Source: Comamonas granuli NBRC 101663
GTDB taxonomy: Bacteria > Pseudomonadota > Gammaproteobacteria > Burkholderiales > Burkholderiaceae_C
NCBI RefSeq assembly: GCF_000739995.1
Contig: NZ_BBJX01000021.1
Span: forward strand, 1-40,568
Direction: 5' to 3'
Length of the DNA: 40,568 nt
The notes below the pieces were generated by a model that saw nothing but the letters and a program-made list of their open reading frames with translations, made no database searches and had not been told where the DNA came from. Positions 1-40,568 of the stretch are shown in pieces. Position 1 is the first letter of the stretch; each line of letters opens with the position of its first letter. Position numbers and translations under genes: made by a program.

Positions 1-221
1 GGGCGCGGCGCGCGCCGGGGCGCCGGCGCGGCTGGCGGGGGAGGAGCTGGCGGCGCCGCCTCGGGCGCGGGCGCCGCGGGCAGGGCCAGGCTGCGGGTGT
101 GAAAGACCAGCGGCGTGGCCGCCTGGGTGTGCGCCAGCGGCAGGGCCACCCAGCCCAGGACCAGGGCGTGCGCGGCCAGCACGGCAGCGCTGATGGCGAA
201 CAGGGGGCGGAGCGGGATCAT
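1..221 (-). CDS. N-terminal part of a Pro/Ala-rich, membrane-anchored or secreted protein (possibly DUF3108 family), truncated by the window edge
   Basis: An open frame begins with ATG at 221-219 and runs leftwards off the window, so about 73 residues are visible. It starts MIPLRPLFAISAAVLAAHAL, a short basic N-terminus and then a hydrophobic segment (about residues 7-28) that would serve as a membrane anchor or signal peptide. From about residue 50 it becomes a proline/alanine spacer (repeated APA, PPAPPPP-like stretches) ending in arginines. Betaproteobacterial DUF3108 proteins, as I recall them, have this layout: N-terminal anchor, Pro-rich linker, then a periplasmic domain. The domain itself lies outside the window, so the family is a guess. 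It is divergent from the fumarylacetoacetate-hydrolase gene, with 129 bp between the starts. Confidence 0.5.
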   Translation of the reverse strand, partial: MIPLRPLFAISAAVLAAHALVLGWVALPLAHTQAATPLVFHTRSLALPAAPAPEAAPPAPPPPAAPAPRRAPR

Positions 222-264
222 CGGGGGGCGGGGCGGGGGCGCGCGGGCACAGGCCCAAGGGTAC

Positions 265-270
265 TAGAAT
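265..270 (+). promoter_or_regulatory. Candidate -10 element (TAGAAT) for the FAA-hydrolase gene
   Basis: TAGAAT differs from the sigma-70 consensus TATAAT at one position and lies in the 129-bp divergent gap, 80 bp before the ATG at 351. No convincing -35 box is seen 16-18 bp upstream, so it is a weak call made from position and the -10 match only. Confidence 0.35.
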
Positions 271-350
271 CGCGCCTCTCGTGGCATGACGGGCATGCCA
301 CCGCCGCCGGGCGCCGGGTGCCGCGCCCGCATTCCCCCGCAGGGCACGCC

Positions 351-1334
351 ATGAAACTCGCCACCTACAAGGACGGCTCGCGCGACGGGCAGCTCGTGGT
401 CGTCGCGCGCGACCTGTCGCACGCGCACTACGCCACCGGCATCGCCCAGCGCCTGCAGCAGGTGCTGGACGACTGGAACTACCTCGCGCCGCAGTTGCAG
501 GACCTGTACGACAGCCTCAACGCCGGGCGGGCGCGCCACGCCTTCCCCTTCGATGCGCGCCAGTGCATGGCGCCGTTGCCGCGCGCCTACCAGTGGGCCG
601 ATGGCTCGGCCTACCCGCGCCACGTGGAGCTGGTGCGCCAGGCGCGTGGCGCCGAGCTGCCGCCGGGTTTTGCCACCGAGCCGCTGATGTACCAGGGCGC
701 CAGCGACGACTTTCTGGGCCCCTGCGACGACGTGCCCGTGCCCAGCGAGGCCATGGGTATCGATTTCGAGGCCGAGATCGCGGTGGTCACCGGCGACGTG
801 CGTCTGGGCGCCTCGCCCGAGCAGGCGCTCGAAGGCGTGCGCCTGGTGATGCTGGCCAACGACTGGTCGCTGCGCAACCTCGTTCCCGCCGAGCTGGCCC
901 GCGGCTTCGGTTTTTTCCAGTCCAAGCCCGCCACGGCCTTCAGCCCGGTGGCCATCACGCCCGACGAGCTGGGCGAGGCCTGGAAGGGCGGGCGCGTGCA
1001 CCTGACGCTGCAATCGACCTGGAACGGGCGCCGCGTGGGCATGTGCGAGACCGGGCCGGAGATGGCGTTTCACTTCGGCCAGCTCATCGCCCACATTGCC
1101 CGCACGCGCAATGTGCGCGCGGGCTCCATCGTGGGCAGCGGCACGGTGAGCAACCAGGACGCGGCCAAGGGCTACTCCTGCATTGCGGAAAAGCGCTGCC
1201 TGGAGACCCTGCAGGACGGCGCGCCGCGCACGCCCTATATGCGCTACGGCGACACCATCCGCATCGAGATGAAGGGCAAGGACGGGCAAAGCCTGTTCGG
1301 GGCCATTGACCAGAGCGTGGTGCCCCCGGGCTGA
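351..1334 (+). CDS. Fumarylacetoacetate hydrolase family protein
   Basis: A 327-residue protein of the FAH family, which hydrolyses or decarboxylates C-C bonds in acylpyruvate-type intermediates of aromatic degradation. The C-terminal catalytic domain begins near residue 125; the acidic metal-binding motif is visible as DFEAEIAVV (E140 and E142) with a third ligand in LANDWSLRN (D171), followed by the family block GFFQSKPATAFSPVAITPDE and the GTVSNQD segment near 265. The N-terminal 110 residues resemble the extra domain of true fumarylacetoacetases, but the exact substrate cannot be told. I chose ATG 351 because homologues start MKLATY; the frame stays open upstream only as GC-rich non-coding sequence. 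The Shine-Dalgarno (GCAGGGC) is weak. No homogentisate pathway genes flank it, so a role in tyrosine breakdown is plausible but unproven. Confidence 0.85.
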   Translation: MKLATYKDGSRDGQLVVVARDLSHAHYATGIAQRLQQVLDDWNYLAPQLQDLYDSLNAGRARHAFPFDARQCMAPLPRAYQWADGSAYPRHVELVRQARGAELPPGFATEPLMYQGASDDFLGPCDDVPVPSEAMGIDFEAEIAVVTGDVRLGASPEQALEGVRLVMLANDWSLRNLVPAELARGFGFFQSKPATAFSPVAITPDELGEAWKGGRVHLTLQSTWNGRRVGMCETGPEMAFHFGQLIAHIARTRNVRAGSIVGSGTVSNQDAAKGYSCIAEKRCLETLQDGAPRTPYMRYGDTIRIEMKGKDGQSLFGAIDQSVVPPG

Positions 1335-1342
1335 TTTGAAGG

Positions 1343-1390
1343 AAAATTGGCCTCCAGGCCTTGCCAGATCAGCGCGAGTAGCTATGGTTT
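1343..1390 (+). repeat. Stop-associated hairpin repeat, copy 1 (diverged)
   Basis: Forward-oriented copy of the repeat family also found at 5891, 14040, 15550, 27945, 30829 and 35759. It reads AAAATTGGCCTCCAG, then a degenerate stem, then AGTAGCTATGGTT. It fills the gap between two convergent genes and ends exactly at the stop codon of the minus-strand oxidoreductase (1390-1392), so it probably serves as a two-way transcription stop. Confidence 0.6.
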
Positions 1391-3465
1391 CATGAGTAAC
1401 CGGCGGCCGCCTCGACCTGCACCGCGCAGTCGTAGAAGGTCGGCCCCGCGCCCAGGTCGGTCAGCGCCTGGCTGGTGAGCTGGTTCACGTTCGTGCCGTC
1501 CAGCCCCAGCTTGCGCCACCACACGCCCAGGCCGTTGACCACGCCGGGGCGCGCGCGCTCGCACACCTGGGCGTGGCAGTGGTAGCTGCCGCGCCCGTTG
1601 AACACGCGCACCACGCTGCCGTCCTGGATGCCGCGTGCGGCGGCGTCCTGCGGGTGGATCTCCAGCAGCGGCCGGCCCTCGATGGCGCGCAGGCTTTGCA
1701 GGTTGACGAAGGTGGAGTTGAGGAAGTTGCGCGCCGGCGGCGAGATCATGGCCAGCGGGTACTGCTTTGATGTGCCCGCCGCCTCATGGTTGGGCAGGTA
1801 GTCGGGCAGGCCGTCCAGGCCCTGGTCGGCCAGGCGCTGGCTGAAGAACTCGCACTTCCCTGAGGGTGTGGGAAAGCCGCCTTCGGCAAACGGCGCGTCC
1901 GGCCCACCCAGCGGGGCAAAGCCCTGTTCCAGCAGCAGGCCGAAGTCCACGGCGCTGCCATAGGCCTGGCGGCACAGCTGTTCGTCGCTCTCCTGAAAGC
2001 AGGGCTCGGCAAAGCCCATGTGCGCGGCCAGGTCGCGGAAGATCTGCGCATTGCTGCGCGCCTGGCCCTGGGGCGTCAGGGCGGGGCGGTTGAGCAGCAC
2101 GTCGGTGTGGCCGTAGGCCAGGTGCACGTCCCAGTGTTCGAGCTGGGTGGTGGCGGGCAGGAGGTAGTCGGCGTAGTCGGCGGTGTCGGTCTGGAAATGC
2201 TCCAGCACCACGGTGAACAGGTCCTCGCGCGCAAAGCCCTGCACCACCTGGCCCGAGTCCGGGGCCACGGCCACGGGGTTGCTGTTGTAGACCACCAGGG
2301 CCTCGATCTTCGGGCCGAAGGCGGGCGAGGCCGCGCGCAGCAGGTCGTCGCCGATGGTCACCATGTTGATGGTGCGCGGGCTGCGGCCGGCCAGCAGGTC
2401 GGGGCGCTGCAGGGCCGCGCGGTCCACGGGGAAGGCCCCGGAGCTCGACAGCAGCACGCCGCCCGCGCGGTGGCGCCAGGCGCCCGTGAGCGCGGGCAGG
2501 CTGGCGATGGCGCGCACCGCGTTGGCCCCGCCATGGGCGCGCTGCACGCCGTAGTTCAGGCGGATGGCGGCGGGTTGCGTGCTGCCGTAGTCGCGCGCGA
2601 GCTGGCGGATCTGCTCCACCGGCACGCCGCAGACCTGCGCGGCGCGTTCCGGCGGCCACTGCAGGGCGCGTTCGCGCAGCCGCTCCCAGCCCAGGGTGTG
2701 GCGCGCGAGGTAGTCGTGGTCCAGCCAGCCGTGCACGATGAGCTCGTGCATGAGCGCAAACGCCAGCGCGGTATCGGTGCCGGGCAGGAGCTGGAGGTGC
2801 GCGTGGCATTTCTCGGCCGTCTCGCTCTTGCGCGGGTCGATGCACACCAGCTTGGCGCCGTCGCGCTTGGCCTGCTGCGCCAGGCGCCAGAAATGCAGGT
2901 TGCTGCCGATGGAGTTGCTGCCCCAGATGAGGATGAGCTTGGCCTCGGCGAAGAACTCCACCTTCATGCCCAGCTTGCCGCCCAGCGTGTGCACCAGGCC
3001 CTCGCCGCCGGCCGTGGCGCAGATGCTGCGGTGCAGGAGCGAGGCGCCCAGGCGGTGGAAGAAGCGCCGGTCCATGCTCTCGCCCTGCACCAGGCCCATG
3101 GTGCCGGCGTAGCTGTAGGGCAGGATGGCCTGGGGGTCGCGCGCGGCGATCGCGCCCAGGCGCGCGGCGATGTCGGTCAGGGCCTCGTCCCAGGTGACGG
3201 GCGTGAACTGGCCGCTGCCCTTGGGGCCGCTGCGCTTCATGGGCGTGAGGAGGCGCTCGGGGTGGTGCGTGCGCTCGGCGTAGCGCGAGACCTTGGTGCA
3301 CAGCACGCCGCCCGTGTGCGGGTGGTCGGGGTTGCCCTGCACGCGCACGGCGCGGCCGTTCTCCACGGTGGTCAGCAGGGCGCAGGTGTCGGGGCAGTCG
3401 TGCGGGCAGGCGCCGCGCACGACGGTGGACAGGGGCAGGGGGGTGGCAGCGCTCATGTCTGCCAT
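1390..3465 (-). CDS. Molybdopterin-containing oxidoreductase (formate dehydrogenase/BisC-like family)
   Basis: A 691-residue protein with the architecture of the Mo-bisMGD oxidoreductase family. An N-terminal 4Fe-4S site is visible as ACPHDCPDTC with a fourth cysteine in GGVLCTKV (C20, C24, C28, C56). The molybdopterin domain follows, with SICATAGGEGL near residue 160, where related enzymes often carry the Mo-ligating Cys or Ser, then the NSIGSN and CIDPRKSETAE blocks, and a C-terminal dinucleotide-binding domain (HPQDAAARGI, VFNGRGS). There is no Tat signal, so a cytoplasmic enzyme is expected, and no membrane or electron-transfer subunit is nearby. Substrate unknown. Start ATG 3465 (MADMSAATPL) is preceded by GGGGTTT; ATG 3456 is an alternative. 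No in-frame UGA, so no selenocysteine. Divergent from the peptidase unit. Confidence 0.85.
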   Translation of the reverse strand: MADMSAATPLPLSTVVRGACPHDCPDTCALLTTVENGRAVRVQGNPDHPHTGGVLCTKVSRYAERTHHPERLLTPMKRSGPKGSGQFTPVTWDEALTDIAARLGAIAARDPQAILPYSYAGTMGLVQGESMDRRFFHRLGASLLHRSICATAGGEGLVHTLGGKLGMKVEFFAEAKLILIWGSNSIGSNLHFWRLAQQAKRDGAKLVCIDPRKSETAEKCHAHLQLLPGTDTALAFALMHELIVHGWLDHDYLARHTLGWERLRERALQWPPERAAQVCGVPVEQIRQLARDYGSTQPAAIRLNYGVQRAHGGANAVRAIASLPALTGAWRHRAGGVLLSSSGAFPVDRAALQRPDLLAGRSPRTINMVTIGDDLLRAASPAFGPKIEALVVYNSNPVAVAPDSGQVVQGFAREDLFTVVLEHFQTDTADYADYLLPATTQLEHWDVHLAYGHTDVLLNRPALTPQGQARSNAQIFRDLAAHMGFAEPCFQESDEQLCRQAYGSAVDFGLLLEQGFAPLGGPDAPFAEGGFPTPSGKCEFFSQRLADQGLDGLPDYLPNHEAAGTSKQYPLAMISPPARNFLNSTFVNLQSLRAIEGRPLLEIHPQDAAARGIQDGSVVRVFNGRGSYHCHAQVCERARPGVVNGLGVWWRKLGLDGTNVNQLTSQALTDLGAGPTFYDCAVQVEAAAGYS

Positions 3466-3578
3466 GGTAATAAACCCCGCAACCGCTGTCGGTAGCGCAC
3501 GGGGATAGACTGTGCAGCCACCCGGGCTTTCGGGCGCAGCCATGCCCCGGGCCCCGGAGACGCCAGGAGACATGCACC

Positions 3579-4790
3579 ATGAAAATCATTGATTCCATTG
3601 CCACCCAGGCCGCCGCCATCGCCCAGTTGCGGCGCGACATCCATGCCCACCCCGAGCTGTGCTTCGAGGAGCAGCGCACGGCCGACCTCGTGGCGGCCAA
3701 GCTCACCGAGTGGGGCATCCCCATCCACCGCGGCATGGGCACCACCGGCGTGGTGGGCATCGTGCACGGGCGCGACGGCGGCGCCTGCGGCCGCGGTGTG
3801 GGCCTGCGCGCCGACATGGACGCCCTGCCCATGCAGGAGTTCAACACCTTCGCCCATGCCAGCAAGCACGCCGGCAAGATGCACGCCTGCGGCCACGACG
3901 GCCACACCGCCATGCTGCTGGCGGCGGCGCAGCACCTGGCGCAGCACCGCGACTTCGACGGCACGGTGTACCTGATCTTCCAGCCGGCCGAGGAAGGCGG
4001 CGGCGGCGCGCGCGAGATGATGCGCGACGGCCTGTTCGAGCGCTTCCCCATGGAGGCGGTGTTCGGCATGCACAACTGGCCCGGCCTGCCCCTGGGCACC
4101 TTTGCCGTGAGCCCCGGCCCGGTCATGGCCTCGACCAGCGAGTTCAAGATCACCCTGCGCGGCAAGGGCAGCCACGCGGCGCTGCCGCACATGGGGGTGG
4201 ACCCGGTGCCCATTGCCTGCCAGATGGTGCAGGCCTTCCAGACCATCATCAGCCGCAACAAGAAACCCATAGACACCGCCGTGATCTCGGTGACCATGAT
4301 CCACGCGGGCGAAGCGACCAACGTGGTGCCCGACTTCTGCGAGCTGCAGGGCACGGTGCGCACCTTCACGGCCGAGGTGCTGGACCTCATCGAGCGGCGC
4401 ATGCGCCAGGTGGCCGAGCACACCTGCGCGGCGCACGAGGCCACGTGCGAGTTCGAGTTCGTGCGCAACTACCCGGCCACCATCAACAGCGCCGCCGAGG
4501 CGGCCTTTGCGCGCGACGTCATGCGCTCCATCGTGGGCGACGACAAGGTGCTGGTGCAGGAGCCCACGCTGGGCGGCGAGGACTTCGCCTACATGCTGCA
4601 GGCCAAGCCCGGCGCGTACTGCTTCATCGCCAACGGCGAAGGCGGCCACCGCGCCGCCGGCCACGGCGCGGGCCCGTGCACGCTGCACAACCCGAGCTAC
4701 GACTTCAACGACGACCTCATCCCCCTGGGCGCGACCTACTGGGTGCGCCTGGCCCACGACTGGCTGGCCCAGCCCCGGAGCGCCGCATGA
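3579..4790 (+). CDS. M20 family metallopeptidase / amidohydrolase (HipO/IAA-amino-acid hydrolase-like)
   Basis: A 403-residue cytoplasmic di-metal hydrolase that splits N-acyl amino acids (hippurate hydrolase group). All family blocks are visible: LRRDIHAHPEL at 17-27, LRADMDALPM near 77-86, MHACGHDGHTAML at 101-113 (C103 or C104 and the histidines bind metal), IFQPAEEGGGGA at 133-144 with the catalytic glutamate pair, FGMHNWPGLP near 162-171, and a late LHNPSYDFND. Length is normal for the family. Start ATG 3579 gives MKIIDSIATQ and is preceded by GGAGACATGCACC. Its stop overlaps the next gene's start by the four bases ATGA, so the two peptidases are translationally coupled and may act in sequence on peptides or acylated amino acids. 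Confidence 0.9.
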   Translation: MKIIDSIATQAAAIAQLRRDIHAHPELCFEEQRTADLVAAKLTEWGIPIHRGMGTTGVVGIVHGRDGGACGRGVGLRADMDALPMQEFNTFAHASKHAGKMHACGHDGHTAMLLAAAQHLAQHRDFDGTVYLIFQPAEEGGGGAREMMRDGLFERFPMEAVFGMHNWPGLPLGTFAVSPGPVMASTSEFKITLRGKGSHAALPHMGVDPVPIACQMVQAFQTIISRNKKPIDTAVISVTMIHAGEATNVVPDFCELQGTVRTFTAEVLDLIERRMRQVAEHTCAAHEATCEFEFVRNYPATINSAAEAAFARDVMRSIVGDDKVLVQEPTLGGEDFAYMLQAKPGAYCFIANGEGGHRAAGHGAGPCTLHNPSYDFNDDLIPLGATYWVRLAHDWLAQPRSAA

Positions 4791-5887
4791 ACACCACCGT
4801 TGTCAACGCCTTCTCCGCGAGCTACCAGGAGGCGCGCACCAAGTTCCTGGAGGCCGCGGCCGCAGCCGGCCTGGCCATCGAATCGCACGTGCACCCCTTG
4901 CGCGGGCGCGATGGCGAGACCCTGGCCCTGGACGTGGCGCGCGACGGCCCGCCCGATGCCGACAAGCTGCTCATCGTGAGCAGCGCCTGCCACGGCGTGG
5001 AAGGCTACTGCGGCAGCGGCGTGCAGGTGTTCGCGCTGCACGACCAGGAATGGCGCGACCAGGCGCGTGCGCACGGCGTGGCCGTGCTCTACCTGCATGC
5101 GCTCAACCCCTACGGCTTCTCGCACCTGCGCCGCGTCACGCACGAGAACGTGGACCTGAACCGCAACTTCCAGGACTTTGGCCGCAACTTGCCCGTCAAC
5201 GAGGCCTACCGCGACATCGCGCATTGGCTGATCCCCGCGGCCTGGCCCCCCGAGGCCGAGAACCAGGCCGCCGTGCAGCAGTACATCGCCGCGCATGGCG
5301 AGGCGGCGTGGCAGGCCGCCATCACGCGTGGACAGCACGAGTACCCGCAGGGCCTGTTCTTCGGCGGCACCGAGCCCACCTGGAGCCACCGCACGCTGCG
5401 CCCGGTGCTGCGCGCGCACGGTGCGCCGGCGCAGCGCATCGCCTGGATCGACCTGCACACCGGCCTGGGCCCCAACGGCCACGGCGAGCGCATCTACGCC
5501 GGGCGCGACGACGCGGCCGCCGTGGCGCGTGCGCGCCGCTGGTGGGACGGCGGCGGCAGTACGCCCGTCACCTCCATCTACGACGGCTCCTCCACCTCGG
5601 CCTTCCTCACGGGCCTGATGTGGAGCGCCATCTACGACGAATGCCCGCAGGCCGAATTCACGGGCATCGCCATGGAATACGGCACCGTGCCGGTGATGGA
5701 GGTGCTCGAATCCCTGCGCGCTGAGCAGTGGCTCAACCTGCACCCCGAGGCCGACGCTGCCCTGGCCGAGCAGATCAAGGCGCGCATGAAGGCGGCCTTC
5801 TACACCGACACCGACGCCTGGAAGGGGCAGATCGTCGCCCAGGCGCGCCAGGCGCTGTTCCAGGCCGTTGCGGGCCTGGATTCTTGA
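4787..5887 (+). CDS. M14 family (DUF2817) metallopeptidase
   Basis: A 366-residue protein of the zinc-carboxypeptidase-like DUF2817 group. The HxxE zinc motif is in SACHGVEGYCGSG (H69, E72); it is followed by LHALNPYGFSHLRRVTHENV with VDLNRNF (120-127), which matches the substrate-carboxylate-binding N-R segment of M14 enzymes, and IDLHTGLGPNGHG, likely the second zinc histidine. A late AMEYGTVP holds the probable catalytic glutamate. No signal peptide, so the enzyme is cytoplasmic. The start is the ATG of the ATGA overlap with the M20 gene, giving MNTTVVNAFS. Substrate unknown; the operon suggests peptide or amide scavenging. Confidence 0.85.
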   Translation: MNTTVVNAFSASYQEARTKFLEAAAAAGLAIESHVHPLRGRDGETLALDVARDGPPDADKLLIVSSACHGVEGYCGSGVQVFALHDQEWRDQARAHGVAVLYLHALNPYGFSHLRRVTHENVDLNRNFQDFGRNLPVNEAYRDIAHWLIPAAWPPEAENQAAVQQYIAAHGEAAWQAAITRGQHEYPQGLFFGGTEPTWSHRTLRPVLRAHGAPAQRIAWIDLHTGLGPNGHGERIYAGRDDAAAVARARRWWDGGGSTPVTSIYDGSSTSAFLTGLMWSAIYDECPQAEFTGIAMEYGTVPVMEVLESLRAEQWLNLHPEADAALAEQIKARMKAAFYTDTDAWKGQIVAQARQALFQAVAGLDS

Positions 5888-5890
5888 GGT

Positions 5891-5944
5891 GTTTTGGGGC
5901 TGCAGCGCTTGCGGGTAAAGCGCTGGCAGCTATTTAAACCATAG
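5891..5944 (+). repeat. Stop-associated hairpin repeat, copy 2
   Basis: Forward copy between two convergent genes (stops at 5887 and 5947). It holds an 8-bp perfect stem, CAGCGCTT (5903-5910) with AAGCGCTG (5918-5925) and loop GCGGGTA, then GGCAGCTATTTAAACC. Its right end is two bases from the stop of the DUF922 gene. Likely a bidirectional terminator. Confidence 0.7.
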
Positions 5945-5946
5945 CA

Positions 5947-6531
5947 TCAATCGAGCTGTGCGCCTTGCGTGGCACCATGCCCGGTGCGGCGGTCGTAGGC
6001 CTTTTCCGCGGCCACCTGCTCGGCCAGCAGGCGCTGGCCCAGCGCGTTGGCCTGGCGCTCCAGTGTGGGGCAGTCGGGGGCCTCGGGCAGGGCGGCGATG
6101 CCCTGGTCGATGGCCTGCGCGGCCTGGCGGCCGAACTGCACATGGCCCTGCTCGTGCTGGTGCAGCGCCCGGTGGTAGCGCTGGAACTGCGCCTCCTGCG
6201 CGGCCGAGCCGCTGCGCAGCTCGGGCATCTGGATGCGCGTGTGCAGCCGCGTGGCCACGCGCGTGATGCGGCAGCGGCCCGCGCCGTCCTGCTGCCACCA
6301 GAAGTTCCAGCGCACGCTCCAGTGCGTGTAGCCGTGAAAGCGCTGCCCGTCCGCGGTGATGGGCGTGGCCGCGTTGAGCGCGGCGCGCAGCGTCTGGTCG
6401 GCGCGCGCGTGCACGGGGTAGGGGGCGTGCGCGTGCTCCTCCAGCACCTCGGCCCGCGCCGCGGGCGTGGCCAGCAGCGCCAGCGCCAGGGCCGGGGCCA
6501 GGGGGCTGCGGCCTAGGGCTCCTCGCCCCAT
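5947..6531 (-). CDS. DUF922 domain protein, putative secreted Zn-dependent protease
   Basis: A 194-residue protein. Residues 1-27 form a signal peptide (basic start, then ALALALLATPAARA, cleavage likely before EVLEE). The mature part begins with a substrate-domain-like segment (YPVHARADQTLRAALN, FHGYTHWSVRWNF) and carries HEQGH near residue 140, an HExxH zinc-protease motif, in the context HQHEQGHVQFGRQAA. This is the DUF922 layout, whose members are described as predicted Zn-dependent proteases without a known substrate. Start ATG 6531 lies inside the upstream acyltransferase gene (19-bp overlap with its 3' end), so translation is probably coupled. Periplasmic location is inferred from the signal peptide. 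Confidence 0.8.
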   Translation of the reverse strand: MGRGALGRSPLAPALALALLATPAARAEVLEEHAHAPYPVHARADQTLRAALNAATPITADGQRFHGYTHWSVRWNFWWQQDGAGRCRITRVATRLHTRIQMPELRSGSAAQEAQFQRYHRALHQHEQGHVQFGRQAAQAIDQGIAALPEAPDCPTLERQANALGQRLLAEQVAAEKAYDRRTGHGATQGAQLD

Positions 6532-8096
6532 GGCAGCATGAGCGTGAGGGTGGCGAGCTGCGCGAACTCGGGCGCGAAGGCGTCGATGATGCGCTGCGGC
6601 TCGGGGCACAGCGTGGTGTCGGTGATGACGCCGAACTGCACGCCGCCGCCGTAGCTCAGGATGGACACGCCCAGCCCCACGTTGCCCGACTGCGGCACCC
6701 AGAACATGCACTGCGTGACGCGCGCGCCGCACAGGTAGATGGGCTCGCGCGGGCCGGGCACGTTGGTCATCACCGCCGTGGTCTTGCGGCTGAACAGGCC
6801 CAGCAGCGCGTCCTGCGCGGGCTTGATGAGCAGGCCCGCCACGGCCAGCAGGCCGAAGGCCAGCAGCGGCTGCGTGCTGCCCTTGAGCGCCGCCATGCGG
6901 GTGCGCACCTCGTACACGCGCTCGATGGGGTTGGTCATGCCGATGGGCAGCACCAGCGGCACCAGGCCGAAGTGGTTGCCCAGCTTCCAGGCTTCCTCCA
7001 GGGGGCGCAGGTTCACCGGGATCATGGCGCGGATTTCCTTGCCTGCGGTGTCCTCGCCCTGGCTGCGCAGGTAGCCGCCGATGGCGCCGGCCACGCAGGA
7101 CAGCAGCACGTCGTTGACCGAGCAGTTGAGCGCCTTGCCGATGGCCTTGACCTCGTCGAGCGGCAGCGGCGGGCACCAGGCCACGCGCTTTTCCGAGCCG
7201 GGCACGCCCTTGAGCGCGGTGGGCGAGTCGTCGGGCATGAGCGCGAGCGCCGCGGCGTCGCTCACGAGCTGGTAGCCCAGGCGCGCGGCGTCCACCGAGC
7301 CCGCCAGGCCGTGCTGCACGGCTTTCTCCGGGTCGAGCAGCAGGTGCAGCGACTTGGCCGCGCTCTCGCCCACGAGGTCCAGGGCCTTCACGGTCATGCC
7401 GGTGAAGGGCTTGATGAGCGTGTCGGCGATCCAGTCCTCGGCGCCGGCGCGGGGCTTCTTGCGGCGCTTCGGGGGCTCGGTGCCGCCGTCGACGATGGAC
7501 ATGGTCACCGAGATCAGCGCGATGCCGTCGGCAATGCAGTGGTGCAGGCGCACCACCAGCGCGCTGCTGGGCTGGCCGTCGTCGCCGACGAAGTCCTCGA
7601 TCAGGTAGAAGTGCCACAGCGGGTGCCGCGGGTCCAGTGGCTGGCTGGCGAGGTCGCCCACGAACTTCTGCAGCGCCGCCTGCTGGCTGTGCCCCTTGCG
7701 CCGCGGCAGGCTGGCGCTTTGCACATGCGCGGTGATGTCAAAGCGCTGGTCCTCGACCCAGGTGGCGCCGGCCGCGTCCTCGACCACGCGCTGGCGAAAG
7801 CGCGGGTACTGCAGCAGGCGCTCCTGGATGCGCGCGCGCAGCGCATCCAGCGTGATGCGGGGCGAGACCGTCCACACGCCGTTGATCATCATGAGATTGC
7901 TCGGCGAGTCCATGCGCAGCCAGGCGGTATCCACCTTGCTCATGCGCTCGCCCGACAGGCCCAGCATGCCCGTGGCGGCGCGGCGCACGTTCTTTTGCAC
8001 GGCCAGGGCCGCGTCGATGGCGAGCTGGGTGGGTGGCAGGGGGGCGGCGGCCGGGCCCGGGGCCGGGTTTGTGCGGGAGGAAATGCGGGTCACCAT
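6513..8096 (-). CDS. Wax ester synthase / diacylglycerol acyltransferase (WS/DGAT family)
   Basis: A 527-residue acyl-CoA-dependent O-acyltransferase that makes wax esters or triacylglycerol for storage. The catalytic HHxxxDG motif is HHCIADG at residues 185-191. Other family blocks are LSKVDTAW-like MSKVDTAWLRMDS (near 52-64), PLDPRHPLWHFYLIED (153-168), the NDVLLS block (CSVNDVLLSCVAGAIGGYL) and the C-terminal TNVPGP (MTNVPGPREPIY). The N-terminus is about 45 residues longer than in the Acinetobacter enzyme and rich in Ala/Pro. Start ATG 8096 has no strong Shine-Dalgarno. The gene is divergent from an acyl-CoA-binding protein and overlaps a DUF922 gene, suggesting a lipid-storage locus. Confidence 0.9.
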   Translation of the reverse strand: MVTRISSRTNPAPGPAAAPLPPTQLAIDAALAVQKNVRRAATGMLGLSGERMSKVDTAWLRMDSPSNLMMINGVWTVSPRITLDALRARIQERLLQYPRFRQRVVEDAAGATWVEDQRFDITAHVQSASLPRRKGHSQQAALQKFVGDLASQPLDPRHPLWHFYLIEDFVGDDGQPSSALVVRLHHCIADGIALISVTMSIVDGGTEPPKRRKKPRAGAEDWIADTLIKPFTGMTVKALDLVGESAAKSLHLLLDPEKAVQHGLAGSVDAARLGYQLVSDAAALALMPDDSPTALKGVPGSEKRVAWCPPLPLDEVKAIGKALNCSVNDVLLSCVAGAIGGYLRSQGEDTAGKEIRAMIPVNLRPLEEAWKLGNHFGLVPLVLPIGMTNPIERVYEVRTRMAALKGSTQPLLAFGLLAVAGLLIKPAQDALLGLFSRKTTAVMTNVPGPREPIYLCGARVTQCMFWVPQSGNVGLGVSILSYGGGVQFGVITDTTLCPEPQRIIDAFAPEFAQLATLTLMLPWGEEP

Positions 8097-8173
8097 GGAG
8101 AAGGGGCCATCGGAGGGTTGGAATTGGAGGTGCTCGTCTACGCCAGGCGGCGATTTTCAACGAAGCCTGGCCG

Positions 8174-8179
8174 TAAGAT
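8174..8179 (+). promoter_or_regulatory. Candidate -10 (TAAGAT) for the acyl-CoA-binding protein gene
   Basis: TAAGAT lies in the 143-bp divergent gap between the acyltransferase and the acyl-CoA-binding protein genes, 61 bp before the ATG. TTTTCAA sits about 14-20 bp upstream but is a poor -35. Weak call. Confidence 0.3.
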
Positions 8180-8239
8180 ACAACGCTGCCAGCAGATGGC
8201 ATCCCCGTTCTTTCCCCACCCCCCGCAAGGAGCCTTTGC

Positions 8240-8494
8240 ATGTCCGACCTCAACGCCGCCTTCGAAGCCGCCGTGGCCCAATCCAAGAACCTCAGCGAAC
8301 GCCCCGACAACGCCACGCTGCTCAAGATCTACGCGCTGTACAAGCAGGGCACGGCCGGTGACAACGCTGAGAAGAAGCCCGGCTTCGGCGACATGGTGGG
8401 GCGCGCCAAGTGGGACGCCTGGAACAACCTCAAGGGCACGGCGCAGGACGACGCCAAGCAGCAGTACATCGACCTGATCGGCTCGCTCAGCTAA
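8240..8494 (+). CDS. Acyl-CoA-binding protein
   Basis: An 84-residue four-helix acyl-CoA-binding protein. The family signature is clear: LKIYALYKQGTAGDN followed by GFGDMVGRAKWDAWNNLKG, including the Tyr, Lys and Trp residues that contact the CoA and acyl chain in the animal and plant proteins. It buffers cytosolic acyl-CoA and can hand it to acyltransferases. A strong Shine-Dalgarno (CAAGGAG) sits eight bases before the ATG. Its divergent pairing with a WS/DGAT gene makes acyl-CoA supply to neutral-lipid synthesis a reasonable inference. Confidence 0.93.
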   Translation: MSDLNAAFEAAVAQSKNLSERPDNATLLKIYALYKQGTAGDNAEKKPGFGDMVGRAKWDAWNNLKGTAQDDAKQQYIDLIGSLS

Positions 8495-8567
8495 AGCCGC
8501 CAGCCAGCGCCGCAGTGGGTCTGTGGCCTAATACAGGGTTTTCAACCTGACCGATAGAGATCAAGCC

Positions 8568-8738
8568 ATGGGCAACAAGATCGTTACCGAAGCCGACCGC
8601 AAGTTCACCCCCCAGCCCAAGACGCCCAATGGCGTCACGCTGCCCACGCCGGGCCGCGGCCAGCGCGTGAGCCTGGAGCGCGGCTCGCACACGCGCAGCA
8701 AGAAGAACCCCGGCAAGCGCACGAAAAAGGGCGGCTGA
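8568..8738 (+). CDS. Small conserved-looking basic protein, 56 residues
   Basis: ATG at 8568 opens a 56-codon frame ending at TGA 8736-8738. The product starts MGNKIVTEADRKFTPQPKTP and ends in a lysine/arginine-rich tail (SKKNPGKRTKKGG). It has no membrane segment and is strongly basic, so nucleic-acid or ribosome binding is possible, but I do not recognise a function. A purine-rich GATAGAGATC precedes the start. The codon choice (GC3-rich) and the clean stop before a good hairpin support a real gene. It is 73 bp downstream of the acyl-CoA-binding protein gene and may be in its transcript. Confidence 0.65.
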   Translation: MGNKIVTEADRKFTPQPKTPNGVTLPTPGRGQRVSLERGSHTRSKKNPGKRTKKGG

Positions 8739-8794
8739 AGGCCCCCGGGGGCCGCGTCACCCCCCCGCTTGCAGGCCCTGCGGCCGCACCCGCA

Positions 8795-8817
8795 CAAGCC
8801 CTCTTGCCGAGGGCTTG
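8795..8817. terminator. Hairpin between convergent genes
   Basis: CAAGCCCTC and GAGGGCTTG form a perfect 9-bp stem with loop TTGCC. It lies between the 56-residue protein gene (+) and the PHA-granule gene (-), so it could act in both directions. No long T-run follows on either strand, which lowers confidence in intrinsic termination. Confidence 0.6.
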
Positions 8818-8832
8818 CTGCTTTGCAGGGCC

Positions 8833-9165
8833 TCATTTCTTGCGGTGCGCGTGCCCCTTGTGCTTCTTGGCCGCGGGCGGGTGCAGCAGGGTGTCGAGCT
8901 GCTGCGTGATCTCCTGCTCGATGCGGCCCTTGAAGGCCCCCACGAGAAAACCGAGCTCGGCGCGCAGCTCGAACTGGTCGCCCTGCACCTGCAGCGTGCC
9001 CTTGACGCCGGAGCGGCTGAAATACACCGTGTCCTGCGTATCGCCCTCCTCGTAGGCGCACTCCATGTCGAACTCTTCCTCGACCTGCTCGGCCCACAGG
9101 AAGGCGATGCGGCGCGCCTCCTCCAGGCCCAGGTGGTGGTGGCGGTGGATATGGATCACGGACAT
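8833..9165 (-). CDS. Polyhydroxyalkanoic acid system family protein
   Basis: A 110-residue protein matching the small PHA-system family (sometimes called PHA granule regulatory protein) by its histidine-rich start (MSVIHIHRHHHLGLEEARR), the central VYFSRSGVKGTLQVQGD segment, LGFLVGAFKGRIEQEI, and a basic C-terminal tail (KKHKGHAHRKK). Its role at PHA granules is inferred from the family; the molecular activity is not established. Start ATG 9165 has a strong AGGAGA seven bases upstream. It sits close to the wax-ester/TAG genes, consistent with a carbon-storage neighbourhood, although phaCAB genes are absent here. Confidence 0.82.
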   Translation of the reverse strand: MSVIHIHRHHHLGLEEARRIAFLWAEQVEEEFDMECAYEEGDTQDTVYFSRSGVKGTLQVQGDQFELRAELGFLVGAFKGRIEQEITQQLDTLLHPPAAKKHKGHAHRKK

Positions 9166-9260
9166 CGGGCGTCTCCTGCAGGGGGCTGGGGGCCGCAGTG
9201 CGCCGGGGTGCGCCTGCTGCTCGCCGGGCGGCCATGCCGCCCGTATGGGATTGGAGCCGC

Positions 9261-9266
9261 ATCATA
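9261..9266 (-). promoter_or_regulatory. Candidate -10 (TATGAT) for the PHA-system gene
   Basis: On the minus strand TTTTATGATGC contains TATGAT, one mismatch from consensus, about 95 bp before the ATG at 9165. No clear -35 is present at the right spacing. Confidence 0.35.
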
Positions 9267-9312
9267 AAACGCAGCGGGCAGAACCCGCCGCCACCTGCGG
9301 CCGCCGCGGCGC

Positions 9313-10527
9313 TCAGCCCGGTGCAGGCGCCGCGGGCCGCAGGGCCCACAGCGCGCCGGCCGACGCCAGGCCCAGCAGCGCCGTGGCACCCAGGGCCGCC
9401 GTGCCTGCGCGGTCCAGCAGCAGGCCGAACAGCAGCGGCGCGCCGGCCTGCGCCACGCGCGCAGGCACCATCAGCAGGCCCTGGCGCAGGCCATAGCCGT
9501 GTGCGCCGAACAGCACCAGGGGCAGCGTGCCCTTGGCGATGGTGAGAATGCCATTGCCCGCACCGTGCAGCAGGGTGAACACCAGGCCGGCGCCGCCGCC
9601 CGTGACGCACAGCAGCAGCGCGCCCAGGGGATGCGCCAGCGCCGCCAGGCGCGCCGACTGCAAGGGGTGCATGCGGCGCAGCAGGCCGTATTCGAGCAGG
9701 CGCGCCACCACCTGCGCCGGGCCCACCAGCGCCGCGACGCCCACCGCCACCGGCAGCGCCATGCCGCTGGCCTGCAGCAGGCGCGGCAGGTGCGCCGCCA
9801 TGGCCGTGCTGGTGAACCAGGTGGCCGCAAAGACGAAAGCCAGCAGCCAGGCCATGCGCCGCGCCGTGGCCGGCGCGGGCGGCGATCCGGGCAGGGGGGG
9901 CGCGGCCGGTGCTGCGGTGCTGCCCGCCGCCTGGGGGCGGGAGGGCGCTGCAGGCCCGTGCGCCGGCGCGCGCGGCAGCCAGGCGTTGAGCGGCAGGCCC
10001 AGCAGCAGGTGCAGCGCCGCCCAGCCCAGGCAGGTGCCGCGCCAGCCCCAATGCGCCTGCATCCAGGCCGTCAGCGGCCAGCCCACGGTGCTGGCAAAGC
10101 CAGCGATCAGCGTGATGCCCGTGATGGCGCCGCGGGCGTCCTGGCCGTAGAGGCGCACCAACGCGGCGAAGGCCGCCTCGTACAGCCCCGCGCCCATGGC
10201 CATGCCGATCAGGCCCCAGGCCAGGAACAGGCCCGCGGGGCCCTGCGCCCCGGCCAGCGCGGCCAGGCCCAGGGCGAACAGCGCATTGCTGCCCAGCAGC
10301 ACCGGGCGCCCGCCGTGGCGGTCGATGGCGTGCCCGGCCAGCGGAGCGCACAGGGCCGACACCACCAGCGCCGCGGAGAACCCGGCAAACACCAGGGCCA
10401 CCGGCACGCCCAGGCCCTCGGCCATGGGGGCGGCGAGCAGGGCCGGCAGGTAGTACGACGAGGCCCAGGCCAGGGTCTGCGCCGTGCCCAGGCGCAGCAC
10501 GGTCCAGCGCAGCGCGGCGGAGCTCAT
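9313..10527 (-). CDS. Major facilitator superfamily transporter
   Basis: A 404-residue inner-membrane protein with about 12 hydrophobic segments in two halves joined by a long Pro/Ala-rich loop (about residues 185-235, HGPAAPSRPQAAGSTAAPAA). The MFS motif between TM2 and TM3 is visible as GHAIDRHGGRPVLL (about 65-78). Related to the oxalate/formate-type and YbfB-like MFS groups only loosely; substrate unknown. It is the last gene of a likely Lrp-arsC-MFS unit (19 bp after arsC). Because of arsC one could suspect oxyanion export, but the protein is not ArsB or Acr3. Confidence 0.85.
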   Translation of the reverse strand: MSSAALRWTVLRLGTAQTLAWASSYYLPALLAAPMAEGLGVPVALVFAGFSAALVVSALCAPLAGHAIDRHGGRPVLLGSNALFALGLAALAGAQGPAGLFLAWGLIGMAMGAGLYEAAFAALVRLYGQDARGAITGITLIAGFASTVGWPLTAWMQAHWGWRGTCLGWAALHLLLGLPLNAWLPRAPAHGPAAPSRPQAAGSTAAPAAPPLPGSPPAPATARRMAWLLAFVFAATWFTSTAMAAHLPRLLQASGMALPVAVGVAALVGPAQVVARLLEYGLLRRMHPLQSARLAALAHPLGALLLCVTGGGAGLVFTLLHGAGNGILTIAKGTLPLVLFGAHGYGLRQGLLMVPARVAQAGAPLLFGLLLDRAGTAALGATALLGLASAGALWALRPAAPAPG

Positions 10528-10546
10528 GGGGCGTGGCGGCCGGTGC

Positions 10547-10918
10547 TCAGGCGGGGGCGGCGGGCGCGGGCAGGATTTCGAGCACGCGCTCCACGGGGCG
10601 GCACACGCGCGTGCCCTGCGCGGTGACGACGATGGGCCGCTGCAGCAGCTCGGGGTGCGCCGCCAGGGCGTCGAGCAGTTGCGCGTCGCTCACCCCGGGG
10701 GCGCCCAGTTGCAGCTCCTCGTACAGGCGGTGCTGGCTGCGCACGAAGGCGCGCACGCCCTGGCCGCTGGCGGCCACCAGGGCGGCCAGGCGCGCGCGCT
10801 CGGGCGGCGTGCGCAGGTACTCGATGACCTGCGGCGTGATGCCCTGCGCCCGCAGGAGCTCCAGCGTCTTGCGCGAGGTGCTGCACTGGGGGTTGTGGTA
10901 GATGGTGACGGTGTCCAT
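10547..10918 (-). CDS. arsC: Glutaredoxin-coupled arsenate reductase, ArsC family
   Basis: A 123-residue thioredoxin-fold protein of the ArsC (R773) type, which reduces arsenate to arsenite using glutathione and glutaredoxin. The active site NPQCSTSRKT places the catalytic cysteine at residue 12. The three arginines known to bind arsenate in the plasmid R773 enzyme are present at the same numbers: R60 (VRAFVR), R94 (QRPIVVT) and R107 (VCRPVE). This argues for true ArsC over YfgD- or Spx-like paralogues. There is no arsR, arsB or acr3 nearby, so it may be a stand-alone or housekeeping member. It follows the Lrp gene by 16 bp. Confidence 0.88.
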   Translation of the reverse strand: MDTVTIYHNPQCSTSRKTLELLRAQGITPQVIEYLRTPPERARLAALVAASGQGVRAFVRSQHRLYEELQLGAPGVSDAQLLDALAAHPELLQRPIVVTAQGTRVCRPVERVLEILPAPAAPA

Positions 10919-10934
10919 GGGGCAGTTCTCGGGG

Positions 10935-11414
10935 TCAGGGGTTGCGCAGGGCGCCCAGGTCCAGCGGGCGGTCTTCCAGCTCGGTGCTCAGCACCACGGT
11001 GCTGGTGGTGCGCGCCACGCCGGGGATGGACTTGATCTGGAACAGCAGGTCTTCCAGGGCCCGGGCATGGGTGGTGCGGATCTTGGCCAGGAAATCGTAC
11101 TCGCCCGCCACGCTGTGCAGCTCCACCACCTCGGGCATGGTGCGCAGGCGCGGGGCGACCTCACGGCAGTGGGCGCCGCCGTCGTTGCGGATGGCGACGA
11201 AGGCCGTGAAGCTCAGGCCCACGCGCTCGGGGTCGGCGCTGATGGAAAAGCGCCGGATCACGCCGCGCTCCAGGAGCTTTTTCACGCGCTCGTGCACGGC
11301 GGCGGTGGACAGCCCCACCTCGGCGCCGACTTCGGCGTAGGGACGGCGGCCATCCAGGCTCAGCGCCGAAATTATTCTGGCGTCAACGTCATCTATCTGA
11401 AAATTCGCTTGCAC
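10935..11414 (-). CDS. Lrp/AsnC family transcriptional regulator
   Basis: A 159-residue regulator. The N-terminal winged helix-turn-helix spans about residues 5-62 (IDDVDARIISALSLDGR, then LSTAAVHERVKKLLERGVI) and the C-terminal RAM ligand-binding/dimer domain follows (VELHSVAGEYDFLAKI, IPGVARTTSTVVLS). I chose GTG 11414: it gives the usual family length and has GAAGG six bases upstream. An in-frame ATG at 11480 would add 22 residues of unusual composition and reach to within 5 bp of the divergent gene. Divergent pairing with an EamA exporter is the common arrangement for Lrp-type control of amino-acid efflux, so regulation of that gene is inferred. Confidence 0.88.
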   Translation of the reverse strand: MQANFQIDDVDARIISALSLDGRRPYAEVGAEVGLSTAAVHERVKKLLERGVIRRFSISADPERVGLSFTAFVAIRNDGGAHCREVAPRLRTMPEVVELHSVAGEYDFLAKIRTTHARALEDLLFQIKSIPGVARTTSTVVLSTELEDRPLDLGALRNP

Positions 11415-11438
11415 TGTTGACCTTCGTGAGTAAAAATT

Positions 11439-11455
11439 CCGAATAACAACCGAAT
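11439..11455. promoter_or_regulatory. Direct CCGAAT repeat in the Lrp/EamA divergent gap
   Basis: CCGAAT occurs at 11439-11444 and again at 11450-11455, an 11-bp period or one helical turn, within an AT-rich 70-bp gap between two divergent genes. Lrp proteins often bind phased, degenerate sites in such gaps. Candidate only. Confidence 0.35.
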
Positions 11456-11484
11456 TCCGTTGATTTTCCGGTCCGTTCACGAGT

Positions 11485-12432
11485 ATGCCGACATTTTTCC
11501 GTTTGCACAGCAGAAATCCCCGCGCACTGGCCGTGGCCCTGGCGCTGCTCGTCGTCTACGTGGTCTGGGGGACGACGTATTTCGCCATCGGCATCGCCCT
11601 CGAGAGCATGCCGCCGCTGTTCATGAACGCGAGCCGCTTCCTGTGCGCCGGCGCCGTGATGCTGCTCGTCGCGCTCTGGCAGGGCCAGGCCCTGCCCACG
11701 CCCGCCCAGTGGCGCCACAGCGCGCTGGTGGGCGCGCTGATGGTTTTCCTGGCCATGAACTGCACCGGCCTGGCGCAGAAGCTGGGCATAGGCTCGGGCC
11801 TCATGGCCACGGTGGTCACGACCATGCCCATGTGGCTGGCGCTGTGGACGCGCTGGGGCGGCGAGCCGGTGCCGCTGACAAGCTGGATCGGCCTGGCGCT
11901 GGGCGTTGTGGGCGCGCTGCTGCTCGCGCTGGAGGGCGACTTCTCGGCCTCCGTGCCCGGGGCGCTGCTCGCCTTTGCCGCGCCGCTGTGCTGGAGCCTG
12001 GGCTCCTACGCTTCGCGCCGCCTGTCGCAGCCGGCGCCCGCCATGGCCTCGGCCGCGCAGTGGCTGGCGGGCGGCGCGCTGGGCCTAGTGGCCGCCCTGG
12101 TCCTGGAGCCCGCAAGCGCCATGGCGCAAGTGAGTGCCCGCTCCTGGGTCGCCTGGGCCTACCTGCTGGTGCTCGGCACGCTGGTGACGCTCAACACCTA
12201 CCTCTGGCTGCTGCAGAACGCCTCGGCGGCGCTGGCGGGCAGCTACTCGTTCGTGAACCCGGCCGTGGCCCTGCTCGTGGGCGTGGCCCTGGGCGGCGAG
12301 CGCCTCACCGGCTGGGTGTTCGCGGCGCTGCCGCTGATCGCTGCGGCGCTGGCCTTCATCCTCTACGGGCGGGCGCTGGCGCCCTGGTGGCTGCGGGCGC
12401 GGGCCGGGCTGCGCCTCGGCAAGGCGTGTTGA
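11485..12432 (+). CDS. EamA/DMT family transporter (YedA-like)
   Basis: A 315-residue inner-membrane protein with ten predicted hydrophobic segments in two EamA repeats. The first repeat carries VVWGTTYFAIGIALESMPPL, the second QNASAALAGSYSFVNPAVALL with GERLTGW, which is the drug/metabolite-exporter pattern of YedA and RhtA relatives. These export amino acids or related metabolites; the substrate here is not known. The start ATG 11485 has only a weak Shine-Dalgarno. The divergent Lrp-family gene 70 bp away is the likely regulator. Confidence 0.88.
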   Translation: MPTFFRLHSRNPRALAVALALLVVYVVWGTTYFAIGIALESMPPLFMNASRFLCAGAVMLLVALWQGQALPTPAQWRHSALVGALMVFLAMNCTGLAQKLGIGSGLMATVVTTMPMWLALWTRWGGEPVPLTSWIGLALGVVGALLLALEGDFSASVPGALLAFAAPLCWSLGSYASRRLSQPAPAMASAAQWLAGGALGLVAALVLEPASAMAQVSARSWVAWAYLLVLGTLVTLNTYLWLLQNASAALAGSYSFVNPAVALLVGVALGGERLTGWVFAALPLIAAALAFILYGRALAPWWLRARAGLRLGKAC

Positions 12433-12465
12433 CGCGGCGCAGCGGCGGATCAAAAATGCTCCGCC

Positions 12466-13764
12466 ATGGAAAGCCTGCTGCACTCCCTGCATGAGCGGTT
12501 GGCCGATCTGCCGGTACGCCTGGCGCTGGAGGTGCCGGGCGGTCGGCGGCTCGGGCCTGCCGACCCCGACGTGTGCCTGCGTCTGGCGGACCGCCGGGCC
12601 CTGCTGGCCCTGGCGGGCGGGCGTGTGGGCGATGTGGGTGCGGCCATCGTCGAGGGCCATGTGCACATGGAGGGCAGCATGCGCGCCCTCATGGCCGCCG
12701 CCGCCGGGCTGCTGGCGCACGACCCGGCGCAGGACCATACCGGCTGGTGGACGCGCGCCCTGGCGCGCGCGCGCTCGCTGCTGGTGCACACGGTGGTGCG
12801 CGATGCGCGCCACGTGCAGTTCCACTACGACCTGTCGGACGCATTCTTCGCCCTGTGGCTGGACCCGCTGCGCGTGTACTCGTGCGCCTACTTCCGCACG
12901 CCCGGCCTGACGCTGGCGCAGGCGCAGCAGGCCAAGCTCGACCACATCTGCCGTAAGCTGCGCCTGGCTCCCGGCGACCGCCTGCTCGATGTGGGCGCAG
13001 GCTGGGGCGGTCTGCTGCTGTGGGCGGCCCAGCACTATGGGGTGCAGGCCACGGGCATCACCCTGTCGCGCAACCAGCACGCGCATGTGCAAGGCCGGAT
13101 CGCCGAGCTCGGCCTGCAGGGGCGCGTGCGCATGCTGCTGTGCGACTACCGCACGCTGCAGGAGCCGCAGCCGTTCGACCGCATCGCCTCGGTCGGCATG
13201 TTCGAGCACGTGGGGCGTGCGCACATGGGGCGCTACTTCGAGACCCTGCGCGGCCTGCTGCGGCCCGGCGGCCTGCTGCTGAACCACGGCATCACCGCCG
13301 CGGGCGTGGACAACACCGAGCTCGGAGCGGGGATGGGCGAGTTCATCGAGGAGTACATCTTCCCCGGCGGCGAGCTGCTGCATGTGAGCGCGGCGCTGCA
13401 TGCGCTGGCACGCGCGGGCCTGGAGATGGTGGACACCGAGAACCTGCGCCCCCACTACGCGCGCACGCTGTGGGCCTGGTCCGACGCGCTGGAGGCCGTG
13501 CTGCCGCGGGCGCACGCGATCCTTGCGGAGCAGTCCGGCCCCGAGCAGGCCGGCAAGGCGCTGCGCGCCTACCGCCTGTACCTGGCGGGCAGTGCGCTGG
13601 GTTTCGAGCGCGGCTGGCTGGCGCTGCACCAGATCCTCGCGTCGCGGCCCGACGGCGCGGCGCAGCGGGGCGCACAATCGGACTATCCTTTCACCCGCGA
13701 CTACATGTATTCCCAGGAGGCGCCATGCTCTACAAATTCAAGTCCCGTGCCACGGCCGACGTGA
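12466..13764 (+). CDS. Cyclopropane-fatty-acyl-phospholipid synthase family methyltransferase
   Basis: A 432-residue SAM-dependent enzyme of the Cfa family, which methylenates unsaturated acyl chains of membrane phospholipids. Seen: VQFHYDLSDAFFALWLDP and VYSCAYF (about 122-147, the lipid-side motif), the SAM loop LLDVGAGWGG (about 174-183), GITLSRNQHAHV, and SVGMFEHVGRAHMGRYF (about 242-258). The N-terminal 110 residues form the usual helical lipid-binding domain. The last 13 or so residues (EAPCSTNSSPVPRPT) are low in conservation signal and are encoded in the 40-bp overlap with the next gene, including that gene's Shine-Dalgarno. Start ATG 12466 lacks a clear Shine-Dalgarno. Could be a CFA-like enzyme modifying another lipid. 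Confidence 0.85.
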   Translation: MESLLHSLHERLADLPVRLALEVPGGRRLGPADPDVCLRLADRRALLALAGGRVGDVGAAIVEGHVHMEGSMRALMAAAAGLLAHDPAQDHTGWWTRALARARSLLVHTVVRDARHVQFHYDLSDAFFALWLDPLRVYSCAYFRTPGLTLAQAQQAKLDHICRKLRLAPGDRLLDVGAGWGGLLLWAAQHYGVQATGITLSRNQHAHVQGRIAELGLQGRVRMLLCDYRTLQEPQPFDRIASVGMFEHVGRAHMGRYFETLRGLLRPGGLLLNHGITAAGVDNTELGAGMGEFIEEYIFPGGELLHVSAALHALARAGLEMVDTENLRPHYARTLWAWSDALEAVLPRAHAILAEQSGPEQAGKALRAYRLYLAGSALGFERGWLALHQILASRPDGAAQRGAQSDYPFTRDYMYSQEAPCSTNSSPVPRPT

Positions 13765-14039
13765 TCATGCTCGAACCCAACGGCCGCCAGCTCGTGCAGA
13801 TCATGGGCAAGGAGCCGGGCGCGAGCGGCATCGTCACCGTGGAGCAGATCCCGGCCGCCATTGCCGCCATCGAGGCCGCCATTGCCGCCGAAGAGCGTGC
13901 CCTGGCCCAGGCTGAGCAGGAGAGTGAGGGCGAAGGCGTGCTCGAACGCCCCGAGCCCGTGCACCTGCGCCAGCGCGCGGCGCCCCTGCTCGACATGCTG
14001 CGCCGCAGCGCCGCCGCCGAGCGCGAAGTGACCTGGTGA
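13725..14039 (+). CDS. DUF1840 domain protein
   Basis: A 104-residue cytoplasmic protein of the DUF1840 family, recognised by the start MLYKFKSRATADVIMLEPNG and QLVQIMGKEPGASGIVTVEQ. The central part is alanine- and glutamate-rich (AIAAIEAAIAAEERALAQAE), likely helical, and the C-terminus carries PLLDMLRRSAAA. Function unknown. The start is fixed by a consensus AGGAGG at 13715-13720, five bases upstream. It overlaps the Cfa-like gene by 40 bp in another frame and is probably in the same transcript. Confidence 0.85.
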   Translation: MLYKFKSRATADVIMLEPNGRQLVQIMGKEPGASGIVTVEQIPAAIAAIEAAIAAEERALAQAEQESEGEGVLERPEPVHLRQRAAPLLDMLRRSAAAEREVTW

Positions 14040-14098
14040 TTTTTTGTTCAAAACGCCTTCTGTCGCCCGCTGGGTAAGCGCAAGCAGCTATCAATAGA
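14040..14098 (+). repeat. Stop-associated hairpin repeat, copy 3 (diverged)
   Basis: Starts on the base after the DUF1840 stop with a T-rich stretch, then a degraded stem and the hallmark GGTAAGCGCAAGCAGCTATCAATAG. Forward orientation, between convergent genes. Confidence 0.55.
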
Positions 14099-14198
14099 GG
14101 AGCATTTCAGCACCGTGCGCCGTCCAATCGCACGGGATGCTGGCGGGCTTCAGATCGGCAGACGCCGTGGAGCGGGCTTGGCCCGGCCACTGGCGGCG

Positions 14199-14254
14199 TC
14201 CCCCTTCCCGTAGCGCGCAGCGCGGAGAGAGAAGGGGGAAGGCGCGTCAGCGCC
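14199..14254. repeat. GC-rich double hairpin, possible second repeat family or terminator
   Basis: TCCCCCTTC (14199-14207) pairs perfectly with GAAGGGGGA (14231-14239) around a loop containing CGCGCAGCGCG, and GGCGC-GTCA-GCGCC (14241-14254) follows at once. The element ends 11 bp before the 3' end of the PaaK-like gene. I recall near-identical sequences scattered in Acidovorax-type genomes, but only one copy is in this window. The rest of the 14040-14265 gap shows no gene. Confidence 0.5.
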
Positions 14255-14265
14255 TCAGGGGGATG

Positions 14266-15513
14266 TCACTGGTAACTGCGCGCGTCCTCGATGACCTTGC
14301 CGTCGTTGGGCAGGCTGCCCGGGGCGACCATCTGGACCTCGCCGCGCAGCTTGGTCACCTCGCGCACGGCGTCCTGCAACTGCAGGGCCAGGCCACCCGA
14401 GGTTTCGGTGGTTTCCACCTGCAGCACCATCTGGTCATTGGCCATCGCGCCGCTGACGACCAGGCGTGCGCGCTGCACCTGTGGAAAGCGCTTGACGATG
14501 GCCGCGACCTGGCCCGGGTGCACGAACATGCCGCGCACCTTGGTGGTCTGGTCCGCCCGGCCCATCCAGCCCTTGATGCGCGTGGCCGTGCGGCCCGTGG
14601 GGCAGGCGCCGGGCAGCACGGCGGAGAGGTCGCCGGTGCCAAAGCGGATCAGCGGGTAGTCGGTATTGAGCGTGGTGACCACGAGCTCGCCCACCTCGCC
14701 CTCGGGCACGGGGTCGCCGGTGCCGGGGCGCACGATTTCGACGATCACATGCTCATCGAGCACCAGGCCTTCGCGCGCCGCGGTCTCGTAGGCGATCAGG
14801 CCCAGGTCGGCGGTGGCGTAGCACTGGTAGCCCGCGATGCCGCGCTCCAGGAACCAGTCGCGCAGCGAGGGCGGGAAGGCCTCGGCCGAGAGCAGGGCCT
14901 TGGTCACGCTGGGCAGGGGCACGCCCATTTCTGCCGCTTTCTCCACGATGATCTTGAGAAAGCTGGGCGTGCCGATGTAGCCCGCGGGGCGCAGCTCGGC
15001 CATGGCCTGCACCTGCTGCTCCGTCTGGCCCGTGCCGCCGGGAAACACCGTGCAGCCCAGCGCGTGCGCGCCGGTCTCCATCATGGAGCCCGCCGGCACG
15101 AAGTGGTAGGAAAAGCAGTTGTGGATCAGCTCGCCCGCGCGAAAGCCTGCGGCGTGGATGGCGCGCGCCATGCGCCAGTAGTCGCGCCGCGTGCCCTCGG
15201 GCTCGTAGATCGGGCCGGGGCTGGCGAACACGCGCGGCATCTGCGCGCCGAAGCCAGTGGCGGCAAAGCCGCCGAAGGGCGTGCTGGCGCGCCGGGCCTG
15301 CTGGCGCTCGAGCAGCTCGTGCTTGCGCGTGACGGGCAGGCGGGCCAGCGCCGCGCGGCTGGTGATGGTGCGGGCATCCACGCCCGCCAGGATGTCGGCG
15401 AAGGCCGTGCTGGCCTGCTGGGCGTGGGCGATCTGCTGCGGCAGGGCGGCCAGCAGGGCGGCCTCGCGCTCTGCGGGGGTGCGGGTTTCCAGGGCGTCGT
15501 AGTGCTTGCTCAT
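14266..15513 (-). CDS. PaaK-like AMP-binding protein (phenylacetate-CoA ligase family), degenerate P-loop
   Basis: A 415-residue member of the PaaK branch of adenylate-forming enzymes, which activate aromatic or other carboxylic acids to CoA thioesters. Family blocks: LIHNCFSYHFVPAG (about 129-142), GCTVFPGGTGQTEQQ, YATADLGLIAYE, GELVVTTLNTDYPLIRFGTGDL, and the C-terminal hinge TRIKGWMGRADQTTKVRGMFV. Where PaaK has a Ser/Thr/Gly-rich ATP loop (SSGTTG), this protein has VFASPGPIYEPEG, so the loop is altered; activity as a ligase is therefore not certain. Start ATG 15513 has AAGGAG upstream. Last gene of the ABC/CoA-ligase unit. Confidence 0.82.
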   Translation of the reverse strand: MSKHYDALETRTPAEREAALLAALPQQIAHAQQASTAFADILAGVDARTITSRAALARLPVTRKHELLERQQARRASTPFGGFAATGFGAQMPRVFASPGPIYEPEGTRRDYWRMARAIHAAGFRAGELIHNCFSYHFVPAGSMMETGAHALGCTVFPGGTGQTEQQVQAMAELRPAGYIGTPSFLKIIVEKAAEMGVPLPSVTKALLSAEAFPPSLRDWFLERGIAGYQCYATADLGLIAYETAAREGLVLDEHVIVEIVRPGTGDPVPEGEVGELVVTTLNTDYPLIRFGTGDLSAVLPGACPTGRTATRIKGWMGRADQTTKVRGMFVHPGQVAAIVKRFPQVQRARLVVSGAMANDQMVLQVETTETSGGLALQLQDAVREVTKLRGEVQMVAPGSLPNDGKVIEDARSYQ

Positions 15514-15549
15514 GCCAGGGTCTCCTTGGCGTGTGGGATTTTTGGGTCG

Positions 15550-15604
15550 AAAAAGGCCCCGACGCAGACAGGGTAAGCGCCAGCAGCTATCAAAAGAATA
15601 GTGA
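15550..15604 (+). repeat. Stop-associated hairpin repeat, copy 4
   Basis: Forward copy in the 91-bp gap between livF and the PaaK-like gene (same operon, minus strand). It has the GGTAAGCGCCAGCAGCTATC core and an AT-rich end, CTATCAAAAGAATAG, that touches the livF stop codon (15605-15607). Inside an operon it may reduce read-through or act as an mRNA 3' end. Confidence 0.6.
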
Positions 15605-16414
15605 TCAGGCCAGCCAGCGCTTGCGCCGCTTGTAGCTCTTGACGTCCTTGAAGCTCTTTCTCTCGCCGCCGCCGACGCCCAGATAGAACTCCTTGACGTC
15701 CTCGTTGCTCGCCAGGTAGTCGGCCGCGCCGTCCATGACGATGCGGCCGCTTTCCATGATGTAGCCGTAGTCGGAGTATTTGAGCGCCATGTTGGTGTTC
15801 TGCTCGGCCAGCACGAAGGTGACTTTTTCCTTCTTGTTGAGGTCTTGCACGATGTTGAACACCTCCTCGACGATCTGCGGCGCCAGGCCCATGGAGGGCT
15901 CGTCGAGCAGCACGATGCTGGGGTTGGCCATGATGGCGCGGCCGATGGCGCACATCTGCTGCTCGCCGCCCGAGGTGTAGGCCGCCTGGCTGGTGCGCCG
16001 CGTCTTCAGGCGCGGGAAGTAGTTGTAGACCTTCTCCAGGTTGGCCGCGATCTCGCCCTTGCTGGTGCGGGTATAGCTGCCGGTGAGCAGGTTTTCCTCG
16101 ATGGTCAGGTGGGCAAAGCAGTGGCGCCCCTCCATGACCTGCACCACGCCGCGCTTGACCAGGTCGGCGGGCGAGAGGTTCTCGATGCGCTCGCCGCGCA
16201 GCTCGATCGTGCCCTTGGTGACCTCGCCGCGCTCGCCCTTGAGCAGGTTGGAGATGGCACGCAGCGTGGTCGTCTTGCCCGCACCGTTGCCGCCCAGGAT
16301 GGCGACGATGCCGCCCTCGGGCACCTGCAGCGACACGCCCTTGAGCACCAGGATCACGTGGTTGTAGATGACCTCGATGCCGTTGACGTTGAGAACGATG
16401 TTTTTCGAATCCAT
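15605..16414 (-). CDS. livF: ABC transporter ATP-binding protein, LivF type
   Basis: A 269-residue ATPase subunit of a branched-chain-amino-acid-type (HAAT) importer. Walker A is GGNGAGKTT (41-49), the signature is TSGGEQQM (147-154), and Walker B is IVLLDEPSMGLAP (167-179). The QVMEGRHCFAHLTIEENLL segment (Q-loop region) is typical of LivF. The C-terminus carries an extra basic tail (KSYKRRKRWLA) beyond the usual end. It is separated from the upstream binding-protein gene by three hairpins. The liv name marks subunit type; the substrate need not be leucine. Confidence 0.88.
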   Translation of the reverse strand: MDSKNIVLNVNGIEVIYNHVILVLKGVSLQVPEGGIVAILGGNGAGKTTTLRAISNLLKGERGEVTKGTIELRGERIENLSPADLVKRGVVQVMEGRHCFAHLTIEENLLTGSYTRTSKGEIAANLEKVYNYFPRLKTRRTSQAAYTSGGEQQMCAIGRAIMANPSIVLLDEPSMGLAPQIVEEVFNIVQDLNKKEKVTFVLAEQNTNMALKYSDYGYIMESGRIVMDGAADYLASNEDVKEFYLGVGGGERKSFKDVKSYKRRKRWLA

Positions 16415-16441
16415 GGTGTTGCCTTCGCCTTTGCCAATCGG

Positions 16442-16522
16442 GAGGGCTGCACGGCAACCCTCGCGGCTGGCGGCTGCTGCATGCAGCCGTCAGCCCCCCT
16501 TGCGTGTCTGCGCAAGGGGGCT
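16442..16522 (-). promoter_or_regulatory. Three intercistronic stem-loops between the binding-protein gene and livF
   Basis: In transcript order: AGCCCCC-TTGCG paired across 16492-16522 (12 bp with one bulged base, loop 6 nt), CGGCTGC/GCAGCCG at 16471-16489 (7 bp, loop 5 nt), and GAGGG/CCCTC with an inner TGC/GCA at 16442-16462. No U-run follows. Position just after the binding-protein stop suggests 3'-end protection or partial termination that raises binding-protein mRNA above the ATPase mRNA, as known for maltose and histidine transport operons. Confidence 0.55.
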
Positions 16523-16529
16523 CCAACCA

Positions 16530-17858
16530 TCAAGAACTGCAGTCGGCCGGGTCGCGGCGCGTCATCTTCTTGTCGGCCAGGTACTTGTCCGCACCGGACT
16601 TGACCATGGGCTTCAAGATCTGCTCGTCGGCCTGGTACCAGTCCGAGGAGAAGTTCCACTTCTTGCCGTCCCAGGTGTGCACGCGCGCCCAGGTCGAGCC
16701 CATGTGGTCGGCGCAGCTCGTGGAGATGGGGCGCATCACGTCGTTGAAGCCCAGCGCGTCGAGCCGCTTCTGGTCGAGGTTGAGGTTTTCCATGCCCCAG
16801 CGCACCTGCTCGCCGGTCATGACCTTGCCCTTGCCGAAGCGCTCCTGCGCACGGCGCACGGCCTCGACGGCCAGCATCTGGATGATCACGCCGCGCGTGT
16901 AGAGCACCGAGCCCACTTCATCCTTGGGACCCGTGCCCTGGCCCTTGTCGTGCACGTGCTTGAGGATGTCCTGGATGACCTTGGACTGCGTGCCGTGGCC
17001 GTTGAGCGCCAGGGCGTGGTAGCCCTTGGCACCGTCGCCCACGTCGCGCACGTCGGGCTCGGCGCCGGCCCACCACACGCCGTACATCTTGTCGCGCGGG
17101 TAGCCGGTGGCCTGGGCTTCCTTGAGGGCGGTGGAGTTCATCACGCCCCAGCCCCACAGCAGCACGTAGTCGGGGCGGCTCTGGCGCACCTGCAGCCAGG
17201 TGGCCTTCTGCTCCACGCCGGGCGCCGTCACGGGCAGCATCTGCAGCTCGAAGCCGTGCATCTTGGAGCGTTCCTGCAAGAGCGGGATGGGCTCCTTGCC
17301 GAACGGGCTGTCGTGGTAGACCAGCGCGATCTTCTTGCCCTTGAGCTTGTCCAGGCCGCCGGCCTGCTTGCCGATGTGCTGGATCAGGATGTCGGCGCCC
17401 GTCCAGTAGCTGCCCATGTAGGGGAAGTTCCACTTGAAGGCCATGCCGTCCTGCGCCACCGACAGGCCGTAGCCCAGGGTCATCAGCGGGATCTTGTCCA
17501 CGGGCGCCTTCTCGGTCAGCGCGAAGGTGATGCCGGTGGCCTGCGGGTCGAACAGCGTCACGCCGGGGCGGCTCTTGAGGCGCTCGTAGCATTCCACGCC
17601 GCGGTCCGTGGCGTAGCCCGTCTCGCACTCCTCGAAGGTCAGCTTCACGCCGTTGATGCCGCCGTCGCGGGCGTTGATCATCTTGATGTAGTCCTGCTTG
17701 CCGTTGGCCCAGGGGGTGCCGTTGGGCGCGTAGGGGCCGGTGCGGTAGGACAGCAGCGGGAAGAACTGCTCCTTGGCCTGCGCCAGGGCGCTGGTGCTCA
17801 GCGTCGAGGCTCCGGCGGCCAGTACGGCGGCGGCCAGCACGATTTTGGATAGCTTCAT
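16530..17858 (-). CDS. ABC transporter periplasmic substrate-binding protein (Leu/Ile/Val-type)
   Basis: A 442-residue protein with a Sec signal peptide (MKLSKIVLAAAVLAAGASTL, cleavage likely after SALA near residue 26) and the periplasmic type-1 binding fold of LivK-like proteins. Visible: NGKQDYIKMINARDGGING, VKLTFEECETGYATDRGVEC, the IALVYHDSPFGKE block and a C-terminal EQVRWGMENLNLD. It binds an unknown small organic solute. The ATG at 17858 has a strong AAGGAG upstream. Although the frame stays open into the permease genes, the signal peptide and Shine-Dalgarno fix the start. A second binding protein (22857-24017) is encoded in the same cluster. Confidence 0.88.
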   Translation of the reverse strand: MKLSKIVLAAAVLAAGASTLSTSALAQAKEQFFPLLSYRTGPYAPNGTPWANGKQDYIKMINARDGGINGVKLTFEECETGYATDRGVECYERLKSRPGVTLFDPQATGITFALTEKAPVDKIPLMTLGYGLSVAQDGMAFKWNFPYMGSYWTGADILIQHIGKQAGGLDKLKGKKIALVYHDSPFGKEPIPLLQERSKMHGFELQMLPVTAPGVEQKATWLQVRQSRPDYVLLWGWGVMNSTALKEAQATGYPRDKMYGVWWAGAEPDVRDVGDGAKGYHALALNGHGTQSKVIQDILKHVHDKGQGTGPKDEVGSVLYTRGVIIQMLAVEAVRRAQERFGKGKVMTGEQVRWGMENLNLDQKRLDALGFNDVMRPISTSCADHMGSTWARVHTWDGKKWNFSSDWYQADEQILKPMVKSGADKYLADKKMTRRDPADCSS

Positions 17859-17917
17859 GGATGTCTCCTTGTGGTGGTTGGTTGACGAAGCGCGGGGGGA
17901 AAGGGGGAGGCGCAGGC

Positions 17918-18994
17918 TCAGTGCGGGAAGGGCCACAGGCGCAGCTTTTGCTTGCCGATGGACCAGAGCTTGGCCAGGCCGTGGGGCTCGACGATGAGGA
18001 ACCAGACGATGAGCGCGCCGAAGATCATCAGCTCGGCGTGCGATACGCCGGCGGTGGAGATCTCCACGCCGAACAGGCCGAACAGTGCGGGCAGGAACTG
18101 GTTGAGGAAGATGGGCAGCACCACGATGAAGGCCGCGCCGAAGAAGGCGCCCATGATGGAGCCCATGCCGCCGATGATGACCATGAACAGCAGGCGGAAC
18201 GACACTTCCACCGAGAACGCCGCCGGCTCCCACGAGCCCAGGTGCACGAAGGCCCACAGCGCGCCGGCCATGCCGACGATGAAGGAGCTCACGGCAAACG
18301 CCGAGAGCTTGGCGTACATGGGGCGGATGCCGATCACGGCGGCGGCCACGTCCATGTCGCGGATGGCCATCCACTCGCGGCCGATGGCGCTGCGCACCAG
18401 GTTCTTGGCCAGCAGGGCCACGACGACGAGCAGCGTGAGGCAGAACAGGTACTTGCTCACGGCGCTGTCGATGGGCAGGCCGAAGACCTGCAGGTTGTTC
18501 ACCGAGACCGAGCCGGAGTCGGAGTTGTTGGTGAACCACTTGATGCGCAGGAACATCCAGTCGCTGAAGAACTGCGCCGCCAGCGTGGCCACGGCCAGGT
18601 ACAGGCCCTTGACGCGCAGGCTGGGCAGGCCGAACAGGATGCCGAAGAAGGTGGCGCACAGCCCGCCCAGGATCAGCGCCGGCACCAGCGGCATGCCGGG
18701 AAAGCGCACGAAGAAGTTGAACGCCCCGTAGGCCCCCACGGCCATGAAGGCGCCCGAGCCGAGCGAGATCTGGCCGCAGTAGCCCACGAGGATGTTCACG
18801 CCCAGGGCGGCCATGGACATGATGACCAGCGGGATCAGGATGGCGCGGTAGAAGTAGTCCGAGGCCAGCAGCGGCACGGCGATGAAGGCCACGGCCAGCA
18901 GCAGCAGGACGGCGATGCGGTCCTGGGTGATGGGGAAGATCTGCTGGTCGGCCTGGTACGTCGTCTTGAACTGGCCGTTTTCGCGGTAGAACAT
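17918..18994 (-). CDS. livM: Branched-chain-amino-acid-type ABC permease, LivM type
   Basis: A 358-residue inner-membrane permease with about ten hydrophobic segments. Family marks: ALGVNILVGYCGQISLGSGAFMAVGAY (about residues 63-89), GLYLAVATLAAQFF, the cytoplasmic EAA-like loop GREWMAIRDMDVAAAVIGI (about 225-243), and SWEPAAFSVEVSFRLLFMVIIGGMGSIMGAFFGA near 272-305. There is a long hydrophilic N-terminus (YRENGQFKTTYQADQQIF) before TM1. GAGAGGA precedes ATG 18994. It pairs with LivH to form the membrane channel. Confidence 0.9.
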   Translation of the reverse strand: MFYRENGQFKTTYQADQQIFPITQDRIAVLLLLAVAFIAVPLLASDYFYRAILIPLVIMSMAALGVNILVGYCGQISLGSGAFMAVGAYGAFNFFVRFPGMPLVPALILGGLCATFFGILFGLPSLRVKGLYLAVATLAAQFFSDWMFLRIKWFTNNSDSGSVSVNNLQVFGLPIDSAVSKYLFCLTLLVVVALLAKNLVRSAIGREWMAIRDMDVAAAVIGIRPMYAKLSAFAVSSFIVGMAGALWAFVHLGSWEPAAFSVEVSFRLLFMVIIGGMGSIMGAFFGAAFIVVLPIFLNQFLPALFGLFGVEISTAGVSHAELMIFGALIVWFLIVEPHGLAKLWSIGKQKLRLWPFPH

Positions 18995-19009
18995 GGTTGG
19001 ATTCCTCTC

Positions 19010-19939
19010 TTACACGCGGTCGATGATTTTTTCGCCAAACAGGCCCTGCGGGCGGAACAGCAGGAACACGAGGGCCAGCACGTAGGCGAACCAGATCTCG
19101 ATGCCGCCGCCCACGAAGGGGCCGAGGTACACCTCGGAGAGCTTCTCGCCCACGCCGATGATCAGGCCGCCGATGATGGCGCCGGGCACCGAGGTCAGGC
19201 CGCCCAGGATCACCACCGGCAGCGCGCGCAGCGCCACCGTGGTGAGCGAGAACTGCACGCCGAGCTTGGAGCCCCAGATCATCCCGGCCACCAGGGCCAC
19301 GACGCCGGCCACGCACCAGACGATGACCCAGATGCGGTTGAGCGGGATGCCGATGGACTGGGCCGCCTGGTGGTCGTCGGCCACGGCGCGCAGGGCGCGG
19401 CCGGTCTTGGTCTTCTGGAAGAAGATGCTCAGCAGCAGCACCAGCGCGGCGGCGATGCCGGCGGCGATCACGTCCTCCTTGTTCACCAGCACGCCGCCCT
19501 CGAACATGGATTCGAGCAGGAACACCGGGTCCTTGGGCATGCCCACGTCGATCTTGTAGATGTCGCTGCCGAAGAAGGTCTGGCCCAGGCCCTCCAGGAA
19601 GTAGGTGATGCCCAGCGTGGCCATGAGCAGCGTGGCGCCTTCCTGGTTCACCAGGTGGCGCAGCACCAGCCGCTCGATGAACCAGGCCACGGCGAACATG
19701 CACACCCCGGCGATCAGGAAGGCGGCGATGTTGGCCACGACCATGTTGTCCATGCCGGTCCACTGCGGAATCCACTCGGCAAAGCGCGCCATGGCCAGGG
19801 CCGCGAACAGCACCATGGCGCCTTGCGCGAAGTTGAACACGCCCGAGGCCTTGAAGATCAGCACGAAGCCGAGTGCCACCAGCGCGTAAAGCATGCCGGC
19901 CATCAGGCCGCCGATCAGGGTTTCGAGAAAGAATGCCAT
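19010..19939 (-). CDS. livH: Branched-chain-amino-acid-type ABC permease, LivH type
   Basis: A 309-residue inner-membrane permease. It opens with ETLIGGLMAGMLYALVALGF and VFNFAQGAMVLFAAL, the LivH N-terminal signature, contains the GRALRAVADDHQAAQSIGI loop (EAA-like, about 190-208) and ends with GGLIIGVGEKLSEVYLG and RPQGLFGEKIIDRV. ATG 19939 lies 11 bp after the livG stop and 15 bp separate it from livM, so the genes are tightly packed. The Shine-Dalgarno is weak (GAAAGA), suggesting coupling to livG translation. Confidence 0.9.
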   Translation of the reverse strand: MAFFLETLIGGLMAGMLYALVALGFVLIFKASGVFNFAQGAMVLFAALAMARFAEWIPQWTGMDNMVVANIAAFLIAGVCMFAVAWFIERLVLRHLVNQEGATLLMATLGITYFLEGLGQTFFGSDIYKIDVGMPKDPVFLLESMFEGGVLVNKEDVIAAGIAAALVLLLSIFFQKTKTGRALRAVADDHQAAQSIGIPLNRIWVIVWCVAGVVALVAGMIWGSKLGVQFSLTTVALRALPVVILGGLTSVPGAIIGGLIIGVGEKLSEVYLGPFVGGGIEIWFAYVLALVFLLFRPQGLFGEKIIDRV

Positions 19940-19950
19940 GTGCGTGTCTT

Positions 19951-20736
19951 TCAGTGGCTGGTGCCCAGGTAGGCACGGATCACGTCTTCGTTGTTGCGCA
20001 CCTCGTCGGGCGCGCCGTCGCCGATCTTCTTGCCGTAGTCCAGCACCACGACGCGGTCGGAGATGTCCATGACCACGCCCATGTCGTGCTCGATGAGCAC
20101 GATGGTGGTGCCGAATTCGTCGTTCACGTCCAGGATGAAGCGGCACATGTCCTGCTTCTCCTCCACGTTCATGCCGGCCATGGGCTCGTCGAGCAGCAGC
20201 ACCTGCGGCTCCATGGCCAGGGCACGGCCCAGGTCCACGCGCTTTTGCAGGCCGTAGGGCAACTGGCCCACGGGGGTCTTGCGGTGCGCCTGGATCTCCA
20301 GGAAGTCGATGATGTGCTCGACCTTCTCGCGGTGCGCGATCTCCTCGCGCTCGGCCGGGCCCCAGCGCAGCGCCTGCATCAGCAGGCCGCTTTTGATCTT
20401 GAGGTTGCGCCCGGTCATGATGTTGTCGATCACGCTCATGCCCTTGAACAGGGCCAGGTTCTGGAAGGTGCGCGCAATGCCCATCTCCGCCACCTGGCGG
20501 CTGTTCATGTGGCTGAAGGTCTGGCCGCGGAAGGTGATCGAGCCCTCGGAAGGCGTGTAGACGCCGTTGATGCAGTTGAGCATGGAGCTCTTGCCGGCGC
20601 CGTTGGGGCCGATGATGGAGCGGATCTCGTGCTCGCGCACGTTGAACGAGATGTCCGTCAAGGCCTTGACGCCGCCAAAGCGCAGGCTGATGTTCTTGAC
20701 GTCGAGGATGACGTCGCCGATCTTTTTCTGAGTCAT
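19951..20736 (-). CDS. livG: ABC transporter ATP-binding protein, LivG type
   Basis: A 261-residue ATPase subunit. Walker A is GPNGAGKSS (43-51); the signature region reads LPYGLQKRVDLGRAL (159-173), the non-canonical form usual in LivG (YG in place of SGG); Walker B is VLLLDEPMAGMN (179-190); the switch histidine is in IVLIEHDMGVV. It works with LivF as the ATPase pair. GGAAAG lies just upstream of ATG 20736. The preceding gene (CoA ligase) stops 18 bp away. Confidence 0.9.
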   Translation of the reverse strand: MTQKKIGDVILDVKNISLRFGGVKALTDISFNVREHEIRSIIGPNGAGKSSMLNCINGVYTPSEGSITFRGQTFSHMNSRQVAEMGIARTFQNLALFKGMSVIDNIMTGRNLKIKSGLLMQALRWGPAEREEIAHREKVEHIIDFLEIQAHRKTPVGQLPYGLQKRVDLGRALAMEPQVLLLDEPMAGMNVEEKQDMCRFILDVNDEFGTTIVLIEHDMGVVMDISDRVVVLDYGKKIGDGAPDEVRNNEDVIRAYLGTSH

Positions 20737-20754
20737 GGGGTGCTTTCCGGTGTC

Positions 20755-22689
20755 TCAGGCCGCGGCCTTCACGGACGCATGGATCTTGGCGTCGAGGATT
20801 TGCAGCGTGGCGCTCACGCTGCCGGTGCGGCCGTCCTCGAACTTGACCTGGGTTTCGATGTACTGCTCCTTGCGGCCGGCGTAGAGCGCGTCCACGAGCA
20901 CGGCGTACTTCTGCGCGATGAAGCCGCGGCGCACCTTGCGCGTGCGCGTGAGCTCGTCGTCGTCGGGGTCCAGCTCCTTGTGCAGCACGAGAAAGCGCGC
21001 CACCTGCGTGTCGGCCATGCCGGGCTCGCCGGCGAGGTCGGCGTTGACCTGGCCCACGCAGTCGGCAATGAGCTGCAGCACCTGCGGCTTGGAGGCCAGG
21101 TCCACGTAGCCGCCGTAGGGCAGGCCCTGGCGCTCGGCCCAGTTGCCCACGGCCTCGAAGTCGATGTTGATGAAGGCGCACACCTGGTCACGGTCGTGGC
21201 CGAAGCACACGGCCTCCTTGACCTGCGGGAAGAACTTGAGCTTGTTCTCGATGTAGTTGGGCGCGAACATGGCGCCGCCCTTGAGCTTGCCCACGTCCTT
21301 GGCGCGGTCGATGATGCGCAGCTGGCCGCTGGCGTCGATCAGGCCGGCATCGCCGGTGTGGAAGTAGCCCTGCGCGTCGATGACCTCGGCCGTCGCGTCG
21401 GGGCGCTTGTAGTACTCCTTGAGCACGGACACGCCCTTGACCAGCACCTCGCCGCTGTCGGCGATCTTGAGCTCGATGCCCGGCGCCGGATGGCCCACGC
21501 TGTTCAAGTCCACCTGGCCGTCGCGCTGCAGGCAGACGTAGGCGCAGGTCTCGGTCTGGCCGTAGAGCTGCTTGAGGTTGATGCCGATGGAGCGGTAGAA
21601 GCGGAACAGGTCCGGCCCGATGGCCGCACCCGCGGTATAGGCCACGCGGATGCGCGACAGACCCAGCACGTTGCGCAGCGGGCCGTAGATGACCAGGCTG
21701 TACCACTGGTACAGCAGGCGGTCGAGGGCGCCCACGCTCTTGCCGTCGAGGATGTTCGAACCCACGCGGCGCGCATGCGCCATGGCCTTGGCATAGAGCC
21801 AGCGCTTGAAGGGGGCGGCGTCTTCCATGCGGATGGAGACGGAGGTGAGCATGCCCTCGAACACGCGCGGCGGCGCGAAGTAGTAGGTCGGGCCGATCTC
21901 GCGCAGGTCGATGGACACCGTGCTGGCCGACTCGGGGCAGTTGATGGTGAAGCCCGCCACCAGCCACTGCGCGACGGAGAACAGGTGGTCGCCCACCCAG
22001 GCCGGCGGCAGGTAGGAGATGATGTTGTCGCTGGGGCCCAGGCGATCGACTTCCACCCCGCCCTGGGCCGAGGCGATGAAGGCCGAGTGCGTGAGGCACA
22101 CGCCCTTGGGCTTGCCCGTGGTGCCCGAGGTGTAGAGGATCACCGAGATGTCGTCGGGGCGGATCTGCGCCATCTCCTTGGACAGCGCATCCGGGTGCTT
22201 GGCCGCCCATTCGGCGCCCAGGGCCATGAGCTGCGCCGTGCTGATGAGGCCCGGCTGGTCGTAATTGCGCAGGCCGCGCGGGTCGTCGTAGATGATGTGG
22301 GCGATGCTGGGCACGGTCTCGCGCACCTCCAGCAGCTTGTCCACCTGCTCCTGGTTTTCGGCAAAGAAGAACTGGACCTCGGCGTCCTCGATGACGAAGG
22401 CCATCTCCGAGGCCACGGCGTCCTGGTAGAGCGGAATGGGCACGCCGCCCACGCATTGCACGGCCACCATGCCCATGTACAGGTGCGGGCGGTTGTCGCC
22501 GATCAGCGCCAGGTTCTGCCCCCGGCGAAAGCCCAGGGCCAGCAGGCCGCAGGCCAGTTGCTGCACGCTGGTGGCGGCATCCTTCCAGCTCCAGGTTTGC
22601 CAGATGCCGTACTCTTTTTCACGGATGGCCGCGTCGGCCGGGCGTTCGGCGGCGTGTTTGAGCAGCAGTTGCGGGAACGTGGTCTTCAT
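20755..22689 (-). CDS. Long-chain acyl-CoA synthetase-like AMP-binding protein
   Basis: A 644-residue adenylate-forming CoA ligase. The ATP loop ILYTSGTTGKPKGV is intact (near residue 180), followed by YLPPAWVGDH, the adenine motif LYGQTETCAY (near 385), GYFHTGDAGLID and the RIIDRAKDVGKLKGG hinge. The layout resembles long-chain FadD/ACSBG-type ligases more than benzoate ligases. ATG 22689 (MKTTFPQLLLKHAAERPAD) has AGGACC upstream; a possible longer start exists but is less typical. It is encoded between a binding protein and the LivG ATPase, so the imported solute may be a carboxylic acid activated on entry. Substrate unknown. Confidence 0.87.
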   Translation of the reverse strand: MKTTFPQLLLKHAAERPADAAIREKEYGIWQTWSWKDAATSVQQLACGLLALGFRRGQNLALIGDNRPHLYMGMVAVQCVGGVPIPLYQDAVASEMAFVIEDAEVQFFFAENQEQVDKLLEVRETVPSIAHIIYDDPRGLRNYDQPGLISTAQLMALGAEWAAKHPDALSKEMAQIRPDDISVILYTSGTTGKPKGVCLTHSAFIASAQGGVEVDRLGPSDNIISYLPPAWVGDHLFSVAQWLVAGFTINCPESASTVSIDLREIGPTYYFAPPRVFEGMLTSVSIRMEDAAPFKRWLYAKAMAHARRVGSNILDGKSVGALDRLLYQWYSLVIYGPLRNVLGLSRIRVAYTAGAAIGPDLFRFYRSIGINLKQLYGQTETCAYVCLQRDGQVDLNSVGHPAPGIELKIADSGEVLVKGVSVLKEYYKRPDATAEVIDAQGYFHTGDAGLIDASGQLRIIDRAKDVGKLKGGAMFAPNYIENKLKFFPQVKEAVCFGHDRDQVCAFINIDFEAVGNWAERQGLPYGGYVDLASKPQVLQLIADCVGQVNADLAGEPGMADTQVARFLVLHKELDPDDDELTRTRKVRRGFIAQKYAVLVDALYAGRKEQYIETQVKFEDGRTGSVSATLQILDAKIHASVKAAA

Positions 22690-22793
22690 TCCGGGTCCTA
22701 TGATGGTTTCTGCAGGCGGCTGGCGCGGGACAGCATGCCCGGGTGTCGCCGTGGAGACTTGCATGGCATGGTAGGAGTCAGTTTGACGTCCTC

Positions 22794-22811
22794 TTGTCTT
22801 TGCAATGACAA
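22794..22811. promoter_or_regulatory. Dyad TTGTC-N8-GACAA upstream of the CoA-ligase gene (candidate Crp/Fnr-type operator, site 1)
   Basis: TTGTCTTTGCAATGACAA is an 18-bp near-perfect palindrome (one mismatched pair), 105 bp before the ligase ATG, in the 167-bp gap between the second binding-protein gene and the ligase. A similar dyad is at 24105-24122. I see no standard -10/-35 pair here that I would defend. The gap holds no gene. Confidence 0.5.
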
Positions 22812-22856
22812 TTCCAGGGTAAATACTGACAGGAGGAACCCGTGGGCCTGCCGTTT

Positions 22857-24017
22857 TCAGCGCACGAAGCGGCCCTCGCGGTTCACCAGCGTGAGCTCGA
22901 CGAAGCGCGAGGCGTTGCGCTCGGGCACGCTGGCGTTGATCTCGAAGCCCCCCAGGTCCATCTTGCGCAGTGTCCAGGTGGCGTCGATGAAGGCGGCGCG
23001 CGTGGGGTTCTTGCCGGCGCGCTGCAGGGCCTCGGAGAACACGCGGGCGTTGATGTAGCCCTCCAGCGCCAGGTGGGAGGGCTCGGCCTGCTGGCCGGCG
23101 GCCTTCCAGGCGGCCTGGAAGTCGCGCACCACGGGGATGATGGTGTTGGTCGGCAGGGGCATGACCTGCGAGACCACCAGGCCCTTGGCCTGGCTGCCCA
23201 GGGCCTTGACGTTGGCCGTGGTGCCCAGCACCGAGAGCGCATACGGCGTCACCCCCGGGCGCAGCGGGCGGAAGGCCTTGATGAACTCCAGCGCCGGCTT
23301 GCCCGCCAGCCCCACGAGCACGGCTTCGGCGTTGGCGTCGGCCATCTTCTGGGCCGCGGCGGCGGCGTCGGCGGCGTTGTTCTCCACCGTGGCGGTGCGC
23401 GCTGCGGGCAGCCCGGCCTGCTCCATGGCCTTGCGCGCGCCCTCGAACACCTCCTGGCCGAAGGTGTTGTTCTGGTAGACCACGGCGATGCGCTGCATGC
23501 CCAGCGTCGCCAGGTGCTGCACGCATTTCGCCGCCTCCTCGGCGTAGCTGGCGCGGATGTTGAACACCTGGCGCGCGCCGGGAATGCGGCTGAGCTGCCC
23601 GCCCGTGAACGGGGCGAAGAAGGGGATGCCGCTGTCCTTCACCTTGGGCAGCATGGCCTCGACCATGGGCGTGCCCATGCAGTTGAACAGGGCAAAGCAG
23701 TCGCTCTCGGCCAGAAAGGTATCGAGGTTGGCGAGCGCGCGCGGCACCTCGTAGCCGTCGTCCAGCGTCTGCAGCTCGATCTGGCGCCCGTGGATGCCGC
23801 CGCGTGCGTTGATGGCGGCAAAGGCCGCCTGGGCGCCCTGGTGCATGGCCGAGCCCAGGTCGCCCAGCGGGCCGGTCAGGGCGGTGGACTGGCACAGCCG
23901 CAGCGCCGCCTCCTGGGCGCGTGCCGCCGGCGGCGCGGCCAGGGCGGGAAGGGCCAGCGCGGCGCCGGCCAGCAGGCGGCGGCGGCTCAGGGCGGCTGGG
24001 GGGGAAAGCTCGTGCAT
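22857..24017 (-). CDS. ABC transporter periplasmic substrate-binding protein (second copy in cluster)
   Basis: A 386-residue Leu/Ile/Val-type binding protein, only distantly like the other one in the cluster. The N-terminus has SRRRLLAGAALALPALAA and AARA, a twin-arginine-like signal followed by a hydrophobic stretch, cleavage likely before QEAALR. Then: STALTGPLGDLGSAMHQGAQ, AAFAAINARGGIHGRQIEL (the family N-lobe), VVYQNNTFGQEVFEGA, and a C-terminal SHLALEGYINARVFSEAL. ATG 24017 has GGAGA upstream; an ATG at 24080 would put the arginines too far in. First gene of the minus-strand unit and divergent from the Crp/Fnr gene. Confidence 0.87.
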   Translation of the reverse strand: MHELSPPAALSRRRLLAGAALALPALAAPPAARAQEAALRLCQSTALTGPLGDLGSAMHQGAQAAFAAINARGGIHGRQIELQTLDDGYEVPRALANLDTFLAESDCFALFNCMGTPMVEAMLPKVKDSGIPFFAPFTGGQLSRIPGARQVFNIRASYAEEAAKCVQHLATLGMQRIAVVYQNNTFGQEVFEGARKAMEQAGLPAARTATVENNAADAAAAAQKMADANAEAVLVGLAGKPALEFIKAFRPLRPGVTPYALSVLGTTANVKALGSQAKGLVVSQVMPLPTNTIIPVVRDFQAAWKAAGQQAEPSHLALEGYINARVFSEALQRAGKNPTRAAFIDATWTLRKMDLGGFEINASVPERNASRFVELTLVNREGRFVR

Positions 24018-24104
24018 CGCAGTCTCCGAATGGACAGGGGGCGCTACGCACAGGGGCGGCGCTTCCTGTATGGTTGCCATCTTGTCGCCTGAATTGGAAA
24101 TTTT

Positions 24105-24122
24105 TTGTCCTTATGACGACAT
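24105..24122. promoter_or_regulatory. Dyad TTGTC-N8-GACAT in the Crp/Fnr divergent gap (candidate operator, site 2)
   Basis: TTGTCCTTATGACGACAT has the same half-sites and spacing as site 1. It lies 34 bp before the regulator ATG and 87 bp before the binding-protein ATG, in the most AT-rich part of the gap. A further TTGTC half-site is at 24082-24086. Shared form: TTGTCnTnnnnAnGACAW. Confidence 0.5.
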
Positions 24123-24149
24123 TTGGCTTCGTGGTATTCCCGCATAAGG
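24109..24149. repeat. Inverted repeat CCTTATG / CATAAGG over the regulator's ribosome-binding region
   Basis: Perfect 7-bp arms at 24109-24115 and 24143-24149, 27 bp apart. The right arm contains the AAGG that serves as the Shine-Dalgarno of the Crp/Fnr gene, and the left arm lies within dyad site 2. Confidence 0.4.
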
Positions 24150-24156
24150 TGTTCGC

Positions 24157-24879
24157 ATGAGCGACGAACTGTCCCTGCACCGGCGCCGGCGCAAGCCCAC
24201 GGCCGACGAGCTGGCCGGCATTCCCTGGCTGGGCCTGCTGCAGCCCGGCGAGCGCCTGCGCGCCGAGGAGGAGTTGCTCGTGGGCGATGCGCGTGCCGGC
24301 GACTACGTGTGCCGCGTGGGCCGCCCCGTCACCTACTGGTTTGGCGTGGTCGAGGGCCTGCTCAAGATGAACAACGACGACGCCGACGGCGGCACCATGA
24401 CCTTTGCGGGCCTGCCGCCCGGGGGCTGGTTCGGCGAGGGCACGGCCATCAAGCGCGAGCCCTACCGCTACAACGTGCTGGCGCTGCGCAAGAGCGTGGT
24501 CGCAGGCCTGCCGATCGACACCTTCCACTGGCTGCTGGACCACTCGCTGGGCTTCAACCGCTTCGTGATGAATCAGCTCAACGAGCGCCTGGGCCAGTTC
24601 ATCGCCGCACGCGAGATCGACCGCTTGGGCAGCCCCGATGCGCGCGTGGCGCGCAGCCTGGCCGCGCTGTTCAACCCCGTGCTCTACCCGGGCGTCGGGC
24701 AGGTGCTGCGCATCACCCAGCAGGAGCTGGCGTACCTGGTGGGCCTGTCGCGCCAGCGCGTCAACGAGGCGCTGGCCAGCCTGCAGGACCTGGGCGTCAT
24801 CCGTGTCGAATACGGCGGCCTGCGCGTGCTGGACCTGCCCGCCCTGCGCAGCAGCGTGCTGGCCCCCCGGGCGTGCTGA
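24157..24879 (+). CDS. Crp/Fnr family transcriptional regulator
   Basis: A 240-residue regulator: an N-terminal cyclic-nucleotide-binding-type beta-roll (about 30-135; AGDYVCRVGRPVTYWFGVVEG, LPPGGWFGEGTAIKREPYRYN), a dimer helix (about 140-165) and a C-terminal helix-turn-helix (ITQQELAYLVGLSRQRVNEAL near 190-210). There is no N-terminal cysteine cluster, so it is not an oxygen-sensing Fnr. The beta-roll lacks a clear cAMP-binding Arg-Ser pair, so the ligand is unknown. It is divergent from the ABC/CoA-ligase unit and is its likely regulator. AAGGTG precedes the ATG by five bases. The next gene starts 12 bp downstream. Confidence 0.9.
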   Translation: MSDELSLHRRRRKPTADELAGIPWLGLLQPGERLRAEEELLVGDARAGDYVCRVGRPVTYWFGVVEGLLKMNNDDADGGTMTFAGLPPGGWFGEGTAIKREPYRYNVLALRKSVVAGLPIDTFHWLLDHSLGFNRFVMNQLNERLGQFIAAREIDRLGSPDARVARSLAALFNPVLYPGVGQVLRITQQELAYLVGLSRQRVNEALASLQDLGVIRVEYGGLRVLDLPALRSSVLAPRAC

Positions 24880-24891
24880 GACAATGCGCGC

Positions 24892-25725
24892 ATGCCACCG
24901 AATATGCCCCCCGCTTCCGGGCGCGCCGCCGTGCGCGCCGCCCCCGGCCCTGCCGCCGCTGCCGACGGCGCGGCGCCCGTGCGCCTGAACAAGCGCCTGG
25001 CCGACCTGGGCCTGTGCTCGCGCCGCGAGGCCGACGAATGGATTGCGCGCGGCTGGGTGCTGGTCAACGGCCAGGTGGCCGCCATGGGCAGCAAGGTGCT
25101 GCCGCAGGACCGCGTCACGGTGCAGCAGGCGGCGCGCCGCCAGCAGGCGGGGCAGGTCACCATCCTCCTGCACAAGCCCGTGGGCTATGTCTCGGGCCAG
25201 GCCGAGGACGGCCATCCGCCCGCCGCCACGCTCATCTCCCAGCGCAGCCACTGGAGCGGCGACGCCAGCGGCCAGCGCTTCACGCCGGCCCAGCTCAAGG
25301 GGCTGGCGCCCGCCGGGCGGCTGGACATCGACTCCGTCGGCCTGCTGGTGCTCACGCAGGACGGGCGCGTGGCGCGCCAGCTCATCGGCGAGGACTCCGG
25401 CATCGACAAGGAATACCTGGTGCGCGTGCAGTACGGCAGCGTGGCCGCGGATGTGCAGGCGGCCTTTCCGGCGCAGCAGCTCGCGCGTCTGCGCCACGGC
25501 CTGAGCCTGGACGGCCAGCCGCTCAAGCCCGCGCAGGTGGAATGGCAAAACCCCGAGCAGCTGCGCTTCGTGCTCACCGAGGGCAAGAAGCGCCAGATCC
25601 GGCGCATGTGCGAGCTCGTGGGCCTGAAGGTGGTGGGCTTGAAGCGCATCCGCATCGGCCGGGTGCTGCTGGGGCGCCTGCCTGTGGGGCAGTGGCGCTA
25701 CCTGGGGCCGGATGAACGCTTCTGA
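24892..25725 (+). CDS. rluF: RluF-like 23S rRNA pseudouridine synthase
   Basis: A 277-residue enzyme of the RsuA/RluB/RluE/RluF family that isomerises uridine in rRNA. An S4 RNA-binding domain spans about 30-75 ([27 protein letters not shown]), then the catalytic domain with HKPVGYVSG, the aspartate motif [19 protein letters not shown] (near 140-158), KEYLV, and [33 protein letters not shown] at the end. The block order and the KKRQIRRM and LPVGQWR segments fit RluF best. The first 30 residues are an Ala/Pro extension, so the start could be internal. The 3' end overlaps the following hydrolase gene by 14 bp. Confidence 0.85.
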
Positions 25726-26998
25726 AACCCCAGCCCCCGCCATGTCCCGTCCCCCCTTCGGTCCCCGGTTTTCCTGGCGCACGGCCGACCTGCGCGGCGC
25801 CGCGCGCCTGGCCACCGAGGCCACGGCGGGCGTGGTGCGCATCGTCGAGGGCGTGCACCAGTCCGTGCTCGGCAGCATGGGCCTGCCGGGCGCTGCCGCG
25901 CCCGGGCGCACGCGCGGCATCACGGGCCTGGTGTACCGCAGCATCCATGGCGTGACGCGCTGGGTCGATGCGGGCGTGCAGACCGCGCTGCACCTGCTCG
26001 AGCCCGCGGCGGCGGGCGCCGAAGTCTCCAGCGCGCGGCGCGACGCCGTGCTGGCCGCGCTCAACGGCGTCATGGGCGACCGCCTGGCGGCCGAGGCCAA
26101 CCCCCTGGCGCTGCCCCTGCAACTGCGCCAGGCCGGGCAGGCGCTGGACCTGGCGGCGCTGCACGCGGCCGGCGCGGCCACGGGCAAGGTGCTGGTCCTG
26201 GTGCACGGCCTGTGCATGAACGACCGGCAATGGCTGCGCGCCGGCCACGACCATGGCGCCCACCTGGCGCAGGCGCTGGGCTACACGCCGGTCTACGTCT
26301 TCTACAACACCGGCCTGCACATTGCCGACAACGGGCACCGCCTGGCCGAGGCGCTGGAAGCGCTGCTGGCCGCCTGGCCCGTGCCCGTGCAGGATTTGAG
26401 CGTGCTGGGGCACAGCATGGGCGGCCTGGTGGCGCGGGCCGCCTGCCACCACGGCGCGCAGGCGGGCCAGCGCTGGCTGGGCCATTTGCGCCACCTGGTG
26501 TGCCTGGGCACGCCGCACCACGGCGCGCCGCTCGAGCGCGCGGGCCAGTGGGTGCAGGTGCTGCTGGGCAGCACCCCCTACAGCCGCCCCTTCGTGCGCC
26601 TGGCGCGCCTGCGCAGCGCCGGCATCACCGACCTGCGCCACGGCCAGGTGCGCGCGCCCCACGCGCCCGCGCAGGGCCTGGCCGACGCCCGCCCGCCCAC
26701 GCCCTTGCCCGCCGGGGTGGCGTGCTTCACCGTCGCTGCGGCCCTGGCGGCGCGCCGCAGCACGGCGGCCGAGCGCCTGGTGGGCGATGGGCTGGTGCCC
26801 CTGCGCAGTGCGCTGGGCCAGCACGCCGATCCGGCGCACTGCCTGGGCTTTGCCCCCAGCCACCAGCAGGTGGTCTGGAAGACGGGACACCTGGACCTGC
26901 TCAGCAGCCCCGCCGTGGCGCGCCAGTTGGTGCAGTGGCTGCAGCCGCCGGCAGGCGGTCCGGCGCTTGCTACCATGCGCGCTGGTAACTCACAGTAA
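25712..26998 (+). CDS. Alpha/beta hydrolase (esterase/lipase, PGAP1-like)
   Basis: A 428-residue hydrolase. The fold core starts near residue 158: [15 protein letters not shown] (oxyanion region, HG at 165-166), the nucleophile elbow [12 protein letters not shown] (S235), [13 protein letters not shown] typical of lipase/PGAP1-like proteins, [12 protein letters not shown] (acidic residue) and a late TGHLDLLSS, which should hold the catalytic histidine. The N-terminal 150 residues are a helical Ala-rich region without a signal peptide. Substrate unknown; an ester or lipid is likely. The start ATG 25712 overlaps rluF by 14 bp. It ends 13 bp before the DHH gene. Confidence 0.83.
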
Positions 26999-27011
26999 CA
27001 AGGAAATCCCC

Positions 27012-27944
27012 ATGAGCGAGCGCAAATTCCGTCTGGTGACCCGCAGCGATTTCGACGGTCTGGTGTGCGCCGTGCTGCTCAAGGAGCTGGACCTGATCGA
27101 CGAGATCCTCTTCGTCCACCCCAAGGACATGCAGGACGGCAAGATCGAGATCACCGGCCGCGACATCACCACCAACCTGCCCTATGTGCCGGGCGCGCAC
27201 CTGGTGTTCGACCACCACGAGTCCGAAACCGTGCGCAACCAGGGCGAGCGGCCCAACCACATCATCGAGGCGCATGCGCCCTCGGCGGCGCGCGTGGTCT
27301 ACAACCACTACGGCGGCAAGGCGCGCTTTGCGCGCATCTCCGACGAGATGATGGTGGCGGTCGACCAGGCCGACTCGGCCCAGTATTCGCGCACGGACAT
27401 CCTCGACCCCCAGGGCTGGGTGCTGCTCAACTACCTCATGGACTCGCGCACCGGGTTGGGGCGCTTCCGGGAGTTCCGCATCAGCAACTACCAGTTGATG
27501 ATGGCCCTGATCGACTACTGCCGCGACCACACGATTGCGCAGATCCTGCAACTGCCCGATGTGCAGGAGCGCGTGCAGCTCTACTTCGAGCACGCCGCGC
27601 GCGCCAAGGAGCAAATCCTGCACTGCGCCATGCAGATCGGCAACCTCGTGGTGCTGGACCTGCGCCAGGAGGAGACCATCTGGGCCGTCAACCGCTTCAT
27701 GATTTATGCGCTGTTCCCCACGGCCAACATCTCCATCCACGTGATGTGGGGCGTACAGAAGCAGAACACGGTGTTCGCCACGGGCAAGTCCATCCTGGAC
27801 CGCAGCAGCAAGACCCATGTGGGCAACCTCATGCTCGAATACGGCGGCGGCGGCCATGCGGCGGCCGGCACCTGTCAGATCGCCAACGACAAGGCCGACG
27901 GCGTGCTGCGCACCCTGATCCAGCGCATCAACGCGGATGGCTGA
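27012..27944 (+). CDS. DHH family phosphoesterase (exopolyphosphatase/oligoribonuclease-like)
   Basis: A 310-residue DHH/DHHA1 phosphoesterase. Metal motifs: TRSDFDGLVCA (D13, D15), LVFDHHESE (near 70-78, the DHH signature) and VDQADSAQYS; the C-terminal DHHA1 domain has the glycine/histidine motif YGGGGHAAAGTC (near 278-289). Relatives cleave nanoRNA, c-di-AMP products, pAp or short polyphosphate; which one applies cannot be told. Betaproteobacterial homologues are often labelled exopolyphosphatase. AAGGAAAT sits before ATG 27012. The gene ends in a strong terminator-like repeat. Confidence 0.85.
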   Translation: MSERKFRLVTRSDFDGLVCAVLLKELDLIDEILFVHPKDMQDGKIEITGRDITTNLPYVPGAHLVFDHHESETVRNQGERPNHIIEAHAPSAARVVYNHYGGKARFARISDEMMVAVDQADSAQYSRTDILDPQGWVLLNYLMDSRTGLGRFREFRISNYQLMMALIDYCRDHTIAQILQLPDVQERVQLYFEHAARAKEQILHCAMQIGNLVVLDLRQEETIWAVNRFMIYALFPTANISIHVMWGVQKQNTVFATGKSILDRSSKTHVGNLMLEYGGGGHAAAGTCQIANDKADGVLRTLIQRINADG

Positions 27945-27998
27945 AAAGGGCTCCAGCGCTTGCCGGACAAGCGCTGGCAGCTATTCTTTTTGATAAAA
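27945..27998 (+). repeat. Stop-associated hairpin repeat, copy 5 (best copy, terminator-like)
   Basis: Starts on the base after the DHH stop. CCAGCGCTTG (27953-27962), loop CCGGA, CAAGCGCTGG (27968-27977): a perfect 10-bp stem, followed by CAGCTATTCTTTTTGATA with a five-T run at 27987-27991. On the other strand the stem is followed by AGCCCTTTTC. This is the clearest copy and looks like a working bidirectional terminator. Confidence 0.75.
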
Positions 27999-28032
27999 AC
28001 CGGCGCGGCGGCGCAAGTGGGCCCGGCGGGTG

Positions 28033-28057
28033 CTTGAAACGCTGCGCATCGCCCCTA
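28033..28057 (+). promoter_or_regulatory. Sigma-32 (heat-shock) promoter for htpG
   Basis: CTTGAAA (28033-28039) is a perfect -35 box for RpoH; after 12 bp comes CCCCTA (28052-28057), close to the -10 consensus CCCCAT. The start site would be near 28064, leaving a 60-nt leader to the htpG ATG. The downstream gene is a classic heat-shock gene, which supports the call. Confidence 0.75.
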
Positions 28058-28124
28058 CCTGTACGCGGGCGTGCGTCGCTCGTGCTGCGGCGCCCTGTCG
28101 TACTGGTTTTCACCCCTTCTTCCC

Positions 28125-30057
<1,933 letters not shown>

Positions 30058-30077
<20 letters not shown>

Positions 30078-30825
30078 GGGCGGGGGCGGCCGGCGGCGCC
30101 GCGCCCGCCGCCGCCTGCTGCGCTTTAAAGGCGCGCGCCTGGCCGAAATGCCCGCAGCCGATGAAGGGCACGGGCGGGCGCAGCGCCGACAGCGGCGAGG
30201 GGTGGTTGGCGCACAGCACCAGATGCCCCCGCTCCGCAGGGATGAGCGCGCGCTTGGACTGCGCGTGGCTGCCCCAGAGCATGAACACCACGGGGCGCGG
30301 GCCCTGCGCCACCTGGCGGATGACGGCGTCGGTGAGCTGCTCCCAGCCCTGGCCTGCGTGGCTGGCGGGCTGGCCTTCCTCCACCGTCAGGCAGGTGTTG
30401 AGCAGCAGCACGCCGTTTTCGGCCCACTTCACCAGGCTGCCGCCGGGCGCAGGCCAGGCGGGCGGCGGCGTGCCCAGGTCGCGCTGCAGCTCCTTGAAGA
30501 TGTTGCGCAGCGAGGGCGGCAGCGCCACGCCCGGCGCCACGGAAAACGCCAGCCCCTCGGCCTGGCCGCGCCCGTGGTACGGGTCCTGGCCCAGGATGAC
30601 CACGCGCACGGCCTCGGGCGGCGTGAGCGCCAGCGCGCGCAGCGGCTCGGGGGGGAAGATGGTGGCGCCTGCGTCCAGGCGCGCCTGCAGAAAGGCGCGC
30701 AGCGCCTGGCCGCGCGTGCTGGCGAAAAAGCCATCGACCAGCGGCTGCCAGCCGGGCGCCACGGGCCAGCCGGCCGGGTCGGCGCTTTGCAACTGGGTGG
30801 CGCGGGGCGGGGGGGTGGAATTCAT
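30058..30825 (-). CDS. ung: Uracil-DNA glycosylase
   Basis: A 255-residue family-1 UDG, which removes uracil from DNA. The catalytic motif GQDPYHG is at residues 79-85 (Asp81 activates water) and the leucine-intercalation loop motif is HPSPLSAL (near 210); LLLNTCLTV and FMLWGSHAQ are also family blocks. Both ends have Ala/Pro-rich extensions ([26 protein letters not shown]). Start ATG 30825 is preferred; a TTG at 30831 would add two residues. It is convergent with htpG with a 20-bp overlap of coding ends. A repeat copy lies just upstream of its start. Confidence 0.95.
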
Positions 30826-30828
30826 AGT

Positions 30829-30884
30829 CAAAATGGGCTCTGGCGCTTATCCAGCAAGCGCTGGAAGCTCATTTTATGATAGCG
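30829..30884 (+). repeat. Stop-associated hairpin repeat, copy 6 (encodes the end of the cyclase gene)
   Basis: Forward copy with TCTGGCGCTT and AAGCGCTGGA arms (two mismatches) followed by AGCTCATTTTATGATAG. Its right end overlaps the 3' end of the diguanylate cyclase gene: on the minus strand the last codons are CTA TCA TAA, which is the repeat's own CTATCA motif. It fills the ung-cyclase gap. Confidence 0.65.
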
Positions 30885-33555
30885 TATCCGTGCCATCGTC
30901 CACCCGGTTGCGGCCGGCGGCCTTGGCGCGGTAGAGGTGCGCGTCGGCGCGCGCCAGCAACTGCTCGGGGGTGGTGCCCGCGTGCGGCACCTCGCTGGCC
31001 ACGCCGATGCTGACGGTGACCACCGGCACCACCTGCGAGCCGGCGTGCGCCAGGCCCCGCGCCTGCACCGCCCGGCACAGCGCCTGGGCCTTGGCGCGCG
31101 CGCCGTCCAGGTCGCATTCGGGCAGCAGGCAGACAAATTCTTCCCCGCCGTAGCGGGCCACCAGGTCGTGCGAACGCCCCAGCCCCGCGCGCAGCACCTC
31201 GGCCACGGCGCGCAGGCAGGCGTCGCCCTGCTGGTGGCCATAGAGGTCGTTGTACTGCTTGAAGTGGTCGATGTCGATCATCGCCAGCGCCAGCGGCTTG
31301 CTGCTGCGGCGGCAGCGGCGCCATTCGGCCTGCAGGCTGCGGTCGAACTGGCGGCGGTTGGCCAGGCCGGTCAACCCGTCCATGAAGGCCAGCTTGCGCA
31401 GCAGCTCCTGCTGCGCGCGCTGCTCGGTCTGGTCCACAAAGGTGGCCATGAAGTGGTCGCCGAACGCCAGCCCGCCGATGACCATGGTGTGCAGGCGCCC
31501 GTCGCGGTCGGTGACGCGGTATTCCTGGTCCGCGATCTCTCCGCCCTGGGCGCCGGCCTGGGCCAGGGCCGCGTTCCAGGTGGTGATGACCTGTTCGCGG
31601 TACTGCGGCTCGGGGTAGGCGCGCAGCCACCACTGCGCCAGCGTGGGCACCTCGTCGTCGGCGAAGCCGAACAAGTCCTGGAAACGCCGGTTGCGGAAGT
31701 AGATGGCCCCGGCAGCATCGACCATGCACAGGCCGATGGGCATCTCCTGCATCAGGTGCTTGAGCAGGCGCTCGGTCTCCTGCAACTGCAGCGACTGCTG
31801 CTTGGCCTGCGTCACGTCGTGGATGTAGCCATGCCACAGCACCGCTCCCGAGGCCGTGCGCGCCGGCCGTGCCTGCCCGCTGATCCAGCGCTCGCCGCGG
31901 CCCGGCACGCGCACGCGGTATTCGCAGCGCCACAGCTGCAGCGTCTGCGCCGACTGCAGCACGCTGTCGTTGAGCGCCGGCAGGTCGTCGGGGTGGATGC
32001 GCTCGAACACCTGCGCTGCGTCCGCGCGCAGCACCTGCGGCGGCAGGCCGTAGATGTCCTCCACGCCGCGGCTGGCGTAGGGGAAGTGGCTGCGTCCGTC
32101 GGGCTCGCGCTGGTACTGGTAGAGCGCGCCGGGCACGTTCTCGGCGAGCCGGTCCAGCGTCTCCTGGTGCTGGCGCTGCGCGGTGACGTCCGTGTGCGTG
32201 CCGATGAGGCGCAGCGGTCGGCCGCTGGCGTCGCGCTCCATGGCCTGCCCGCGGTCCTGCACCCACTTGTAGCTGCCATCCTTGCAGCGCAGGCGGTGCA
32301 CGTTCTCGTAGTACGCCGTCTCGCCGCGCAGATGGCGCTCCACATCGTCCATCACGCGCTCCAGGTCATCGGGGTGGACGCGGCTTTGCCACTCCTGCAG
32401 GCCGTTGCCGATGTCGTTGTCGCCATAGCCCAGCATGGATTTCCACACGGGCGAGAAGTACACCGTGCCCGCGGCCACGTCCCAGTCCCACACGCCCTGC
32501 TGCGTGGCCTGCAGCACGGCCTGCCAGCGCGCCTGCAGCGTGGCCGTCTGCGCCGCCAGCGCCTGTTCGCGCCGCCAGAGCTGGCGGCGGCGCCGCTGGG
32601 TGAAACCCAGGCCCAGGGCCAGGGCCAGGCCGGCCAGCAGCCAGGTGCCGCCCAGCGTCCAGGCGCGGGCGCGCCAGGGGGCGAGCATCTGGTGCCAGTC
32701 GCGCCCCACGGTCACCACCAGCGGCTTGTCCATCTGCAGGTCGGCGGGGTGGATGGTGTGCATGGCCGTCAGCCGCGGCGCCTGCCCGGGCTCCAGCGGG
32801 CCGACGAACAGGCTCTCGGGCAGGCCGCTGTCGCGGTGCCGCTGGAACAGCGTGCCGGGCTGCGCCAGGTCCACGCCGAGCTGCTGCGCGTCGGCGGGCG
32901 CGCTGAGAAAGCGCAGGCCGTCGCCATGCGCCAGGGTGGCGACCACGTCGGGCGCATAGCGCACGGACTCCAGCAGGGTCTTGAACTCCTCCGGGTCCAG
33001 CGTGGCCGCCACCACGGCGGCCAGGCTGCCGTCGGGCGCGCGCACCACGCGCGCCAGGTTGATGGACCAGGCGCCCAGCCGCGTGCGAAACGGGGGGCTG
33101 ACGATCAGCGGGTTGTCCGGCGTGCCGGCCACGCGCAGCGCCGCCCGGAAATAGTCGCGGCTGGCAAAGTTCTCGCCCAGCAGCTCGTTGCGGTTGGAGG
33201 CGATCACCGTGCCCTGGGCGTCGAGCACGTTCAAGGTGCGCACGCTGGTCATGGCGTCGCTGAAGGCCTGCAGCCGCTCGCCGAGCCAGCGCGGCCCCTG
33301 CACCTGGGCGCGCCACTGCACCACGTCCTGGCGCAGGCTCAGCAGGGCGTGGTTGACGGCGTCGATCTGCCGGTACAGGTTCTCGTGGACGATGTGGGCC
33401 TGGTGCGTGATCTGCTGGCGCTCGCCCGCCTCGGTGTCGCGGTGCTCCAGCACCAGGGCGGCGCACACCATGGCCCCCAGAGCCAGCCACAGGGCGGCGA
33501 GCCAGGCCCATTCGCGGCGCAACCGCGGGTTGGGCGTTGTGGGACTTGGGCGCAA
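30874..33555 (-). CDS. Membrane diguanylate cyclase with periplasmic sensor and three PAS domains
   Basis: An 893-residue signalling protein making c-di-GMP. TM1 is about residues 15-37, a dCache-like periplasmic sensor 40-290 (SRDYFRAALRVAG, IVSPPFRT, GAWSINLARVVRAPDG), TM2 298-318, then PAS-PAC units near 340-460 (GVWDWDVAAGTVYFSPVW, VHPDDLERV), 470-590 (RIHPDDLPAL, WISGQARPARTASG) and 600-710 (IGLCMVDAAGAIYFRNRRFQ), and GGDEF 720-890. The active site GGEEF is at 803-807, with the inhibitory site RSHD at 794-797. No EAL domain. I chose TTG 33555: GAGGAG lies six bases upstream and the TM segment follows at once; earlier starts would run into trpC. Confidence 0.85.
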   Translation of the reverse strand: MRPSPTTPNPRLRREWAWLAALWLALGAMVCAALVLEHRDTEAGERQQITHQAHIVHENLYRQIDAVNHALLSLRQDVVQWRAQVQGPRWLGERLQAFSDAMTSVRTLNVLDAQGTVIASNRNELLGENFASRDYFRAALRVAGTPDNPLIVSPPFRTRLGAWSINLARVVRAPDGSLAAVVAATLDPEEFKTLLESVRYAPDVVATLAHGDGLRFLSAPADAQQLGVDLAQPGTLFQRHRDSGLPESLFVGPLEPGQAPRLTAMHTIHPADLQMDKPLVVTVGRDWHQMLAPWRARAWTLGGTWLLAGLALALGLGFTQRRRRQLWRREQALAAQTATLQARWQAVLQATQQGVWDWDVAAGTVYFSPVWKSMLGYGDNDIGNGLQEWQSRVHPDDLERVMDDVERHLRGETAYYENVHRLRCKDGSYKWVQDRGQAMERDASGRPLRLIGTHTDVTAQRQHQETLDRLAENVPGALYQYQREPDGRSHFPYASRGVEDIYGLPPQVLRADAAQVFERIHPDDLPALNDSVLQSAQTLQLWRCEYRVRVPGRGERWISGQARPARTASGAVLWHGYIHDVTQAKQQSLQLQETERLLKHLMQEMPIGLCMVDAAGAIYFRNRRFQDLFGFADDEVPTLAQWWLRAYPEPQYREQVITTWNAALAQAGAQGGEIADQEYRVTDRDGRLHTMVIGGLAFGDHFMATFVDQTEQRAQQELLRKLAFMDGLTGLANRRQFDRSLQAEWRRCRRSSKPLALAMIDIDHFKQYNDLYGHQQGDACLRAVAEVLRAGLGRSHDLVARYGGEEFVCLLPECDLDGARAKAQALCRAVQARGLAHAGSQVVPVVTVSIGVASEVPHAGTTPEQLLARADAHLYRAKAAGRNRVDDGTDTLS

Positions 33556-33652
33556 AAGTGGCTCCTCACGCTGGCTGCACACGACGGAGCGGCCACGCTG
33601 CGCCCCGGGCTCCGCCCCCGCGTTGCGCGAGCCGCTTTCATGATAGTACGCG

Positions 33653-33668
33653 GCGGCGGCGCCGCCGC
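33653..33668. repeat. 16-bp perfect GC palindrome after trpC
   Basis: GCGGCGGCGCCGCCGC lies 14 bp beyond the trpC stop on the minus strand. Without a loop or T-run it is a poor intrinsic terminator; it could pause polymerase. The remaining 33556-33682 gap holds the cyclase leader and no other gene. Confidence 0.35.
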
Positions 33669-33682
33669 GGGGCCTGTGCGCC

Positions 33683-34483
33683 TCAGGCGAACAGCCGTGC
33701 CAGCGCCAGGCCGGGGTCGGGCGCGCGCATGAAGGCCTCGCCCACGAGGAAGGCGTGGATGCCCGCGTCGCGCAGCGTGTGCACATCGTCCGGGCCGAGG
33801 ATGCCGGACTCGGTCACCAGCAGGCGGTCGGCTGGCACCTCCTGGCGCAGGTCCAGCGTGGTCTGCAGGCTGACCTCGAAGGTGCGCAGGTTGCGGTTGT
33901 TGATGCCCACCAGCGGCGTCTTGAGCCTGAGCGCGCGCTCGAGCTCATGCCCGTCGTGCACCTCGACCAGCACGGCCATGTCCAGGCTGCGGGCGATCTG
34001 CTCCATCTCGGCCATCAGGCCGTCCTCCAGGCAGGCGGCGATCAGCAGCACGCAGTCGGCGCCCATGGAGCGCGATTCGTAGATCTGGTACGGGTCGACC
34101 ATGAAATCCTTGCGCAGCACCGGCAGCGGGCAGCTCGCGCGCGCCTGCTTGAGGTAGTCGGGCTGGCCCTGGAAGAACTGGCGGTCGGTCAGCACCGACA
34201 GGCAGGCCGCGCTGACCGCGCCGTCGCCCGCGGCGTAGCTCTGCGCGATGTCGGCGGGCACGAAGTCCGCGCGGATCACGCCCTTGCTGGGGCTGGCCTT
34301 CTTGATTTCGGCGATCACGCCGGCCTGGCCGGTGGCGATCTTGGCGCGCAACGCACCCACGAAGTCGCGCGTGAGCACGCGGCTCTCGGCGTCGCGGCGC
34401 ATGTCGGCGAAGGACACGCGCTTTTGCGCGGCGGCCACTTCCTCGACCTTCACGTCGCAGATTTTTTTCAGGATGTCAGACAT
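33683..34483 (-). CDS. trpC: Indole-3-glycerol-phosphate synthase
   Basis: A 266-residue TIM-barrel enzyme converting CdRP to indole-3-glycerol phosphate. Motifs: [16 protein letters not shown] (about 56-71, active-site Glu and Lys), [53 protein letters not shown] and [12 protein letters not shown], with [11 protein letters not shown] at the end. Monofunctional, without a TrpF domain. Last gene of the trp unit; ATG 34483 is 27 bp after the stop of the small membrane-protein gene. Confidence 0.97.
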
Positions 34484-34510
34484 GCTTGCTTTCTTGCTCC
34501 CGGGGGAGCG

Positions 34511-34693
34511 TCAAGGTTCACGGCGCGCGCTGGGCGCCTGGCCCTCGGTGGGCGTGGCGGCAGAGGCCGGCCCCCGGAGCACCTTCATGACGATGCGGTG
34601 CATCACGATGCCCACGACGATGAACAGCAGCGAGACGCCCAGCGCGATCCAGGTGCCGGGGTCGTTCCAGATGGGGGCGTCCAGCAGGCCCAT
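34511..34693 (-). CDS. Small single-span membrane protein within the trp operon
   Basis: A 60-residue protein, start MGLLDAPIWNDPGTWIALGV. One hydrophobic segment (about 15-38: TWIALGVSLLFIVVGIVM) is followed by HRIVMKVLRG and a hydrophilic Ala/Pro/Glu tail, so a C-in orientation is likely by the positive-inside rule. It starts 11 bp after the trpD stop and ends 27 bp before trpC, on the same strand, with the same codon bias. I do not recognise the family. Being in the operon it would be co-expressed with tryptophan biosynthesis; its role is unknown. Confidence 0.65.
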   Translation of the reverse strand: MGLLDAPIWNDPGTWIALGVSLLFIVVGIVMHRIVMKVLRGPASAATPTEGQAPSARREP

Positions 34694-34704
34694 GGCGGGT
34701 GCGC

Positions 34705-35739
34705 TCAGGCCGCGAACTTCTGGGTGTAGACCACCAGCTCGTGCAGCTTGGCCAGGGCCGCACCGCTGGCCAGGGCCTGCTGCGCGCGGCGCAGGCCGTC
34801 CTCCAGCGAGCCGGCCACGTTGGCCGCATACAGGGCGGCGCCGGCGTTCAGGCAGACGATGTCGCGCGCCGGGCCTTCCTCGCCCTGCAGCACTTTCAAG
34901 AGCATGGCCTTGGATTCTTCGGGGTTGTCCACGCGCAGCGCGCGCGTGCCCGCCATGCGCAGGCCGAAGTCCTCGGGGTGGATCTCGTACTCGCGCACCA
35001 CGCCGTCCTTGAGTTCGCCCACCAGCGTGCCGGCGCCCAGGCTGATCTCGTCCAGACCGTCACGGCCGTAGACCACCAGCGCGTGCTCGGCGCCCAGGCG
35101 CTGCAGGGCGCGCACCTGGATGCCCACCAGGTCCTCGTGGAACACGCCCATGAGGATGTTGGGCGCGCCGGCCGGGTTGGTCAGCGGCCCCAGGATGTTG
35201 AAGATGGTGCGCACGCCCAGCTCCTTGCGCACCGGCGCCACGTTCTTCATGGCGGGGTGGTGGTTGGGCGCGAACATGAAGCCTATGCCCACGTCGCGGA
35301 TGCAGTCGGCGATCTGCGCGGGCTGCAGCATGATGTTCACGCCCAGCGCCTCCATGGCGTCGGCGCTGCCGCTCTTGCTGCTGACGCTGCGCCCGCCGTG
35401 CTTGCTGACCTTGCCGCCCGCGGCGGCGATCACGAAGGTGGCGCAGGTGGAGATGTTGAAGGTGCCCGCGCCGTCGCCGCCCGTGCCCACGATGTCCACG
35501 AGGTGCGTGGCATCCTGCACGTGCACCTTGTGCGAGAACTCGCGCATCACCTGCGCGGCGGCGGTGATCTCGCCGATGGTCTCCTTCTTCACGCGCAGGC
35601 CGGTGACGATGGCCGCGGTCATGACGGGCGAGAGCTCGCCGCCCATGATCATGCGCATGAGGTGCAGCATCTCGTCGTGGAAGATCTCGCGGTGCTCGAT
35701 GGTGCGCTGCAGCGCTTCCTGGGGGGTGATGGGGGTCAT
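34705..35739 (-). CDS. trpD: Anthranilate phosphoribosyltransferase
   Basis: A 344-residue enzyme joining anthranilate to PRPP. Motifs: [33 protein letters not shown] (the PRPP-binding GTGGD loop, about 78-95), [44 protein letters not shown] and [12 protein letters not shown]. Start ATG 35739 ([10 protein letters not shown]) has AAGGT upstream; a longer start at 35754 is possible. A large hairpin repeat lies between trpG and this gene. Confidence 0.96.
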
Positions 35740-35758
35740 GGAGATACCTTGCAATGGG

Positions 35759-35838
35759 ATAGCTGCTGGCGCTTGCTCTGCAACGGTTTCAGCCTGTTTT
35801 TATGCTGAAACGCTGATGGAGCAAGCGCTGGCAGCTAT
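35759..35838 (+). repeat. Stop-associated repeat, copy 7: two inverted arms forming a long hairpin between trpG and trpD
   Basis: ATAGCTGCTGGCGCTTGCTC (35759-35778) pairs with GAGCAAGCGCTGGCAGCTAT (35819-35838) with two mismatched positions out of 20, and an inner perfect stem GTTTCAGC (35786-35793) / GCTGAAAC (35804-35811) with a T-rich loop lies between. The right arm runs into the trpG stop codon, and the last trpG codons (GAT CAA AAA TAA) match the repeat's AT-rich tail. In trpGDC mRNA this would be a strong stem-loop. Confidence 0.75.
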
Positions 35839-36407
35839 TATTTTTGATCGAGGAAGTTCTTGAGCATGGCGTGGCCGTGCTCGGTGAGAATGCTCTCCGG
35901 GTGGAACTGCACGCCCTCGATGGGCAGCTCGCGGTGGCGCACGCCCATGATCTCGCCATCGTCCGTCCAGGCCGTCACCTCCAGCACTGCGGGGCAGCTC
36001 GCGCGCTCGATGGCCAGCGAGTGGTAGCGGTTCACGGTGAACTGCCGCGGCAGGCCCGCGAACACGCCGGTCTGTGTGGTGGTGATCAGGCTGGTCTTGC
36101 CGTGCATGAGCTGCTGCGCCCGCACGATGCGCCCGCCGTAGGCCGCGCCGATGCTCTGGTGGCCCAGGCACACGCCCAGGATGGGGAGCCTGCCGGCAAA
36201 GTGCTGGATCGCCGCCACCGAGATGCCGGCTTCCAGCGGCGAGCACGGGCCGGGCGAGATCACCAGGCGCTCGGGCGCGCGCGCGGCGATGCCCTCCAGC
36301 GTGATCTCGTCGTTGCGGAACACCTCGACCTCGGCACCCAGCTCGCCGAAGTACTGCACGATGTTGTAGGTGAAGCTGTCGTAGTTGTCGATCATCAAGA
36401 GCTTCAT
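35838..36407 (-). CDS. trpG: Anthranilate synthase component II (glutamine amidotransferase)
   Basis: A 189-residue class-I amidotransferase that supplies ammonia to TrpE. Start [20 protein letters not shown]; catalytic cysteine in [11 protein letters not shown] (about 75-85), oxyanion SPGPCSP, and the His/Glu pair in VQFHPESIL (near 168-176). It may also serve para-aminobenzoate synthesis, as TrpG does in some bacteria. The ATG overlaps the chorismate mutase stop by four bases, and the 3' end is formed by a repeat element. Confidence 0.96.
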
Positions 36408-36745
36408 GGCTCGCTCCCGTCCGAAACAGTGGCCGTGGCGCGCAGGCGCGCGAACTCGCGGTGCTCGAAGGCGATGTAGGCCTCCATCATGCTGCGGTAG
36501 ATGGCTTCGATGACGTCCGGCTCGCCGCCTTCGCGTTCGGCGCGCGCACGCACGCGCGCCACGATGGCCTCGATGCGCTCCTCGTCGCGCACCTGGGAGG
36601 CCGCCTGCTTGATGCGCGCGGCCTGCGTCATGTAGCCGCCGCGCGTGACCAGCAGGGGCACGAGCACGTCGTCCAGCGCGTCGATGCGGCGGCGCACGTC
36701 CTCCATGGTGGCGCAATGCTGGGTGTGTTCAATGGCGCGGCTCAT
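36404..36745 (-). CDS. Chorismate mutase (AroQ type)
   Basis: A 113-residue all-helical AroQ-class protein: [20 protein letters not shown] (about 14-33), then [29 protein letters not shown] and [18 protein letters not shown]. The conserved arginines and lysine that hold chorismate appear at R19 or R20 in helix 1 and K48 in ARIKQA. It turns chorismate into prephenate, the branch to Phe and Tyr, competing with TrpE. It overlaps trpE (ATGA at 36742-36745) and trpG (ATGA at 36404-36407), so its translation is tied to theirs. No signal peptide. Confidence 0.88.
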
Positions 36746-38241
36746 TCCAGTCCTTCCTCCACCAGTTCGGCCGCGCGCAGCAGGGCGCGGGCCTTGTGTT
36801 CGGTCTCGCGCCACTCCATCTCGGGCACGGAATCGGCCACCACCCCGGCGGCGGCCTGCACGTAGAGCATGCCGTCCTTGATGATGCCCGTGCGGATGGC
36901 GATGGCCACGTCCATGTCGCCCGCATAGCTCAGGTAGCCGCAGGCGCCGCCGTACAGGCCGCGCTTGGTCGGCTCGAGCCGGTCGATGAGCTCCATGGCG
37001 TGCACCTTGGGCGCGCCCGTGAGTGTGCCCGCCGGGAAGGTGGCCTTGAGCACGTCCATGCTGGTCATGCCGTCCTGCAGGATGCCCTCGACGTTGCTCA
37101 CGATGTGCATCACGTGGCTGTAGCGCTCGACGACGAAGGCCTCGGTCACCTTCACGCTGCCCGTCTTGGCGATGCGGCCGATGTCGTTGCGCGCCAGGTC
37201 GATGAGCATCACGTGCTCGGCGCGCTCCTTGGGGTCGTTCACCAGCTCCTGCTCGGCCGCCTTGTCCTTCTCGGGCGTGGCGCCGCGCGGCCGCGTGCCC
37301 GCCAGCGGGCGGATGGTGATCTTCTGCCCCTGCTCCGTGTGCTCCTGACGCACCAGGATCTCGGGGCTGGCGCCCACCACCTGGAAGTCGCCGAAGTGGT
37401 AGTAGTACATGTAGGGCGAGGGGTTGAGCGAGCGCAGCGCGCGGTACAGCGACAGCGGGCTCTCGGTATAGCGCTTGTGGATGCGCTGGCCCACCTGCAC
37501 CTGCATGAAGTCGCCCGCGGCGATCAGCTCCTTGGCCTGCTCCACGGCGGCCAGGTAATCCTGCTTGGCGAAGCTGCGCTGCGCCGGGTGGTGCTCGCTG
37601 GGCTTGACCACGGGCGCGCTCACCGAGTACCTGAGCTGGTCCTTGAGCGCACGCAGGCGCTTCTTGCCGCGCGCATAGGCCTCGGGCTCGGCCGGGTTGG
37701 CGTAGACGATGAGGTAGAGCTTGCCCGAGAGGTTGTCGATGACCGCCAGCTCCTCGCACTGCAGCAGCAGGATGTCGGGGCAGCCCAGGGTGTCGGGCGG
37801 GCAGGTGGCTTCGAGCTTCTTCTCGATGTAGCGCACCGCGTCGTAGCCGAAATAGCCCGCCAGGCCGCCGCAAAAGCGCGGCAGGCCCGGGCGCAGCGCC
37901 ACCTGGAAGCGCTTCTGGTAGGCAGCAATGAAGTCCAGCGGGTTGCCCGCGTGCGACTCCACCACCTGGCCGTCGGTCACGACCTCGGTGCGCGCGGCGC
38001 TGCCAAAGCCGCTGGCGCGCAGCAGGGTGCGCGCCGGCAGGCCGATGAAGCTGTAGCGCCCGAAGCGCTCGCCGCCCACGACGGATTCGAGCAGAAAGCT
38101 GTTGCGCCCGTCGCCCTGGGCATGGGCGAGCTTGAGGTACAGCGACAGCGGGGTTTCGAGGTCGGCAAAGGCCTCGGCGATGAGCGGAATGCGGTTATAG
38201 CCTTCGCGCGCCAGGCTCTGGAATTCGAGTTCGGTGATCAC
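36742..38241 (-). CDS. trpE: Anthranilate synthase component I
   Basis: A 499-residue enzyme turning chorismate into anthranilate with TrpG. The tryptophan-feedback site is visible as FLLESVVGGERFGRYSF (about 43-59, LLES motif). Catalytic blocks: VQVGQRIHKRY, PSPYMYYYHFGDFQVVGASPE, RPLAGTRPRGATPE, MLIDLARNDIGRIA, FPAGTLTGAPKVHAMELID and GLYGGACGYL. I chose GTG 38241 (V-I-T-E-L-E-F), which matches family length; GGGAG lies ten bases upstream, inside a small hairpin. Adding upstream codons to an ATG at 38298 would extend into the leader region. First structural gene of the operon. Confidence 0.95.
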   Translation of the reverse strand: MITELEFQSLAREGYNRIPLIAEAFADLETPLSLYLKLAHAQGDGRNSFLLESVVGGERFGRYSFIGLPARTLLRASGFGSAARTEVVTDGQVVESHAGNPLDFIAAYQKRFQVALRPGLPRFCGGLAGYFGYDAVRYIEKKLEATCPPDTLGCPDILLLQCEELAVIDNLSGKLYLIVYANPAEPEAYARGKKRLRALKDQLRYSVSAPVVKPSEHHPAQRSFAKQDYLAAVEQAKELIAAGDFMQVQVGQRIHKRYTESPLSLYRALRSLNPSPYMYYYHFGDFQVVGASPEILVRQEHTEQGQKITIRPLAGTRPRGATPEKDKAAEQELVNDPKERAEHVMLIDLARNDIGRIAKTGSVKVTEAFVVERYSHVMHIVSNVEGILQDGMTSMDVLKATFPAGTLTGAPKVHAMELIDRLEPTKRGLYGGACGYLSYAGDMDVAIAIRTGIIKDGMLYVQAAAGVVADSVPEMEWRETEHKARALLRAAELVEEGLE

Positions 38242-38251
38242 GGGGGGAGGA

Positions 38252-38266
38252 CTCCCTGCTGGGGAG
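38252..38266 (-). promoter_or_regulatory. Hairpin that sequesters the trpE Shine-Dalgarno
   Basis: On the transcript CTCCC-CAGCA-GGGAG forms a 5-bp stem; GGGAG is the best Shine-Dalgarno for the GTG at 38241. Pairing would lower trpE translation unless opened. Upstream, GCGGTGC and GCACCGC can also pair (38268-38306 region). Confidence 0.45.
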
Positions 38267-38360
38267 CGGTGCACCGCCGCAAGGGAACAAGGGCGCACCG
38301 CAGTTCATGGGGCAGGCCCGCCAGGGGCCAGGGGCGCACGCCGGGGTGTCCCGCGTGCTG

Positions 38361-38444
38361 TCAGCGATTCAGGCAGGCAGGCTTGCGCCAGGGCCAGGCT
38401 CCCCGGTCGCTGCGACCTGTGATGCACACGCGGTGGATGAACAT
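38361..38444 (-). CDS. trpL: Predicted trp operon leader peptide, 27 residues
   Basis: A short frame, ATG 38444 to TGA 38361, encodes MFIHRVCITGRSDRGAWPWR followed by KPACLNR. Two tryptophan codons (TGG CCC TGG, residues 17 and 19) stand near the end in a 27-residue peptide, the layout of a ribosome-mediated attenuator. It lies 120 bp before trpE. Right after the stop a hairpin forms (GCACGC-GGG...CCC-GCGTGC, 38336-38358), and the Trp-codon segment GGCGCA (38384-38389) can pair instead with TGCGCC (38333-38338), which overlaps that hairpin's base, so the two are mutually exclusive. No U-run follows, so the downstream mechanism is unclear. The AUG coincides with the expected +1, hence leaderless. 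Confidence 0.6.
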   Translation of the reverse strand: MFIHRVCITGRSDRGAWPWRKPACLNR

Positions 38445-38450
38445 GGGCGC

Positions 38451-38459
38451 AGTGTAGCA
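38451..38459 (-). promoter_or_regulatory. Extended -10 promoter of the trp operon
   Basis: On the minus strand TGCTACACT matches the extended -10 (TGn then TACACT, four of six with both key A/T positions). Six bases follow before the A of the trpL ATG, exactly where transcription should start. The -35 region (CTGCTG at 17-bp spacing) is poor, as is common with extended -10 promoters. Confidence 0.5.
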
Positions 38460-38555
38460 AATGCGCCCGGCCGCAGCAGCGCCGGCGCGGCCGTTCCCCC
38501 TGGGAAACCCTGATGCGCCTGCCGCCGCAAGCCGGCACAATTGGTTGCAGAAAGT

Positions 38556-38567
38556 GCACGATCGTGC
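38556..38567. promoter_or_regulatory. 12-bp perfect palindrome upstream of the chalcone-isomerase-like gene
   Basis: GCACGATCGTGC is centred 25 bp before the ATG at 38587, in the divergent trp/chalcone-isomerase gap (38445-38586). It could be an operator or a small hairpin. The rest of the gap, apart from the trp promoter, shows nothing I can name. Confidence 0.35.
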
Positions 38568-38586
38568 TTTTATTGTGAGGTTCCCT

Positions 38587-39168
38587 ATGCGCAAGGTACT
38601 ACCCCTTCTTTCCCTGGTTGCAGCCCTGTGCTGGACGGGCGCAGCGCACGCGGCCGTAGAGATTGCCGGCGTCAAGGTGGAGGACACCATCACCGTCGGC
38701 GGGACCAAGCTCCAGCTCAATGGCGCGGGCATCCGCTACAAGGGCCCGTTCAAGGTCTACGTGGGCGACCTCTACACCACGCGCCCGGTCAAGTCGCTCG
38801 ACGAACTGATCGCCGCCCCCGGGCCCAAGCGCCTGAGCATGACCTTCGTGCGCGAAATCAATTCCGGGGAGTTCGGCAAGCTGCTCACGCGCGGCATCGA
38901 GGACAACGTCAGCCGCCAGGAGCTCTCCAAGATCATCCCGGGCATGATCAAGATGGGCGACATCTTCGCCGCCAACAAGGCCTTCGCGCCGGGCGACGTC
39001 TGCGCCCTCGAATGGGACCCGGCCAAGGGCCTGAGCATCTGGGCCAAGGGCAAGCTGCAGTCCGAGCCCTTCCAGGATCCGGCCTTCTTCCGCGCGCTGA
39101 TGTCCATCTGGTTCGGCCAGAGCCCGGCCGACTGGAAGCTCAAGGAAGAGCTGCTGGGCATCAAGTAG
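38587..39168 (+). CDS. Secreted chalcone-isomerase-like protein
   Basis: A 193-residue protein with a clear signal peptide (MRKVLPLLSLVAALCWTGAA, cleavage after AHA at 22) and the bacterial chalcone-isomerase-like fold: VEIAGVKVEDTITVGGTKLQ, LNGAGIRYKGPFKVYVGDLY, KRLSMTFVREINSGEFGK, and a C-terminal FFRALMSIWFGQSPADWKLK. Bacterial members are not known to isomerise chalcones; fatty-acid or lipid binding has been suggested for fold relatives. Expected in the periplasm. GAGG lies six bases before the ATG. The gene stands alone, divergent from trp and closed by a strong terminator. Confidence 0.85.
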   Translation: MRKVLPLLSLVAALCWTGAAHAAVEIAGVKVEDTITVGGTKLQLNGAGIRYKGPFKVYVGDLYTTRPVKSLDELIAAPGPKRLSMTFVREINSGEFGKLLTRGIEDNVSRQELSKIIPGMIKMGDIFAANKAFAPGDVCALEWDPAKGLSIWAKGKLQSEPFQDPAFFRALMSIWFGQSPADWKLKEELLGIK

Positions 39169-39200
39169 CAGGCCCATGGAACGCAGTGCATCCGCCTCTG

Positions 39201-39229
39201 AAAACCTGTCCTCGGGGCAGGTTTTTTTT
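39201..39229 (+). terminator. Rho-independent terminator
   Basis: AAAACCTGTCC-TCG-GGGCAGGTTTT forms an 11-bp stem (one G-U pair) with a triloop, followed by a run of T to 39229. It ends the transcript of the chalcone-isomerase-like gene 32 bp after its stop. Confidence 0.92.
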
Positions 39230-39237
39230 GCGCTGGC

Positions 39238-39261
39238 GCGCTGTCGCCTGGCCGACAGCGC
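39238..39261. repeat. Second hairpin, upstream of the chemoreceptor gene
   Basis: GCGCTGTCG-CCTGGC-CGACAGCGC is a perfect 9-bp stem with a 6-nt loop, 9 bp beyond the terminator. No T-run, so it is either a back-up stop or part of the next gene's leader. The 39230-39371 gap holds no gene, and no sigma-28 promoter (TAAA-N15-GCCGATAA) was found. Confidence 0.45.
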
Positions 39262-39371
39262 CCCGCCGCGTTCAGGCATAGCCTTGCTGCTGCACCGGGC
39301 GCTGGGGCGGCTGCCGCCCAGGGCATAGGCATCTGCGCATTCCTCCATCGCTTCGCAAGGTACTGATCCAC

Positions 39372-40568
39372 ATGAATATCAACAAGCTCCGCGTCGGACT
39401 CCGCCTGGGCCTGGGCTTTGGCGTCATCCTCCTCATCACGGCCGTGCTCGCGCTCTCGGGCATCTGGCGCATCGGCGCGCTCAAGGAGGCGGGCGAGCGT
39501 GTCGCCACGCGCGAGATCGAGAAACGCTCCCTGGTGGAGGACTGGGCCGCCGACGTGCGCCTGAACTGGGTGCGCACCGAGGCCTTCCTCAAGGCCATCG
39601 ACACGGCCTACATGGAAAAGCTCACGGCCGACTCCCAGGCCACGGCCGCCGCCAGCGAGGGCAAGGTCCAGCGCATCGAAACCCTGGTGCAGGACAGCCA
39701 GGGCAAGGCGCTGCTGGCCGCCATCACCGCCACGCGCGATGCCTACCAGACCAAGCTCGCCGAAATCCGTGAACTGCACCGCAACGGCGAGCCCGCCGTG
39801 CCCACCCTGGTGGACGAGCAGTTGCGCCCGCTGGCCGACAAGTACCTGCAGGCCCTCGATGCGCTGCGCACCTACATGGCCACGCAATTGACCGCGGGCC
39901 AGCAGGACAGCGTGGCCATGGCCGAGGCCAGCCAGGTGCTGCTGGGCGTCGGTGCCTGCGTGGCCCTGGCGCTGGGCGCCCTCATGGCCTGGATGGTGAC
40001 GCGCTCCATCGTCGCGCCGCTGCGCCAGGGCATCCAGGCGGCCGAGAAGATCGCGGGCGGCGACCTCACCCAGCCGCTGGAGACCACGGCGCGCGACGAG
40101 ACCGGCCAGTTGCTGCAGGCGCTGGCCGACATGCAGTCGCGGCTGGCCGCCATCGTGAGCGAAGTGCGCCACAGCGCCGAAGGCGTGGCCACGGCCAGCG
40201 CCGAGATCGCCCAGGGCAACCACGACCTCTCGGCGCGCACCGAGCAGCAGGCCAGCGCGCTGCAGCAGACCTCGGCCTCCATGGAGCAGCTCGGCTCCAC
40301 CGTGCGCCAGAACGCCGACAACGCGCGCCAGGCCAACCAGCTCGCCGTGAACGCCTCCAGCGTGGCGCAGCAGGGCGGCGAGGTGGTGGGCCAGGTGGTC
40401 GAGACCATGAAGGGCATCAGCAACGCCAGCAGCAAGATCGCCGACATCATCGGCGTGATCGACGGCATTGCCTTCCAGACCAACATCCTGGCGCTCAACG
40501 CCGCCGTGGAGGCGGCGCGCGCGGGCGAGCAGGGCCGGGGCTTTGCCGTGGTGGCCAGCGAGGTGCGC
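39372..40568 (+). CDS. Methyl-accepting chemotaxis protein, truncated by the window edge
   Basis: 399 residues are visible, open at the right edge. TM1 is about 11-32, a four-helix-bundle-type periplasmic sensor 33-188, TM2 189-209, HAMP 211-263 ([37 protein letters not shown]), then the coiled-coil signalling domain with the adaptation region [20 protein letters not shown] (288-307, likely methylation helix) and the receptor tip [20 protein letters not shown] (364-383) that binds CheA and CheW. The sequence type is that of Tar/Tsr-like receptors of Comamonadaceae. ATG 39372 ([10 protein letters not shown]) has AAGG 11 bases upstream. Ligand unknown. Confidence 0.93.

Follow-up and report, generated by a model that had tools for sequence, protein, structure and literature searches.

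A conserved Trp-Pro-Trp leader frame, predicted to be leaderless, precedes trpE in Comamonas granuli and its relatives

How might a leader sense tryptophan and set trpE expression when its start codon appears to lie at the transcription start and no U-tract follows its hairpins? This question is raised by the minus strand of the window, the whole 40,568-nucleotide stretch of Comamonas granuli NBRC 101663 DNA analysed here. The trpE gene (36742..38241; Pfam Anth_synt_I_N plus Chorismate_bind) starts from a GTG at 38241 and is followed in the trp operon by a chorismate mutase-like frame, trpG, trpD and trpC; the segment between trpE and trpG (36404-36745, minus strand) encodes a chorismate mutase type II domain (Pfam CM_2). 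Directly 5′ of trpE lies a short frame with clustered Trp codons, MFIHRVCITGRSDRGAWPWRKPACLNR plus stop (38361..38444), whose translation we infer from the conservation of the frame. This frame, trpL, extends over 27 codons from an ATG at 38444 to a stop at 38363-38361 and contains the Trp-Pro-Trp codons TGG CCC TGG at 38388..38396. A putative extended −10 promoter, TTTGCTACACT (TGn plus TACACT; 38451..38461), precedes it, with the core TGCTACACT at 38459-38451. Six bases separate TACACT from the ATG, so that the usual +1 would be the A of the ATG and trpL is predicted to be leaderless. Both the frame and this promoter placement had been described in an initial annotation of the DNA, and both held up. 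The plus strand carries a divergent chalcone isomerase-like gene (Pfam Chalcone_3) at 38461-39168; since its longest listed ORF begins on the trp promoter, its true start is probably further in.

The sequence upstream of trpE was read at the best 80 of 573 confirmed named trpE loci, whose owners we take to be Comamonadaceae, the nearest named relatives, and in 30 relatives' genomes. The core GGGGAGCCTGGCCCTGG was present with at most 3 mismatches at 79 of the 80 named loci; the contig of the remaining one (L065) ends 163 bases upstream. A pattern consisting of GCTACACT, 4-12 bases and an ATG fitted 91 of 97 core-bearing loci. All 91 frames were open from the ATG to the stop with at least two Trp codons each, 81 of them having 27 codons and 89 exactly two Trp. 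The six non-fitting loci had a variant −10 (L056, L057, L067), a promoter outside the slice (L071) or a broken frame (L084), or belonged to another family (L104). Rows dropped were L065 for its contig end, L056, L057, L067 and L071 for the −10 just described, L104 and L111 as members of other families, and L084. In this last locus, from a genome of the window's genus (G010), CTG replaces the ATG, the reading frame is interrupted and the promoter is separated from the RGAW region by about 110 additional bases; the leader has apparently decayed. The leader of another genome of the genus (L086) is identical, in the aligned part, to that of Simplicispira metamorpha (L032), which probably makes the window's bacterium kin to Simplicispira.

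A search with a sequence model of the block from the −10 to RGAWPWR found matches in 265 of the 299 family genomes sampled, among them 245 of the 267 high-quality ones, and in 127 of 141 genera. The trpL site was the only significant match in the window's own genome (E 3.4e-22; next match E 0.19). Order-wide, the model matched 5 of 120 sampled genomes, three of them from the window's family, the window's own genome included; the two outside the family had E values of 1.3e-5 and 0.0088. Of the 34 family genomes that the model did not match, 14 were inspected: two had no trpE match at threshold, and 7 of the other 12 loci were analysable. Among genomes without a match, G168 has a divergent candidate leader (L250) with a GTG start and the sequence ...QGAWVWRRRS. 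Judged by these comparisons, the −10, ATG, frame and Trp codons of the window are conserved beyond chance. The initial annotation had named lack of conservation of the frame and its Trp codons in relatives as grounds for abandoning its proposal; the comparison came out the other way, across the family.

The promoter and the start codon keep their close spacing throughout. Across 161 loci, comprising 98 distinct −10/spacer combinations that fit the search pattern, the gap between the −10 and the ATG ranged from 6 to 11 bases, and GCTACACT was exact in 90 of the 98. The base 5′ of the ATG was C in 79 of the 98 distinct spacers, which fits a pyrimidine at −1 and a purine at +1. By eye, no conservation was seen 5′ of TTTGC, and a promoter scan of 33000-40568 that required a −35 motif returned no site. 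No Shine-Dalgarno (SD) tetramer was present within 20 bases of the trpL ATG in any of 142 leader starts, as opposed to 93 of 142 trpE starts; such tetramers were also uncommon in six control windows upstream (5/107 to 23/107), so their absence at trpL is by itself weak evidence. The two marks of a leaderless mRNA, a −10 directly before the start codon and no SD, were nevertheless found together, and the promoter spacing supports a trpL that is leaderless or nearly so. As regards the leaderless translation put forward in the initial annotation, the abutting promoter and the missing SD stand, initiation itself being deduced from the spacing. The literature searched gave no transcription-start data for this group among the matches listed, and the term trp was absent from the accessible main text of the Burkholderia and Cupriavidus papers PMC4603805 and PMC7563307. 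Two loci have the promoter and no recognisable sensor: L245 (genome G102) keeps TTTGCTACACT 66 bases before trpE with no W-W leader frame found, and L246 (genome G115) keeps TACACT before trpE with no trpL frame found. They may have lost the sensor naturally while retaining the promoter, and a −10 kept without a leader frame fits the element being the trpE promoter.

Variation within the frame bears the marks of translation and of RNA structure together. Between codons 2 and 20, variability is highest at third positions (0.124, vs 0.080 and 0.058 at the other two). TGG CCC TGG is invariant in all 47 distinct 27-codon frames and RGAWPWR nearly so. Synonymous sites within the frame are frozen as well: codon 10 is GGT and codon 18 CCC in 47/47, and codon 14 is CGG in 46/47. 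Variability is moderate at codons 5-9 and much higher at codons 21-27. The frozen synonymous sites, combined with the varying codons 5-9 and 21-27, point to RNA structure and Trp sensing. They also speak against conservation of the frame for a trans-acting peptide, as proposed for Sinorhizobium peTrpL, in preference to cis regulation. Such a role would suit the near-invariance of RGAWPWR, and a trans role for a leader peptide is described in the portion of PMC7298713 available to us; we consider this explanation very improbable here.

Two overlapping hairpins can form within the frame. H2 (CAGGT:GCCTG, GCG:CGC, CCGGGG:CCCTGG; 38378..38419) spans the Trp codons and excludes H2′ (GGTCG-CAG-CGACC; 38405..38417), which ends exactly before GGGGAGCC. 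For H2, 87.9% of the cells were paired, against 86.1% in shuffles; neither this value nor the covariation score was reached by any of 500 shuffles, and the number of pairs changed on both sides was reached by 143 of 500. At the position of H2′, a stem of at least 4 bp was present in 88 of 103 distinct leaders, in some with other sequences, and 11 leaders, of which ten are Hydrogenophaga-like, had no stem. At control positions, stems of at least 4 bp appeared in 3 to 45 of the 103, the overlapping position −1 giving 69. Within the aligned set, 89.4% of H2′ cells were paired (reached by 56/500 shuffles) and 3 pairs were changed on both sides (6/500), while partners slid by −3 gave a higher covariation score, 0.211 vs 0.142. 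Comparison of the sequences thus lends support to each of these two putative hairpins, which share bases, the covariation of H2′ being modest.

Downstream of the frame, the post-stop hairpin of the initial annotation was located at 38336..38358 (hairpin B, GCACGCGGGACACCCCGGCGTGC). A possible hairpin C (GGCCC...GGGCC; 38315..38329) and a hairpin D (38266..38301), which precedes the trpE SD and is among the top-scoring paired columns, follow. Relative to shuffles, mean folding z was −0.99 for the frame, −0.71 for the post-stop segment that holds B (n=117 leaders), −0.90 for the middle segment that holds C (n=87 leaders), −0.99 for the pre-SD segment that holds D and +0.13 for the trpE start region, which shows no excess structure. 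Applied to the 41 sequences of the wide alignment A2, RNAalifold returned 14 pairs, none changed on both sides, probably because the post-stop part misaligns. A further alignment, A3, comprised 77 of 78 listed frames, L064 being left out.

Could B, C or D act as an intrinsic attenuator without a proper U-tract? The B and D segments do fold better than shuffles and the D columns covary. In the window, however, the longest T run between the trpL stop and trpE is 2, which leaves it without a U-tract, as the initial annotation had remarked; of the 142 family leaders, only 18 have a T run of at least 5 in the interval from stop to SD, and no U-tract is conserved across this set. A terminator scan of 33000-40568 yielded one site, located elsewhere, against 3.4 in shuffles. 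The sister family f8 is more favourable to such attenuation, with T runs of at least 5 in 15 of 20 analysed leaders, by eye directly after the hairpin in L193 and L201. In several leaders of the sister families the U-run at the distal box (see below) lies 4-5 nt after the hairpin, and is perhaps less a terminator tail than a box for pairing. All in all, we regard intrinsic attenuation as unlikely.

Control could instead be exerted on trpE translation, with the leader folding onto the trpE start region (SD, spacer CTCCCC or start codon) and a ribosome stalled at the Trp codons setting it free. The window has a 5-bp CTCCC/GGGAG hairpin (within 38266-38252) over the trpE SD, AGGGAG (38252..38257), which the initial annotation had taken to hide it. 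The hairpin exists, but of 137 distinct leaders only 24 have an SD hairpin of at least 5 bp with an upstream arm, and folding of the trpE start region does not exceed chance; SD occlusion by this hairpin was rejected and a hidden SD as the control point is left unsupported. Ribosome positions were imposed on folds of 142 leaders (156 with recognised ends, minus 13 identical copies and L186; the trpE start was not recognised by the script in L131, L142, L162, L180 and L187). The mean unpaired probability of the SD was 0.402 for the free leader, 0.397 with the ribosome stalled, 0.38 with the ribosome at the stop and 0.341 during initiation, and these folds revealed no switch to a downstream output structure and no consistent shift of SD accessibility with ribosome position: stalled minus stop exceeded 0.1 in 33/142 and was below −0.1 in 24/142. 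In some species the folds speak for translational control, SD accessibility with the ribosome at the stop falling from 0.377 to 0.168 in L014 and from 0.438 to 0.054 in L188. In Acidovorax-like leaders, moreover, GGGGAG 5′ of the Trp codons is able to pair with a CTCCCC immediately 5′ of the GTG, and in part of the Hydrogenophaga clade the leader AUGUUCA matches a UGAACAU that includes the trpE AUG. A direct anti-start helix (AUCAC:GUGAU plus GGGGAG:CUCCCC) was attractive in Acidovorax-like leaders; as many other genera have not kept CTCCCC before trpE, it was not adopted as general. Translational control of this kind is a possibility to be taken seriously, albeit one we hold to be improbable.

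Across the family, the data thus support neither SD occlusion nor an intrinsic terminator. With no conserved U-tract and no special folding at the trpE start, elimination leaves a non-intrinsic, Rho-like off state as the most likely one. The median C/G ratio of the leaders was 1.29, against 0.85 upstream; its closeness to that of the trpE start (1.24) makes it weak evidence for Rho. We would give about an even chance to the proposal, built on sequence comparison, that trpL is a leaderless, Trp-codon-based ribosome sensor of the trpE operon whose off state is non-intrinsic, with Rho-like termination the most likely form. Transcription would start at the A of the trpL ATG, or a few bases from it, and translation would be leaderless. 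When Trp-tRNA is scarce, the anatomy of the leader suggests that the ribosome would stall at TGG CCC TGG, cover nt ~31-61 and block H2 as well as H2′; with ample Trp, it would proceed to the trpL stop codon. The resulting choice of structure would determine trpE expression, the off state consisting of premature, Rho-like termination within the C-rich leader.

The distal part of the leader may add a further element to this sensor. About 50-80 bases before trpE, many leaders carry a box, GAAUGAAC, whose complement is found in their start region, GUUCAUUC. The window's box, ATGAAC (38303..38308), is complementary to leader nt 3-8 (GTTCAT, 38442-38437); this putative long-range helix, H1, could have only 6 bp there (GUUCAU:AUGAAC) and is absent from the minimum-energy fold. 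Matched changes were seen in L092 and L171, where GUUUAUUC in the start region goes with GAAUAAAC in the box. A motif-anchored covariation test of the helix between the 5′ end and the box was negative, 292 of 384 cells being paired against a permutation mean of 290.3 (reached by 1707/5000 permutations, kinship ignored). An unanchored duplex test that compared own with swapped post-stop regions was positive, its value being reached by 3/5000 permutations over 106 family leaders, and by 28, 72 and 183 of 5000 in subsets of 21 divergent, 19 Hydrogenophaga-like and 73 main-clade (clade A) leaders, kinship again being ignored. An earlier duplex scan against shuffled sequence had given a mean z of −0.83 over 91 loci.

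A comparable pairing can be drawn in two sister families of the same order, f8 (L099, L190-L215) and f32 (L220-L237), of which 20 of 27 and 14 of 23 loci, respectively, entered the pairing tests. Their trpL frames resemble those of the window's family in having a related core, A-W-P/L-W-R (GACCGGGGAGCCTGGCCCTGGCG, with the RGAWPWR core, is found in several f32 leaders too), in lacking an SD (0/14 in f32, 0/20 in f8) and in a distal box with which the 5′ portion of the frame can pair. They differ in that no −10 abutting the ATG was seen by eye, TATAGT-like boxes lying further upstream in several, and in that many have T runs at the box. Codons 3-8 (e.g. AAUAAAAAACGGA) pair with the box (UCCGUUUUUUAUU), in f32 over up to 13 bp and with quite different sequences (L229, L237). 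Partners change together, as CAAUAAA/UUUAUUG in L197, GCAAACGCAU/AUGCGUUUGC in L226 and the 13 bp of L237. The pairing totals with own partners were reached by 2/5000 permutations in f32 (n=14) and 13/5000 in f8 (n=20), kinship ignored, although the own partner outranked all others in no more than 2 of 14 f32 rows and 4 of 20 f8 rows. As a comparable helix is predicted in the sister families, the pairing seems older than the leaderless promoter. Within the sensor proposed above, the distal box and the 5′ end would probably close the complete leader into one multibranched fold and shut its own start codon. A bolder version makes the 5′ end the switch of a terminator-free trp regulator: the box would capture the leaderless AUG, box pairing and ribosome entry being mutually exclusive, and ribosome traffic over trpL, stalled or not, would set the fold of the whole operon and thereby Rho access or mRNA decay, such a helix occurring with differing sequences in at least three families of the order. 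We offer this version as speculation and rather doubt it.

Database searches did not place the leader in a catalogued class. Rfam returned no trp leader for the window region up to E 5, its two matches being sub-threshold lncRNA hits, and none for four sister-family loci; neither Pfam nor NCBIfam matched the trpL peptide. Some of these leaders may be listed in Vitreschak et al. 2004, a comparative survey. The literature searched, at the level of titles and abstract starts, described no trp attenuator of this group among the matches listed, and the accessible portions of PMC8632094 and PMC4833913 make no mention of one.

A large and clearly delimited bacterial family would thus have a trp attenuator frame that is apparently leaderless and lacks a U-tract. 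Its entry step, at a bare AUG, and its off step, which is not an intrinsic terminator, would both depart from the textbook case. The pairing between start region and box, which recurs with differing sequences in three families, provides a concrete helix to mutate, and the presence of leaderless and ordinary versions in sister families makes the evolution of a leaderless sensor directly testable.

Attenuators of the Escherichia coli trpL type consist of a short frame with close Trp codons 5′ of trpE and of overlapping, mutually exclusive hairpins. The trpL of the window resembles them in its close Trp codons before trpE and in two putative hairpins that overlap the frame and would exclude each other; it differs in having no SD, a promoter that abuts the ATG, no U-tract terminator, and Trp-Pro-Trp in place of Trp-Trp. 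A leaderless trpL is known from Sinorhizobium, and a version in the present family, as predicted here, was not found described among the matches listed in the literature searched. According to the part of PMC7298713 available to us, the transcript of Sinorhizobium meliloti trpL (rnTrpL) is leaderless, begins on the trpL ATG before trpE and encodes a 14-aa peptide. The predicted transcript of the window likewise starts on the trpL ATG, 5′ of trpE. As no terminator is predicted at the window's trpL, a released sRNA of the rnTrpL kind is not predicted either. The two leader peptides are set apart by length, 27 aa against 14 aa, and by host, a betaproteobacterium in one case and an alphaproteobacterium in the other.
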